The position numbers and the translations under genes are program-made. 46,413 bases of DNA, taken from positions 1-46,413 of IMG/VR virus record IMGVR_UViG_3300036985_004905. One strand, given 5' to 3'. The stretch comes from a virus. A model generated the notes under the pieces. That model was not told the DNA's origin and searched no databases. It saw only the letters and a list, made by a program, of their open reading frames with translations. Positions 1 through 46,413 of this stretch are shown here, in pieces; position 1 is the stretch's first letter, and each line of letters opens with the position of its first letter.

Positions 1-76
1 AGTTTGGAGGATCATACGTCATTTCTTTTTTGAATAAATCACACCAACCGGCATTTTCACATTGACATTCAGGCAT
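1..76 (-). CDS. Partial CDS at the left window edge, Cys-rich N-terminus
   Basis: The first 25 codons of a gene that runs off the left edge. The ATG at 74-76 follows an AAAGG ribosome-binding site with about 7 nt spacing. The product begins MPECQCENAGWC, a cluster of three cysteines followed by a basic segment. I have seen similar C-x-C-x(n)-AGWC openings in phage and environmental proteins, probably metal-binding, but cannot name the family from so short a piece. It is the next gene downstream of the head-associated protein and probably co-transcribed with it. Confidence 0.55.
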   Translation of the reverse strand, partial: MPECQCENAGWCDLFKKEMTYDPPN

Positions 77-126
77 GATCTATCGACCTTTTACTTTAAA
101 TAAGAATAAGACAACTGTACATATCA

Positions 127-1128
127 TCACCAGTTGCGGCAGCTCCAATATCGTGCTTTAAATTTTGGACCGGGATTGTCACAATTATGACGTGCCCTGA
201 AGCTTTTCCGACGCTCTGGGATATTTTTCTTGATGGTCATATTGGGGTCGCCAAAATTGACCTTGACAACATTACCCTTTTCATTCTTTACGTAAACGCT
301 AAACTTCTTTGGACCATCTGGAGTCCTGAAAGGCTTGCCCAATTGAACCTTGCGACCCTGATATTCAGAGGCGTTTGCCGGTGTTAAAACTCTTCCGTCT
401 TTTTTATAAATACCCTGACGCTTGTACGTATAAATTTCACCAGTCTTTGGGTCTTCGTATTTAAATTTTGCTTCAGATTCATCTTCTGTGTCGTCCTCTT
501 CATCTTCTATTTTATTTGCCTCGATAAAATCATAGATGTTCTGAATATAAACCTCAGCCTTGGAAATCATATCCTTGGTCCACTCTTCAAAAGTAATACC
601 TTCTAGATATTCTTCAATTTCCATCAATTGCTCATGCATCTTTTTGAGTTGCTCTCGTTGCATTTGACCATCATCATAAGATGCCAAAGCAATCCTCAGC
701 AATGATTGTGCCTTTTTCCAAGACTTTGGGTCTGGGCGATCTGGATCTCCGGGTTTTGCTGGCTTGTAATTTTTGCCTTCACGGTCTCTCTTCTTGTTGA
801 TATTATCCCATAGTCCCGGCTTTGCGACAGAAACATCCCAAATTTCAACTTCTGATTCTTCAAAAGACACTTCATCAGCAGTCACGTATTCGTCTGAATG
901 TGGAATATAAAAATTATCTTCATTGATTTCTTCTTCAGAGCCATAAGCGTCAAAATACATCTGAAAATCTGCTGAAGCAATGTAGTTCATATCTTCGCAA
1001 GCCTTACTCATGCAAACGGCTACTCTTTGTTCTTTGTCTGGATAATCTTTTCCCATATTTGGGTCGCTCATACAACGACTCATAAAGTTATTTGAATCTT
1101 CATTTTTTTGCTTGTTTGGAATTGGCAT
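127..1128 (-). CDS. Phage head-associated (scaffold or maturation type) protein
   Basis: Acidic and basic low-complexity protein of 333 aa. The start is placed at ATG 1128 (MPIPNKQK...) because AAGGA sits 7 nt upstream and the gene then clears the DUF1501 stop; the longer frame to 1206 would overlap it. Residues 1-45 carry a motif with spaced cysteines, FMSRCMSD...PDKEQRVAVCMSKA. In my recollection this motif precedes head-maturation proteases or other head proteins in many phages. The last 30 residues hold a second phage-associated tail, RRKSFRARHNCD...ARYWSC. The middle is Glu/Asp/Lys-rich with a predicted helical stretch, and no protease catalytic residues are evident. Role in capsid assembly is inference. 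Confidence 0.5.
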   Translation of the reverse strand: MPIPNKQKNEDSNNFMSRCMSDPNMGKDYPDKEQRVAVCMSKACEDMNYIASADFQMYFDAYGSEEEINEDNFYIPHSDEYVTADEVSFEESEVEIWDVSVAKPGLWDNINKKRDREGKNYKPAKPGDPDRPDPKSWKKAQSLLRIALASYDDGQMQREQLKKMHEQLMEIEEYLEGITFEEWTKDMISKAEVYIQNIYDFIEANKIEDEEDDTEDESEAKFKYEDPKTGEIYTYKRQGIYKKDGRVLTPANASEYQGRKVQLGKPFRTPDGPKKFSVYVKNEKGNVVKVNFGDPNMTIKKNIPERRKSFRARHNCDNPGPKFKARYWSCRNW

Positions 1129-1150
1129 TTCTTTATCCTTGCGATTTAAA

Positions 1151-2383
1151 TTAAATGAGTTCTTTGATTGCGTTTCCGCCATTTGCAATACGCATTGGTC
1201 GGCCATTTTTCGACGTATAATCTTTGCTGGTGTCTATATCAAGAGCAGAACAAACGGTTGCCATAAGGTCTGAAGCTTGATAGATCAATCCTTGAGGTTG
1301 AGTTCCGTCTTCTGAAGTTGCTCCAATGACTTGCCCATTCTTGAACAACCCTCCAGAAACAAAAGCACTCCAAGTCATAGCCCAGTGATCTCTGCCAGCA
1401 TCCTTATTGATTTTTGGTGTTCGACCAAACTCACCCATCATGATGATAGCAGTATTTTCCCACATATCAAGTCTTTTCAGATCAACTATCAATGCGGAAA
1501 TTGCTTTGTCTAATTCTGGCAATTTATTGTCTTTTAATGTGCCGTGAGTCATTTGATGTAAATCCCAGCCTCCAAATCCAACTTCAACAAAAGGAACTCC
1601 CACTTCAATCAAACGACGTGCCATCAATACGCTTCGGCCAAAGCCTGTGTTTCCATAAGCGTCTTTCACTTGTTGAGGCTCTGCGTCAACTTTTAGAGCA
1701 TCCATCTGCGGAGAAGTGTTTAACTTTATGGTTTTTTCATATAGCTTTTTATGGTCTCTTGGCAATTCTCCTCGTCTAGAATTGATAAAATTATCTTCTA
1801 CAAAAGACAAAGCGTCCAAACGATTTAGATTGAGTTTGTTGCCTAGATTATTTACTTTTCCATTGGAATCTACCACAAAAGGATTGTGTGAAGTTCCCAA
1901 AAATCCACCGCCGATACTTCCGGTGTTGACAGAAAAAAACGATGGTATATCTAATTCTTTTCTGTTTTTTCCAAGCTCAAAGGACACTACAGATCCAATG
2001 GATGGATGCTGCACTGTTGGAGAGGGTTTATATCCAGTGTGCATATAGTATGCGCCACGCTCATGATCTGCTTCTTGAGTGGACATGCTTCTGATCAAAG
2101 AAAAGCTATCGCCAAGCTGTGCCAACAATGGTAGATGTTCACAAATCTGAAAATCTCCAGTTGTGCTGATAGGCTTGAATGGACCAGCATGTTTGCTGTT
2201 TGGTTTCAAGTCCCACATATCGATAGTGGGAGGACCGCCGCCCAACCATATTAAAATTGCAGACTTTTGTTCTTTACGTAATTTAGATGCATTTTCAATG
2301 ATATTATTACCAAAAATGTAAGATGTGGACGCTAAAGCTGCAAGTCCACCCATATGCTCTAAGAAATGTCTTCTGTTTATCAT
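1151..2383 (-). CDS. DUF1501 family protein 1 (sulfatase/alkaline-phosphatase-like, Tat-exported)
   Basis: 410 aa. The N-terminus has a twin-arginine motif (NRRHFL, residues 3-8) followed by a hydrophobic segment to about residue 25, as is usual for DUF1501 proteins exported by Tat. Family landmarks: WLGGGPPTIDMWD at 46-58, HERG at 107-110, GYKPSP at 117-122, GGWDLH at 271-276, GEFGRTP at 317-323 and GRDHW at 330-334. These Asp/His positions match the metal-binding core of alkaline-phosphatase-superfamily enzymes. Full length compared with cellular members (about 400-480 aa). AAAGGA precedes the ATG, which overlaps the stop of the second DUF1501 gene as ATGA, so the two are translationally coupled. 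Substrate unknown; a sulfated or phosphorylated surface polymer is plausible inference. Confidence 0.85.
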   Translation of the reverse strand: MINRRHFLEHMGGLAALASTSYIFGNNIIENASKLRKEQKSAILIWLGGGPPTIDMWDLKPNSKHAGPFKPISTTGDFQICEHLPLLAQLGDSFSLIRSMSTQEADHERGAYYMHTGYKPSPTVQHPSIGSVVSFELGKNRKELDIPSFFSVNTGSIGGGFLGTSHNPFVVDSNGKVNNLGNKLNLNRLDALSFVEDNFINSRRGELPRDHKKLYEKTIKLNTSPQMDALKVDAEPQQVKDAYGNTGFGRSVLMARRLIEVGVPFVEVGFGGWDLHQMTHGTLKDNKLPELDKAISALIVDLKRLDMWENTAIIMMGEFGRTPKINKDAGRDHWAMTWSAFVSGGLFKNGQVIGATSEDGTQPQGLIYQASDLMATVCSALDIDTSKDYTSKNGRPMRIANGGNAIKELI

Positions 2384-3657
2384 ATAATGATATCCTTTAT
2401 AATTTTACCAAAATCAACAATTTCTATCGGTCTGCCTCCGGGAGCCATCAGTTCCTTGTCAGCATTGATTCCCATTTGATGGTATATCGTTGTTGCCCAA
2501 TCATGAATCTCAACAGGATTGTTTTGAGGTTCTGATCCAGTTGTATCCGAAGATCCGTAAACAATACCACCCTTGATTCCGCCACCCGCAAGAACTGAAC
2601 TAAAAACTCTAGGCCAATGGTCTCGTCCTCCTGTCGAATTAATTTTTGGAGTTCTTCCAAATTCAGAAATTACGCAAACTAAAGTTGAACTCAAAAGCCC
2701 TCTGTCTGATAGATCTTGAATCAATGAAGCAAAACCTTGATCAAAAGCTGGAAGTTGAGATTTGATACCATTTTCTATGCCGTCGTGCATATCCCAACCA
2801 CCATATGTCAAGGTGATGAACCTTGCTCCAGCTTCCACGAGCCTACGAGCCAAAAGCATTCTGGCTCCAGCGGTATTTCTACCGTATCTATCTCGTGTTT
2901 CTGGCGATTCTTTTTCCAACTTAAAGGCTTCTTGAGTATCAGAATTTCCTATCAAATCATAGGCTTTATCATAAAAGGAGTTCATAGCCATCAAACTATC
3001 TGCAGATTTATTTTGATTTATAAAATCTGAGTTTATAAGCTCTAAAGCCTTTTTCCTTTTGTCAAATCTTTTGGCGTCTATTTGAAGAGCAAGATCTTTC
3101 ACCTGAAAATTATCACTAGCAGGATCAGAGTTAAGATCAAAAGAACCAAAAGAACTGCTGAGATAACCAGTTCCAGCAAATTCATTTGATTGATTTGGAA
3201 TAGAAATGTACGCAGGTATACTGTTTCTAGATCCAAATTCATGACTGACAACGGCCCCTATGGATGGGTATTGAATCGCTGGACTTGGTTTATATCCAGT
3301 GAATATATTGTGTGTGCCTCGTTCATGAGCAGCTTCTCCATGAGTCATAGAGCGAAGTATTGTCAACTTATCTGCAATCGTCGCTGTTTTGATCAAAGAC
3401 TCATTGAGCTGAATACCATCGACATTGGTGCTGATTGGCTTCATTGACCCTCTGTATTCTACAGGCACATTGATTTTAGGATCAAACGATTCCTGAGCAG
3501 CAATACCTCCGGGAAGATATATAAATATCACACTCTTTGCTGTGCCTTCCACACTATTGTGACTCTTGATGTCGGCAAGAGTCATATTATGACCGATTGC
3601 AGCTAAAACTCCAGCTTGCAAGAAGCCTCTGCGACCAATATGAACGTGATGTAACAT
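2380..3657 (-). CDS. DUF1501 family protein 2 (sulfatase/alkaline-phosphatase-like, Tat-exported)
   Basis: 425 aa, a diverged paralogue of the following gene. Tat motif GRRGFLQAG at residues 8-16 and a hydrophobic stretch give a credible export signal. Family motifs: YLPGGIAAQESFDPK at 47-61, HGEAAHERGTHN at 106-117, GYKPSPAIQYPSIG at 121-134, GGWDMH at 286-291, SEFGRTP at 331-337 and GGRDHW at 343-348. All expected metal-site motifs appear intact, so it is unlikely to be decaying. Identity to the neighbour is concentrated in these motifs, suggesting an old duplication or acquisition as a pair. The stop overlaps the next ATG. Confidence 0.85.
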   Translation of the reverse strand: MLHHVHIGRRGFLQAGVLAAIGHNMTLADIKSHNSVEGTAKSVIFIYLPGGIAAQESFDPKINVPVEYRGSMKPISTNVDGIQLNESLIKTATIADKLTILRSMTHGEAAHERGTHNIFTGYKPSPAIQYPSIGAVVSHEFGSRNSIPAYISIPNQSNEFAGTGYLSSSFGSFDLNSDPASDNFQVKDLALQIDAKRFDKRKKALELINSDFINQNKSADSLMAMNSFYDKAYDLIGNSDTQEAFKLEKESPETRDRYGRNTAGARMLLARRLVEAGARFITLTYGGWDMHDGIENGIKSQLPAFDQGFASLIQDLSDRGLLSSTLVCVISEFGRTPKINSTGGRDHWPRVFSSVLAGGGIKGGIVYGSSDTTGSEPQNNPVEIHDWATTIYHQMGINADKELMAPGGRPIEIVDFGKIIKDIII

Positions 3658-3674
3658 GATAAATCTTTCTTTTT

Positions 3675-4712
3675 TTAGCCCGGTGCTTCATAGAAACCTA
3701 TGTTGAAACCGGGACGTGTGCAATCTTTGATAGTCTCTTTCATGCCGTGTTGCTTTAAGTGTTTCTCTATGTATATACACATATTCTCATTGGTATCCTC
3801 CCAATTGTTTTTGCAAAAATGACATAGATATTTACACTTCATGTTGTTTCTTGTTGGATCTACAGGCTTTGGATTATTATTTTGTTGAATCTCTAAAAAC
3901 CTGTTTTTAAGTTTTCCTAAAAACCTTTGCTCATCTTCTGGTCCAAAGCAAATACTGAAAGGTTTTGGATCTGGCTTACCATCAGGGTCTTTATAAAAGA
4001 AGATGCTCATTATTCTATTGGGAAAATCTTTATACAATCTGGAAATAGCGTAGAAATATAAAAGTAACTGAGGGTCATCTTCCAGCTTCTTGTAATCCTT
4101 GGCTTGTCCTGTGGCCCAATCCATACGTCTGCCACTTTTCCAGTCGATAACTTCTATTGTAGAGTCATTCACCAAGGTTGTCAAGTCAATGGTTCCTTTT
4201 ATTGCGAGTTGACCCTTGACCATTTTGCCGTCTATTTCATATTCAAATTTAGCCCAATCTTCTTCTATGAGCAGATCAAAGTGAGCTTCTGGATGATGAA
4301 TGTTTCTGTTTCTGGGGTCAAACAGTCCGTCTGTATGCGTCAAAAAGCTAAAAACCGTATTTCGAACATCTGTTTTATCACTTTTAAGAAATTTATGTCT
4401 TGAACCATCTGAATATTTCAATATCGATAGATCAATAATTTTATCAACAAACCCATCGGTGTAAAGCTCATCTTTTGAGACCTTTACTTTCCCGCATTTA
4501 TCGTCTTGTATTTCCAGAATCTTTTTGCGTGGATTGTCTTGTTGGTATTTTTTCAAGGAAGCTAAAATTTCCATAACCTTATGTGACATTGTTCCCATAT
4601 CTGCCTTTTTGCCACTATCAGATTGCCACCCTAAGACATAAGTCAAAAAATATTGCATTTGGCAAAAATCATAATTGTTGTAACTGGAACTTCTTACATA
4701 CGTTATTAGCAT
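3675..4712 (-). CDS. RecB/Cas4-like PD-(D/E)XK nuclease with probable Fe-S cluster
   Basis: 345 aa. The PDDEXK_1 fold is indicated by GTMSH (40-44), GTIDLT (173-178), EVIDWKSG (187-194, the D-x-K catalytic segment) and the following Q-x(3)-Y motif around 215-219. One Cys near the N-terminus (C17) together with C293, C297, C300 and possibly C312 near the C-terminus reproduces the split cysteine arrangement that holds a [4Fe-4S] cluster in Cas4, AddB and related exonucleases. It lies directly downstream of the dNMP kinase and primase, so a role in DNA end processing, recombination or host DNA degradation is likely. No Cas1/Cas2 or CRISPR repeats occur in the window, so a CRISPR adaptation role is not supported here. 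Confidence 0.8.
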   Translation of the reverse strand: MLITYVRSSSYNNYDFCQMQYFLTYVLGWQSDSGKKADMGTMSHKVMEILASLKKYQQDNPRKKILEIQDDKCGKVKVSKDELYTDGFVDKIIDLSILKYSDGSRHKFLKSDKTDVRNTVFSFLTHTDGLFDPRNRNIHHPEAHFDLLIEEDWAKFEYEIDGKMVKGQLAIKGTIDLTTLVNDSTIEVIDWKSGRRMDWATGQAKDYKKLEDDPQLLLYFYAISRLYKDFPNRIMSIFFYKDPDGKPDPKPFSICFGPEDEQRFLGKLKNRFLEIQQNNNPKPVDPTRNNMKCKYLCHFCKNNWEDTNENMCIYIEKHLKQHGMKETIKDCTRPGFNIGFYEAPG

Positions 4713-4721
4713 TAGATTCCT

Positions 4722-5534
4722 TTAATTAAGGTAAGTGGGTTTTACTGTGTTGAGATAAAAAGATTTTACCTTGTCTATCAGGTCATTTATTGATTCATTG
4801 CTGTTTTCTACGATGTTAAGAAATGAGTAATTGTCAAGAGCTAATTCGCTGGAATGATTATCTTCTGAGAAAACTTTCCTTGTTAGTCGCAACACCGTTC
4901 CGCCAGCTTGCTCCATTGCTTTAACTTCACTTGGAAAACGAACATCTGCTATTATTGCCAATTGAGATTGTTCGTGTTGTATCTTTTTAAGACATGCTTT
5001 AACCCAAATTGGCTCATACATCTTTCTCATAACATCTGTACCCAAGTATTGCATGAACTCACGAGCAGTCATTGGTCCTTCTTTGAGTGTAATTCCTATT
5101 TCTTCTGGACTGGTATTTATAAGTGGATTTAATCTACCTTCAAAAATAGACCAGTTAGCAGGAGTCAATACTTGTGGCATATTCTCCCAAAGTAGATGTT
5201 CTTGAATTTGATTTTTCTGTTCATTGGTTCCCCAAACACATTCATTTGGAATATCAAAAAGTTCTGTACACATCCATTTTAGACTGTCTGCAAAACTATA
5301 CAGCTTGACAAATGGCCACATATTATTATCTGCCCATGCTACAAATGCTTTATCTTTACGTTCAACGCAGAATTCGCCCAAACCATCGACACCAGACGTC
5401 TTGATCAATAATTGACCACTATCTCCAATTTCCCAATCTTTAATAAATCCCTGTTCCTTGAGAACGATACCGTGCAAGATGTTTGCAGTCGTGTTTTTGC
5501 CAGCCTGTTTGCGTCCAGAAATTCCTAAAATCAT
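4722..5534 (-). CDS. Deoxynucleoside monophosphate kinase (T4 gp1-like)
   Basis: 270 aa. It phosphorylates dNMPs to dNDPs, feeding host nucleoside diphosphate kinase during phage DNA synthesis. A P-loop-like motif GRKQAGKNT occupies residues 6-14. Later segments match the phage dNMP-kinase family: TAREFMQYLGTDVMRKM, then ADVRFPSEVKAMEQAGG and a RLTR segment. Size is close to the 241 aa of T4 gp1. It is coupled to the primase: the primase stop and this ATG overlap around 5534. I leave the symbol blank because the T4 name is simply gene 1. Confidence 0.85.
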   Translation of the reverse strand: MILGISGRKQAGKNTTANILHGIVLKEQGFIKDWEIGDSGQLLIKTSGVDGLGEFCVERKDKAFVAWADNNMWPFVKLYSFADSLKWMCTELFDIPNECVWGTNEQKNQIQEHLLWENMPQVLTPANWSIFEGRLNPLINTSPEEIGITLKEGPMTAREFMQYLGTDVMRKMYEPIWVKACLKKIQHEQSQLAIIADVRFPSEVKAMEQAGGTVLRLTRKVFSEDNHSSELALDNYSFLNIVENSNESINDLIDKVKSFYLNTVKPTYLN

Positions 5535-6586
5535 TAATAGTATCCTTTTAAGTCTTTTAAGATATTTGTTTTAACGGTTTTATTTTGTATAGAACCAATA
5601 TCTTTAGCGTTGATGTTTGGAAAAATTAATTTGAATAATCTACCGAGGTCTCTGTTTATCTTTATTTTAGATTCTCTTCCAGCCTGATCATTGTCTGTCA
5701 ACACGATGAGAGTTGTCACGCCTGACTTCAACAATAAACTTCTTTGTGCTCCGGATATATCTTTTCCAAATAATCCAACACAATTGCGAACTCCACATTC
5801 CCACAGTCTCCAAACGTCACCTTGACCTTCCACTAAAAACATTGAGTTTGTGTGTTGTGCAGAACTGATAGCGTTGTCAAAATTATATAAATAATCTGTT
5901 TTTCTTAGACCCTCGGAGAAAATGTATTTTGGTTGTACCCATTCTTTGGTTGCTCTAGCAATGAATCCAACAGCATGGGATTTGAACCGAATGGGGATAA
6001 TTGCTCTGTTCCGAAAAATTCCTTGGCGATCTTTCGTCTCTTTGACCTCAAAGAATTTTAGTGTTTCTTCTTTAAATCCTCTGGATAAGAAATAAGGAGA
6101 CGTGACCCCTGAGTCTCCTAACAAATCATTATTGAGTGACTTGGTGCAGCCATCAGGGTTATTTTTAGATCTAGCAATAGAACTAACAATTTTATTAAAG
6201 TCATGATAACAGTCGTCTGCATCATATCCAGAAACAGTGTCGATAATGATCTTATCGCTTTTTGCACCATGAAAATTATACAATTTAGAAGTATATTTTA
6301 ACACTTCAGAGAATGATTCTGTGTCCAATAACCCTTTTATCAAACCAAAAATGTCTGATTGAAAATGATCATGACAGCCACGGGTCCAACATTTCCACAT
6401 CTGCTTGTTCAAAGAAATGGACAGTCCGTTTGGATTGTCGCTGCCCTCATGAATAGGACACCTCATAAAGATATTATCATTATCCTGAGTGTATTCCAAC
6501 TTAAAACTGTCTAAAAGTATGAATATATCGTCAAAAATTATATCTTTTACTTTAGAAAGATCAAGACGAGCATTTGTTGTCTTCAT
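5534..6586 (-). CDS. DNA primase (CHC2 zinc finger and TOPRIM domain)
   Basis: 350 aa, synthesises RNA primers at the fork with the DnaB-type helicase encoded nearby. An N-terminal zinc finger is formed by C43, H46, C66 and C71 (C-x2-H ... C-x4-C). A TOPRIM fold follows: LVEGQGD at 251-257 supplies the acidic Glu, and VLTDNDQAG at 295-303 supplies the D-x-D pair. The protein lacks the C-terminal helicase-binding domain of cellular DnaG, as expected for a T4 gp61-type primase (342 aa). It lies between GMP reductase and dNMP kinase, in a replication/nucleotide operon. Confidence 0.88.
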   Translation of the reverse strand: MKTTNARLDLSKVKDIIFDDIFILLDSFKLEYTQDNDNIFMRCPIHEGSDNPNGLSISLNKQMWKCWTRGCHDHFQSDIFGLIKGLLDTESFSEVLKYTSKLYNFHGAKSDKIIIDTVSGYDADDCYHDFNKIVSSIARSKNNPDGCTKSLNNDLLGDSGVTSPYFLSRGFKEETLKFFEVKETKDRQGIFRNRAIIPIRFKSHAVGFIARATKEWVQPKYIFSEGLRKTDYLYNFDNAISSAQHTNSMFLVEGQGDVWRLWECGVRNCVGLFGKDISGAQRSLLLKSGVTTLIVLTDNDQAGRESKIKINRDLGRLFKLIFPNINAKDIGSIQNKTVKTNILKDLKGYY

Positions 6587-6626
6587 ATAAATCGTGACCT
6601 TGTGTTAGCCATCAATATATAAATGA

Positions 6627-7691
6627 TCATAATTCCTCTACGGATTTATTATCGTGTATTCTGTTGACTCTTATAAACTTAGCGGTTTTACTAAAATCTT
6701 TAAGACTTGTTGCTCCCGTGTAAGAACAAGCACTACGAATTCCGCCTAAAATATCTCTGAGTGTCAAGTACGCTGGACCTTTGTATTCAACTGTTTTTAC
6801 CCTGCCTTCACTCGCTTTGTAATCTTGAAGACCTTCTCCATATTTTTCTTGAGATTTTTTTGAAGACATTCCATAAAATGACATACTTTTTCTTTCGTTG
6901 TTTTCATCGTATGTCCACTCACCATCGCATTCCGATGTCCCAGCAAGCATTCCTCCCAACATAACAAAATCTGCTCCAGCAGCATAAGCCTTGGCTACAT
7001 CTGCTGGGTAACGACAACCTCCATCAGCACATATAAGCCCAAGTCTACCAACCTCGGAGCTTAATCCATGAGCTACGTGTGAGCATTCTGAAATCGCAGA
7101 TAGTTGAGGATATCCTACGCCAGCTTTTAATCTCGTGGTGCAAGCAGATCCGGGACCAATCCCAACCTTCACAACGTCAACTCCACCATGAAGAATAAGC
7201 TCTGAAACCATTTCTGGGGTACAAATGTTTCCAGCCATAATTATAGAGTCATTAAATTTTCTTCTTATCGAGGCACATCGATCTATAAACTTCTCAGTGT
7301 ATCCATTGGCTACATCTATACAGATATTGGGAGAGTGCCCAAGAGTATCTGTTATTTCACTGATTTTATCAGAATCATCTTCCATGCCCACACTTACCCA
7401 AACATTACTTTGGTTATTATGCACGCTGTAGTATGACGCAACGGAAGATGCTTGATAATGTTTACTTAGACATGTTAAGCAATCATGTGCTGATAATGAT
7501 GTTCCCATATTAAAGGTGCCGGTTGTATCCATGTTGGCAGCAATTATTGGTACTCCATTCCAATCTCTGTTTGAATGATAGAATTTGAACGTTCTTTTTA
7601 AATCAACATCTTTTCTGCTAGCAGCCTTTGACCTTTGTGGTACGAGTAATACATCATCAAAATCTAATTTCACATCATTGTCAATCTTCAT
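6627..7691 (-). CDS. guaC: GMP reductase (GuaC-type, IMPDH/GMPR family)
   Basis: 354 aa. It converts GMP to IMP and ammonia with NADPH, draining guanylate towards adenylate. The start is ATG 7691 with a GGAGGA site 6 nt upstream; an upstream TTG at 7709 is less likely. Features favouring GMP reductase over IMP dehydrogenase: length near 350 aa, no CBS domains, the active-site loop GIGPGSACTTR with the catalytic Cys near residue 184, SDGG-like ADGGCRYPADVAKA, GGMLAGTSE, FYGMSSKKSQEKY and a C-terminal RDILGGIRSACSYTGA. All are close to the E. coli/animal GMPR pattern. The gene overlaps the end of the DnaB-type helicase gene. This activity is rare in viruses as far as I know. Confidence 0.88.
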   Translation of the reverse strand: MKIDNDVKLDFDDVLLVPQRSKAASRKDVDLKRTFKFYHSNRDWNGVPIIAANMDTTGTFNMGTSLSAHDCLTCLSKHYQASSVASYYSVHNNQSNVWVSVGMEDDSDKISEITDTLGHSPNICIDVANGYTEKFIDRCASIRRKFNDSIIMAGNICTPEMVSELILHGGVDVVKVGIGPGSACTTRLKAGVGYPQLSAISECSHVAHGLSSEVGRLGLICADGGCRYPADVAKAYAAGADFVMLGGMLAGTSECDGEWTYDENNERKSMSFYGMSSKKSQEKYGEGLQDYKASEGRVKTVEYKGPAYLTLRDILGGIRSACSYTGATSLKDFSKTAKFIRVNRIHDNKSVEEL

Positions 7692-9132
7692 ATTCTTCCT
7701 CCGCGTCAAAAGGTAGATTCGAACCTTCGATAATACCTCCGTTTGGAGACATTCTCATTTCATTTCTAGTTCTTAGTTCTACAAGTTTGGCATGAGATCC
7801 TATCATGTTCATGTTGATATAATTACCATCGATCAAACCAGCTCCATGACGAGCTTTTAATGTTACCAACTTACGATTGCCTGCATTGGGTCCATCTTCT
7901 GCAAGCTCCTCAACAGACTTTAGTTTGAATATGGAGAAAGATGTGCATAACCAAATGAGTCTATCAGAACCGCTCACAGCGTCCGTAGACTCTTTAGTGA
8001 TACCATCTCTGTTCAACTGAACGAAAGACAAGCATGGAAAATCATACTTGACAGCTAGATTATGAAGGTCGGTTATCTGAAAACCAAGAGCTTGATATTC
8101 TTGTACATTGTTTTTGATAGATGTTGAAGACATTAACTTTAGGTAGTCACAAATAACCAAACAGTCTTTTGTCTTGCCGTTATCATCTTGACCAACACTT
8201 CTCAATATCCATCTCTTGATGATGTTCAAAAGTGCATCAAACGGCATCCCTGCAACACTCGCATAAGTGTATGGAATACTTTTGATTTCTTCTTTAGCTT
8301 TTTTCACACGAATAAGCTTTTCATCATCTTCTGAGAATTTTCCCGTTGATATTTCACCTATGTCAACTCCGCTGATATTAGATAAAATTCTATTGAGATG
8401 ATCCTCTTTGGACATTTCTGTGTCTAGCATCAACACAGGGATGCCTTTGCGAGCGTTGTGTAATGCTACATTGTCACCAAATACAGACTTACCGACTCCG
8501 GGACGAGCGGAGACTAAGTCAACGCATTTTCTACGCAGACCTCCTCCAACAACAGAGTCGAATCTCGGAAAACCGCTGGTCAATCCGATTTGGTCGCATT
8601 TATTCTCTATGAGAAAATCAAGGTATTCATCAATGTCGTCTCCGAGCATCTCGGGTTTTTTACCAGAGTCATCGCCTCGTAGAAAATCCATCAACGGCAT
8701 TTCTACAAGACTAATGATTTCATCTATAGTCTCATCACCATTGATAGATGATATATCTTTATCTATCTTGTTGGCTATAAGTCTAGCCTTACGGGCAAAT
8801 TCAAACTTCTTAACCTGAGCAGCAAAGATCAATACATTGGTTTGCTTGACTGGATAATCCATCAAGTCTCTGATGTATTCTAGCTCTTGTTTTGTTTGTA
8901 TTGCTTCTGATAGATTGAGTTGCTCTGCCGCCGACAGGATCGACGGGATATCGATGACATTGCTTTTTTCAAGGACTTTTTCTATACACTTGTAAATAAC
9001 CTGATTGCTGCGATGAGCAAAGCTATTGTGTGTAATGAAATCGTTTATCTCGACGTATGAGTCTAGACCGTAAGCAAAAAGCCCTGCTAATACAGCACGT
9101 TCTGCTCCAATATCAGAAAGTTGTGAATCCAT
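7681..9132 (-). CDS. Replicative DNA helicase (DnaB-type)
   Basis: 483 aa, hexameric 5'-3' fork helicase. The N-terminal DnaB domain (about residues 5-110) begins with the usual AERAVLAGLF. The RecA-like C-terminal domain has GFPRFDSVVGGGLRR, Walker A SARPGVGKS at 208-216, DTEM at 237-240 and a Walker B-type segment LVICDYLKLM around 325-334. The length matches phage gp41/DnaB proteins. ATG 9132 is preceded by GGGAAG. It is adjacent to a small zinc-ribbon protein upstream and GMP reductase downstream, within the replication operon. Confidence 0.92.
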   Translation of the reverse strand: MDSQLSDIGAERAVLAGLFAYGLDSYVEINDFITHNSFAHRSNQVIYKCIEKVLEKSNVIDIPSILSAAEQLNLSEAIQTKQELEYIRDLMDYPVKQTNVLIFAAQVKKFEFARKARLIANKIDKDISSINGDETIDEIISLVEMPLMDFLRGDDSGKKPEMLGDDIDEYLDFLIENKCDQIGLTSGFPRFDSVVGGGLRRKCVDLVSARPGVGKSVFGDNVALHNARKGIPVLMLDTEMSKEDHLNRILSNISGVDIGEISTGKFSEDDEKLIRVKKAKEEIKSIPYTYASVAGMPFDALLNIIKRWILRSVGQDDNGKTKDCLVICDYLKLMSSTSIKNNVQEYQALGFQITDLHNLAVKYDFPCLSFVQLNRDGITKESTDAVSGSDRLIWLCTSFSIFKLKSVEELAEDGPNAGNRKLVTLKARHGAGLIDGNYINMNMIGSHAKLVELRTRNEMRMSPNGGIIEGSNLPFDAEEEYED

Positions 9133-9133
9133 T

Positions 9134-9547
9134 TTACTTCCCAGTGCATCTATTACATCGAATGAATTCTCCGTAAACTAGGTTTGAATTTAATTCAATT
9201 GACCTTCCGCAAACGTGGCAATCAACAGATTGCTTCTTTGTTCTTTCACGGTTTCGAATGGCTTTGCCCATACGCTCAAACTTCTCTGCATCAAAATTTG
9301 GATCACGATCTTCACCAATGTCGCTCCACTGATTGTTCTTTGCTTTCACCTGAGTTTTCCTCTTATCTGAATAATTTTCACCACGAACAACGGTAAAATC
9401 CTCGTTGACTTGTACACGAGGCTTACTAGAAGAAACCACTTCTTCTTTATTAATAATAGGTATTGATTTAGACAACTCGTTTATAAGTTTAGCTTTTTGG
9501 TCATCTGTCAAAGAGTCTAAAAACGCTTGCATAACTTCACTACTCAT
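9134..9547 (-). CDS. Small protein with C-terminal zinc ribbon, unknown function
   Basis: 137 aa. The N-terminal third is helical (VMQAFLDSLTDDQKAKLINELSK) and the middle is basic and disordered. The last 30 residues contain two CxxC pairs (CHVCG and CNRC), a probable zinc ribbon. It sits one base from the helicase start and overlaps the next gene upstream by four bases. A helicase-loading or ssDNA-binding accessory role would fit the position but nothing in the sequence proves it. Confidence 0.65.
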   Translation of the reverse strand: MSSEVMQAFLDSLTDDQKAKLINELSKSIPIINKEEVVSSSKPRVQVNEDFTVVRGENYSDKRKTQVKAKNNQWSDIGEDRDPNFDAEKFERMGKAIRNRERTKKQSVDCHVCGRSIELNSNLVYGEFIRCNRCTGK

Positions 9548-10008
9548 CTTTTCTTTCCTTTTTCGATTAAGATATCTGCCTTGCGACGAATGTTATATTC
9601 TCTGTTTTTCACATTTTCAAGACGACCTTCTGCTGTCATTTTCCATTCATGTATTTTAAAAGCAACTTCATTATCCCTAAGAATAGTAGCCACCTTCGTT
9701 TCATGCTTTGCGTACTGTTCCCATACGCCATTTTTCAAATCTTCTGCGATGATACTTTGAAGATTGTAATCACACCATTTTATTACATTCTCACAATTAG
9801 CTCGCTCATGAGAAATATGATCAGCATATTGATACAATAAATATGCATAATTAAAACATTCATCTTGAATGAGTTTCTGCATTTGTTCAAGGGTGAACGT
9901 TTCTGCAATAGCGAACTCTGCATTAAACGGTGTTGGGGTAATGTTTTTTGCGTTTACGTACGCATCTATGCCATCTAAAAAATTTCTTAATCTATCTGCT
10001 GCGTTCAA
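9544..10008 (-). CDS. Helical protein, possible UvsY-like recombination mediator
   Basis: 154 aa, almost entirely predicted helix. It starts at TTG 10008, with GGAG about 9 nt upstream. The C-terminal part, with AEGRLENVKNREYNIRRKAD, resembles the arrangement at the end of T4 UvsY (helix, then a basic R-x-Y-x-I-K-type segment). The gene also lies two genes from UvsX, as expected for the mediator that loads UvsX on SSB-coated DNA. The similarity is slight and I could not test it; treat as a hypothesis. It overlaps the nuclease gene upstream by 17 nt. Confidence 0.4.
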   Translation of the reverse strand: MNAADRLRNFLDGIDAYVNAKNITPTPFNAEFAIAETFTLEQMQKLIQDECFNYAYLLYQYADHISHERANCENVIKWCDYNLQSIIAEDLKNGVWEQYAKHETKVATILRDNEVAFKIHEWKMTAEGRLENVKNREYNIRRKADILIEKGKKR

Positions 10009-10408
10009 TTTTTTCTCTCCAATATTCTATATTATCGTCCCAGCGTAGCTCAATCAATTTGAATGAATTTATTTCACACCACTGTATCTTAGCGACATCT
10101 CTTGCTTTAGCTTGTAGATATTGCATTTTAGTTTTATGAAAAAACGGTACAAATTTAAAATGCTGCTCTCCATGAACCTCTACTCCAACTTTACCATTGG
10201 GTATAAAGAAGTCAAGGTATAAAACGGATTTTTTTGAAGGATCTGTAGATCCCGGTAATTTAACCTCTTCATAAATATTGTAGCCAGAAAACATTTCATG
10301 AAGCAGGACTCTGGCCATTTTATGGTAAACAGAACATCGATCTCTTGGTTTGGAGCATTTTTTAAGATCTAGAATATATTCTCTTTCGTTCAACCCAAAA
10401 ACTTTCAT
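9992..10408 (-). CDS. Small PD-(D/E)XK endonuclease (Vsr/DUF559-like)
   Basis: 138 aa. The core YLDFFIPNGKVGVEVHGEQH around residues 64-83 has the D-x(n)-E-x-H/K pattern of very-short-patch-repair/DUF559-type nucleases, in which a beta-hairpin carries the acidic metal ligands. Following helices end in a basic WREKIERSR tail. It overlaps UvsX by the ATGA signature, so both are probably made together. A role in resolving or nicking recombination intermediates is inferred; a homing-type nuclease is the alternative. Confidence 0.6.
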   Translation of the reverse strand: MKVFGLNEREYILDLKKCSKPRDRCSVYHKMARVLLHEMFSGYNIYEEVKLPGSTDPSKKSVLYLDFFIPNGKVGVEVHGEQHFKFVPFFHKTKMQYLQAKARDVAKIQWCEINSFKLIELRWDDNIEYWREKIERSR

Positions 10409-11523
10409 AGCAATACTTCTCTGATGCTTTCATTTAGATAGTTTAATAAAGTTTCATTCTCATTCAAGAATGTTACAACATTTTCTATCCCTTGAAACTT
10501 AAAGGCTTTGATTACTTCTTCTTCTTTGGTTGAATCAATACCGTTTGCTGTTAGCCAAGTCTTTATGATTGGATCTTCTGCCTTTTCTACAAACTTATTG
10601 ATAGTGTACCAAGATCCCTTTAGGCTTATTATAGCGAACTCTGTGGCGATCTGAGCTATCTCTTGAGATTCGTCGATTCCGATTCCATACCTAATCCAAC
10701 TTTGAGCTGTGCTCATTGGACGACCACCAGCGGCGGAAGTCTTGATCTGCCAATTCGCCACTTGACCCACATGGTTTCCGGATTCCTTTGGAACTTCCCA
10801 CTTTCCTCTGTGAGTAATAACCATATTTGTACCGGCCTGAAACTGAATCATATTCCCACAGTCAGCCATTTTGGCTGGAGCATATTTAGAACCTCCAGTG
10901 TTAGCAATATTATGAGTAACAAATATAGCTATAGCTTTCATTCTTGCCATGTCGCCACTGATTCTTTTGAAGAACATTGACAGCAATCTAGGCAAAGCGT
11001 TACGTACACCGCTTCTGATGTCTCCATCAATCTCATCCTGAGGAACCATGTTTGATGTTGAGTCTACAATCACAACTAAGTTTTCTTCTTCTTTGATCAG
11101 TTGTTCTAAAATATTAAGATAGGTTTCAGCAGAGATAACAGGCTTGTCATCTGTAGCTTGAACTATCTGAATTTCTTCAATGTTCAAACCCTTGATGCCG
11201 TGAAAGTTTTCCTTTGTTAATCTACCTTCCGTATTTAAATAATAGATCCTTTTGCCTTCAGCTTGAGCCTTCGCTGCAAAATAAAGAGCGGTTGTTGTCT
11301 TGCCTGTCTTCGGATCTCCTGTCATTACAACGCACTGACCTTCACGGATTCCGCCACCCAGAGCGATGTCCAACGCTGGACCGATACTTATGGTTTTGTA
11401 CGATTCTAATTTCTGTAGAACCTCGGTGCCAGATTGAATGATCTTTCCATACTTCTTGATTAGTGTTGCCACCATCTGATCCGAATCACTATCAGTTATC
11501 AACGTCTTCGACTTTTTCGCCAT
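10405..11523 (-). CDS. uvsX: UvsX/RecA-like recombinase
   Basis: 372 aa ATP-dependent strand-exchange protein for recombination-dependent replication and repair. Walker A GDPKTGKTT is at 69-77 and a Walker B strand VVIVDSTSNMVP begins near 150. A conserved recombinase segment reads SGVRNALPRLLSMFFKRIS, followed by the VTHNIANTGG region. The length is close to T4 UvsX (391 aa) and it lacks the bacterial RecA C-terminal domain. It lies within a run of overlapping genes that includes two nucleases, and its start overlaps the preceding gene by 32 nt. Confidence 0.88.
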   Translation of the reverse strand: MAKKSKTLITDSDSDQMVATLIKKYGKIIQSGTEVLQKLESYKTISIGPALDIALGGGIREGQCVVMTGDPKTGKTTTALYFAAKAQAEGKRIYYLNTEGRLTKENFHGIKGLNIEEIQIVQATDDKPVISAETYLNILEQLIKEEENLVVIVDSTSNMVPQDEIDGDIRSGVRNALPRLLSMFFKRISGDMARMKAIAIFVTHNIANTGGSKYAPAKMADCGNMIQFQAGTNMVITHRGKWEVPKESGNHVGQVANWQIKTSAAGGRPMSTAQSWIRYGIGIDESQEIAQIATEFAIISLKGSWYTINKFVEKAEDPIIKTWLTANGIDSTKEEEVIKAFKFQGIENVVTFLNENETLLNYLNESIREVLL

Positions 11524-11962
11524 TCTCGATGTTCCTCAATCTATTTAGAATATTTTTACCACCGTAACTAGATTTTCTTACCTTAGCGTCATTTTTGACT
11601 TCTATTTCTTGCTTCGGTTTAGCTTCCTGTTCATCTAATGATAGCTGATATTTGCGAATTACCCCATTGACTTTCGGATGATTTAAAGAAAATATGCCAT
11701 AAAACTCAGATGAGTTGATAGCTTTGACAACAGCTTCTTCTGAGAATAACTTGATTAAATTATTCGCAGCGTAAAGCTGTTTTCTAAAGGTCCAATCCCA
11801 AGGTTTTTTATTCCAGAATTTATAAGGCAACGATCCTTCGTTTTTATTTTCTGCATTTTTTCGACACATTATTTCAGCAACATAGGCTGCACAAGTACAG
11901 TGATCACCTGTAGACTCGTGCTTATACTTGCTCTTGTCTGTTCTTTTTCTTTTTTCTATCAT
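11492..11962 (-). CDS. Conserved phage-type protein of unknown function
   Basis: 156 aa. The central part contains HCTCAAYVAEIMCRK, then LPYKFWNKKPWDWTFRKQ, a Trp- and Cys-containing motif that I believe recurs in large-phage proteins next to recombination genes. The C-terminus is charged and overlaps the UvsX start. No catalytic motif is recognised. The position suggests DNA metabolism. Confidence 0.55.
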   Translation of the reverse strand: MIEKRKRTDKSKYKHESTGDHCTCAAYVAEIMCRKNAENKNEGSLPYKFWNKKPWDWTFRKQLYAANNLIKLFSEEAVVKAINSSEFYGIFSLNHPKVNGVIRKYQLSLDEQEAKPKQEIEVKNDAKVRKSSYGGKNILNRLRNIENGEKVEDVDN

Positions 11963-12368
11963 CGTAAATCAATGCCTCCTCAAAACATTCTGATAGATCA
12001 TCTTCGTACTCTTTGTCTAGGAGAAGCTCTGGGACTACCCACATTTGCTTATGGACATACCCATCGTCTTTCAGTAGACCCACAGTATAGAAATCTCTTG
12101 TTGGTCTTCCTATGGACCCCCACGCTGATCTAACCAAGTAGACAGCATCTGGAGTTCCAATGTCTATTATGCATTTCGTGGACCTGAATTGCAAGTGTAG
12201 ATCTTTTATGAAGACTTCTTTTTTTTCACAATGTTCTTTTACCAGAAACCAATGATCGTAATCTGAAAAGAAAAAATGCTCACCATCAGATGTCATGACT
12301 TTAATGAAAAGCTTATTGACATTCTTCTTGTCTGAAGAATAAAACTTTGCCCATTTTTCATCGTCCAT
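11922..12368 (-). CDS. Hypothetical protein
   Basis: 148 aa, mixed alpha/beta, beginning MDDEKWAKFYSSDKK and ending in a very basic KKKKNRQEQ tail. It contains aromatic strands (HFFFSDYDHWFLVKEH) and no recognisable motif. It overlaps both neighbours (11 nt upstream, 41 nt downstream) in the UvsX-PhoH gene run. Confidence 0.5.
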   Translation of the reverse strand: MDDEKWAKFYSSDKKNVNKLFIKVMTSDGEHFFFSDYDHWFLVKEHCEKKEVFIKDLHLQFRSTKCIIDIGTPDAVYLVRSAWGSIGRPTRDFYTVGLLKDDGYVHKQMWVVPELLLDKEYEDDLSECFEEALIYDDRKKKKNRQEQV

Positions 12369-12672
12369 TTTGTTCCCTAATTTTTGCTACACAAGGATTT
12401 CTTGAAGTTTTCTTTGCTGACTGAGATCTTTTTGAATCAGATAATTCTGATGCATTTGAGGTCATCACTGTTGCACCCTTGCCATTCCTTGCAAACTGCT
12501 GATAAAGTAATGTTTCAGCCTTTGTGGTTTCACTGGTCACTATGGTTTTTAAATATCCTTCTATTGTAGACTTCGCTCTGTCTAGATCTTTAGACAAAGA
12601 ATCAATAGACATTTCCAAATTATTGTCAACATAGAACTTTTCTACTTTGCCCAACGGTCCTTTTTTAGTCAT
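12358..12672 (-). CDS. Small protein with HTH-like N-terminus
   Basis: 104 aa. Residues 1-45 (MTKKGPLGKVEKFYV...SIDSLSKDLDRAKSTIEGYL) read like a helix-turn-helix in which a DLDRAKSTIEGYL helix would be the recognition helix. The remainder is Ser/Lys-rich and probably flexible. A DNA-binding or transcription-modifying role is inferred from this pattern only. ATG 12672 is preceded by AGAGGA. Confidence 0.5.
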   Translation of the reverse strand: MTKKGPLGKVEKFYVDNNLEMSIDSLSKDLDRAKSTIEGYLKTIVTSETTKAETLLYQQFARNGKGATVMTSNASELSDSKRSQSAKKTSRNPCVAKIREQNGR

Positions 12673-13006
12673 TTAAAAATCCTCTCTGAGCTTTTGTTAA
12701 ATAAATACTGTTGTTTGTTTTCAAATACGTGAGGTATAAATCAAAAGTATTTTTAGAAACCTTTTTCATCTGTGTGTCCAGTACCCGTTCTCTCCTGCCG
12801 TATGGTCCATAAGGATCGAAGAGTGTACCTTGATGAATTCTTATATAATAACTTTCTTTTACTTCTTCTCGATCTACGGCTTGTACAATTTTAGCATGAT
12901 GTGTAACTTTGTGTGATTCTTTTTTTTCTATGATATTTCCGGTTTTGCTGAACAACATCGTAGAAACATCTTCACTTGGAATCAAATGATTGTCTATGTA
13001 TTTCAA
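12665..13006 (-). CDS. Hypothetical protein, TTG start
   Basis: 113 aa. It starts at TTG 13006, chosen because a strong GGAGG lies 7 nt upstream and the stop of the FmdB-like gene overlaps it as TTGA. It contains QGTLFDPYGPYGRRERV and a helical C-terminus. Not recognised. It overlaps the next gene by 8 nt. Confidence 0.5.
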   Translation of the reverse strand: MKYIDNHLIPSEDVSTMLFSKTGNIIEKKESHKVTHHAKIVQAVDREEVKESYYIRIHQGTLFDPYGPYGRRERVLDTQMKKVSKNTFDLYLTYLKTNNSIYLTKAQRGFLND

Positions 13007-13377
13007 TGTTTTCCCTCCATTATGTATTTAGTTGTTTGTGATGATGACATTTTATTTATTTCTTTGGGAGTAGCAGATCCAAACTTTTCGTTTTTATACC
13101 AAGGCTCTGGTGCTTGAATCGTAGATTCTTTTTGCTTATGCTTTGCTTCACTGATTTTAGTTTTATTTTTCTTAGCGTTTTTATCCGCCAATTGACCTAT
13201 AGTATTTACGTTTTTAACAGAACCCTGAACGTTGTCAGCCTTAAAATCTCTGTATACATTTTTCGAGTTGCAGACTGAACATGAAACCTTTTTTGATTTG
13301 GCCTTATACTCTGCGACCCTACATTCAATTTCAATTGTTGCAGCACAATCTTCGCAACAAAAACTATATGTTGGCAT
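13003..13377 (-). CDS. FmdB-family zinc-ribbon protein
   Basis: 124 aa. The N-terminus MPTYSFCCEDC... followed by a second pair (CSVCNS) near residue 35 is the FmdB putative regulatory zinc ribbon, which typically begins MP-x-Y-x-F-x-C-x2-C. The C-terminal 70 residues are Lys/Gln-rich and probably disordered. Its position upstream of a small HTH-like gene may suggest regulation, but phage FmdB proteins have no established role that I know of. Confidence 0.7.
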   Translation of the reverse strand: MPTYSFCCEDCAATIEIECRVAEYKAKSKKVSCSVCNSKNVYRDFKADNVQGSVKNVNTIGQLADKNAKKNKTKISEAKHKQKESTIQAPEPWYKNEKFGSATPKEINKMSSSQTTKYIMEGKH

Positions 13378-13380
13378 AAA

Positions 13381-14106
13381 TTAATTCTCCAATGCTCTCA
13401 AAAATCTTCCTATGATTCCATTCCTTTGTATGTCTTCATATCCAAGTTTACATATTGCAATGCTTTCGATATTTTCAAGCTTGTTGATGCATCTCGCCAA
13501 GCCGCTTTTACCCTTTAAATCGTCCTGATTGATGTCTCCATTTATGAGAACCTTAGAATTTTTACCCATTCTTGATACGAACATCTTGATTTGATCTTCC
13601 GTACAATTCTGAGCTTCATCCAATATCATGTATGCATCATGAAATGTTGCTCCACGCATCACCTCCAGAGGTCTGTATTGAATTTGTTTTTCGTTGAGGT
13701 AATAACCATAGTAGGCTTGCCCTAGGAAAAACTTTAAATTCTCTTCCATCGGCAGGAGATACGGAGCTATTTTTTCACTCATTTCTCCGGGCAATGCCCC
13801 TATATCTTTTCCGCTACAAACAAGAGGTCTTGTTATGATGACCTGTTTAGCCAATCCTGAGTGCAAATGTTCGGCTGCTATTCCAGCGGCAATAAAGGAT
13901 TTCCCACAGCCAGCAGGTCCAGAACAAAAGATAATATCATTCTCTACGATAGCTCTGATGTAATCTCTTTGGTTTTCTGTTTTCGCTTCTAATGGCGTTA
14001 TCTTGGGAGTTGATTTAGAAGTTGATTTAGGAGTTGATTTAGGAGTTGATTTATAATTTACTTTCTTGCTGACGACGTTATCTGGTCTTCTTCTTCTTGT
14101 TGTCAT
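13381..14106 (-). CDS. phoH: PhoH-like ATPase
   Basis: 241 aa PhoH-domain ATPase, a common gene of large marine phages; cellular relatives are linked to RNA metabolism, but the phage role is unresolved. Walker A GPAGCGKSF is near residues 63-71, TRPLVCSGKDIGALPGE follows, and the Walker B/DEAQN motif lies near residue 163 (ILDEAQNCTEDQIKMFVSRMG), then GDINQDDL. Before the ATPase domain is a basic leader with a four-residue tandem repeat (KSTP-type units, residues 19-35), encoded by 12-bp DNA repeats. The gene follows the MazG-like gene by 11 nt. Confidence 0.9.
   Translation of the reverse strand: MTTRRRRPDNVVSKKVNYKSTPKSTPKSTSKSTPKITPLEAKTENQRDYIRAIVENDIIFCSGPAGCGKSFIAAGIAAEHLHSGLAKQVIITRPLVCSGKDIGALPGEMSEKIAPYLLPMEENLKFFLGQAYYGYYLNEKQIQYRPLEVMRGATFHDAYMILDEAQNCTEDQIKMFVSRMGKNSKVLINGDINQDDLKGKSGLARCINKLENIESIAICKLGYEDIQRNGIIGRFLRALEN
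14006..14053 (-). repeat. Four 12-bp tandem units inside phoH
   Basis: On the plus strand the unit is ggagttgattta. Four copies are in tandem; the second differs by one base. They encode the repeating K-S-T-P linker ahead of the ATPase domain, so copy number could change in steps of four residues without shifting the frame. Confidence 0.85.
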
Positions 14107-14117
14107 TTGATAGCCTT

Positions 14118-14459
14118 TTATGAAAGATTTAAAATTACTTGTAATTCCTCTTTTACGAAAATTCCATCTATCATCTTTCCTTTTCTATCTTTAATGTCGT
14201 TCCAAGCAACATCCAAGCAATGAGCGACAGAGAGATTGTTCCTTTCAGCTATGTTGATCAGTACGACCATCATATCTCCAATGTCGTCAGCAACGCTCTT
14301 TCCTTTACAAACGCTGTCAGAAAGCTCTCCAAGCTCTTGCAGTAACTTTAAGGTTTGATCCTTGTCTGTGCTTCCTTCTATAAGGTTACGGTCATAATGC
14401 CATTGTTTAATCTTTGAAATATAATCCGAAAGATTCTCATTGTCTTCTTTGATCATCAT
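14118..14459 (-). CDS. MazG-like nucleotide pyrophosphohydrolase
   Basis: 113 aa all-alpha NTP pyrophosphatase. The metal-binding pattern is present: LLQELGELSDSV, then DDIGDMMVVLINIAERN, then a helix with DIKDRKGKM and a typical C-terminal IDGIFVKE. Such enzymes hydrolyse (d)NTPs to monophosphates; phage versions have been proposed to alter nucleotide or (p)ppGpp pools. The start overlaps the NrdB stop as ATGA, tying expression to ribonucleotide reductase. Confidence 0.8.
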   Translation of the reverse strand: MMIKEDNENLSDYISKIKQWHYDRNLIEGSTDKDQTLKLLQELGELSDSVCKGKSVADDIGDMMVVLINIAERNNLSVAHCLDVAWNDIKDRKGKMIDGIFVKEELQVILNLS

Positions 14460-15529
14460 AGTCCTAAATCTCCAAAATCCATGCTGTCTATATCGTTTTT
14501 ACTTGCACCAATCTTATAAGATGTTATTTCGTGTTCTTGAGGTGCGACCTGAACACTTTCACTTTGCATCCAAGCTTGAGTCCATCCAGCCACTGGGTTT
14601 TTCCCAACGTTGTCGTAAGGTAGCCCAATAGCCTTTCTTCTTGACATACATAGCCAATCAATGTATTGATGTAAAACGGTTTCATTGAGACCGATGATAG
14701 ATCCATCTTTGAACAAGTAAGAGGCCCATTCTTTTTCTTCATTGGCTGCATTTTCAAACATTTTTGTGGCAGCTTCTCGGCATTCATATGCAGTTTGAAC
14801 AAAGCCTTCTGACTCTTCCGTGTGTAGAATCTTTAGAATTTGCTGCGTGTTCATCAAGTGCAGAGCTTCATCTCTCTTTATGAGTTTGATGATATCAGCA
14901 TTTCCAGCCATCTTTTTGTTTTCAGCAAAAGCAAAACTACAAACAAAACTGACATAGAAACGAATAGCCTCCAAAATATTTATGCTGATGATAGTCATGT
15001 AGATTTGTTTTTTGATATCAGATTTTTTATCTGTACAACACGCCATACCCATCAGATTATTATAGTCTGTGATCGCAGTATTTGCACGTTTAATAATCTC
15101 TTTATCTTCGTAAATTCCTTCAAAAACTTCTGAAGGATCAGAGTACACATTCTGAATGATATAGCTATAGCTTTGAGAGTGAATTTTCTCAAAAAATTGC
15201 CAAGTCATCAGACATGCTTCTAGCTCAGTGTTGGTGACAAACTCAAGAAGAGTTGGAACTCCACGACAGATCACACTGTCGAGCATCGTTTGATATTTAA
15301 GGTTGGATGTGAAAATGAATTTTTCATTGTCACTCATCTGCTTAAAATCTCCCCTGTCTCTCTTTAGTTCAATTTCTTCTGGTCTCCAGAAGTTCATCAT
15401 TTGCTTGCTGTCAAGCTCTTTGAAGATAGGGTATTTGATTATGTCGTATCTTTGTACGCCAAGATCTTTTCCAAGAAACAATGGCTGACTCATTGGGTCA
15501 ACGTTTTTGAGATTAAAAATTGTTTTCAT
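14456..15529 (-). CDS. nrdB: Ribonucleotide reductase class Ia, beta subunit
   Basis: 357 aa. It holds the diiron-tyrosyl radical used by NrdA. ATG 15529 is chosen over ATG 15538 because GGAG then has usable spacing (about 10 nt) and the NrdA stop overlaps as ATGA. Expected ligands are visible: Asp near 83, the E-x2-H of FFEKIHSQSY (about 114-117), the radical Tyr four residues after that His, and the EAIRF and RDEALHL motifs. The intact Tyr indicates a conventional class Ia radical subunit rather than a Mn/Fe or Tyr-less variant. Confidence 0.93.
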   Translation of the reverse strand: MKTIFNLKNVDPMSQPLFLGKDLGVQRYDIIKYPIFKELDSKQMMNFWRPEEIELKRDRGDFKQMSDNEKFIFTSNLKYQTMLDSVICRGVPTLLEFVTNTELEACLMTWQFFEKIHSQSYSYIIQNVYSDPSEVFEGIYEDKEIIKRANTAITDYNNLMGMACCTDKKSDIKKQIYMTIISINILEAIRFYVSFVCSFAFAENKKMAGNADIIKLIKRDEALHLMNTQQILKILHTEESEGFVQTAYECREAATKMFENAANEEKEWASYLFKDGSIIGLNETVLHQYIDWLCMSRRKAIGLPYDNVGKNPVAGWTQAWMQSESVQVAPQEHEITSYKIGASKNDIDSMDFGDLGL

Positions 15530-17778
15530 ATAGCACATGCTCCAGAGTCACAGTTCATATCTTTTTCAGTATCCCCATCTCCATCGGGAGTATTAGCATA
15601 ATAGAAGTTTTTTAGACCATATTTATAACCATAAATCTGATCTTTGATCAGCGCACTAAGAGGAATATTTCCATCTGAATAATGAGAATAATTGTAGTAT
15701 AAATTAGTGCTCATGCTCATGTCAACAAACTTTTGAATAACAGCAGCTATATTGAGAATAGACTTGTTGTCTTTTATGTCCCAAGCTATAGTATAATAAT
15801 TCTTTCGCGAGTTATAGTTTGGAACAAGTTGTTTAAGAACACCATTCTTGGCCTTTTTATGGATCAATAAGCTTCTGACTGGTTCGATTCCATTGGTGCT
15901 GTTTTGAATGACAGAACTACTTTCGCAAGGCATAATAGCAGATAAAGTAGAATTGCGAAGACCATGTTTCTTGACCCTTTCACGTAACCCCTCCCAGTCC
16001 ATATTGTATTTAGGTTCAACAAGCTCATCGACTGTTTTCTTATACCAATCAATTGGTAGCAAGCCTTGAGAATATTTCGTATCTTTAAACTTTGGACAAG
16101 GCCCAAGAGATTCAGCTAATTCACAACTAGCGTTGATCAAATGCCATTGTATTTGCTCCATCGTTTCATGAACAAGTTTTAATGCAGCTTCATCATTATA
16201 AGATAGCTTATTCTTAGCTAAAAATCCAGCTAAATTAGTAATTCCAATACCAAGAGAACGTCTGTTCTTTGTGAAGGTTTCGCCAGCTAATATTGGATAT
16301 TCTTGATATTCTATGACAGAATCTAAAGTCTGCACAGCTATCCGGCAAGCTAATTCAATATCCTTTTCGTTGTTCAATTCTAGTAGATTGAGTGCCGATA
16401 GAATACAAATACCTATTTCACCCTTTGGGTCATTTATAGATTCGATTGGAACCGTGGGGTGTATAATTTCTTGGCATAAATTAGACATATAGCATGGTAT
16501 ATTCCACGATCCATGCTCATTAGCATTATCAATATTCATTGAATAAATTCGACCAGTTTCAAGTCTTTCACGAGCAAAAATTTCCGCTAATTTTCTAGCT
16601 GAGATCTTCTTTTTAAACTTTAAAGATCTAGAATTTTCATACTTTAAATAAAGTTCTTCAAACTTCTTGTTGTCACCAAACGCTTCGTATAATCCTTTTG
16701 CTTCATGAGGACTAAACAGTGTGATATCTTGATTTGCAATCAGACGATCATAAAATAATTTACAAAATTGAATTGAGTAGTCTAATTTTCGCACACGGTT
16801 ATCGTCAGTTCCAGCGTTATTTTTAAGAACCAAGACATCTTCAATCTCATAGTGCCAAAATGGGATATGGGCGGTCGCTGACCCACCCCTTAGGCCATTT
16901 TGACTTGTAGATTTTACTGCGGATTCGAAGTTTTTTAGATAAGGAATAACGCCAGTGTGAATAACTTCTCCTCCTCTGATGGGAGAATTGATTGGTCTGA
17001 TTCTTCCTATATTTAAACCGATGCCAGCTCTTCTGGCTGTATACTTGCCAACAGCGTGGATGCTAGAAAAGATACCATCTATATCATCATTCACGTCAAC
17101 AAGCACACAGCTTGCAAACTGACGGATATTGGTTCTGACTCCAGCCATGATAGGAGTAGGCAGGTTGATCTTGAAGGTAGAGTAGCAATCGTAGGCACGC
17201 TTAACGCCCTCTACAGAATCGAACAGGCACATGGCAATACACATGTAGGCATACTGAGGCGTTTCATAAATAACCCCGGTGCTTCTATTCTTGACAAGAT
17301 ACTTATCAATGAGTTGCTGTAAGCCAGCATATGTGAAAAGATCGTCACGAGAGTGATTTATATACACTCCAAGATTACGCACCTTATGGTACGGATCATT
17401 TGGCTTAGTGTCATCAGTCCATTTGTTTAAAACGTGATCGTGATAGACACCATTGTCCACATTCCTTTGTAGGAACAGAGTGAAGTCCGTTGGGACATCG
17501 CCGCAGCCCCATACTTCTTTTCTCAGTTGCATGTTTAGCAGTCTAGCCGCAACATACTGATAATTTGGACTTTGCGTTGAGATTAAATCATTTGCAGATT
17601 TAATCAAGATCTGGTGAATCTCTGAGCTTGATATTCCATCGTAAAGAGATAGATTAGCATTCATTTCTACCTCAGAAAAACTTACATTGTTGATATCCTT
17701 TGTCGCCCACTCAAGAACCTTATGAATTTTTTCTACAGAAAAATCTTCTTTTTCTCCGTTACGTTTTGTAACTTGCAT
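15526..17778 (-). CDS. nrdA: Ribonucleotide reductase class Ia, alpha subunit
   Basis: 750 aa, reduces NDPs to dNDPs. An ATP-cone regulatory domain fills about residues 1-90 (VTKRNGEKEDFSVEKIHKVL). Catalytic positions are present: FASCVLVD (first redox Cys), SNLCQEI with the N-L-C-x-E active-site motif, and GICILSALNL (second redox Cys). The C-terminus CDSGACAI keeps the mobile Cys pair re-reduced by thioredoxin or glutaredoxin. First gene after the promoter at 17827-17855, with AAGGAAG before the ATG; the leader is about 40 nt. Confidence 0.95.
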   Translation of the reverse strand: MQVTKRNGEKEDFSVEKIHKVLEWATKDINNVSFSEVEMNANLSLYDGISSSEIHQILIKSANDLISTQSPNYQYVAARLLNMQLRKEVWGCGDVPTDFTLFLQRNVDNGVYHDHVLNKWTDDTKPNDPYHKVRNLGVYINHSRDDLFTYAGLQQLIDKYLVKNRSTGVIYETPQYAYMCIAMCLFDSVEGVKRAYDCYSTFKINLPTPIMAGVRTNIRQFASCVLVDVNDDIDGIFSSIHAVGKYTARRAGIGLNIGRIRPINSPIRGGEVIHTGVIPYLKNFESAVKSTSQNGLRGGSATAHIPFWHYEIEDVLVLKNNAGTDDNRVRKLDYSIQFCKLFYDRLIANQDITLFSPHEAKGLYEAFGDNKKFEELYLKYENSRSLKFKKKISARKLAEIFARERLETGRIYSMNIDNANEHGSWNIPCYMSNLCQEIIHPTVPIESINDPKGEIGICILSALNLLELNNEKDIELACRIAVQTLDSVIEYQEYPILAGETFTKNRRSLGIGITNLAGFLAKNKLSYNDEAALKLVHETMEQIQWHLINASCELAESLGPCPKFKDTKYSQGLLPIDWYKKTVDELVEPKYNMDWEGLRERVKKHGLRNSTLSAIMPCESSSVIQNSTNGIEPVRSLLIHKKAKNGVLKQLVPNYNSRKNYYTIAWDIKDNKSILNIAAVIQKFVDMSMSTNLYYNYSHYSDGNIPLSALIKDQIYGYKYGLKNFYYANTPDGDGDTEKDMNCDSGACAI

Positions 17779-17826
17779 TGTCTTCCTTGCTTAAATAGTT
17801 GAATTGTAAATGGAATAGGGTAATCT

Positions 17827-17855
17827 ATTATAGTCTTACACAGGTGGTTTATCAA
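17827..17855 (-). promoter_or_regulatory. Sigma-70-type promoter for the nrd operon
   Basis: Minus-strand -35 TTGATA (17850-17855) and -10 TATAAT (17827-17832) with a 17-bp spacer. It lies between the upstream terminator and nrdA, giving a leader of about 40 nt. It probably opens the long replication/nucleotide transcript. Confidence 0.85.
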
Positions 17856-17865
17856 AACAATTTCT

Positions 17866-17907
17866 AAAAAAAAATCCCCCCGCAATGCGTCATTACGGAG
17901 GGGTTTT
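17866..17907 (-). terminator. Rho-independent terminator ending the envelope operon
   Basis: A 12-bp GC-rich hairpin (arms 17876-17887 and about 17891-17903, three-base loop) is followed on the minus strand by nine consecutive T residues. It lies 3 nt after the last gene of the 17.9-21.6 kb cassette. Confidence 0.9.
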
Positions 17908-17908
17908 A

Positions 17909-18085
17909 TTAGTTTTCTTTTTGAACAACACTAAGCTCAATTCCTTCACCTATATGAACTATCATTACTTTTTTACCATCTTTTATTGTGAATTCAACTT
18001 TTTCCAAAAGCTCTTTTGCTTTGTCTATGTCTTTTTCTTTTATTCCGACCCTAGAAAGCAACGCCTTGAGAATATCATCTATCAT
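17909..18085 (-). CDS. Small hypothetical protein, last gene of the envelope cassette
   Basis: 58 aa. ATG 18085 is chosen because it overlaps the preceding stop as ATGA with a GGGGTG site upstream. Helical (IDDILKALLSRVGIKEKDIDKAKELLEKV) followed by a beta-hairpin with KDGKKVMIVHIGEGIEL. No signal or membrane segment. Not recognised. Confidence 0.6.
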   Translation of the reverse strand: MIDDILKALLSRVGIKEKDIDKAKELLEKVEFTIKDGKKVMIVHIGEGIELSVVQKEN

Positions 18086-18543
18086 TGTTTGACACCCCAA
18101 GATAAAGCATTTAAAGTTTGAACAAGCTTTTCACGCTTGGAGCTATCTAATGACACGCTTTCTTTACCGATTGACTGAACAATAACGTTGTCAATATCTT
18201 CACCTAAATTTTCATATTTATCTTTTAACTTTGTATTAAAGTATAACTCTCCAGCAAACATATTAAACTTTCTGAATTGCTCGGTAGTTTGAATAAACTC
18301 TTTATCTGCGTTTATTATGTCAGCCATCTCTGAGTAAAAATAAAACAATAAATCTGAATCCTCAGAACTGAAGCTCGTTTCAACCACTGGCTGCACCAGA
18401 GTTTTATATTCTATTGAAGGCTCATCTATTTTGACTGTAATCTTTGCTGGACTTATATTCTTGATTGCATCAAACGTTGACTCGCCAAAAATACCAATCA
18501 CGCAAACTGCTGATGCTAATAATAACTTAAGTTTTTTACTCAT
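18082..18543 (-). CDS. Exported or membrane-anchored hypothetical protein
   Basis: 153 aa from ATG 18543 (AGGA 8 nt upstream). A hydrophobic segment LKLLLASAVCVIGIFG after a Lys-rich start is a signal peptide or anchor. The rest is helical and soluble, with DSDLLFYFYSEMADIINADKEF. It belongs to a run of small envelope proteins. A spanin-like or periplasmic adaptor role is possible but not shown. Confidence 0.6.
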   Translation of the reverse strand: MSKKLKLLLASAVCVIGIFGESTFDAIKNISPAKITVKIDEPSIEYKTLVQPVVETSFSSEDSDLLFYFYSEMADIINADKEFIQTTEQFRKFNMFAGELYFNTKLKDKYENLGEDIDNVIVQSIGKESVSLDSSKREKLVQTLNALSWGVKQ

Positions 18544-18931
18544 TTGAATGTCCTGTTTCACTGGTTGTTATTGGTGTTTGCCATCGCGGCAGCGGAATAA
18601 ATTCTTGCGAAACCGTTTGAGTTTTGTCAACCTTTACAAGCAAAGGAAAAATCTTTTCAAGCTCATTGAAAGCTTGTATTAAGTTATTTTTCTTGCATTG
18701 AGATGCTAAATTTTCCCATGCTATCACCATCTGAGTTAACTCTGTAAGCCCATCTACGTTGTCTACACTCGATTCTTTCTTGACTTCTGGCTGAACATCT
18801 TTCTCGATAGATGGCTCTGGTTTGTTTGATGGCTGTTTCTTTTTGAAAAAGCCCTTTGGAATCTCACCCCAAAGAACACTGCCTCCTAAAACAACACCTA
18901 AACCAACCACAACCATTTGAAATACTGTCAT
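18536..18931 (-). CDS. Membrane-anchored hypothetical protein with acidic/basic linker
   Basis: 131 aa. The first 20 residues (MTVFQMVVVGLGVVLGGSVL) form one membrane segment. A Lys/Pro/Glu-rich linker follows (about 28-60), then a helical C-terminal domain containing LTELTQMVIAWENLASQCKKN. This N-in, C-out layout with a Pro-rich linker resembles bitopic spanins or cell-envelope adaptors in form only. Confidence 0.6.
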   Translation of the reverse strand: MTVFQMVVVGLGVVLGGSVLWGEIPKGFFKKKQPSNKPEPSIEKDVQPEVKKESSVDNVDGLTELTQMVIAWENLASQCKKNNLIQAFNELEKIFPLLVKVDKTQTVSQEFIPLPRWQTPITTSETGHSNE

Positions 18932-19284
18932 TGTTTTTTCTCCGCTTCATTGAATATGCAAGTTAATTCCTGTCCCGATAGACCTTTAGAAACCTCTATC
19001 ATAGATTTATAGACTGAGTCACGATCTTTTTTAGATTTCCATTTCTTTTTAATGTTTCTGTGCAATAGTAGTTTATACATTACGGAAGGATTCTTTATTT
19101 CATCGAATAAATCTTCCTTGTTCTTGCTTCGATTGCATTCATATATAAATCTTGAAATGTTTATAATCAAGCCTGCAATAGCAATGATAAAGAATGGATC
19201 AATGCTATAATTTTCATCACCTGAAAATCGATGAGCGGCAACCTTCTTCGCTATATCATTTAGCTCTTCATTTTCTTGATTCAT
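18928..19284 (-). CDS. Single-pass membrane protein, unknown function
   Basis: 118 aa. A cytoplasmic-looking N-terminus, one transmembrane helix about residues 30-45 (FFIIAIAGLIINISRFIYE) and a very basic C-terminal half (NIKKKWKSKKDRDSVYK). The topology is compatible with a holin partner or anti-holin, but no family is recognised. It overlaps its neighbours by four bases on each side. Confidence 0.6.
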   Translation of the reverse strand: MNQENEELNDIAKKVAAHRFSGDENYSIDPFFIIAIAGLIINISRFIYECNRSKNKEDLFDEIKNPSVMYKLLLHRNIKKKWKSKKDRDSVYKSMIEVSKGLSGQELTCIFNEAEKKQ

Positions 19285-19856
19285 TGGACACCCAATCCTT
19301 CAATCATTTTTTTTATATCTTTAGAATTACTGAACCCTATTCTCTTATAAAGAACCTTGTCAAGTTCATTGGACTTGATCAACAGTATTGTTGGATATCT
19401 AGTAATCTTGTAATAAGAAAGATATTTCTTATTTTCTGCATCTTCTTCGTTTATGAATTTGAGTTTTATTTTTTTATTATCCATCAATTCTATAAGATCT
19501 TTATCTTGCCAAGTGGTTTGCTTCATGAGTCTGCATGGGCCACACCATTCAGCGCCAATCTGATATATATAATATTCTGGATCTTGTGTTGCCGCAATAG
19601 CATTATCTATAATTGGCTCTTTTTTTTGACAAGCCTTGCATCCGGGACACTCAGTCTTGTGACCGTCACCGTGGATGATAAAACCAGAACCGTCACAAAG
19701 TTCTTCTTTTTCGTCGTCAGGAGTTTCAATGTTCGTTAAAAATGATTGAGCCAATCTCGTAGCCACAAAAGCGCGAGCTGGATTTTTGAACCGTTGATCT
19801 TGATCGCATCCGTCAAGAAAAAAGAGTAAACATAAAGCTAATATTTTCTTATACAT
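19281..19856 (-). CDS. Lipoprotein with thioredoxin fold and Cys-rich insert
   Basis: 191 aa from ATG 19856 (GGAG 7 nt upstream); the longer frame overlaps the peptidase gene. The lipobox FLDGC near residues 13-17 predicts a lipid-anchored, extracytoplasmic protein. The C-terminal half is a thioredoxin fold with active site EWCGPCR and a cis-Pro in TRYPTI. Between anchor and fold is a Cys cluster (CDGSG ... ECPGCKAC) reminiscent of zinc-binding CxxC repeats. Being outside the membrane, it more probably handles disulfides of exported or virion proteins than reduces NrdA, although this is inference. Confidence 0.8.
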   Translation of the reverse strand: MYKKILALCLLFFLDGCDQDQRFKNPARAFVATRLAQSFLTNIETPDDEKEELCDGSGFIIHGDGHKTECPGCKACQKKEPIIDNAIAATQDPEYYIYQIGAEWCGPCRLMKQTTWQDKDLIELMDNKKIKLKFINEEDAENKKYLSYYKITRYPTILLIKSNELDKVLYKRIGFSNSKDIKKMIEGLGVQ

Positions 19857-19869
19857 TACAATCTCCATA

Positions 19870-20796
19870 TCATAAGAATGATGATGTGCCATAATCTGGT
19901 AGGTCTTTAGCTGGGAACCCATCAACATTGCTAAAAACCCAAGATCCTTGTTCAGCCAACATTCCTCTAGCTTCTTTTTCTCTGATCCAAAAACTACCTT
20001 CTGGCTGATCATGAACCCTCGGCCCTGAGTTCCAGAGACCCCAAGAGTTTTGAACTAAAAATAACATTTCTTTGAATTTACTTCTTGTGTCATCACATGC
20101 GATCCAACACATAGCATGATTCCAGCCGCTAGATCTTTCTGCGATACCGTTACCGTCTCTCTTGGAAGAGAATCCATAACCAGAACAAACGCTGATGCCG
20201 TAACCGTTGGCCAAAGCGTCTCTGGCTTCTTGCACGGTTGTTATCATCGATATAGTTTTTACTTGATGTTTTTTAGCTTCTTCAATCCAAATTGACTGAG
20301 GAATAGTTTTATTTGCACCAAACTTAGAATTGTAGGTAGATAAGTCTATTGCTCCATAATTCTTACGCAATAAAATGCCACCTTGTGTGCTGACATATTT
20401 AGCCGCATTGGAGCAGGTCATACCTTGACCACTGTTGGTTCTGCTTTGGTAAATGCCTTCTGTGGCACTTCTGGCTTCGAACGACTCAGATTCACCCTTT
20501 ACGTCTATTTCTACTGCTCGGGTGATGTCAACACCATTCCTAGTGGCATGACTCACACAGTCGCCTGTTGTTTGTCTTTCTGATGCACCAAACTTAGGGT
20601 CAAATTTTAAAAGAGACTTGTATGGGAGGGAGAGTTTTCCTTCTCCCGACCCATACAGTCTATAAGCAGCAGCTCCAAATAGAGGTGTTTTTAATTCACC
20701 CAGCAAAGTCGCCGTTTCTTCTGGATCGCAGATCGCTCCATTAAAACCTTTTCGATAAGCATTCAGAAGATCTTTTGGCGAATTAAAATCACTCAT
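19870..20796 (-). CDS. Papain-fold (C1-like) cysteine peptidase
   Basis: 308 aa. A papain-type active site is visible in order: Gln of RQTTGDCVSHA with the nucleophile Cys at about residue 80, the catalytic His in WNHAMCWI, and Asn in VQNSWG, the classic N-S-W-G signature. No signal peptide is apparent. In this cassette it could be a lysis enzyme, a virion-associated protease or a processing factor. No peptidoglycan-binding repeats are seen, so I do not call it an endolysin. Confidence 0.8.
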   Translation of the reverse strand: MSDFNSPKDLLNAYRKGFNGAICDPEETATLLGELKTPLFGAAAYRLYGSGEGKLSLPYKSLLKFDPKFGASERQTTGDCVSHATRNGVDITRAVEIDVKGESESFEARSATEGIYQSRTNSGQGMTCSNAAKYVSTQGGILLRKNYGAIDLSTYNSKFGANKTIPQSIWIEEAKKHQVKTISMITTVQEARDALANGYGISVCSGYGFSSKRDGNGIAERSSGWNHAMCWIACDDTRSKFKEMLFLVQNSWGLWNSGPRVHDQPEGSFWIREKEARGMLAEQGSWVFSNVDGFPAKDLPDYGTSSFL

Positions 20797-20814
20797 TTTG
20801 ATATTCCTATATAA

Positions 20815-21042
20815 TTACTTCTTGTTGTTGTTTTTTGCCCACTTCAAAATTGTGTCCAAGCCCATTGCTAGAACCGTGGTGACAAGAGGTGAATATACAC
20901 CAAAGTCTATCAATTTTACATTTTCAGCAACAACAGTCAAAGCGGCTGCTCCACCAATAAGTGCCGCATTCTTTGCCAAGTTAATCAAATCTCTAGTGTT
21001 TAATTGAAATCCACTAGACCGTTCCATATCTTCTGTGCTCAT
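20815..21042 (-). CDS. Holin-like small membrane protein
   Basis: 75 aa. Two hydrophobic helices (AALIGGAAALTVVAE and VYSPLVTTVLAMGLDTIL) separated by a short turn, and a basic Lys/Asn C-terminus, match small phage holins. It lies between a PAS-domain membrane protein and the papain-like peptidase, the place a lysis gene would occupy. The last ten codons before the final residue are identical to an internal part of an unrelated gene at 42.5 kb. Confidence 0.65.
   Translation of the reverse strand: MSTEDMERSSGFQLNTRDLINLAKNAALIGGAAALTVVAENVKLIDFGVYSPLVTTVLAMGLDTILKWAKNNNKK
20821..20850 (-). repeat. 30-nt exact repeat, copy 1 (copy 2 at 42523-42552)
   Basis: Thirty consecutive bases here are identical to 42523-42552. 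In both places they are read in the same frame on the minus strand and encode ILKWAKNNNK. The flanking bases differ at once on both sides. Confidence 0.95.
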
Positions 21043-21619
21043 CGCATTCTCCTATTTGGAAAAAATGAATTAAAAAACCTTCATGAGTTGAATTTGTAAC
21101 TTTATACGGAAAACCAACAAACCTTACTGTACATCCATTTACTGAAATGGTCTCTATATCAATCTTCCTGCATATTCTTAAGCATGAGTTTATTTCAGTT
21201 ATAAACTCTTCTCTGTTCTTTTCATCGACGATAGAAAACCAATCATGACCATCAAGAGATCCAAGATCTAGCGTTTCTGTTTTAAACGCTTCGTTATACC
21301 AAGTCAGTCTGCCTTCTTTGTCTGTTTCAAACAAAGGATTCGGTGAATAATGCAATGTTGCTTTGGATCTTTGATCAAGAATTTTTTGTCTAATTTCTAT
21401 TCTGTCAACAGTACATTTTAAATTATTGATTATATCTTTCATGGAGCCACCACCATTTGGCGTGACTTCTTGTTTTATTATCTTTAGATGATCTCCTATT
21501 CGGACTTGTTCATCAAAGAACGCTTTAAAGAATCTTATTATTCTCCATATAGCCAAGGCGATGGTTCCTGAGGCACCTATGAGGGTCGCTATAGCGGCTG
21601 CTTGATCTTGTGAAAGCAT
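21014..21619 (-). CDS. Membrane-anchored PAS-domain protein
   Basis: 201 aa. One transmembrane helix lies near the N-terminus (about 7-30, AIATLIGASGTIALAIWRIIRFF), followed by a helical linker and, from about residue 90, a PAS domain: FETDKEGRLTWYNEAF, DGHDWFSIVDEKNREEF, a strand VNGCTVRFVGFPYKV and a final FLIHFFQIG strand. No kinase, cyclase or DNA-binding output domain follows. It overlaps the holin-like gene by 29 nt and is the first gene after the 21.65 kb terminator, so it is co-expressed with the envelope cassette. A sensor that gates lysis is an attractive but untested idea. Confidence 0.75.
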   Translation of the reverse strand: MLSQDQAAAIATLIGASGTIALAIWRIIRFFKAFFDEQVRIGDHLKIIKQEVTPNGGGSMKDIINNLKCTVDRIEIRQKILDQRSKATLHYSPNPLFETDKEGRLTWYNEAFKTETLDLGSLDGHDWFSIVDEKNREEFITEINSCLRICRKIDIETISVNGCTVRFVGFPYKVTNSTHEGFLIHFFQIGECDEHRRYGTV

Positions 21620-21645
21620 ATGGCAAAACCCCTATGTTAAGACGT

Positions 21646-21681
21646 AAAACTAGCCCCCAGAGTTATCCAGAGGCTAGTTTT
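21646..21681. terminator. Bidirectional-type hairpin terminator
   Basis: Perfect 10-bp inverted repeat (21646-21655 with 21672-21681) and a 16-nt loop, with short T runs on both sides (four on the minus strand, five on the plus). It lies just after the stop of the Gly-rich protein, so it probably ends the 25.2-21.7 kb transcript. Confidence 0.75.
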
Positions 21682-21698
21682 TAAGTTAAAAGGTAATT

Positions 21699-22352
21699 TT
21701 AGCTTTCGAAAGAATCTTTCGCTTTATAGTTATCTTGCTTCGGCAATACCGCTCCATACATATAAACCAGTTCTCCGGGAACTGCTCGTGTTGGAACTGC
21801 GGCAGAGTCTGCGGAGGCTGTGGCTCCACCTGCAACCGCTGGATTGATAAAGTTAATGTTACTACCGCCACCAGTGATGATTCTATAAGAAGCAATACCA
21901 GAGCTTGGACGTGCCAGAACATCTATGTCCAAAGAGCCGATAGTCCTAGTGTTCTGAATCTGATTCGTGCTGTCTCGGTCAGGCTTTGGACCAGCTTGGC
22001 CTCCACGCAACGTAGTGTTTGCTACACCTCCAAGGGTGACAGTTACATTTCCACCTTTCATTACCCATTGGGTGGAATTAGCTTTGTAACCAAGAACTGT
22101 CGTTCCGGCAGTTACTGATCCCGGAACAGCACCAGAGATACCAACACGATCAGTATACTTGCTGCCGGTTCCAAGTTTTGCGATCACTTTAGACCCAAAA
22201 GACTTTCCAAAATCATTGGCCATGTTATTGACACTGACATTTTTAGTCATTGGACCTGTGGCGGAAATATTACCACCACCAACAACTGTTCCACCATTAT
22301 TCTTTTCGACGGACGGGGCGGAACCATTTCCGCTAGCGGCTACAATAGGCAT
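21699..22352 (-). CDS. Gly/Ala/Ser-rich probable virion protein
   Basis: 217 aa, low in charge and rich in Gly, Ser, Ala, Asn and Thr, with a beta-rich pattern and a central TVTLGGVANTTLRGGQAG segment. There is no signal peptide, and the start MPIVAASGNG is typical of small structural proteins. The composition suggests a decoration, fibre or neck protein. ATG is preceded by CAGGAGT. A TATAAT box at 22428-22433 without a -35 element may start an independent transcript. Confidence 0.5.
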   Translation of the reverse strand: MPIVAASGNGSAPSVEKNNGGTVVGGGNISATGPMTKNVSVNNMANDFGKSFGSKVIAKLGTGSKYTDRVGISGAVPGSVTAGTTVLGYKANSTQWVMKGGNVTVTLGGVANTTLRGGQAGPKPDRDSTNQIQNTRTIGSLDIDVLARPSSGIASYRIITGGGSNINFINPAVAGGATASADSAAVPTRAVPGELVYMYGAVLPKQDNYKAKDSFES

Positions 22353-22428
22353 AATAAAACTCCTGTCAAATTATAAAATAATAAAATTTATCTTCCTTTT
22401 TCCTTTTGTAGTCCGTGTCCATGATGTA

Positions 22429-22896
22429 TTATACACTTTTATTAAGTGCGTATTTGATTTTTTCTAGACTTTTGTTTAATCTTATCCTAATCGTCTCTCC
22501 ACAAACACCTCTTGTGTCAGCCAATTCTTTGATGGTCATGTCTCCGTAAAGCCTATCAATCACCAAAGAAGGGTCGTCGCACACGGATTCTATCAGATCT
22601 CTGGTCTCAAAATCAACAAAAGGATCTCGACGATCAGGTATATTGACCTGTAATTGAGCGTTGTTGTTCCTGTTGAATTTCCTTTGACTCAAACATTCAA
22701 AAACAACGCCGCTGTGAAGATATGTGGTAAACTTAGCTTTGCTTCTTTTGTCATACTTGTTCACGGCTCGTAAAATAGCGTTCAATATACAGCTTTTGAT
22801 CTCGTCCTGAGATAAAATCTTACGAAAAGATGACGCAGCATTTTGGGCAACGTTCATGGTTTCGACATCATTAACATAATGCTCATAACTTTTCAT
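22429..22896 (-). CDS. Phage sigma factor (sigma-70-like, T4 gp55 class by size)
   Basis: 155 aa. A region-2-like segment AILRAVNKYDKRSKAKFTTYLHSGVVFECL (about 41-70) matches the core-binding and -10-recognition helices of sigma-70 proteins (K-F-x-T-Y-L-x). A region-4-like HTH follows near the C-terminus: MTIKELADTRGVCGETIRIRLNKSLEKIKYAL. The short size fits a late-gene sigma such as T4 gp55, although region 4 seems better preserved. It lies immediately upstream of a probable virion gene. Which promoters it reads is not visible from the window. Confidence 0.8.
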   Translation of the reverse strand: MKSYEHYVNDVETMNVAQNAASSFRKILSQDEIKSCILNAILRAVNKYDKRSKAKFTTYLHSGVVFECLSQRKFNRNNNAQLQVNIPDRRDPFVDFETRDLIESVCDDPSLVIDRLYGDMTIKELADTRGVCGETIRIRLNKSLEKIKYALNKSV

Positions 22897-22905
22897 TAAT
22901 TTTTC

Positions 22906-23310
22906 CTATTCTAAAAACAAATCTTCAATTACTTTTCTTACATTTCCAAAATCAAACATACGTCCAACGCCAATGAAAAATCTGTATCTACTGCATATTT
23001 TTAGTAACTCAATCCCTTCAGTGCGATTTAATTTATCTTTAATTTCTTTTGTTATATTAAAATTAGTGTGACCCAACCAGCAGTCAAAGTTTTGCGTCAA
23101 AGATATATTTTCTATAAGTTTACTGTCTATTGGAATCATTAAATTTTGATGAGTTGTGGGTTCATCATCTTCATCTTCAACAAAATCTTCATCATCATCT
23201 AAATCAATTACCCCCATTTTTTGGTATAACATATCCAACAGAGGTGAATCCAACTGCTCTTCGATCACATCTTCATACTTTTGCCAACCTATCTTCTTTT
23301 TAATATTCAT
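22906..23310 (-). CDS. Acidic hypothetical protein
   Basis: 134 aa with a highly acidic stretch (IDLDDDEDFVEDEDDE, about 35-50) followed by a folded C-terminal part containing NFDCWLGHTNFNIT and LLKICSRYRFFIGVGRMFDF. Co-directional with the sigma factor, 10 nt away. Not recognised. Confidence 0.55.
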   Translation of the reverse strand: MNIKKKIGWQKYEDVIEEQLDSPLLDMLYQKMGVIDLDDDEDFVEDEDDEPTTHQNLMIPIDSKLIENISLTQNFDCWLGHTNFNITKEIKDKLNRTEGIELLKICSRYRFFIGVGRMFDFGNVRKVIEDLFLE

Positions 23311-23320
23311 CGTTGACTCC

Positions 23321-23665
23321 TCACATTAAATCGCTGGGTTTAATCAAAGGGTTATCCTTTTCCTCATTAATAGTAGTATCCTTAGTCTCTAAATAATCTA
23401 GTATTTTATTAAATCCTTGTAATTTAACAATCTCAGACACCAGAATTTTTAGTTCTTCTAGCCTGCCGTCTTTAGAAAAAGCTTCTTGAGCAATCCCTAA
23501 TGTTTGTAATTGAAATTTTGACGTTGGTATAGAGGACAGCAGCCTTGCAAACTGAATAAGCGTTTCGTCTGAATAATCCTCTATTAAAATGTCAATATAG
23601 ATTTCACCGTCTTCATCAATAGAGTACTCTAATTTAGCTAAAGTTTTATGTTCTTCATCGTTCAT
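23321..23665 (-). CDS. Acidic hypothetical protein
   Basis: 114 aa, acidic, starting with a three-strand beta pattern (LAKLEYSIDEDGEIYIDILIEDY) followed by helices. The start shares a base with the glycosyltransferase stop (TAATG). Not recognised; a small structural-assembly or regulatory role would fit its place beside the sigma factor. Confidence 0.55.
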   Translation of the reverse strand: MNDEEHKTLAKLEYSIDEDGEIYIDILIEDYSDETLIQFARLLSSIPTSKFQLQTLGIAQEAFSKDGRLEELKILVSEIVKLQGFNKILDYLETKDTTINEEKDNPLIKPSDLM

Positions 23666-24741
23666 TATTGGTCCAAACTTTTTAAAATTTTTGCAGCAGA
23701 ATTATCCCAACTAAATCTTTGAGCCGTTTCAATGCCAGAGATATTCGTTTTATTCCCACTTTTGATTACATTTTTCATAAGGTCTACAAGGGAAGATATT
23801 TCTTTTTCTCCTATCTTCGCCCAATTACCTTGATTAAAGAACCATTTTCCATCGAATGCAGATTCTGTGCTGTCTATAGGTATAATATTGGAGTTTTCCT
23901 TTGTGCAAAATTCTGTGTGTGCAGCATATCCCGTTGTGATTACTGACTTTCCGCAAGCCATCATTTCTAAAAGCTCTAGATTCCAGCCTTCTGCACGCGA
24001 CGGAAACACCCCGCAGCTAACTTGACTCATAACATTATACACTTCAGCTTGTGTCTCAGCTCTTGGAATTAGTTTAACTTTTGGATGATTATACAATTGT
24101 TGCCATCTAAGATTTTCTTCTTGAGAGTTAAATGGATTGCTGCACATCATCCACAATTCTACATTTTCGAATTCTTCAGCTACAATCTTGAAAGCTTTTA
24201 TGAGAAAATCATGCCCTTTGCGAATCTCCCATTTTCCACAATTGAAAAAAATAGTTTTACCACCATCAATATATGGCGTAGGCTTAAAAATATTTGTGTC
24301 TACTCCAAGTGGAATCACATCTATCGGCTTGCCATCGCCAATTTGACGCTTTGTCCGACTGAAGGCTGAAAGGTTATTTTTCACTGTCTGTTTGGCCCAT
24401 TCTGAGCAAACAAAAAGTCTATCGCAAGAGTTTAGGTGATGCTGTTCTAACTCATCGAAGACGTCCAATTCAAAAATAGGAAAACCAATATGCTCACCTT
24501 TTCCTACAAATTGAGACATATCGTTTTGATGCCAAATCTTGATGCATGGAGCTTTAGCGTCAAAGAAACGAGCTTTCTCTATAGCAAATTTTACGTGATT
24601 ATGATCTTCCTCTGTTGTTACTTGAGGTTGACCAATAGGGAACAGTGATACTGTACACTGTTTTTGCAATGCTTTTAAGATATTTAAACCAGCTATACCG
24701 TAGCCAAGCTGATTGATTGGTGCCATTAAATTTATGTTCAC
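23665..24741 (-). CDS. Glycosyltransferase, GT4-like
   Basis: 358 aa with a GT-B fold. The N-terminal domain opens with NINLMAPINQLGYGIAGLNI. The nucleotide-sugar-binding C-terminal domain contains IPLGVDTNIFKP, FFNCGKWEIRKGHDFLIKAF and the E-x7-E motif of retaining GT4 enzymes in RAEGWNLELLEMMACGKSVI. It starts at GTG 24741, overlapping the previous stop as GTGA. Phage glycosyltransferases modify viral DNA or host surface glycans; the target here cannot be told. Confidence 0.88.
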   Translation of the reverse strand: MNINLMAPINQLGYGIAGLNILKALQKQCTVSLFPIGQPQVTTEEDHNHVKFAIEKARFFDAKAPCIKIWHQNDMSQFVGKGEHIGFPIFELDVFDELEQHHLNSCDRLFVCSEWAKQTVKNNLSAFSRTKRQIGDGKPIDVIPLGVDTNIFKPTPYIDGGKTIFFNCGKWEIRKGHDFLIKAFKIVAEEFENVELWMMCSNPFNSQEENLRWQQLYNHPKVKLIPRAETQAEVYNVMSQVSCGVFPSRAEGWNLELLEMMACGKSVITTGYAAHTEFCTKENSNIIPIDSTESAFDGKWFFNQGNWAKIGEKEISSLVDLMKNVIKSGNKTNISGIETAQRFSWDNSAAKILKSLDQ

Positions 24742-25223
24742 TTTTTGAAAACTCCTGTAATAAATTCATCTATTGTTTTTACGTTTGGACTTTTTTCTAA
24801 AAATTCAGCGGTGATCTGAGTTGCCCGAGCTTTGTTTTCTCCCAAAGAAATTAGAGTAGACACACATTCATCGAAAAGGGCATGTTTGCTTCTGGTCTTT
24901 TTTGATCTTTTCAGCTCTAATTCTTCAGCTAATTGTCTTTTTAACTTAAGCTTTTGAACTTTATTCCTTAAAATATTGATTTCTTCTGTATTAGACTTGA
25001 ATTGCTTTACGCTGTGACGATCAGAAATATAACCAATTTCAAAATTATCTGGAATAGCGAGTGGTTTGATCTCAGTGGAACCGTTCAAAACACCTATAAA
25101 AAAACATATACCAAAAAATGTACCGATAGCAGTTCCTAGGATTTTTGCTGCTATCATGACTGAGTCTGGCTGAAATTCCATCGATACACGTCTCATTCTA
25201 AAAATTGATTGATGTGAATGCAC
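24738..25223 (-). CDS. Membrane protein with RuvA-C/UBA-like C-terminus
   Basis: 161 aa from GTG 25223, with GGAG 6 nt upstream and only about 12 nt of leader from the predicted promoter. One transmembrane helix lies at about 23-43 (MIAAKILGTAIGTFFGICFF), then a long basic coiled-coil region. The last 50 residues (LFDECVSTLISLGENKARATQITAEFL) resemble the three-helix RuvA C-terminal/UBA-type module, L-x-S-L-G-x-x-x-x-x-A. The combination of a membrane anchor with this module is unusual. Function unknown. Confidence 0.6.
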   Translation of the reverse strand: MHSHQSIFRMRRVSMEFQPDSVMIAAKILGTAIGTFFGICFFIGVLNGSTEIKPLAIPDNFEIGYISDRHSVKQFKSNTEEINILRNKVQKLKLKRQLAEELELKRSKKTRSKHALFDECVSTLISLGENKARATQITAEFLEKSPNVKTIDEFITGVFKK

Positions 25224-25241
25224 TCCTCACTCCATATCTGT

Positions 25242-25270
25242 ATTATACTTGCAGTCACCATCTTTGTCAA
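25242..25270 (-). promoter_or_regulatory. Perfect consensus sigma-70 promoter
   Basis: Minus-strand -35 TTGACA (25265-25270) and -10 TATAAT (25242-25247) with a 17-bp spacer: full agreement with the consensus. It drives the gene run from 25223 down to the terminator at 21.65 kb, including the sigma factor gene. Confidence 0.93.
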
Positions 25271-25331
25271 GCTCTTTCGGAAAGATTGTCAAAATTCTGT
25301 CATGAAAAGTCTAGGCGTAACATGAGGCTAC

Positions 25332-25365
25332 AAAAAAACCCATAGTATGTACCTATGGGTTTTTC
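25332..25365. terminator. Rho-independent terminator, usable in both directions
   Basis: An 8-bp stem (25338-25345 with 25353-25360) extended by A/T pairs, ending in about seven T residues on the minus strand and five on the plus. It separates the ThyX/ATP-grasp gene run from the promoter at 25242-25270. Confidence 0.88.
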
Positions 25366-25385
25366 TTGAGCAGCCAATGTTACGA

Positions 25386-26129
25386 TCATAGTTGTTGCTG
25401 ATCTACTGCCTCCACTATTTTTGCAATATCGCAGTTGTACCACCCAGCAGACAGGAGACTATTGACCTCAACAACCTTATATGATCCTTCGGATCTGCAA
25501 ACGTCCAGTGTCCACATTGGAGCAGGATCATAGTCCTCCGGAATGACAGACTTCGCAAATTCTTTGGCTTCTTCCATCAGCAGGCCGCTGTCGAGTATAT
25601 CACCGTAAGGTGACTGTGTCAAGATGGAACCATTTCTTATCACGAATCTCCACTCAAGCTCCACAGGCTTCACTGGAGCGAGCATCAGCAGTTCGTCTCT
25701 GTAGAGATCAGTTGGGATTTCTGAATCCACAACAAGCCCTGTAAACGTCTTGTAGCCACTGTTCTGTTTAACGAACATTGCCTCATAGCCTAGGGAAGCT
25801 CTCAGTAAAGAAAAGGTGCCAGCTTCTACAAATAAGTGGGGATTATTTAAGGCATAACCGCCAAAGAATGGAAGATAGTAGTTACAGTCATAGACTTTAT
25901 CGTAGAGCCAGCATATTGCTTTTGGCCCCTTGGACTTTTGAAGTCGTCTACCTAGGGTATGAGTACCGTAGAAGATGTAGTCCGTAACGGGAGACTTGGA
26001 GAACGTCGGCCCATTTATTCCATAAGATACCCAACTCAGCCTATCCCCAAGGATTTCGACTAGTTGCGGCTCGTTCTCTTCAAAGATATCTTTTTCAACT
26101 ACCCAGTCCATCTTCAATAGTAGCGTCAT
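25386..26129 (-). CDS. ATP-grasp domain protein (DUF4343/R2K-like)
   Basis: 247 aa from ATG 26129, which overlaps the preceding stop as ATGA. The protein lacks the standard glycine-rich ATP-grasp loop but has FVKQNSGYKTFTG, then LEWRFVIRNGSILTQSPYG, and a metal-site strand MWTLDVCRSEGSYKVVEVNSLLSAGWYNCD near the C-terminus, the pattern of the compact phage/bacterial DUF4343 ATP-grasp group. Such enzymes form C-N bonds between an acyl-phosphate and an amine, possibly peptide tagging or conjugation. The substrate cannot be deduced. Last gene before the 25.35 kb terminator. Confidence 0.75.
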   Translation of the reverse strand: MTLLLKMDWVVEKDIFEENEPQLVEILGDRLSWVSYGINGPTFSKSPVTDYIFYGTHTLGRRLQKSKGPKAICWLYDKVYDCNYYLPFFGGYALNNPHLFVEAGTFSLLRASLGYEAMFVKQNSGYKTFTGLVVDSEIPTDLYRDELLMLAPVKPVELEWRFVIRNGSILTQSPYGDILDSGLLMEEAKEFAKSVIPEDYDPAPMWTLDVCRSEGSYKVVEVNSLLSAGWYNCDIAKIVEAVDQQQL

Positions 26130-26392
26130 TTGCCCCACTGGTCCTTGTCAATCAAACGGTCGGGAGGAACTAGCCTTTTAACTTTGAAAGTCTTGTCGTA
26201 CTCTATCTCTGTGTACGAGGATAGAACTGATTCAACCCTATCTATTTCTTCTTTTACCGCTGCCCTGAATTTATCACAAGAAACATTATCAGAGCGTAGA
26301 CTTATCCTATGCAAATCCCTTATGTAATCACCAAGCGGATTATTTGAATCTAGATAGTATGACTTAGATATTAGATCATTGATATTGCTCAT
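26126..26392 (-). CDS. Hypothetical protein
   Basis: 88 aa, helical, with a DKFRAAVKEEIDRVESVL helix and a C-terminal KRLVPPDRLIDKDQW. Located between and overlapping the YqeY-like and ATP-grasp genes by four bases each, so probably co-translated with them. Not recognised. Confidence 0.55.
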   Translation of the reverse strand: MSNINDLISKSYYLDSNNPLGDYIRDLHRISLRSDNVSCDKFRAAVKEEIDRVESVLSSYTEIEYDKTFKVKRLVPPDRLIDKDQWGK

Positions 26393-26802
26393 GCTGAGTT
26401 CCTCAGTGGTGAAATGACTTCTTTTGCCACGTCCCCGCTTGCGAGTAGCCCTAACGACTTCACATACTTGATCAGAACCCCGACTGCGTGCTTGTCACTT
26501 TGAGCGGCTTTGATCTCCCCAGAAATTTGGCCAGCATAAACTTCGAGTTCAACCTTGCTGACCTCTTTTGGTAAATAGCTACGCAGTAGTTCATTTTCAC
26601 GAGATAGCTTGGCACTCTCTCCAAATTTCATAGTCTCAGTGTTGCCCTTTACTATTTCTCTACAGTATCGAATGATAAAATCGTCAGTGAAGTCGTTTCT
26701 AGTTTGACACTCACCGAGAACAACCTTTAGGATGTCGCTGGCTAGCTGATTTCTCATTTTGGTGGCACTGATAATATTTTCCTTGATCACGTCGATAAGC
26801 AC
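26389..26802 (-). CDS. YqeY/GatB-tail family protein
   Basis: 137 aa from GTG 26802, chosen because AGGGAG lies 7 nt upstream and overlap with ThyX falls to 16 nt. The longer frame upstream is ThyX coding sequence. Features of the YqeY family: ASDILKVVLGECQTRN, a helix ending in ENELLRSYLPKEVS, and a final module with DKHAVGVLIKYVKSLGLLASGDVAKEVI, equivalent to the G-x-M-x(n)-G-x-D-G-x-x-V region. The family resembles the tRNA-binding tail of GatB amidotransferase; its role is unsettled, and in a phage it is unusual. Confidence 0.75.
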   Translation of the reverse strand: MLIDVIKENIISATKMRNQLASDILKVVLGECQTRNDFTDDFIIRYCREIVKGNTETMKFGESAKLSRENELLRSYLPKEVSKVELEVYAGQISGEIKAAQSDKHAVGVLIKYVKSLGLLASGDVAKEVISPLRNSA

Positions 26803-27707
26803 TGGTATTCTCCCTGTAGAGTCTTTCTGTACTGAATCCATCCTTGCCCGAAATTCCCACCATTTGAGAAGAATGAGTCTTCGAGGCCACACATAGCCTG
26901 ATGCTCAGTTGGGCTAAAGTGCTTTGAGGATACCAAACGGTCGTGCAGAGCAATATCCTGAGAGACATCTCTGGTGCCTTCGGCGGTGAGATAGCTGACG
27001 CGGGCACACCTACCGGCAGAAACCTTGATCAGATCATCCTTAGACAGGGACTCATCTCCGGGGAATCCTGTCAGGGGAAGATGCCAGTCTCCCACTTCGA
27101 GAATCTTCGGCCATGAAGCTCTCATAACGTCACGAGTCATATAAGCTAGTTTTTGAATGTGTGGTTCTGCTTCTGGATGGCATCGGAGTGCGAAGAAGTT
27201 ATTCCACACGCCATCAGTACCAGTACAAATAACTGTGGTCCACATCCAAGGCTCAAGAATACGATTAGCAATCTGTTTGTGTAGACCTAGTGCTAACAAC
27301 TGCTTAGCATAATACACGGCAGAGGTTCTTCCAGATAGCCACAGTTCTTCGCAATATTTGCTATCAGACATATGCGATTGCATAGTTGAGGCATGATTAC
27401 CATCATCGTCTGGAAGATGGCAAACTCCAGTAAATCTATACTTTTCGTTTATGTCTTGTATCTCCCCATATGCCTGCATCCCCTTTTGGGCAGCACCCCA
27501 ATGAATTGGGACGAATGGATCTTCCTCGACCTGCTTGATAAACTTCTCAACTGGTATAGCTCTGCTGCTAGCCGCATTGAAAGAGAACATACGATGTCTC
27601 AGATGTTCACTATGAATAATCCTTGGATAGGTCATCATGAGCGTAGTGAGCCGACTGCTGCTTGAGGCAGACAGACTATCTGCTAAAACTTTTACTTCAA
27701 ATCCCAT
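26787..27707 (-). CDS. thyX: Flavin-dependent thymidylate synthase
   Basis: 306 aa. It makes dTMP from dUMP using FAD and NADPH. The ThyX signature R-H-R-x(7)-S is present as RHRMFSFNAASSR (about 37-49). Other family segments are ANRILEPWMW (substrate-binding Arg), TDGVWNNFFALRCHPEAEPHIQ and a C-terminal SPTEHQA. It is longer than the shortest bacterial ThyX (220-250 aa), as many phage members are. With dCMP deaminase, RNR and dNMP kinase it completes a dTTP route. Confidence 0.92.
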   Translation of the reverse strand: MGFEVKVLADSLSASSSSRLTTLMMTYPRIIHSEHLRHRMFSFNAASSRAIPVEKFIKQVEEDPFVPIHWGAAQKGMQAYGEIQDINEKYRFTGVCHLPDDDGNHASTMQSHMSDSKYCEELWLSGRTSAVYYAKQLLALGLHKQIANRILEPWMWTTVICTGTDGVWNNFFALRCHPEAEPHIQKLAYMTRDVMRASWPKILEVGDWHLPLTGFPGDESLSKDDLIKVSAGRCARVSYLTAEGTRDVSQDIALHDRLVSSKHFSPTEHQAMCGLEDSFFSNGGNFGQGWIQYRKTLQGEYQCLST

Positions 27708-28101
27708 TGAGCACTTCCTTAATGTCCCTATAGACGTATCTAGCTACTTTAGTTTCGTTTGTACCCTTGATGGTATACGACATATCAACCACCATATCGC
27801 TTCCTACGATATCGCATTTTGAATCCGAGTACCCCGCCTCAAGCGAGTCGGACCACGCACACTTTGAGCATTCAAAATGTCTTATAGAGCCATCGTCGTA
27901 CTCTGCCATAAGCTTAATTTCTGGAGGCGGGTCAGGATCATATGGTTCTAAGAGTCCAGACGTTAAAATAGTAGTAAGCTGGAATTCAGTCCTTACTGAT
28001 AGGTTGATAATTTTTGGGACTGGTGGAGCAGGAAAATATGGGGGCATTTTGCCCAAAAGCGGCAGGGATGCTATCGCACCCAGAAATAATCTTCTCTTCA
28101 T
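27697..28101 (-). CDS. Exported protein with Tat-like signal
   Basis: 134 aa. MKRRLFLGAIASLPLLG has the R-R-x-F-L core of a Tat signal and a hydrophobic stretch ending near residue 17. The mature part is beta-rich with one CSKC pair (about 79-82) and a CDIVG Cys. Its stop overlaps the ThyX ATG by 11 nt. Function unknown, but it is the third putative Tat substrate in the window. Confidence 0.6.
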   Translation of the reverse strand: MKRRLFLGAIASLPLLGKMPPYFPAPPVPKIINLSVRTEFQLTTILTSGLLEPYDPDPPPEIKLMAEYDDGSIRHFECSKCAWSDSLEAGYSDSKCDIVGSDMVVDMSYTIKGTNETKVARYVYRDIKEVLNGI

Positions 28102-28142
28102 GGATAGCTCCTAAGTGTCCAATTCAGGATTACGTTGCATTT

Positions 28143-28373
28143 TTACACTCCTCTGGGTAATGTGAAACAGTGACTCCAACTATCATAGACTCCTTCGTCG
28201 TTGTCGAGAAGGACAACTGAGATATCTGCCTCTGTATCATCATCGTCTGGCAAAGGATAAAACATTGAGTTTCTGCCTATCTCAATTTCCTCAATACACT
28301 TCTTCAACAAATAAATTGCTGATTCCCGTGTGTCGGAAGCAACCTTCAACTTGATCCCAATTCTTTGTTTCAT
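28143..28373 (-). CDS. Small hypothetical protein
   Basis: 76 aa, a beta-alpha-beta layout beginning MKQRIGIKLKVASDTRESAIYLL with an acidic PLPDDDDTEAD turn. The last credible protein start before the RNA locus, which ends 22 nt upstream of it. Not recognised. Confidence 0.55.
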   Translation of the reverse strand: MKQRIGIKLKVASDTRESAIYLLKKCIEEIEIGRNSMFYPLPDDDDTEADISVVLLDNDEGVYDSWSHCFTLPRGV

Positions 28374-28395
28374 TTCTTTACCCTAACATAAAAAG

Positions 28396-28679
28396 TGGAC
28401 CATGTGGAAATCGAATCCACGTCTTGCCGAATGCATCAATATAAAGTCTACGTGTGTATTTGGGCTCTGCCCAACATATTCTGTTGCTGACTCAGTCAGC
28501 TTGTTTACAAGATATAACTATCCTGCTTTTGTTACAGGGGGCAGAATACCCCCGAGCTTATGCAGCTAGAGCGAAAGGCGTTGCTTTTGCACTTATTTTT
28601 CGATCAGTTTTTACGTAGCCACTGATCAACTACGACACGCATTCATACCAAACACTGACAATCAATACCTGTATGGCCC
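28396..28679 (-). ncRNA. ssrA: tmRNA (phage-encoded), proteolysis tag AKATPFALAA
   Basis: A complete one-piece tmRNA of 284 nt. The 5' GGGCCAT (28673-28679) pairs with 3' ATGGTCC (28397-28403) in a seven-base acceptor that contains the G3-U70 wobble required by alanyl-tRNA synthetase; discriminator A, CCA not encoded. The T-arm, with a TTCGATT loop, lies directly inside the 3' acceptor strand. GAATGC/GCATTC forms helix P2. An H-type pseudoknot PK1 is visible (28630-28634 with 28614-28618; 28621-28627 with 28602-28608), followed by an A-rich stretch and the resume codon. The tag is encoded at 28561-28590, with stop TAA at 28558-28560. Further hairpins (GGGGG/CCCCC, GCTGAC/GTCAGC, TTGGGC/GCCCAA) occupy the PK2-PK4 positions. 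It would rescue stalled ribosomes and tag products for proteolysis. Confidence 0.95.
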
Positions 28680-28700
28680 GTTTTAACAAAAAAAATACAA

Positions 28701-28773
28701 TACACCTACCAAGGTTCGAACTTGGACTATAACTGTCAAAGAGTTATGTGCTAACCAGTTACACTACGGGTGC
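28701..28773 (-). tRNA. tRNA-Gln (anticodon TTG)
   Basis: 73-nt cloverleaf: acceptor GCACCCG/TAGGTGT with two wobbles and one mismatch, a D-arm GTG...CAC containing GG, anticodon stem TAACT/AGTTA with loop CTTTGAC (anticodon TTG), and a normal T-arm CCAAG-TTCGAAC-CTTGG. CCA is not encoded. It lies 21 nt upstream of the tmRNA. Confidence 0.9.
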
Positions 28774-28785
28774 CAACTATAAGAA

Positions 28786-28950
28786 TCTCCTCAAGAGAAA
28801 GAGTACAGCCACAACTCAAGTGATCAAGCTAAGTTGCCTAAAGCTACGTCGTGTTTTTATCACCCAGCCTAGGCTTGCCTCTGGGTGTTTATTTCACGAA
28901 AACCACGGTCTTTGGCCCCCTTATACGTTACCTGTATTCTCTTGAGGAGA
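28786..28950 (-). ncRNA. Candidate structured RNA closed by a 14-bp perfect helix
   Basis: Arms 28786-28799 and 28937-28950 are perfect inverted repeats of 14 bp. Inside, TACAG/CTGTA continues the helix; a nested hairpin pairs TCGTG with CACGA and CACCCAG with CTGGGTG around a symmetric A/T internal loop (about 28850-28900); CAACT/AGTTG forms another arm. No protein frame on the minus strand explains it. It lies between tRNA-Gln and two tRNA-like elements. Strand is assumed from its neighbours. It may be one domain of a larger RNA extending to 29291. Confidence 0.6.
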
Positions 28951-28954
28951 ATGG

Positions 28955-29061
28955 AAGCTAATGGTGGAATTGGACCACCGATGGTGCTTGTTAACTACGG
29001 GTACGCCCCCATCTAGCCTTATAAATTCCGTATACAAAACTTATAAGTTCCAGCTTTAGCT
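28955..29061 (-). ncRNA. tRNA-like structure B (non-canonical T-loop, encoded CCA)
   Basis: A seven-base acceptor (AGCTAAA at 29055-29061 with ATTAGCT at 28956-28962, six pairs) and, directly adjacent as in tRNA, a 5-bp T-arm (28963-28979) with loop TCCAATT. The 3' acceptor is followed by T then CCA. The 107-nt length and absence of a clear D-arm and anticodon arm argue against a working tRNA. CTTATAA/TTATAAG forms an internal helix. Confidence 0.4.
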
Positions 29062-29065
29062 ATGG

Positions 29066-29190
29066 ATGAGACGGCGGGAATTGCACCCGCTAAGCAAAGT
29101 TGTCCGATACTTAATCAGCGTAGCTTTCGCCACGTCGGATCGCTTATGCCATGCCGTTACACTGTGTGTCGCTGTCCACACCGCGTCTCA
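29066..29190 (-). ncRNA. tRNA-like structure A (non-canonical T-loop, encoded CCA)
   Basis: Perfect seven-base acceptor TGAGACG/CGTCTCA (29184-29190 with 29067-29073). A T-arm GCGGG-TGCAATT-CCCGC (29074-29090) abuts it, and T then CCA follow the acceptor (29063-29066). Next to the 5' acceptor strand are CG and a GTGT/ACAC hairpin in the D-arm place. TAAGC/GCTTA encloses about 45 nt containing a GAAA-tetraloop hairpin. At 125 nt it is too long for an ordinary tRNA and no anticodon is assignable. Alternatives: an interrupted tRNA, or a T-loop module of a large RNA. Confidence 0.45.
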
Positions 29191-29196
29191 GATTAA

Positions 29197-29291
29197 GCCA
29201 GATTCCGGCTTAAGTCCCACACCGGCCCCAAACAGAGCATTGTGTCTGATCAGGTTGCTCTTGCACTCGGTGTATGATCTCGAAATCTGGC
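29197..29291 (-). ncRNA. Structured RNA element D just after ssb, with competing helices
   Basis: An 8-bp perfect terminal helix (29284-29291 with 29197-29204) encloses ACACCG/CGGTGT and AGAGCA/TGCTCT helices. The 3' strand of the terminal helix can instead join a local perfect hairpin, TTAAGCC/GGCTTAA, so two folds exclude each other. The ssb stop lies 22 nt upstream on the same transcript. No T-arm is present, so it is not a tRNA despite the 95-nt length. Confidence 0.45.
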
Positions 29292-29312
29292 AACTCCTAT
29301 CGGAGTCAATCT

Positions 29313-29648
29313 CTATTCCTTCGTCTTTGGAGTGATAGTCGATGGTTCAGGACCAAGAGAGATTTCATCTGCCATAACGCAGATAGAACTCTTCTTGTTG
29401 TTGTTTTCATCCTCATAATCGTCAATCTTTAGCTTGCCGGTGATTGAAACAAGCCTGCCCTTTACAAGCAGAGAGTTTAGATTCTCTGCCATCTTTCCGA
29501 AGCAAAGAATATTGATAAACAATGTTTCGTCATTCCTACGGTCATTGACAGCAAGTCGGAACTTGCTCATCGCAGTGCCCTTCTTGGTGTTGGTGAAGAT
29601 AGCATCATTTGTCAAACGTCCAGCACCATTCCAACAATTCTGATTCAT
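29313..29648 (-). CDS. ssb: Single-stranded DNA-binding protein (OB fold)
   Basis: 111 aa. A bacterial-type SSB domain: NQNCWNGAGRLTNDAIFTNTKKGTAMSKFRLAVNDR, then LFINILCFGKMAENLNSLLVKGRLVSITGKL, then the final strand ICVMADEISL. The family signature W/F-x-G-R-L and V-x-I-x-G-x-L are recognisable. It is short and has no acidic DDDIPF-type tail, so interaction with host SSB partners may be absent. Coats ssDNA in replication and recombination with UvsX. Confidence 0.92.
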   Translation of the reverse strand: MNQNCWNGAGRLTNDAIFTNTKKGTAMSKFRLAVNDRRNDETLFINILCFGKMAENLNSLLVKGRLVSITGKLKIDDYEDENNNKKSSICVMADEISLGPEPSTITPKTKE

Positions 29649-29650
29649 AA

Positions 29651-29956
29651 CTATACTCCTAAAGCTGATCTAATCTTGCCACGAACTACTTGGGCATTGC
29701 CGCGATTTGAAGTACCCTTGGTTGCATTATAAACATGATCTACAAATTCTTTATCAAGACCGAGATCTTTGCCAGCCCTCGTTGTTTCTCGCTTGTTGGT
29801 TCCATAAGCTTCTCCAACGGTTCGATACGCCACAGCAGTGATTGGATTAAGAATCATACCGTGCCTTTCAATCCCAGAGATTACATTGTCCGTTACCGAA
29901 AATCGATAAGACTTTGGAAGATTCCCCAACGCTGTGTAAAAATCACTACTCTTCAT
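29651..29956 (-). CDS. Small basic protein next to ssb
   Basis: 101 aa: MKSSDFYTALGNLPKSYRFSV..., then PITAVAYRTVGEAYGTNKRETTRAGKDLGL and a C-terminal NRGNAQVVRGKIRSALGV. The middle has a helix-turn-helix-like rhythm and the tail is basic, consistent with nucleic-acid binding. It lies two bases from ssb, so they are probably co-translated. Family not recognised. Confidence 0.6.
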   Translation of the reverse strand: MKSSDFYTALGNLPKSYRFSVTDNVISGIERHGMILNPITAVAYRTVGEAYGTNKRETTRAGKDLGLDKEFVDHVYNATKGTSNRGNAQVVRGKIRSALGV

Positions 29957-29980
29957 AAAACTCTCCTAACTAATTACTAA

Positions 29981-30220
29981 TTAAACAGGTCGAACATTAG
30001 ATCCGACCTTCAGAATGTCTGCTTGACCCACAAGGTTTGGTTGCTGAGCCTGAGCCTGAGCCTGAGATCTATAATCAAGCAAAGTGGCTTCACCTTCTTG
30101 AAAATACATTGTAAACTTTTCAATTTCCTTTTCGACAGACAACCGTGTTTCATTCAGAGAAGCAAGTTCTCTCTTAACGTTAACCAGATGTGCTTCTGCC
30201 ATTTCAATGATTGATAGCAT
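29981..30220 (-). CDS. Small coiled-coil protein, first gene after a strong promoter
   Basis: 79 aa. A helical coiled-coil (LVNVKRELASLNETRLSVEKEIEKF) is followed by a Gln/Ala dipeptide run (AQAQAQQ) encoded by hexamer repeats at about 30045-30068. AGGGAGA precedes the ATG. The leader from the promoter contains a GTT trinucleotide run (plus strand, 30232-30248). Function unknown. Confidence 0.6.
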   Translation of the reverse strand: MLSIIEMAEAHLVNVKRELASLNETRLSVEKEIEKFTMYFQEGEATLLDYRSQAQAQAQQPNLVGQADILKVGSNVRPV

Positions 30221-30263
30221 GTTAAATCTCCCTTTGTTGTTGTTGTTGTGATCTCACTCGATT

Positions 30264-30292
30264 ATTATAGTCTGTTCGGAATGTTTTGTCAA
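30264..30292 (-). promoter_or_regulatory. Perfect consensus sigma-70 promoter upstream of the ssb gene run
   Basis: Minus-strand -35 TTGACA (30287-30292), 17-bp spacer and -10 TATAAT (30264-30269). Transcript start predicted near 30257, about 37 nt before the first ATG. It should supply ssb and possibly the structured RNA locus beyond it. Confidence 0.93.
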
Positions 30293-30297
30293 GTCGT

Positions 30298-30846
30298 TTA
30301 ATCAGGATTTTCAAATTTTTCTATACTTTGTTTGAGATAAGCTGCGTCCAGAGATGTGTGAGGAAAGTATCTGAAATCTAAAACTCCCGGTTTTGACTTT
30401 TGCATTTCATCCAATATTTTGTGGTATTCTTCTCCGTAAAAACAATTTTTAGGAGAGGATATGTCTGTAAAATAAATTTCATAAACTCCGCATTGCCACA
30501 ATGTTTGAAGGCATAACCGACACGGAGGAGCGGTGATGTAGGCCCGAGAACCCATGGTGGATTTTCCTTCTCTGGCGGCATTATACACAGCGTTTGACTC
30601 TGAGTGAATCATAAAATGATATTTTTCCGGTCTTGTTTTAGGAAAAACGGAATCATTTATATCTCTGATAAAACCGTTGTATCCAGTCGCTATTGTGGCT
30701 TTATTCTTGACAAGAACACATCCACATTGAGTCTGTGTGTCATGAGACATTCTGGACCATAACACAGCTTCGGAAAAAAAGATATTGTCCCAACGTGTTG
30801 GTTTATAGCTTTTCAACCTATTTTTAAATAAAGATGACATATCCAT
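30298..30846 (-). CDS. dCMP deaminase
   Basis: 182 aa zinc deaminase converting dCMP to dUMP, the ThyX substrate. Zinc site: IHSESNAVYNAA (H-x-E, catalytic Glu) and APPCRLCLQTLWQCGV (P-C-x2-C). The N-terminal helix has EAVLWSRMSHD and TQCGCVLVKNKATIATGYNGF, typical of phage and eukaryotic dCMP deaminases. Length is close to T4 CD (193 aa). Its stop lies just before the promoter at 30264-30292. Confidence 0.92.
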   Translation of the reverse strand: MDMSSLFKNRLKSYKPTRWDNIFFSEAVLWSRMSHDTQTQCGCVLVKNKATIATGYNGFIRDINDSVFPKTRPEKYHFMIHSESNAVYNAAREGKSTMGSRAYITAPPCRLCLQTLWQCGVYEIYFTDISSPKNCFYGEEYHKILDEMQKSKPGVLDFRYFPHTSLDAAYLKQSIEKFENPD

Positions 30847-30850
30847 ATTA

Positions 30851-31243
30851 TTAACTTTGCTTTTTAAATATCTTATTGAAGCTATCCACTGCTTTTTTTA
30901 TTTTAGGAGATTGATTTCCAATCTTTGTGGGTTCATAGTAAAAATTTCCATCTTCACCGACCAGTTGATCAACGAACCCTTTATCAACGAGTCTTAAAAC
31001 ATCTTGTTCAACACTGCTGTATCTTTCTTGCTGATCGCTTTTAAACCACTTGAGCAGAGGTGGTTCTGAATCTAAGTCGTAATCAATGATATCGTACAAA
31101 AAGTTAGACTCTTCGTATTTATCTATAAAGGTTTCTAATTCTTTAACGTGCATTTCAGCCTTTTTTAACGATGAAAATGCGCCCAAAGGTTCAATGCTGA
31201 TGTCAGATTCAAAAGCAATAAATACTATTATGTATATTTTCAT
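30851..31243 (-). CDS. Hypothetical protein
   Basis: 130 aa from ATG 31243. The N-terminal pattern (MKIYIIVFIAFESD...LKKAEMHVKELETFIDKY) is a beta-strand and helix layout seen in small phage early proteins of the type that recur several times in this window. The C-terminal 40 residues are basic. Not recognised; lies four bases upstream of the dCMP deaminase. Confidence 0.55.
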   Translation of the reverse strand: MKIYIIVFIAFESDISIEPLGAFSSLKKAEMHVKELETFIDKYEESNFLYDIIDYDLDSEPPLLKWFKSDQQERYSSVEQDVLRLVDKGFVDQLVGEDGNFYYEPTKIGNQSPKIKKAVDSFNKIFKKQS

Positions 31244-31256
31244 TGCAGGCACCCGT

Positions 31257-31511
31257 TTATTCTTGTGGTTTTTTTGTTAAAAGAAGCTTTTCAGAGCTGT
31301 ATCTGGCGGGATCAGCTAATCCATCGTCAAGTCTGTTCTTTTTGGTCACATAAAAATGAGTATCTGATTTTAATAGAACCTGATCTTCTTTGAGTTCTAC
31401 GCCATATTCATTGTGGTCAACAACCATCTCTTTGTGACTGCCATAATGAGATTTTGTTGTTACGATAACTCCATTTTCGTGCCTTGTCTTTGAGCCGCTT
31501 AGTCTTGCCAT
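31257..31511 (-). CDS. Hypothetical protein
   Basis: 84 aa from ATG 31511, chosen over GTG 31520 because AGGTG then has 7 nt spacing. Begins MARLSGSKTRHENGVIVTTKSHYGSHK, basic and His-rich, with a beta-type middle. No known motif. Confidence 0.5.
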   Translation of the reverse strand: MARLSGSKTRHENGVIVTTKSHYGSHKEMVVDHNEYGVELKEDQVLLKSDTHFYVTKKNRLDDGLADPARYSSEKLLLTKKPQE

Positions 31512-31516
31512 TTTTT

Positions 31517-32014
31517 TCACCTGTCTTGATTTAAATTTTGCATTAATTGTTTGATGGGCATATTGTAACAGTTGGCTTTCACTCGAAAGTTATTGTCTGA
31601 ATCAATATCGCCTTCTTTAAGGAGTCTTGCATCTTTAAAATAAGACGCTTTATCGTAAACGCCCAGATACCATGCTCTTCCCCATTGATTGTTGACAAAT
31701 TCAACTCTGACAAAAGCATAATAATTGCACTGTTGTTTTAAATTATATTCAGCTATAGAGCATTCATAATAATCTTTTGGTTTGCTTGTGCATCTCTTTG
31801 TTTTAACGTCATATTTTATTCCGTGTTCATCCACGATATCGTAATCATAAGTGTTTGTTATGGTTCCTTTTATAATATAGTTGGCTACTTCTTCTCCCAA
31901 GAAACCGGCTATGTTTCCACCACCATTTGTTATGGAATGATTTAGCTTTCCCATTTCATGAGCTTTTTTCAAAGCTCTTTGTTTCATATCTTCAGTTATT
32001 TCTACTTCAATCAT
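31517..32014 (-). CDS. Probable PD-(D/E)XK nuclease
   Basis: 165 aa. GFLGEEVANYIIK (about 38-50) supplies the conserved Glu on the first helix. TYDYDIVDEHGIKYDVKTKRC (about 55-75) has the D-x(n)-D-V-K-T-K active-site hairpin of restriction-endonuclease-like folds. A following YECSIAEYNLKQQCNYYAFVRV strand/helix fits the same fold. It could attack host DNA or act in recombination. There is no methyltransferase partner in the window, so a restriction-modification system is not supported. Confidence 0.65.
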   Translation of the reverse strand: MIEVEITEDMKQRALKKAHEMGKLNHSITNGGGNIAGFLGEEVANYIIKGTITNTYDYDIVDEHGIKYDVKTKRCTSKPKDYYECSIAEYNLKQQCNYYAFVRVEFVNNQWGRAWYLGVYDKASYFKDARLLKEGDIDSDNNFRVKANCYNMPIKQLMQNLNQDR

Positions 32015-32050
32015 AGCTTCGCTCCTTGATTTGTTCTGGTGATAGTCCGG

Positions 32051-32413
32051 TCATTCTAGCCCCACAATCAGATCTCGGTCGTGATACGACACTCGATCAA
32101 GGAATTTTTGCCTAATTTCAATGATGGTAGCATTGTATTTGACGGGAAGGGTTATCACTAGAACGGCCAAGTTTATATCTATGCTCTCTTCCGCTAGGAA
32201 GATGTACTTCATCAGTAGGTTGATAGCGTGCCGCTGGTTTAGATCCATCAGATTATCAAATACATCATAGATGTAATCTATTTGCTTATCCCTATCGCAC
32301 ACAGATAGCCACTTTCCTCTATTCCAGAACTGCCAATATTTTCCATCTTCAGATCTAGCGATACAGACGTGACCGGCTACTCCATCTGTTCTATCACACA
32401 TCTTGTAGATCAT
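32051..32413 (-). CDS. Hypothetical protein
   Basis: 120 aa, ATG 32413 with AGGA 6 nt upstream. The N-terminus MIYKMCDRTDGVAGHVCIARSEDGKYWQFWNRGKW looks like a small beta-sheet domain; the C-terminal half is helical (LNQRHAINLLMKYIFLAEESIDINLAVLVITL). Overlaps the preceding gene by 20 nt. Not recognised. Confidence 0.5.
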   Translation of the reverse strand: MIYKMCDRTDGVAGHVCIARSEDGKYWQFWNRGKWLSVCDRDKQIDYIYDVFDNLMDLNQRHAINLLMKYIFLAEESIDINLAVLVITLPVKYNATIIEIRQKFLDRVSYHDRDLIVGLE

Positions 32414-32666
32414 AGGTGTCCTCGTAATTCATCTCTTTTAGAGATAGCAATACATTAACGGCATCGCCACCAAAGTTCGATTCTCTATGGCGAATAGATA
32501 GTAGAAGATCTGACGCACCAAAACTCGGCCCGTCAATCAGAATTTCGTTCTTCCCTTCGAATTCAGGGATAGCCTTTTCTGAAACGAGCATCCCCACAAT
32601 GACATACCTATGGAGAGGCCCATCATTTCTTGGCCAAACTACCCCTTTGAAGTATTCTCTGTCCAT
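32394..32666 (-). CDS. Hypothetical protein
   Basis: 90 aa from ATG 32666, which has a strong GGAGGA site. MDREYFKGVVWPRNDGPLHRYVIVG at the start, then a hydrophobic/acidic mix (FEGKNEILIDGPSFGASDLLLSI). No motif recognised. Confidence 0.5.
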   Translation of the reverse strand: MDREYFKGVVWPRNDGPLHRYVIVGMLVSEKAIPEFEGKNEILIDGPSFGASDLLLSIRHRESNFGGDAVNVLLSLKEMNYEDTYDLQDV

Positions 32667-32742
32667 ATTATCCTCCACAATTCCCAAAAGGTCTACCTAA
32701 AATCCCGCTAAGATCATCAAATTTACTGTGAGGCATAGCCTC

Positions 32743-32970
32743 TTAGCATCCACATGGTTTAGAGATATGAACTAGCAGAGCCTCGGTGATTTGCTCATCA
32801 CCATCGCCACCAATGCTATTCTCACCGCAGGCAGCACACATGTTGACTATGAGTTCTGGGACCAGAACTCTATGCACTATCCAGCCAGATTTGCATTTCC
32901 AGACCTGATCTTTAAGCACAGTTTTTTCGGTTGGCTGCTTACAATTGAAGCACGGAATTACTTGAGACAT
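32743..32970 (-). CDS. Small zinc-ribbon protein
   Basis: 75 aa from ATG 32970, with AAAGGA upstream. Two cysteine pairs (CFNCKQ near 7-10 and CAACG near 45-48) and a terminal CGC are spaced for a zinc ribbon with an inserted hairpin. It may bind nucleic acid or protein; no family named. Confidence 0.6.
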   Translation of the reverse strand: MSQVIPCFNCKQPTEKTVLKDQVWKCKSGWIVHRVLVPELIVNMCAACGENSIGGDGDEQITEALLVHISKPCGC

Positions 32971-32993
32971 GAGAGTTCCTTTGTTGGCGAAGC

Positions 32994-33407
32994 CTAGTAA
33001 CATCCAAGAATGGCTTTATCTTTACCGGCCAAAACCACCAAGTTTTTCTTGTCTTTGTTTAATCCCGAATAGCACCATTTTTGAGGAAATGTTCCGCCCA
33101 TCTTGGTATAGAAAGATTGGAACTCATGTACTTCGTGGGCGGTATCTAGGCCTTCCACGAAGAATAGGCTGAGGCCATAGATAGTTTCTGTGATATTTGG
33201 ACTGATCCAATTTTCTATCGAACAAATCTCACTCATGAGATCTGCTTTAGCGATGTCGTCAATATAGAAGGTGATGGCATCTATATTTTGCCTTTGTGCG
33301 GTCTGGATCATCAGGCATATCAGTCGCTTAGATAGTATGTTAGATTCGGTATCGAAGCAAACTATGTCTCTATCGAGGCCATCTTTGATTAGTTCGTACA
33401 ACGTCAT
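32994..33407 (-). CDS. Hypothetical protein
   Basis: 137 aa with an alpha/beta pattern: MTLYELIKDGLDRDIVCFDTESNILSKRLICLMIQTAQ, then IDAITFYIDDIAKADLMSEICSIENW. The DTES segment recalls exonuclease/RNase H-like strands, but the remaining acidic motifs are not found, so I do not assign it. Ends 24 nt before the zinc-ribbon gene start. Confidence 0.5.
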   Translation of the reverse strand: MTLYELIKDGLDRDIVCFDTESNILSKRLICLMIQTAQRQNIDAITFYIDDIAKADLMSEICSIENWISPNITETIYGLSLFFVEGLDTAHEVHEFQSFYTKMGGTFPQKWCYSGLNKDKKNLVVLAGKDKAILGCY

Positions 33408-33419
33408 AGGCTTTGCCCC

Positions 33420-33641
33420 TTAGATTGATACGTATTGAATTCTTCCAAATCTAGCAACGGCGACAATATAACTTGTAGAGCCTGTAAGCTCTGCCAAGAT
33501 TAATTGTTGCGGCTCTAATATAGAAGCTCTTACAAGATCTTTTTCGGCTTGATCGGAATCCGAGTAGAATCCATCAATGTTGTGCTTACGATCGCTGTAC
33601 TTTATAAGCTGGCGATCATAGACGTAGATTTGGTAGATCAT
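33420..33641 (-). CDS. Hypothetical protein
   Basis: 73 aa from ATG 33641, which has GGGAGG 8 nt upstream. MIYQIYVYDRQLIKYSDRKHN...YSDSDQAEKDLVRA is the strand-turn-helix layout repeated in several small genes here. Unknown function. Confidence 0.5.
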   Translation of the reverse strand: MIYQIYVYDRQLIKYSDRKHNIDGFYSDSDQAEKDLVRASILEPQQLILAELTGSTSYIVAVARFGRIQYVSI

Positions 33642-33643
33642 GG

Positions 33644-33880
33644 CTACGCCTCCCAATTCTCGTGAAAGTTATTTATGCCGCATTCTTTTATGCCGTCCCA
33701 GAGTAGGGGGACACCGCAGGTATCCTCCCAGTCTTTTAGGCCTAGGAAGGTACAGAATCCTGACTCCTGCTCGTCTCGGGATAAATCGCGTCCCCAATAG
33801 GGGCAGTTGACTCGCTTACCGTTGACTCTGGTGTAACAGTAGGGTCCTTCAGGAATTCTTGAAGCATCTCTTTCTTCCAT
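33644..33880 (-). CDS. Cys-containing small protein overlapping its neighbour by 139 nt
   Basis: 78 aa; AAGGA with good spacing precedes ATG 33880. It contains YCYTRVNGKRVNCPYWGRD, a later SGFCTFL and DTCGVPLLWDGIKECG. Four regularly spaced Cys suggest metal or disulfide structure. It overlaps the end of the upstream gene out of frame by 139 nt, unusual even in this compact genome. Both frames have good start signals. Confidence 0.55.
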   Translation of the reverse strand: MEERDASRIPEGPYCYTRVNGKRVNCPYWGRDLSRDEQESGFCTFLGLKDWEDTCGVPLLWDGIKECGINNFHENWEA

Positions 33881-34062
33881 TTTAAATCCTTCTCAAGTTT
33901 TTTGATATCTTCTTCGAGAGTTAAAGGATCTACTCTTTTGAAGAGTCCGTCGAAACACTGCCATTTATTGCAAACGACACATCCTGACGTGAAATCGTCA
34001 CATCGTGGACCATATTTCCACTTAAGCCATTCTTTAGTCAGTTTCTTCGCTATCTTTTTCAA
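33742..34062 (-). CDS. Hypothetical protein with coiled coil, TTG start
   Basis: 106 aa from TTG 34062 (GGAG 8 nt upstream). A basic N-terminus with CVVCNKWQC is followed by a coiled coil (LTLEEDIKKLEKDLKWKKEMLQEFL). The last 35 residues are Ser/Thr/Pro-rich and lie in the region shared with the next gene, so their composition may be dictated by the other frame. Confidence 0.5.
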   Translation of the reverse strand: MKKIAKKLTKEWLKWKYGPRCDDFTSGCVVCNKWQCFDGLFKRVDPLTLEEDIKKLEKDLKWKKEMLQEFLKDPTVTPESTVSESTAPIGDAIYPETSRSQDSVPS

Positions 34063-34564
34063 CTTTGATCTCCGCTAATGGTTCAGTACCAAATCTCATT
34101 GGTTCATTGTAATGAACCCCCCAATGCTCAGGTTTATCCTTGCCTTCGTCCTTCAATCGGTCCCATGCCAGTCTGTGACGAAGCACCTGCATGACGTCCC
34201 ACGCCACACTACTTTCAGGATATACCTTGTTGCCAACACCGTAGGAGGCATTCTTCTCTAGATCTGGGAAGATCATAGCCTTTAGAGCATCAAAAATCCA
34301 CTCGTTGTCCCAGTTGAACCGGCTATCGGGGGCACACCAGCGGTCCATGAAGAGATTGCGTAGCTCGCTGATTTGTCCATGCTTCAGGCGTGAATAAACC
34401 TCAAGAGCCTCACGGATTACACGAGCCTGTTCTACATTCACAACGAGCGAATACTTCCTACCGGACGCAGATGACGTTGAAGAGGTAGTCTTCTTGGTCG
34501 TATTCTTCGTATTCTTCTTCGGATACGCTTTCGAATCGGTATGGTCCCCCTGTGACTCTGTCAT
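34034..34564 (-). CDS. Hypothetical protein, conserved VEQARVIREALEVYSR core
   Basis: Up to 176 aa from ATG 34564 (GGAAG upstream). The folded part begins near RKYSLVVNVEQARVIREALEVYSRLKHGQISEL, a pattern I associate with small phage proteins of unknown role that start just before it. The 35-residue Ser/Thr/Lys-rich leader overlaps the preceding gene by 107 nt. A shorter form from GTG 34441 is possible, but its ribosome site is poorly spaced. Confidence 0.5.
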   Translation of the reverse strand: MTESQGDHTDSKAYPKKNTKNTTKKTTSSTSSASGRKYSLVVNVEQARVIREALEVYSRLKHGQISELRNLFMDRWCAPDSRFNWDNEWIFDALKAMIFPDLEKNASYGVGNKVYPESSVAWDVMQVLRHRLAWDRLKDEGKDKPEHWGVHYNEPMRFGTEPLAEIKVEKDSEETD

Positions 34565-34688
34565 TTTGAATACTTCCTACGGAAATAAAAGTGTTACCCT
34601 CACCATCTGATGCTTTGATGACTACGTTGTCACCAAATCCGGCATCGACAAGGTCTTGGCATTGTGTCAATAATTCTGTGAGTGTCAT
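34458..34688 (-). CDS. Small acidic hypothetical protein
   Basis: 76 aa. MTLTELLTQCQDLVDAGFGDNVVIKASDGEGNTFISVGSIQ is typical of tiny phage proteins that begin L-x-x-L-L-x-x-x-Q and carry a small beta sheet. The C-terminus is very acidic (SEEEYEEYDQEDY). Function unknown. Confidence 0.55.
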   Translation of the reverse strand: MTLTELLTQCQDLVDAGFGDNVVIKASDGEGNTFISVGSIQNDRVTGGPYRFESVSEEEYEEYDQEDYLFNVICVR

Positions 34689-34970
34689 TTAATTCCCATC
34701 TATGGTGATTCGAAATTCTTTTCTGTCAGAGTAAGCTTGTCGCTTGAGTTTATCAACGTACTTTTGAGCTAATTCTAGAGTCTCAAACTTCCTTTTGCAA
34801 GACCATTCCAGCAGAAATTGGAAAATTTGGTTAGAAACTTCCTTATGGCGACTCTCTACAACGAAGGGTTTGTCCACCTTCTTGGGTTTTGCCCTAGCTT
34901 TGGTTTGATCGGAGGCATAAAATGCCTCTTCCTTGCGATCATTTGGGGATTTTTCCCAGTCATTCTTCAT
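34689..34970 (-). CDS. Basic hypothetical protein
   Basis: 93 aa from ATG 34970, with AGGA 6 nt upstream; the longer frame overlaps the preceding gene heavily. It is Lys/Arg-rich with a helical C-terminal half (FETLELAQKYVDKLKRQAYSDRKEF). Possibly nucleic-acid binding. Ends one base before the next start. Confidence 0.5.
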   Translation of the reverse strand: MKNDWEKSPNDRKEEAFYASDQTKARAKPKKVDKPFVVESRHKEVSNQIFQFLLEWSCKRKFETLELAQKYVDKLKRQAYSDRKEFRITIDGN

Positions 34971-35265
34971 GGCCAATCCTATCCGACTGAATTTCCACCA
35001 AGGATGTTCCCCTGAATCCATACTGTGGCATGAACTCCATGTGGAGGATTCTGATTCCCTCTGCGAATTTTGCATTGAATTCTTCCGGGGTCATTGCCCA
35101 ATCCCATCCGTCGCCGGGCATGTAGTGTTCATACTTCCAAAAAGTAGAGAGAGCCCATGCTGGATCTACATCACTTTTACTATTTTTATCGTATGAATCA
35201 GTACCGCCATCATACTTGGTTATATTTGCATCGTTGTCGATATGGTAGATTGTTATCCGGTACAT
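34960..35265 (-). CDS. Hypothetical protein
   Basis: 101 aa, acidic and aromatic (PAWALSTFWKYEHYMPGDGWDWAMTPEEF), starting with a beta strand MYRITIYHI. Not recognised. Confidence 0.5.
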   Translation of the reverse strand: MYRITIYHIDNDANITKYDGGTDSYDKNSKSDVDPAWALSTFWKYEHYMPGDGWDWAMTPEEFNAKFAEGIRILHMEFMPQYGFRGTSLVEIQSDRIGHEE

Positions 35266-35303
35266 GGCTTCTCCTTGATTAACTTCTGGGTCGTTTAAGT
35301 CTA

Positions 35304-35615
35304 TTACACTCCCGGACGACGATTGAGGACTGCGTGCCCATCATCATTAGATAATTCTCCGGCAGTATAGGCTTTCAACATGCAATCATGGACAAGGTCT
35401 TGAAATTGTCGCATAGCAAATCGTTCGCATAATTTAACCACGTCTACAGCCTCAATGGAATCTGGCAAATATAAACTATCTGCGTGTAGATCCAATAGCA
35501 TTGTGTTGTCGTAATTAATCGCAGAAAACGAACAATGCGTTGAACCGGAGCCGCCGTCTACGCTTTCTGAGGTTGGGACGACGCTCGCGGCGTCCCGGTT
35601 AACTTGGTCGTTCAT
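35304..35615 (-). CDS. Hypothetical protein
   Basis: 103 aa. Ser-rich N-terminus, then LPDSIEAVDVVKLCERFAMRQFQDLVHDCMLKAYTAGELSNDDGHAVLN, two helices. No motif recognised. Confidence 0.5.
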   Translation of the reverse strand: MNDQVNRDAASVVPTSESVDGGSGSTHCSFSAINYDNTMLLDLHADSLYLPDSIEAVDVVKLCERFAMRQFQDLVHDCMLKAYTAGELSNDDGHAVLNRRPGV

Positions 35616-35624
35616 AAATTTTTC

Positions 35625-35840
35625 CTAATCTAATTTTGTTAAATCATACTCAAACTTTTGAGCTTTCTTCCAATTGAATCTAACGTCATCACCAAAGATC
35701 TGAACCACAACGCATGTCTTTCCTTCAACGGTTTCAATACCTCTTAGTAATCCACATAATCCGTCTCCAACATGCACCAAGGCTGGATGAAACTCATCTT
35801 CAAGGTGCAGTCTGAGTTGCTCTATTGTCGCCTTGATCAT
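35625..35840 (-). CDS. Small hypothetical protein with SH3-like beta pattern
   Basis: 71 aa. An N-terminal helix (IKATIEQLRLHLEDEF) is followed by alternating strands with Gly turns (HVGDGLCGLLRGIETVEGKTCVVVQIFGDD), like a small beta-barrel. Its start overlaps the HD-domain gene stop by four bases, so they may be translated together. Confidence 0.5.
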   Translation of the reverse strand: MIKATIEQLRLHLEDEFHPALVHVGDGLCGLLRGIETVEGKTCVVVQIFGDDVRFNWKKAQKFEYDLTKLD

Positions 35841-36439
35841 TGAATACTCCCATAAGGGTCACAACTATCACAGTCGTTCATTCTCGCGGAAATTCCATCG
35901 CACAAATGTAGCATCCAAGCTGCTCCGCTTTTTGGAGCCACAGGACTTCCCCAAGCTCGCTGCCCATGGTGAGACAGAATATTATGGGTTACTGCGTCTA
36001 GTAAAGTTTCGCTTATCTTAGACTTTGCTGCTAAGTTCCACTCTATGGCAGACCGGCTGATATGATGGATGCTTCGCTTATGAGGCGTCGAAATCCAGTT
36101 GCTATAATCAGGAACTTCATTCTCGAAACTACTCGGAGCGTAGTCCCACATCTTGCCGCAGTCATGGAATAAGGCCGATAGGAATAGCTCAGTATTATTG
36201 AGCTTGCATCCTAGCAGTTCATTGTTTGCCAAGCAAAGTTTGACAACCTCTGTAGTATGCGTGAAAAGTCCCCTCATGCCATAATGATGCTGCTCACGTC
36301 GTGATGAGCCAGACCATAGAATAAATCGTGGATCTGCCAAAACGTGGTTGCATATTGATCTGACATTCAGGTTATCTGCTAAATGTTCTAGATATCTATG
36401 TGTATATCTAGTGTACCCTATAGAATCTTCTGGCGTCAT
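35837..36439 (-). CDS. HD-domain phosphohydrolase (YhaM-like)
   Basis: 200 aa from ATG 36439. Metal ligands in order: GLFTHTTEVVKLC (first His), SALFHDCGKMWDY (the H-D pair), HKRSIHHISRSAIEW, and HNILSHHGQRAWGSPVAPKSGAAWMLHLCDGISARM. The S-H-H-G-x-x-x-W-G-S-P segment and the final D are characteristic of the HD domain in YhaM-type 3'-5' exoribonucleases, but the OB-fold RNA-binding domain is absent. It may hydrolyse nucleotides or short RNA/DNA. Confidence 0.8.
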   Translation of the reverse strand: MTPEDSIGYTRYTHRYLEHLADNLNVRSICNHVLADPRFILWSGSSRREQHHYGMRGLFTHTTEVVKLCLANNELLGCKLNNTELFLSALFHDCGKMWDYAPSSFENEVPDYSNWISTPHKRSIHHISRSAIEWNLAAKSKISETLLDAVTHNILSHHGQRAWGSPVAPKSGAAWMLHLCDGISARMNDCDSCDPYGSIQ

Positions 36440-36440
36440 T

Positions 36441-36605
36441 TTAATCCATCTTTTTGAATAAGTCAAGAGGGCCAAGTGGCTCAACAACCGGAATGTCGTT
36501 ATTTCCAGTTTCGATCCAAGTCACGGTGTATAAACCAATCTTTGGATGGTAGTACACTTTGTTGCCTTCCAAGTGAAGCTTTCTCATTTCTGTTTGACTA
36601 AGCAT
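36441..36605 (-). CDS. Small protein, 54 aa
   Basis: A short open frame filling the gap between two genes. ATG 36605 has GGGAG 7 nt upstream. It encodes MLSQTEMRKLHLEGNKVYYH..., with a Trp/Tyr-rich strand and a C-terminal PLGPLDLFKKMD. Overlaps the upstream gene by 22 nt and ends one base before the HD gene start. Too short for common gene finders but well supported by context. Confidence 0.6.
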   Translation of the reverse strand: MLSQTEMRKLHLEGNKVYYHPKIGLYTVTWIETGNNDIPVVEPLGPLDLFKKMD

Positions 36606-36781
36606 CCGATTTCTCCCAGAAGCTTTGCGGCTTCTTTTAAGCGTAGACTAGCGTCGTGTGTGAATTCATCATGAGGCTCGTATTCGGCCATGTTCTCAAG
36701 GTATGAGACTATGTCGTCTTTACGGACGTAAACTACATTGGCCACTTTTACAAATCTCATATCAGTTTTGCCGTTTACCAT
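36584..36781 (-). CDS. Small hypothetical protein
   Basis: 65 aa. MVNGKTDMRFVKVANVVYVRKDDIVSYLENMAEY, a strand-strand-helix start, then a helix DASLRLKEAAKLLGEIGCL. Shares seven bases with the preceding gene. Not recognised. Confidence 0.5.
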   Translation of the reverse strand: MVNGKTDMRFVKVANVVYVRKDDIVSYLENMAEYEPHDEFTHDASLRLKEAAKLLGEIGCLVKQK

Positions 36782-37104
36782 GTGTGTACCTCTGGACTTC
36801 CATTTCTCATGACCGTGTATTTTCTATCATCCATCATCATGAAGTTCGGCACCATCTTTGGTGCCACGTACCCACAGAAGATTTCCCAGTCTGATGGTTC
36901 TGACGTATTGTACTCGCAGAATCTGTCATGTCTAGCCACAAATTCTGTTTTACTGGGTTTTTCTTGTGGTAGCACACAAGTGTAAACGATCTCGAACCCA
37001 TCCAATCTTGCTGGACGGACGCCAATCGCGTCAAACTCGTTAGTTACGTGCTCAAGGATCTTATCTAGGTGTTTTTTATTATCTGGGTGGGTTACGATCT
37101 TCAT
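36775..37104 (-). CDS. Hypothetical protein
   Basis: 109 aa. MKIVTHPDNKKHLDKILEHVTNEFDAIGVRP at the start and a C-terminal NFMMMDDRKYTVMRNGSPEVHTW. Begins about 15 nt after the predicted transcript start of the promoter at 37120-37147. No known family. Confidence 0.5.
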   Translation of the reverse strand: MKIVTHPDNKKHLDKILEHVTNEFDAIGVRPARLDGFEIVYTCVLPQEKPSKTEFVARHDRFCEYNTSEPSDWEIFCGYVAPKMVPNFMMMDDRKYTVMRNGSPEVHTW

Positions 37105-37119
37105 GGCCTCGTTTTCCTT

Positions 37120-37147
37120 ATTCTAACTGGCTGAAGCTAGTTGTCAA
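37120..37147 (-). promoter_or_regulatory. Sigma-70-type promoter
   Basis: Minus-strand -35 TTGACA (37142-37147), 16-bp spacer, -10 TAGAAT (37120-37125), just upstream of the gene starting at 37104. The -35 overlaps the stop codon of the 36-aa small gene. Confidence 0.65.
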
Positions 37148-37254
37148 CTCTGATTCTTGAGATATTGTTCAACGATCCAGAGGATTCTCATTCCGAACAC
37201 TGATCCGGTCACAATAAGCCAGAATCCTAGCCAGAATTTCTGATTTCCATCCAC
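37144..37254 (-). CDS. 36-aa single-helix membrane peptide
   Basis: GTG start at 37254 with GGAG 9 nt upstream, overlapping the preceding gene by 28 nt. The product is almost entirely one hydrophobic helix (WLGFWLIVTGSVFGMRILWI) with a polar tail. It occupies the otherwise empty 37.14-37.23 kb gap. Function unknown; small membrane peptides of phages often modify host membrane complexes. Confidence 0.5.
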   Translation of the reverse strand: MDGNQKFWLGFWLIVTGSVFGMRILWIVEQYLKNQS

Positions 37255-37481
37255 GGGCTACGCTCCTTATAGAGGGTTTCTATGTCTTTCATAACTGTCT
37301 CAATATCAAAGACTTGTCCTTTTAGGGCGTCATATGAGATTCTGTCCAAAACAAAACCAGAATCAACCAAGAACTGTAAAAGTCTGTAGGGATCAGAGTA
37401 TATTCTGCTCCCGATCATGTCGCCATGAGCGAAGCCCACATGCCAGACGCCGTCTCTCTTATTTATTGATGTGATTTGCAT
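37227..37481 (-). CDS. Hypothetical protein
   Basis: 84 aa. MQITSINKRDGVWHVGFAHGDMIGSRIYSDPYRLLQFLVDSGF, a beta sheet followed by a helix, and a second helix ending VMKDIETLYKERSPW. Overlaps both neighbours. Not recognised. Confidence 0.5.
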   Translation of the reverse strand: MQITSINKRDGVWHVGFAHGDMIGSRIYSDPYRLLQFLVDSGFVLDRISYDALKGQVFDIETVMKDIETLYKERSPWMEIRNSG

Positions 37482-37708
37482 AAGATGTATAGTCCATTTG
37501 GGTATAAGGTCTCAAGGCCATCTCTGATTCTTATGACCCAGTCACCTATATCGGCATAGAAGCCACGATAGAGACCAGTCTTGTGAAGCGGCCCTATGTT
37601 GCTGTGCAAGAAGAATGGTCCATCGCCGTCTAGGGCAAGTCTAAGCCTAACCCAGTCTGGGGGAAATTCTCCAGTGAGGACATCTGGTGGTATTTTATAG
37701 TAGTCCAT
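37463..37708 (-). CDS. Hypothetical protein
   Basis: 81 aa from ATG 37708, with AGGGG just upstream. MDYYKIPPDVLTGEFPPDWVRLRLALDGDGPF, then YADIGDWVIRIRDGLETLYPNGLYI. Rich in Pro, Trp and Tyr. No motif. Confidence 0.5.
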   Translation of the reverse strand: MDYYKIPPDVLTGEFPPDWVRLRLALDGDGPFFLHSNIGPLHKTGLYRGFYADIGDWVIRIRDGLETLYPNGLYILCKSHQ

Positions 37709-37782
37709 TATACCCCTTAATATTTGAGAAGTCAATAGGGAGATCTATAGGATAAAGCAGGTTTACTATCGCTAGCTCCTGC

Positions 37783-38064
37783 TTAATTCCAATTACACCT
37801 TGGTAAGTTTCTGCTTGTACCCATTGATCTATACAATAGGGTCATTTGCAACTCACTTTCAGGCATCTTATCAATCGCACGATCGAATACCTTTGACACA
37901 TCTCGAAAGAATCCCAAGTTTTCAATCGTGATACTCTTGTCTCCTTGGGAAACAATAACAGACCCATCAGTCAAAATTCGCACTGTTGTTTCTGCCCTAT
38001 CTCCCCAGTCGTAAACCCCTTGTTCCACTGGGTTTTCATTACATTCAATCGCGATATGCGTCAT
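37783..38064 (-). CDS. Hypothetical protein
   Basis: 93 aa, beta-rich at the start (IAIECNENPVEQGVYDWGDRAETTVRILTDGSVIVSQGDKSI), followed by a helix with DVSKVFDRAIDKM. Not recognised. Confidence 0.5.
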   Translation of the reverse strand: MTHIAIECNENPVEQGVYDWGDRAETTVRILTDGSVIVSQGDKSITIENLGFFRDVSKVFDRAIDKMPESELQMTLLYRSMGTSRNLPRCNWN

Positions 38065-38072
38065 TGTATCAC

Positions 38073-38321
38073 TTACTTCTCATTTGTCGAGTGGAAATGC
38101 ATGAGTTTCCTCAAAAATTCCCAGAGAGGGCGGGATGGCTTTCCCTGATATCCGCCACCATATCCGTTGCCATCGCAATCGTCATCCACACTGAATATCT
38201 GTACATTGAGCTGTAGGTCCGAGACTACCTCTTCGACCTGACCATCTTTGAGACAGATGACGACGGTCCCATCTACCTTGTAGGTTCCATTTAGGTTTTT
38301 TGCTGGAGTTGTTTGGATCAT
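38073..38321 (-). CDS. Hypothetical protein
   Basis: 82 aa: an antiparallel strand pair (GTYKVDGTVVICLKDGQVEEVVSDL), an acidic/Gly turn (VDDDCDGNGYGGGYQG) and a C-terminal helix. The CDGNGYGGGYQG segment is a short Gly-rich element. Unknown function. Confidence 0.5.
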   Translation of the reverse strand: MIQTTPAKNLNGTYKVDGTVVICLKDGQVEEVVSDLQLNVQIFSVDDDCDGNGYGGGYQGKPSRPLWEFLRKLMHFHSTNEK

Positions 38322-38340
38322 GGCTTCGTCCCTAAGTATT

Positions 38341-39081
38341 CTATAGATCGAATAAAGTTACACTTCTATAGTCCAGAACCCCCATGGCACAAAAGTATGC
38401 TAAAGATATAGTTTCTCTACCACTTTTTCTGAATGACTTTTCTGTAACCTTGAGTGTTTTAGGGTCAAAGTCAAACGAAGTATTGAAGCCCATTCGTGAA
38501 GGTAGACTCGCTAGATGTGTTAGGACGATACTATCGGATTTGCTAGAATCTATTCTTAGGCAGATATCCCCATTGAATTTTTGACCGTACTTTGTGAGTA
38601 ACTCTTGTTGAGAAGGCTGATCTTTTCCAAGTAGATCACTACAAAGAAGATACTTCGATGGATTCGGCCCAGAGCTACAGTCTTCAATTGTCTCTGGGCT
38701 CATAATGAATTTACGATATTTAAGATATTCGCCTTCTGTTTTCCATTTAGTTTTTTCCCCCTTCCAAAACCTTGGGCGTCTAATTCTAGTCTCTAGTCCA
38801 GCACAAAATAGGAGACTCAGCATCTCCTTTTCTATCTTGTTCCGGAGCCCTGCCGCACATGCTTCGACACACCAATCAACTATATCTGTTCGATTCTTAT
38901 ATTTAGAATCATAGTCTATACATGTAGTTATCATGAGTGGGCAGATATTGGCGATACCACTCTCGTCTCCAACAAGATTTAGGGGGAATTCAAGTTTATC
39001 AGTCTTGGTGAAGACCTGATGGATATCGGGCATAATGACATGTGGGAAAAATCCTCGACTGAGAACTACACTCTTGGTCAT
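38341..39081 (-). CDS. Hypothetical protein (largest unknown of the accessory block)
   Basis: 246 aa with no recognised motif. A C-W-x-E-A-C-type segment (DIVDWCVEACAAGLRNKIEKEMLSLLFCAG) is followed by basic stretches (RRPRFWKGEKTKWKTE). The C-terminal half contains DICLRIDSSKSDSIVLTHLASLP. First gene downstream of tRNA-Tyr. Probably a soluble single- or two-domain protein. Confidence 0.5.
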   Translation of the reverse strand: MTKSVVLSRGFFPHVIMPDIHQVFTKTDKLEFPLNLVGDESGIANICPLMITTCIDYDSKYKNRTDIVDWCVEACAAGLRNKIEKEMLSLLFCAGLETRIRRPRFWKGEKTKWKTEGEYLKYRKFIMSPETIEDCSSGPNPSKYLLCSDLLGKDQPSQQELLTKYGQKFNGDICLRIDSSKSDSIVLTHLASLPSRMGFNTSFDFDPKTLKVTEKSFRKSGRETISLAYFCAMGVLDYRSVTLFDL

Positions 39082-39108
39082 GTTATTTCCTTAGTAAGTA
39101 AAATCTAG

Positions 39109-39191
39109 TGCGTTGAGGAGGATTCGAACCTCCGAACCCGCGAGAGAACAGATTTACAGTCTGTCTGCTTTAACCACTTGCATATCAACGC
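39109..39191 (-). tRNA. tRNA-Tyr (anticodon GTA)
   Basis: 83 nt, class II: acceptor GCGTTGA/TCAACGC, anticodon stem CAGA/TCTG with loop CTGTAAA (anticodon GTA), the long variable arm expected of bacterial tRNA-Tyr, and a canonical T-arm with loop TTCGAAT. Discriminator A; CCA not encoded. Stands alone between a short open frame and the 38.3-39.1 kb gene. Confidence 0.92.
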
Positions 39192-39346
39192 ATATCAGTA
39201 TCGTGACGTAATCTCTTTCGTTCTGCTTTTTCAACAAATATGCACCAATCTTTTGACAGAAATAACAACCTAACAACGCTATAAGGAATGCTAGGAAGTA
39301 TATCAGTATCACTAAGATAACTTCTTTCATCAACTATGACCCTCAT
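39185..39346 (-). CDS. Doubtful small open frame upstream of tRNA-Tyr
   Basis: 53 aa from ATG 39346. Its stop lies inside the first bases of tRNA-Tyr and its start falls almost on a -10-like box, with no ribosome site. The product is mixed (YSVVRLLFLSKDWCIFVEKAERKRL). It may simply be the transcribed leader of the tRNA. Confidence 0.25.
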   Translation of the reverse strand: MRVIVDERSYLSDTDILPSIPYSVVRLLFLSKDWCIFVEKAERKRLRHDTDMR

Positions 39347-39381
39347 GATTATAGTCAAAATATCAGCCAAACACAACTGTT

Positions 39382-39409
39382 ATCGTACAAGATTTCATAT
39401 TTACGTCAA
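39382..39409 (-). promoter_or_regulatory. Probable promoter for tRNA-Tyr
   Basis: Minus-strand -35 TTGACG (39404-39409), 16-bp spacer, -10 TACGAT (39382-39387). A second weaker match (TTGTGT, 17 bp, TATAAT at 39348-39353) lies closer to the tRNA. Either could drive tRNA-Tyr. Confidence 0.5.
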
Positions 39410-39414
39410 GTTTT

Positions 39415-39612
39415 TTATTGTTCGTTGACCACCTTGAAACAGTCAGCCATATGTAGCTCACCATCAATATCCAATAAAACCCCCATTTTAGACTGAATAA
39501 CATCGCATATTTTATACTCTCTACCCACTACGCACCGAGCATTGTCGGACTTGCCACGAAGCGTATAATCTGGAGCTGTTGTTACGCAAACAATCTTGTC
39601 ACCGATCTTCAT
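39415..39612 (-). CDS. Small SH3-like beta protein
   Basis: 65 aa: MKIGDKIVCVTTAPDYTLRGKSDNARCVVGREYKICDVI ... GVLLDIDGEL. The alternation of G-D-K-I-V-C-V, V-G-R-E-Y and G-V-L-L-D-I-D-G is typical of small SH3/KOW-like barrels frequent in phage early regions. Function unknown. Confidence 0.55.
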   Translation of the reverse strand: MKIGDKIVCVTTAPDYTLRGKSDNARCVVGREYKICDVIQSKMGVLLDIDGELHMADCFKVVNEQ

Positions 39613-39838
39613 TTAGCAAACTCTTTCCATGTGAAGTCCAGTATATGTCAGCATTTGCCGTGTAAGTACCCTGATAATCTGGGTCTTCTCCGGGGGAAAA
39701 CCGTATGTCTTGACCTTTTAGTTCATCTATCTGCCAATGAAGCAGACTCATAAGAATGTTGAGTTGAGAGTGCTGTGGAAGTCCCAACACGTAGGATTTC
39801 CAACCACTTGGCAATTCTTTAGGGTTTTTCATGACCAT
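39599..39838 (-). CDS. Hypothetical protein
   Basis: 79 aa from ATG 39838 (or the in-frame ATG 39832); AGGAG precedes. Contains LPQHSQLNILMSLLHWQIDELKGQDIRFSPGEDPDYQGTY. Overlaps both neighbours. Not recognised. Confidence 0.5.
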   Translation of the reverse strand: MVMKNPKELPSGWKSYVLGLPQHSQLNILMSLLHWQIDELKGQDIRFSPGEDPDYQGTYTANADIYWTSHGKSLLNEDR

Positions 39839-40295
39839 GTCTCCTGAACCAATCTATAGCATCGCTACACGGAGGATATTCTGTGGGAAGACCCTCAACC
39901 AAGTGTGCATAAGTATTAAAGGTAATTTCATACGTTGCTCCACACATACCATGTTTGGAGATCATATAGTCCGAATAAGCGTTGGCCAAAGGTGGTAAGT
40001 ACATCTTCGGAGTGAACATTAACTGTGCTGTGCGTTGCTCGGCAGTTGCACATATATCGTTCTTTGGTTCAACTATACCGTTCCTTTCCATGAAGCTATC
40101 TGACTTGATCTTTTGTATCTTGTCTACAATATCCTGAGTCATACCCCAACCACTTGAGATTTTGACAATAGTATCTAGGTGTGCAGGTACATCGTAGAAG
40201 GTTTCTCTCACAGCCTGTCTGAGAGGAAAATCTGCTCCATGTGAAAGTAGACTTGAGTCAACAGGCCCCAAGATGCAGTGCCAGTATTCCATCAT
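39819..40295 (-). CDS. Hypothetical phage protein
   Basis: 158 aa from ATG 40295, chosen because AAGGA lies 8 nt upstream; the longer frame would overlap the preceding gene. MMEYWHCILGPVDSSLLSHGADFPLRQAVRETF opens in a way I associate with small conserved phage proteins. Later it has SGWGMTQDIVDKIQKIK and MCGATYEITFNTYAHLVEGL. No enzymatic motif. Confidence 0.55.
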   Translation of the reverse strand: MMEYWHCILGPVDSSLLSHGADFPLRQAVRETFYDVPAHLDTIVKISSGWGMTQDIVDKIQKIKSDSFMERNGIVEPKNDICATAEQRTAQLMFTPKMYLPPLANAYSDYMISKHGMCGATYEITFNTYAHLVEGLPTEYPPCSDAIDWFRRHGHEKP

Positions 40296-40320
40296 ACGTC
40301 CATTCCTTGAAAATAATAGT

Positions 40321-40548
40321 TTAGCCTTTTTGACCCATGCCAGATCTTGAGTCAGTGAAAGCTGCTGAAAGATAAAGTGATCCTTCGTGAGCCTTGTTGA
40401 AAGCTTTTGCGGATATCTCTTCTCTAAGATATTCCAGTTTTTGTGTTGCCTCTTGTTCGTGGCTGTATATATAAACAACCTTGTCATCCTTGTATATCTT
40501 ATACCATACATTTCCGTTTTTAAACGATTGTCGCATCTCGTAGCACAT
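40321..40548 (-). CDS. Small hypothetical protein
   Basis: 75 aa: MCYEMRQSFKNGNVWYKIYKDDKVVYIYSHEQEATQKLEYLREEI, a short sheet and helix. The ribosome site before ATG 40548 is weak; ATG 40536 is an alternative. Not recognised. Confidence 0.45.
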   Translation of the reverse strand: MCYEMRQSFKNGNVWYKIYKDDKVVYIYSHEQEATQKLEYLREEISAKAFNKAHEGSLYLSAAFTDSRSGMGQKG

Positions 40549-40813
40549 TTTGATCTTTCTTTTTTTGTTTGTCAGTTTTCTTGTAGAGTGCGTCTACCCT
40601 TTTAACTAATGCTTTCAGTTTTTTAAGCTCTTTGTGAACGGCCAACGCCATCGGATCGGTCCACAGAAAGGAAGACTTGTCTTCCTCCATCTCTGTTACC
40701 ACACGACTGTAGCTGTTCAGCATTTCTGCTACCTTGAACTCGCATCTCTGTAGCTCGATGAAATCTTCCGTATCAATCCAATATTCAAGTTGTTCGAGGA
40801 ATGGCTTGATCAT
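40520..40813 (-). CDS. Helical hypothetical protein
   Basis: 97 aa, fully helical with a Lys-rich coiled coil (VHKELKKLKALVKRVDALYKKTDKQKKK). First gene after the promoter at 40835-40862. Function unknown. Confidence 0.55.
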   Translation of the reverse strand: MIKPFLEQLEYWIDTEDFIELQRCEFKVAEMLNSYSRVVTEMEEDKSSFLWTDPMALAVHKELKKLKALVKRVDALYKKTDKQKKKDQNVLRDATIV

Positions 40814-40834
40814 CTTCTACGCTCCTATTCGCTC

Positions 40835-40862
40835 ATTATAACGTTGCTTTACTGTATGTCAA
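40835..40862 (-). promoter_or_regulatory. Sigma-70-type promoter
   Basis: Minus-strand -35 TTGACA (40857-40862), 16-bp spacer, -10 TATAAT (40835-40840); start predicted near 40828, about 15 nt before the ATG at 40813. It follows tRNA-like structure C directly. Confidence 0.85.
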
Positions 40863-40887
40863 CGGTTGGTTTCAAATATTTATCGAA

Positions 40888-40983
40888 AGGGTAAGGCAGG
40901 AATTGCACCTACTTGTCGGTCCTTCCCCGACTATATGGCATGGAGCCATTCAGAGCGTGTCAACTAAACCACGCCGCTTACCC
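40888..40983 (-). ncRNA. tRNA-like structure C, atypical class II tRNA
   Basis: 96 nt. Perfect acceptor GGGTAAG/CTTACCC (40977-40983 with 40889-40895), CG at positions 8-9, a GCGTG...CACGC D-arm, an elongated anticodon-like stem of eight positions with one mismatch and loop CTCCATG (nominal anticodon CCA), a GTCGG/CCGAC variable arm and a T-arm GTAGG-TGCAATT-CCTGC (40896-40912). The T-loop has G where U55 is nearly universal, and C replaces U8. A working Trp or Ser/Leu tRNA is doubtful. The flanking 40984-41047 contains two more hairpins: GTGGC-GAAA-GCCAC at 40985-40998, and GCACG/CGTGC between 41000 and 41018. Confidence 0.5.
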
Positions 40984-41047
40984 TGTGGCTTTCGCCACTG
41001 CACGAATTTTCACCGTGCTCTCATCACGTCGGGAGAAGTTGCGACGA

Positions 41048-41293
41048 TCACCTGACTCCACTGAAAGTCTTTAGACACATTCCTGACGGAGTTTTTGGTA
41101 AAGCCATCCAGTGCGTGCATGGTAGCCAATCATCTTCTCGTTCTTGCATAACAATGGCTCTTCCGAGCGTCTTTGCTCCGGTGTACCAGCCAAGACTGAC
41201 TGTCGTGAAATTACCATCAATTTCGCAGCAGAACAAAACATCTTCATTCTGCTCCGGCATTTTGTCTGCAATATCTATCCAGTTTTCTGTCAT
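41048..41293 (-). CDS. DUF551-family small protein
   Basis: 81 aa. W-I-D-I-A-D-K-M-P near the start, EQNEDVLFCCEIDGNFTTVSLGWYTG and the terminal THWMALP are the conserved points of DUF551 (W-I-x-V-x-x-R-L-P-E ... V-T-H-W-M-P-L-P), a family common in phage early regions with no established function. Confidence 0.75.
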   Translation of the reverse strand: MTENWIDIADKMPEQNEDVLFCCEIDGNFTTVSLGWYTGAKTLGRAIVMQEREDDWLPCTHWMALPKTPSGMCLKTFSGVR

Positions 41294-41308
41294 TTCTTCC
41301 CCTAGTAA

Positions 41309-41566
41309 CTACATGAGTACTACTGCCACCGAGACAATAGCTATGATAAATAGCTTAACTATCGGCCAGAAGTTTATGACAACTGGTCTTTCTAGTTCTT
41401 CCATGAATTGGACAGAATAGCATTTGAAGCACGTCAAAGTATGATCTGGCCCATGATATTGCACCCCGCAACGTTCGCAGTGGCAGACGTAATCACCAAA
41501 GGCGTAGTCATTATCAAGGCTTCCAGTCATTGGGACTTCGTCTTTCAGCATGGTTTTACAATCCAT
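41309..41566 (-). CDS. Membrane protein with zinc-ribbon head
   Basis: 85 aa. CHCERCGVQYHG and CFKC form a likely zinc ribbon (about 28-47), followed by a C-terminal transmembrane helix (INFWPIVKLFIIAIVSVAVVL). A tail-anchored topology with the ribbon in the cytoplasm is likely. ATG 41566 or ATG 41548 could be used. Unknown function. Confidence 0.55.
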   Translation of the reverse strand: MDCKTMLKDEVPMTGSLDNDYAFGDYVCHCERCGVQYHGPDHTLTCFKCYSVQFMEELERPVVINFWPIVKLFIIAIVSVAVVLM

Positions 41567-42005
41567 CCAATGATCGAACGTTTAAGTTTCCCCATTTTTC
41601 TCCAGAGTCTTGACGACACTGAATACCCCGACAAGGTCGTGCGAATTGTATTCCTAACAATGGAGTTAGTATAAACTCGATGCCCGAGTCATTGCCTGAC
41701 AGATCAACTCCCATAGCCCGAAGAGCTTGACCAAAGATACAACCTTTGTTCTGTTGATCGGTATTGTCTTCAAATGGTCTGTGTACTACGTATTGGTGTG
41801 CCCCAAAGTGCGTTTCGGATCGGCCAGTATTGAGCTGAGGTCCAGAATCATATGAGCACTTATGCTCTAAATCACTTTTATCCAACTGATCCTGTGTGAT
41901 ATAAACAAAGTCAGGATTCTGCTCGACAAGATCATCCAGTTCGGCAACGAGCCGAGCCTTGAATTCTGTGGCACCCAATGATTCAACAAGTTCTGATAGA
42001 TTCAT
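41556..42005 (-). CDS. Hypothetical protein
   Basis: 149 aa from ATG 42005 (GGGAG 6 nt upstream), overlapping the preceding stop as ATGA. MNLSELVESLGATEFKARLVAELDDLVEQNPDF, then GSETHFGAHQYVVHRPF-type sequence and IEFILTPLLGIQFARPC. No motif recognised. Confidence 0.5.
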   Translation of the reverse strand: MNLSELVESLGATEFKARLVAELDDLVEQNPDFVYITQDQLDKSDLEHKCSYDSGPQLNTGRSETHFGAHQYVVHRPFEDNTDQQNKGCIFGQALRAMGVDLSGNDSGIEFILTPLLGIQFARPCRGIQCRQDSGEKWGNLNVRSLDGL

Positions 42006-42277
42006 GCGTTCTCCCAACAGATTGTAATCGTTTGATTTTTCCACCATCGCGTCTCGCATTCTACCACAAATCCATCCTTTGTCAACTCTTCGATGAAGGA
42101 TTTTCTTGATTCTTCTGGCAAAAGGAAAGGACCATCATAAGACCTGTGATCAAAAACGATGTAGTAGAAGCCGTTGTACGCAGAGGTCTCCAGTCTCTTG
42201 CGAATAGATTGCTTAAGAGACTTGTGAGAAGAGAGGTGTGAATTATCTACAATCTCTCTTAGTTGTTTAGCGTTCAT
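42002..42277 (-). CDS. Hypothetical protein
   Basis: 91 aa from ATG 42277 (AAGG 6 nt upstream of the ATG). MNAKQLREIVDNSHLSSHKSLKQSIRKRLETSAYNGFYYIVFDH with an ESRKSFIEELTKDGFVVE helix: the layout of small alpha/beta phage proteins. Not recognised. Confidence 0.5.
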   Translation of the reverse strand: MNAKQLREIVDNSHLSSHKSLKQSIRKRLETSAYNGFYYIVFDHRSYDGPFLLPEESRKSFIEELTKDGFVVECETRWWKNQTITICWENA

Positions 42278-42359
42278 CAACCACCTTGTGATCCCTTCCA
42301 TTGCATCCAACGGCGTACGCTGCCTCTCCAACGCTTTGATCCTTGATCCACTTGAGCAT
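42267..42359 (-). CDS. Possible 30-aa small protein
   Basis: ATG 42359 has AAAGGGTGG just upstream and the frame (MLKWIKDQSVGEAAYAVGCN...) ends 11 nt inside the next gene. It fills an otherwise empty 104-nt gap in a very compact block. Evidence is start context and spacing only. Confidence 0.35.
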   Translation of the reverse strand: MLKWIKDQSVGEAAYAVGCNGRDHKVVDER

Positions 42360-42381
42360 ATGCCACCCTTTCCAACTGCTA

Positions 42382-42615
42382 CTAATTAGTAACTTCCAGA
42401 ATATACGATGGCATCCCTTCCACCCCCTGCTTATCGATATCGATATCGACCCAATGTCCCGGAGCATTTACTGTTGGGCTATCCGGGAACGGCTGCACAA
42501 CAACTGCTGTGCGTATGCCTTCCTTGTTGTTGTTTTTTGCCCACTTCAAAATGTCGTTGTGGACCAGTACGATTTGCCCCGACTTGATCTCAATACCGTT
42601 TTTATCTACTACCAT
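42382..42615 (-). CDS. Small protein containing the 30-nt shared repeat
   Basis: 77 aa from ATG 42615 (GGAG 7 nt upstream). Begins MVVDKNGIEIKSGQIVLVHND, an SH3-like opening, then ILKWAKNNNK, identical codon for codon to the end of the holin-like gene, then a beta-rich part (IRTAVVVQPFPDSPTVNAPGHWVDIDID). Function unknown. The shared piece looks inserted relative to a simple beta barrel. Confidence 0.6.
   Translation of the reverse strand: MVVDKNGIEIKSGQIVLVHNDILKWAKNNNKEGIRTAVVVQPFPDSPTVNAPGHWVDIDIDKQGVEGMPSYILEVTN
42523..42552 (-). repeat. 30-nt exact repeat, copy 2 (copy 1 at 20821-20850)
   Basis: Identical over 30 bases to 20821-20850 and read in the same frame. It lies in the interior of a small protein gene, unlike copy 1, which lies at the C-terminus of a membrane protein gene. 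Confidence 0.95.
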
Positions 42616-42671
42616 AATTGATCTCCAAAAAAACACTAATTCCAAACCAGCACCGGACACCGAGACCGCTG

Positions 42672-42911
42672 CTATTCCGTCGTAACTCTCGACAATGCGA
42701 TTGCTAGCATCTCTCCAAAAAATTCAGCCTGTTTTTTTGTCGTTTGCTCGACGACAGTAAATCCCTGATGATCGATCTGAAGATAGGTGTTCCATTTGTT
42801 GCCCCATGCGGACTCCTCTGTGTTGAATGGGCCAAATGTCTTGATAGGGATTAGGGTATCTTCTCCCCAGTCTTCCTTGCGATAGTCAGAGAGTATTACT
42901 ATGTATTCCAT
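42672..42911 (-). CDS. Small hypothetical protein
   Basis: 79 aa: MEYIVILSDYRKEDWGEDTLIPIKTFGPFNTEESAWGNKW, then FTVVEQTTKKQAEFFGEMLA. The F-G-P-F-x-T-E-E-x-A pattern (strand, then a helix start) recurs in small phage early proteins, as in the next gene. Function unknown. Confidence 0.55.
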   Translation of the reverse strand: MEYIVILSDYRKEDWGEDTLIPIKTFGPFNTEESAWGNKWNTYLQIDHQGFTVVEQTTKKQAEFFGEMLAIALSRVTTE

Positions 42912-42953
42912 GGCTTCGTCTTAATCTAATTCAGTAAAAGAGAATGGGCCGAC

Positions 42954-43130
42954 TTAGCCCTTGTCTTCCGTTACGCCCGCCAACCTTACATCCTCGTATC
43001 TCCACCACTCCACACGAGCAGCTTTCTTCAGAGATGTTTCTGCCCATACTCTTAGTTCTTCACTTGAGCTAAATGGGCCATGAGCAGATAGGATGTTTCC
43101 ATCTTCATCTATGAGTACTGCTATACGCAT
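42954..43130 (-). CDS. 58-aa small protein
   Basis: Short gene: ATG 43128-43130, stop at 42954. MRIAVLIDEDGNILSAHGPFSSSEELRVWAETSLKKAARV..., a strand-turn-strand-helix product with a G-P-F-S-S-S-E-E-L motif like its neighbour. It overlaps the next gene by 10 nt, and its C-terminal codons resemble the C-terminus of that gene (LAGVTED versus LVGVTEE). Confidence 0.6.
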   Translation of the reverse strand: MRIAVLIDEDGNILSAHGPFSSSEELRVWAETSLKKAARVEWWRYEDVRLAGVTEDKG

Positions 43131-43345
43131 GGCCCGACGTCCTCCTTCTCTTCCGTTACACCCACCAACTTATGCAACTTCTCAGCAATCTTCACCAGAT
43201 ACTTCGCCTCAGTGATCAGAGACCCTAGATTCTCCCTTAACTTCTCAATAGTAGGAGAGCCAACTATATCATACATATAGGATTTCACATCCATACCGGA
43301 GTATTCAATCTCTTCAAGAAGTTCTCTTTGATTATAATCTAACAT
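43121..43345 (-). CDS. Small helical protein
   Basis: 74 aa, helical (QRELLEEIEYSGMDVKSYMYDI, LRENLGSLITEAKYLVKIAEKLHKLVG), ending VTEEKEDVGPCV. The end is related at DNA level to the end of the 58-aa gene beside it. Unknown function. Confidence 0.5.
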   Translation of the reverse strand: MLDYNQRELLEEIEYSGMDVKSYMYDIVGSPTIEKLRENLGSLITEAKYLVKIAEKLHKLVGVTEEKEDVGPCV

Positions 43346-43363
43346 TGCGAGTCCTAACCACAG

Positions 43364-43570
43364 TTAAAAAGTATATTTTGTATTTTGTCTTTTACGGAGG
43401 AGTTCTACAAACTTGGTCGCTCTGATAGCGAACCCAAAAAATGCTATAGCAGATAATGGGTGCATATACCCAGTGCTGCAATGCTTGGCATAATATAAAA
43501 TCCACTTAGCAGGTACAAGAGGATAGATCCTTCTCCATTCCTTGTAGTAGATCAAGATGATGGGTCGCAT
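43364..43570 (-). CDS. Small hydrophobic/basic protein
   Basis: 68 aa, MRPIILIYYKEWRRIYPLVPAKWILYYAKH... with a moderately hydrophobic stretch HPLSAIAFFGFAI and a basic tail. Possibly membrane associated. No clear ribosome site examined; moderate support from its fit between neighbours. Confidence 0.4.
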   Translation of the reverse strand: MRPIILIYYKEWRRIYPLVPAKWILYYAKHCSTGYMHPLSAIAFFGFAIRATKFVELLRKRQNTKYTF

Positions 43571-43646
43571 TGTTTGTTTGTGGCCTTAATTGAGGACAAG
43601 AGCTGCGTCACCGCACTCCTCCATTATACATCATCTTCCACTCTTA

Positions 43647-44150
43647 TCATTTTATAATCCATCCGAACCTATTATTTACATAAACGTAATATTGGTGCTT
43701 GCCGGTGTTAAAAAGTAGATATGGGTCTTCAGCTTTTAGAGGAAGTCCAAGGCGATCATTATAAACTCCGAATAGTCTCGACGGAGTCGGTTCAAACGAT
43801 TTATCAATCGAATAATCGTCAAAAACTCCTACATGGTTCATAGAATGGTACTCGTAGTCATGATATCCTAAGAGGTAGATACCTCCATAAACGAATCCAT
43901 ACTGCTGACACAGTTTCTCTTGTACCTCTACGAAACCATAGTCTCTGAGTGCTTCGTTGATCTCGTACTCATTAGGCTTGCGTTGTGGCTCACGATCTGT
44001 GTCTGAGATACCACTCTCTCCCCACTGAATCTTGCAATTCTTACACTCATGTCTGGCAGATCCGGGAGTGAGCTTAATGGTCCCAAGCTTACGAACGTGC
44101 TTCGTATCGTTACACTTAGGACATATAGGAAGCTTAAGGTTTTGTGTCAT
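43647..44150 (-). CDS. Protein with N-terminal zinc ribbon
   Basis: 167 aa. CPKCNDTKHVRKLG ... HECKNCKIQWGE (about 11-45) is a zinc ribbon of the nucleic-acid-binding type. The C-terminal domain has VQEKLCQQYGFVYGGIYLLGYHDYEYHSMNHVGVFDD and ends in YYVYVNNRFGWIIK. Its start overlaps the SNase gene stop by four bases. Unknown function, perhaps nucleic-acid binding. Confidence 0.55.
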   Translation of the reverse strand: MTQNLKLPICPKCNDTKHVRKLGTIKLTPGSARHECKNCKIQWGESGISDTDREPQRKPNEYEINEALRDYGFVEVQEKLCQQYGFVYGGIYLLGYHDYEYHSMNHVGVFDDYSIDKSFEPTPSRLFGVYNDRLGLPLKAEDPYLLFNTGKHQYYVYVNNRFGWIIK

Positions 44151-44509
44151 AAATATTCCCTAAACTCAGCGAATCCCTTAGCCACCATCATATCGTTAAC
44201 GCATTTGAAGAGGTTTGGCTCGGACCAACATTCCAGTTCGTTCAAGTAAACATCCGCCAAATATCGTCCATACTTCTCTCGACCATCTTTGTGGGTGACA
44301 AGAGTCACCCTCGTGCCGACTGGCAGGATAGACCTTAGATAATCTCTTGCCTCTAGCCCTGCCACAGAAGAACTTCCTCGAACCTCTGGACAGTTGATTC
44401 TCGCAAGTCTGACCGACATTGTTTGCGATATGTGGAACCCAAGGTCAACACACACGGTGATTGTATCACCATCATAGACCGAGATTACAGTTGCTGAATA
44501 TTCATGCAT
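44147..44509 (-). CDS. Staphylococcal-nuclease-like (thermonuclease) protein
   Basis: 120 aa from ATG 44509 (AGGTGG about 5 nt upstream). OB-fold nuclease: VISVYDGDTITVCVDLGF (metal-site Asp), VRLARINCPEVRG (catalytic Arg), GLEARDYLRSIL (Glu) and GREKYGRYLADVYL (second Arg). No signal peptide, so it acts inside the cell, perhaps in host DNA or RNA degradation. Confidence 0.85.
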   Translation of the reverse strand: MHEYSATVISVYDGDTITVCVDLGFHISQTMSVRLARINCPEVRGSSSVAGLEARDYLRSILPVGTRVTLVTHKDGREKYGRYLADVYLNELECWSEPNLFKCVNDMMVAKGFAEFREYL

Positions 44510-45203
44510 CGTATCCACCTATTTCTAATAAATTTCCAGAAAAATTCTTGCTTATCAATTGCATTGTTCTGTCGATAACACAGCATCCGTTGCTGTAGAT
44601 TGTAGCATGTCCGCTTAGCTTTGTCAAGCCAGCATTTCTAAAATTTTCTGAGTTATGTATATGACCAAAGCAAGATAACTTAGGAGAAATGTCAATGATT
44701 CTTGTTGCTAAGCTATTGCATCCACACAGTTCTGTGTTTCCAGTAGCAAAGTTGCTAGAAAGATCCAGAACTCCCTTGGGAGGACCGTGAGTTATTATAA
44801 CGTCTGTGAATTTTGGTATTGTTTGCCATACCATTCCTATTTTAGATCGATTCATGTTCCACGCCCAACCATCACCAAAAGACGGTGTTATTGGACTGCC
44901 CCAAAAGTTTACACCATCAACACATGCTGATTCATTTTCCAGATAAATGATTCCCAAACTTCTGATATAGTCGGGTGTTATCAATCTTCTTTCAATCGAA
45001 ACGTCATGATTTCCAGCCACAAAGATTTTATTTTTAACTTTTAATGCTGAAAACCAATCAAGAAAATCAAAAACCTCGACTGAATTCAGGGCAGAGTTTT
45101 TACTGTTGGAACAATCACCAGAATGAACGACCGTGTCAATGTCTTGTGGAACTTGAACTTGGTTGTGCAAACAGTGAGTGTCGCTTATGTGCCATATTCT
45201 CAT
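44502..45203 (-). CDS. Calcineurin-like metallophosphoesterase
   Basis: 233 aa. Dimetal motifs in order: HISDTH (D-x-H), VVHSGDC (G-D), VAGNHD (G-N-H-D), ITHGPPKG and GHIHNSE (G-H-x-H). The THGPPKGVLD...C-G-C-x-x-L spacing recalls the MPPED-type subgroup. Probable phosphodiesterase on a nucleotide or nucleic acid end; substrate unknown. A promoter-like element lies inside its 3' end. Confidence 0.85.
   Translation of the reverse strand: MRIWHISDTHCLHNQVQVPQDIDTVVHSGDCSNSKNSALNSVEVFDFLDWFSALKVKNKIFVAGNHDVSIERRLITPDYIRSLGIIYLENESACVDGVNFWGSPITPSFGDGWAWNMNRSKIGMVWQTIPKFTDVIITHGPPKGVLDLSSNFATGNTELCGCNSLATRIIDISPKLSCFGHIHNSENFRNAGLTKLSGHATIYSNGCCVIDRTMQLISKNFSGNLLEIGGYDA
44599..44627 (-). promoter_or_regulatory. 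Promoter inside the phosphoesterase gene
   Basis: Minus-strand -35 TTGACA (44622-44627), 17-bp spacer, -10 TACAAT (44599-44604). It would give separate expression of the SNase-like gene about 80 nt downstream. Confidence 0.7.
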
Positions 45204-45206
45204 GGT

Positions 45207-46142
45207 TTACCTTAACATTCTGATTGCTTTGTCTTTTGCTTTTAGTTCGATGTCCCAATCATAACATTCACTAAACGGTCTGTCAATGGGCATATCTGCG
45301 TGAGCACGAGGATTTTTATTGTTTGGGTCAGATTCACTGTAATGAAAAATGGGCTTGATATCGCCCCACGTAGCTGCACAAAGTTCGTGTTCGACCTTTT
45401 CTCCAAAGTCATTCAAACAAGTTTTTGATGGATTGCACTTGTCGTGAAGATTATCAAAAGTAATTGGTATTTTATATGGATGGTACAGATAGTTCAAAAG
45501 GTTTTCGACGTTCCAACATCCTTTGTCTTCATTCTCTACAACAAGTCGGCTTGTGACAGAGTCGTCACATTTTTCTAGGTTGTGTATGAATCGTGCAGCA
45601 ATTTCTGAAAGATCACCCTGAGCACAGTTGATGTGAATGTTGATTGGGTTTTGTCTTGATCTTTCGCACCCAAGCAAATCCATTGTGAGTCCTTGAGAGT
45701 TTAGTTCTTTTATTGTTTTTGCCACAGACTCAGTGTTGGTGCTGGCAAGCACGTTGAATTGGTCTGGATGTGTGGACAGTCTGACCTTTTGAGAACCATC
45801 GGCTGCTTTGTTGCTTGAGTGAATGCTCTCAAATACGCTTGTGATGGCTTTGTGTTGAGCCATGTCTGTCAGCTTGCGTTTGAAGTCAGGATGCGTCAGA
45901 AGCGGAAACAGGCTGCTGGAAACCCTGTAACCCCAGCCGTTGCGACCGCAATGATCTATGGTGAATTGTGTAGCAACAACATTGTTGAACCATCGCTTGC
46001 CAAGCTCCAGCAAGGCTTCCTCTGGCTGTAGCTCATTGTATCGCTTCCAAGTCATTGTCTGAAAGCTGATTCCCTTGGTCTTCAACTCGTTGCTTATGCA
46101 GCATAGATTGTACATGCAAATACCTTTTGGTGTAAACGACAC
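45207..46142 (-). CDS. uvsE: UV-damage endonuclease (UvsE/UvdE)
   Basis: 311 aa TIM-barrel endonuclease that nicks 5' of UV photoproducts. Conserved pieces: GICMYNLC near the N-terminus, STHPDQF (metal His), NIHINCAQGD, LVVENEDKGCWNVENLLNYL, ITFDNLHDKCNPS and IFHYSESDPNNKNPRAHADM. All match the UvdE zinc/manganese ligand pattern. The start is GTG 46142, needed to keep the first barrel strand; ATG 46115 has a better ribosome site (AAAGG) but would remove that strand. The leader from the promoter would then be only a few bases. Confidence 0.9.
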   Translation of the reverse strand: MSFTPKGICMYNLCCISNELKTKGISFQTMTWKRYNELQPEEALLELGKRWFNNVVATQFTIDHCGRNGWGYRVSSSLFPLLTHPDFKRKLTDMAQHKAITSVFESIHSSNKAADGSQKVRLSTHPDQFNVLASTNTESVAKTIKELNSQGLTMDLLGCERSRQNPINIHINCAQGDLSEIAARFIHNLEKCDDSVTSRLVVENEDKGCWNVENLLNYLYHPYKIPITFDNLHDKCNPSKTCLNDFGEKVEHELCAATWGDIKPIFHYSESDPNNKNPRAHADMPIDRPFSECYDWDIELKAKDKAIRMLR

Positions 46143-46154
46143 ATTGTTGCTATG

Positions 46155-46183
46155 ATTATAGCTCAGAGAATGGTTTCTTGCAA
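46155..46183 (-). promoter_or_regulatory. Sigma-70-type promoter for uvsE
   Basis: Minus-strand -35 TTGCAA (46178-46183), 17-bp spacer, -10 TATAAT (46155-46160), directly before uvsE. The predicted start lies about 6 nt before the GTG codon, so the message may be almost leaderless. Confidence 0.75.
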
Positions 46184-46237
46184 TGGTAATCAGCGATATT
46201 TTTCTATTTCGCCTGTATACACCGACACCACATTATA

Positions 46238-46387
46238 CCTGTGAAGAACCAGAAGGGTCTCTGTCAGGTAATTGAGTAGTGTTTGTAAGCGGCATGGTCT
46301 TGTGAGGCTGATAGATTTACAGTGCTAATTTTTTGTTCTTCACAGGACTAGGTTATCAGTGGTTGGATATTGCCTAGATTTTTTTTT
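46238..46387. other. Non-coding inverted repeat and plus-strand terminator-like hairpin
   Basis: The right-hand 270 nt hold no gene. A perfect 12-bp inverted repeat joins 46238-46249 and 46335-46346. A second hairpin (46348-46352 with 46373-46377) is followed on the plus strand by nine T residues (46379-46387). This could be a small RNA on the plus strand, a terminator facing rightward, or the 3' region of an element beyond the window. Confidence 0.45.
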
Positions 46388-46413
46388 ATGACTTGCCATG
46401 CCTTGGAGCTGTC

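Follow-up and report, generated by a model that had tools for sequence, protein, structure and literature searches.

At least two conserved RNA families absent from Rfam lie beside a phage tmRNA gene

Besides tRNAs and tmRNAs, phages encode a few stable RNAs that are puzzling (RNA C and D of T4, GOLLD, ROOL), for the most part without a known role. The species 1 and 2 RNAs of T4 (rnaC, 70908-71046; rnaD, 71053-71171; NC_000866) are small stable RNAs of 119-139 nt from the phage tRNA cluster. ROOL and GOLLD, whose function is likewise unknown, are found in phages close to tRNA islands (PMC12286853). The tmRNA combines a tRNA-like acceptor with a T-arm and has no anticodon, and tag-less phage forms of it exist, as in DS6A (PMC11915505). 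Bacterial Y RNAs (YrlA, RF02553; YrlB, RF02565) mimic tRNAs, and RAGATH-21 (RF03097) is a motif found near ribozyme-associated genes, with unknown function. Here we compare these systems with an array of structured RNAs in a 46,413-base IMG/VR virus record, the whole of which was analysed and is referred to below as the window.

Positions 28786-29291 of the window are non-coding, with no ORF of note covering them, and fold beyond chance on the minus strand (-184.2 kcal/mol, z = -4.49; 0/100 shuffles as good). The plus strand gave a z of -3.23 (0/100 shuffles as good); because the minus strand folds more strongly, we conclude that it is the RNA strand. These values bear out the dense non-coding structure that an initial annotation had reported between tRNA-Gln and ssb. 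The region is a chain of four separate structured RNA modules of 85-170 nt, each with its own closing stem: E1 (29197-29291, ~95 nt), TLS2 (29063-29190), TLS3 (28952-29061) and element A (28785-28952). On the minus strand the order is ssb, E1, TLS2, TLS3, A, tRNA-Gln, tmRNA, all co-oriented with one another and with the neighbouring genes, with ssb (29313-29648; Pfam SSB, 8.1e-19) immediately upstream of the array and tRNA-Gln (TTG; 28701-28773) called by both ARAGORN and Rfam. No promoter-like site for the array scored above chance. A search with the whole region matched nothing in cultured phage genomes, and none of the four modules reaches an Rfam threshold, in agreement with the earlier suggestion that the RNA might be unclassified.

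Past tRNA-Gln the array continues into a gene absent from the initial annotation, a one-piece tmRNA on the minus strand (28393-28679; RF00023, 77.4 bits, E 1.9e-28), which ARAGORN misses. It has the features expected of a tmRNA, as its tag frame, AKATPFALAA-stop, ends in ALAA and its acceptor, GGGCCAU/AUGGUCC, carries G3-U70 (both read from the sequence). The tmRNAs of related phages are one-piece or permuted two-piece. Elsewhere on the minus strand of the window, the 3' end of thyX (26389-27707; Pfam Thy1) and the next ORF share about 100 bases, and two adjacent DUF1501 proteins are encoded at 1151-3657 (E 7e-89 and 7e-110). Because the DUF1501 family is abundant in Planctomycetota, this pair may be host-derived, hinting at the host.

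We gathered relatives from IMG/VR with ssb as bait and obtained three close ones (L002-L004, ssb 98-99% identical) and many distant ones; the gene downstream of the tmRNA, used as bait, recovered just the three known relatives. In L002, L003 and L004, E1 (window 29192-29320), A (28779-28952, 91% identity), tRNA-Gln and the tmRNA are retained. The 240 bases between E1 and A, the TLS2/TLS3 stretch, give way to a different tRNA-like RNA and an ORF, and another ORF is inserted after A. The order is tRNA-Asn, E1, another tRNA-like RNA and A in L122; E1, other RNAs, A, tRNAs and tmRNA in L085/L123 and L090/L127; and A, a tRNA-like RNA and tmRNA in L126/L020. L124 carries A between two genes, directly before ssb, without E1 or a TLS unit, and L017 lacks A although it is colinear on both flanks with L020, where A is present. 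As relatives split up, exchange, relocate or omit the modules, the region cannot be one obligate RNA of 500 nt.

The cassettes of these relatives hold further structured RNAs. A manA RNA (RF01745) lies directly after ssb in L009 (3154-3331), a position taken by E1 in the window, which itself has no manA match, and L005 and L017 have similar unannotated structured gaps after ssb. On the minus strand of L126, a 112-nt tRNA-like RNA with a D-arm, a canonical T-arm and a 27-nt 'anticodon loop' stands between A and the tmRNA, and another of 116 nt occupies 4070-4185 (minus strand). YrlB-like elements occur in the same cassette of L085/L123 (L123 1646-1717) and L090/L127 (G006 23513-23584), scoring 28.6 and 22.4 bits in the two relatives. 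We considered a Y RNA identity and rejected it, as such elements are absent from the window, where neither YrlA nor YrlB has an Rfam match, and no TROVE/Ro gene was found in the records that carry them.

Element A is closed by a 14-bp stem, UCUCCUCAAGAGAA/UUCUCUUGAGGAGA, which 0/1000 shuffles of its two flanks reach. The initial annotation had listed it as a closing stem; it is real but encloses element A alone, not the entire region. In L123 the closing stem has an unrelated sequence yet still pairs over 13 bp, beyond 1000 shuffles, and in L127 it has 9 bp, reached in 5/1000 shuffles; the same test found no significant closing stem in the two most distant members. Further members came from 16-base scans, whereas an 18-mer scan for more returned known members and chance matches alone. 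Six distinct sequences share a core (28805-28935 in the window) with GGUAAYGUAU, ACCGU, AAAUAAA and AUAAAAA, and the window copy combines this core, with its AAAUAAA/AUAAAAA loop, with the five helices that define the family. A covariance model, R1, built from four A sequences recovered L124/L128 (7e-14) and L126/L020 (3e-12), all outside model building. Across 25 related phage records R1 found A in 9, all previously known carriers, and in 0 of the other 16. When the six distinct sequences were realigned, a step biased towards the model structure, 98.4% of cells were paired compared with 26-45% in slid controls, and 7/22 pairs had changed on both sides. Rfam 15 holds no family corresponding to element A, and four pattern matches in GTDB genomes were attributable to chance. 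On this comparative evidence, which for A as for E1 comes from few distinct sequences, we class element A as a conserved family of junction RNAs. A riboswitch reading of A, drawn from a ribosome-binding site in the closing stem, was rejected; it holds in L002 alone.

TLS2 has a 7-bp acceptor (UGAGACG/CGUCUCA), then a linker, CG, and a D-arm-like hairpin, GUGUG-GACAGCGA-CACAC (5 bp, loop GACAGCGA). Its variable middle includes a hairpin with a GAAA tetraloop, CGUGGC-GAAA-GCUACG (29119-29134), and is followed by a T-arm, GCGGG UGCAAUU CCCGC (29074-29090), and a 3' end UCCA, so that a 7-bp acceptor stacks on a 5-bp T-arm with a 7-nt loop as in tRNA. TLS3 follows the same acceptor/T-arm/UCCA plan, with AGCUAAA/AUUAGCU (6 pairs, one mismatch), the T-arm GGUGG UCCAAUU CCACC (28963-28979) and a 3' UCCA. 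The tetraloop hairpin and the two T-loop hairpins were thus found where the initial annotation had put them. Both T-loop arms are followed by a 7-nt acceptor strand and UCCA, with the partner strand present upstream; in the 46 kb TLS2 and TLS3 are the only such units, none lies on the plus strand, and Markov shuffles gave at most 2 per strand and in most cases none. Neither TLS2 nor TLS3 has a recognised cloverleaf with D-arm, anticodon arm and T-arm, as ARAGORN and RF00005 call tRNA-Gln and tRNA-Tyr alone. TLS3 was identified by its architecture; no homologue of it was found, and it could be a relic. A permuted tmRNA reading of 29001-29090 stayed below threshold (17.4 bits) and was superseded by the TLS2 family.

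We define that family by a 7-bp acceptor, a 2-nt linker, a 5-bp hairpin, a variable middle and a T-arm, all present in TLS2. A gapped two-loop pattern gave 19 matches in IMG/VR, 14 of them with the full architecture. Both loops and two pairs of the T-stem were set by this pattern, and their constancy therefore carries no weight, whereas it left the acceptor and hairpin stems free. In an alignment of ten distinct members 97.6% of cells were paired compared with 31-47% when slid, 12/17 pairs had changed on both sides, and the score was 0.78 compared with 0.20 in shuffles. Most acceptor pairs showed three or four pair types; the acceptor partner was the best of about ten offsets, and the chosen offset was identical in 10/10 members. 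No consensus fold emerged for the middle part. The members are not called as tRNAs and reach no Rfam threshold.

A second covariance model, R2, scored 100.1 bits on TLS2, a training member, and also found a second copy on the minus strand of the window (40885-40983; 31.3 bits, E = 2e-6), independent of training. This copy is shorter than TLS2 and has the acceptor GGGUAAG/CUUACCC, the hairpin GCGUG-GUUUAGUUGA-CACGC, the T-arm GUAGG-UGCAAUU-CCUGC and two further hairpins, i.e. four clean hairpins within a 7-bp acceptor. It resembles a type II tRNA with a long variable arm, yet is not called as a tRNA. R2 also detected two copies in a relative, G002 (9e-14, at 15509-15654, and 3e-7), and a member in L131 (3554-3677; E 0.0019); like the second copy in the window, these had not come from the two-loop pattern. 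In the L131 member a hairpin loop AUGGGAA goes with an ordinary T-loop, UUCGAAU, where elsewhere GACAGCGA goes with UGCAAUU. Both loop pairs would fit a tRNA-like elbow pairing, in very few cases so far, and a mechanical scan of the collected loci for the architecture with free loops returned such units alone. The exact TLS2 3' sequence was not found in IMG/VR, and blastn found no TLS homologues in cultured phages. R2 found none in 249 Pseudomonadota genomes either, a weak negative given stricter filters and no positive control. Judged by these comparisons, the TLS2 family is widespread and occurs in many unrelated phages.

Among the described RNAs, the T4 species 1 RNA is by analogy the nearest classical counterpart in kind. 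Like TLS2, rnaC has a T-arm (CCGGG UUCGAAU CCCGG) near its 3' end. Unlike TLS2, the species 1 and 2 RNAs lack the GACAGCGA hairpin and a clean 7-bp acceptor, and neither R1 nor R2 (the latter at E <= 10) found anything in the T4 tRNA cluster, so that no module is common to both. TLS2 shares with tmRNA the acceptor and T-arm without an anticodon; it differs in having no tag frame, A3-U70 instead of G3-U70 and a D-arm-like hairpin, and a true tmRNA adjoins it in the array.

In E1 a 10-bp closing stem, CCAGAUUUCG/CGGAAUCUGG, is accompanied by an inner stem, and the apical part varies. With homologues in L002, L004, L122, L127 and L123 it is represented by six distinct sequences and is confined to the phage group of the window. 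The outer stem is mostly invariant, and in the inner stem 4/7 pairs have changed on both sides. A third model, R3, gave E = 4.5e-22 in the window and 7.6e-15 in L123, both training members. The apical type of E1 differs between L002 (3358-3458) and L004 (3358-3442), whose ssb genes are ~1% apart, which suggests recombination within the module. The collection of homologues and covariation check proposed with the initial annotation thus revealed compensatory changes in the TLS2 family, in A and in the inner stem of E1. By these changes TLS2 and A qualify as RNA families conserved in other phages, with weaker support for E1; Rfam thus lacks at least two, perhaps three, families that lie beside a phage tmRNA.

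The initial annotation had proposed one large ornate RNA of ~500 nt, which could be a new class. Such an RNA, comparable to GOLLD and ROOL, would work as an RNA-only assembly. The length, the T-loop arms, the tetraloop, the tRNA-adjacent position in a phage and the strong total folding energy all speak for such an RNA, and GOLLD and ROOL lie near tRNAs like this array. However, these are single RNAs of several hundred nucleotides, and the continuous conservation over such a length that marks them is lacking here, as the modules part company in relatives and each has its own closing stem. Rfam gave no GOLLD or ROOL match in the window at gathering or at E <= 10, as the annotation itself had anticipated. 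We consider a single large RNA very improbable and, as an obligate unit, refuted; the observation is confirmed, but its unit was drawn too large, and the earlier interpretation is supported in part. It is decidedly unlikely that TLS2 and TLS3 are instead decaying or intron-bearing tRNA genes in a decayed tRNA array. Phage tRNA clusters often decay, and both units retain a seven-bp acceptor, a T-arm and an encoded UCCA; yet decay would not explain why the hairpin and linker of TLS2 turn up, with compensatory changes, across many unrelated phages, and the tRNA callers pass over both units, of which TLS3 alone could be such a remnant.

The modules might also be cis-acting leaders or intercistronic elements, riboswitch-like or stabilizing, that set the expression of the next gene. 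In several TLS members an ORF with a good ribosome-binding site does begin 15-60 nt past the 3' end, and in L002 GAGGAG, directly ahead of an ATG, is part of the 3' strand of the A closing stem. But in the window, L085 and L090 what follows is a tRNA or another RNA, the genes after A are unrelated from one phage to another, and the TLS 3' end is tRNA-like, so that we regard this reading as unlikely in general. As TLS members other than TLS2 mostly lack an encoded CCA and often stand this close to a downstream ORF, they may nevertheless act in cis. Finally, the TLS2 family could be the wider family of RAGATH-21 and hence known in outline. Several TLS members show a sub-threshold likeness to RAGATH-21, mostly in the T-arm, the L132 member scoring best (26.1 bits, E 0.005). 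Some 1.06 Mb of sequence gave eight weak RAGATH-21 matches, four of them within TLS members (rough chance 5e-9), so that a distant relation is likely. All scores nevertheless lie far under the curated threshold of 70.3 bits; the second copy in the window scores 9.3 bits and other members 9-13 bits, mostly from the T-arm alone. No TLS member qualifies for RAGATH-21, and we think it unlikely that the two are one family.

We favour, with fair confidence, a phage RNA-gene cassette whose precursor is cut by host tRNA-processing enzymes, with TLS2 as a tRNA mimic and A as a trans-acting RNA. RNase P and 3' processing enzymes recognise acceptor/T-arm stacks. The array would be transcribed as one precursor and, because TLS2, TLS3 and tRNA-Gln offer such stacks in tandem, these enzymes would recognise them and cut the array into separate RNAs, thereby releasing E1 and A. 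TLS2 is predicted to fold as the acceptor/T-arm half of a tRNA in which the GACAGCGA hairpin replaces the D-arm. As it has no conserved anticodon arm, it would not serve as a decoding tRNA; in trans it may be a stable tRNA mimic that occupies or recruits a host tRNA-binding factor. Element A may likewise act in trans, its invariant junction, which suggests such binding, and its A-rich 7x7 internal loop contacting a conserved host component.

A further proposal, for which we see about as much reason to believe as to doubt, is that two undescribed phage RNA classes stand here side by side. One would be a widespread tRNA mimic with a different elbow loop-loop pair (GACAGCGA/UGCAAUU, or AUGGGAA/UUCGAAU in L131), the other the rare junction RNA A, moving as a cassette among tmRNA-carrying phages, with host translation or RNA processing as the presumed target of both. 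The two covariance models, R1 and R2, let element A and the TLS2 family be found in any genome. Compensatory changes in many uncultivated phages define the tRNA-shaped family, which makes it a concrete, testable class and raises the question of which host tRNA-binding factor it engages. Phages may use such tRNA mimics to steer the translation machinery of their hosts.
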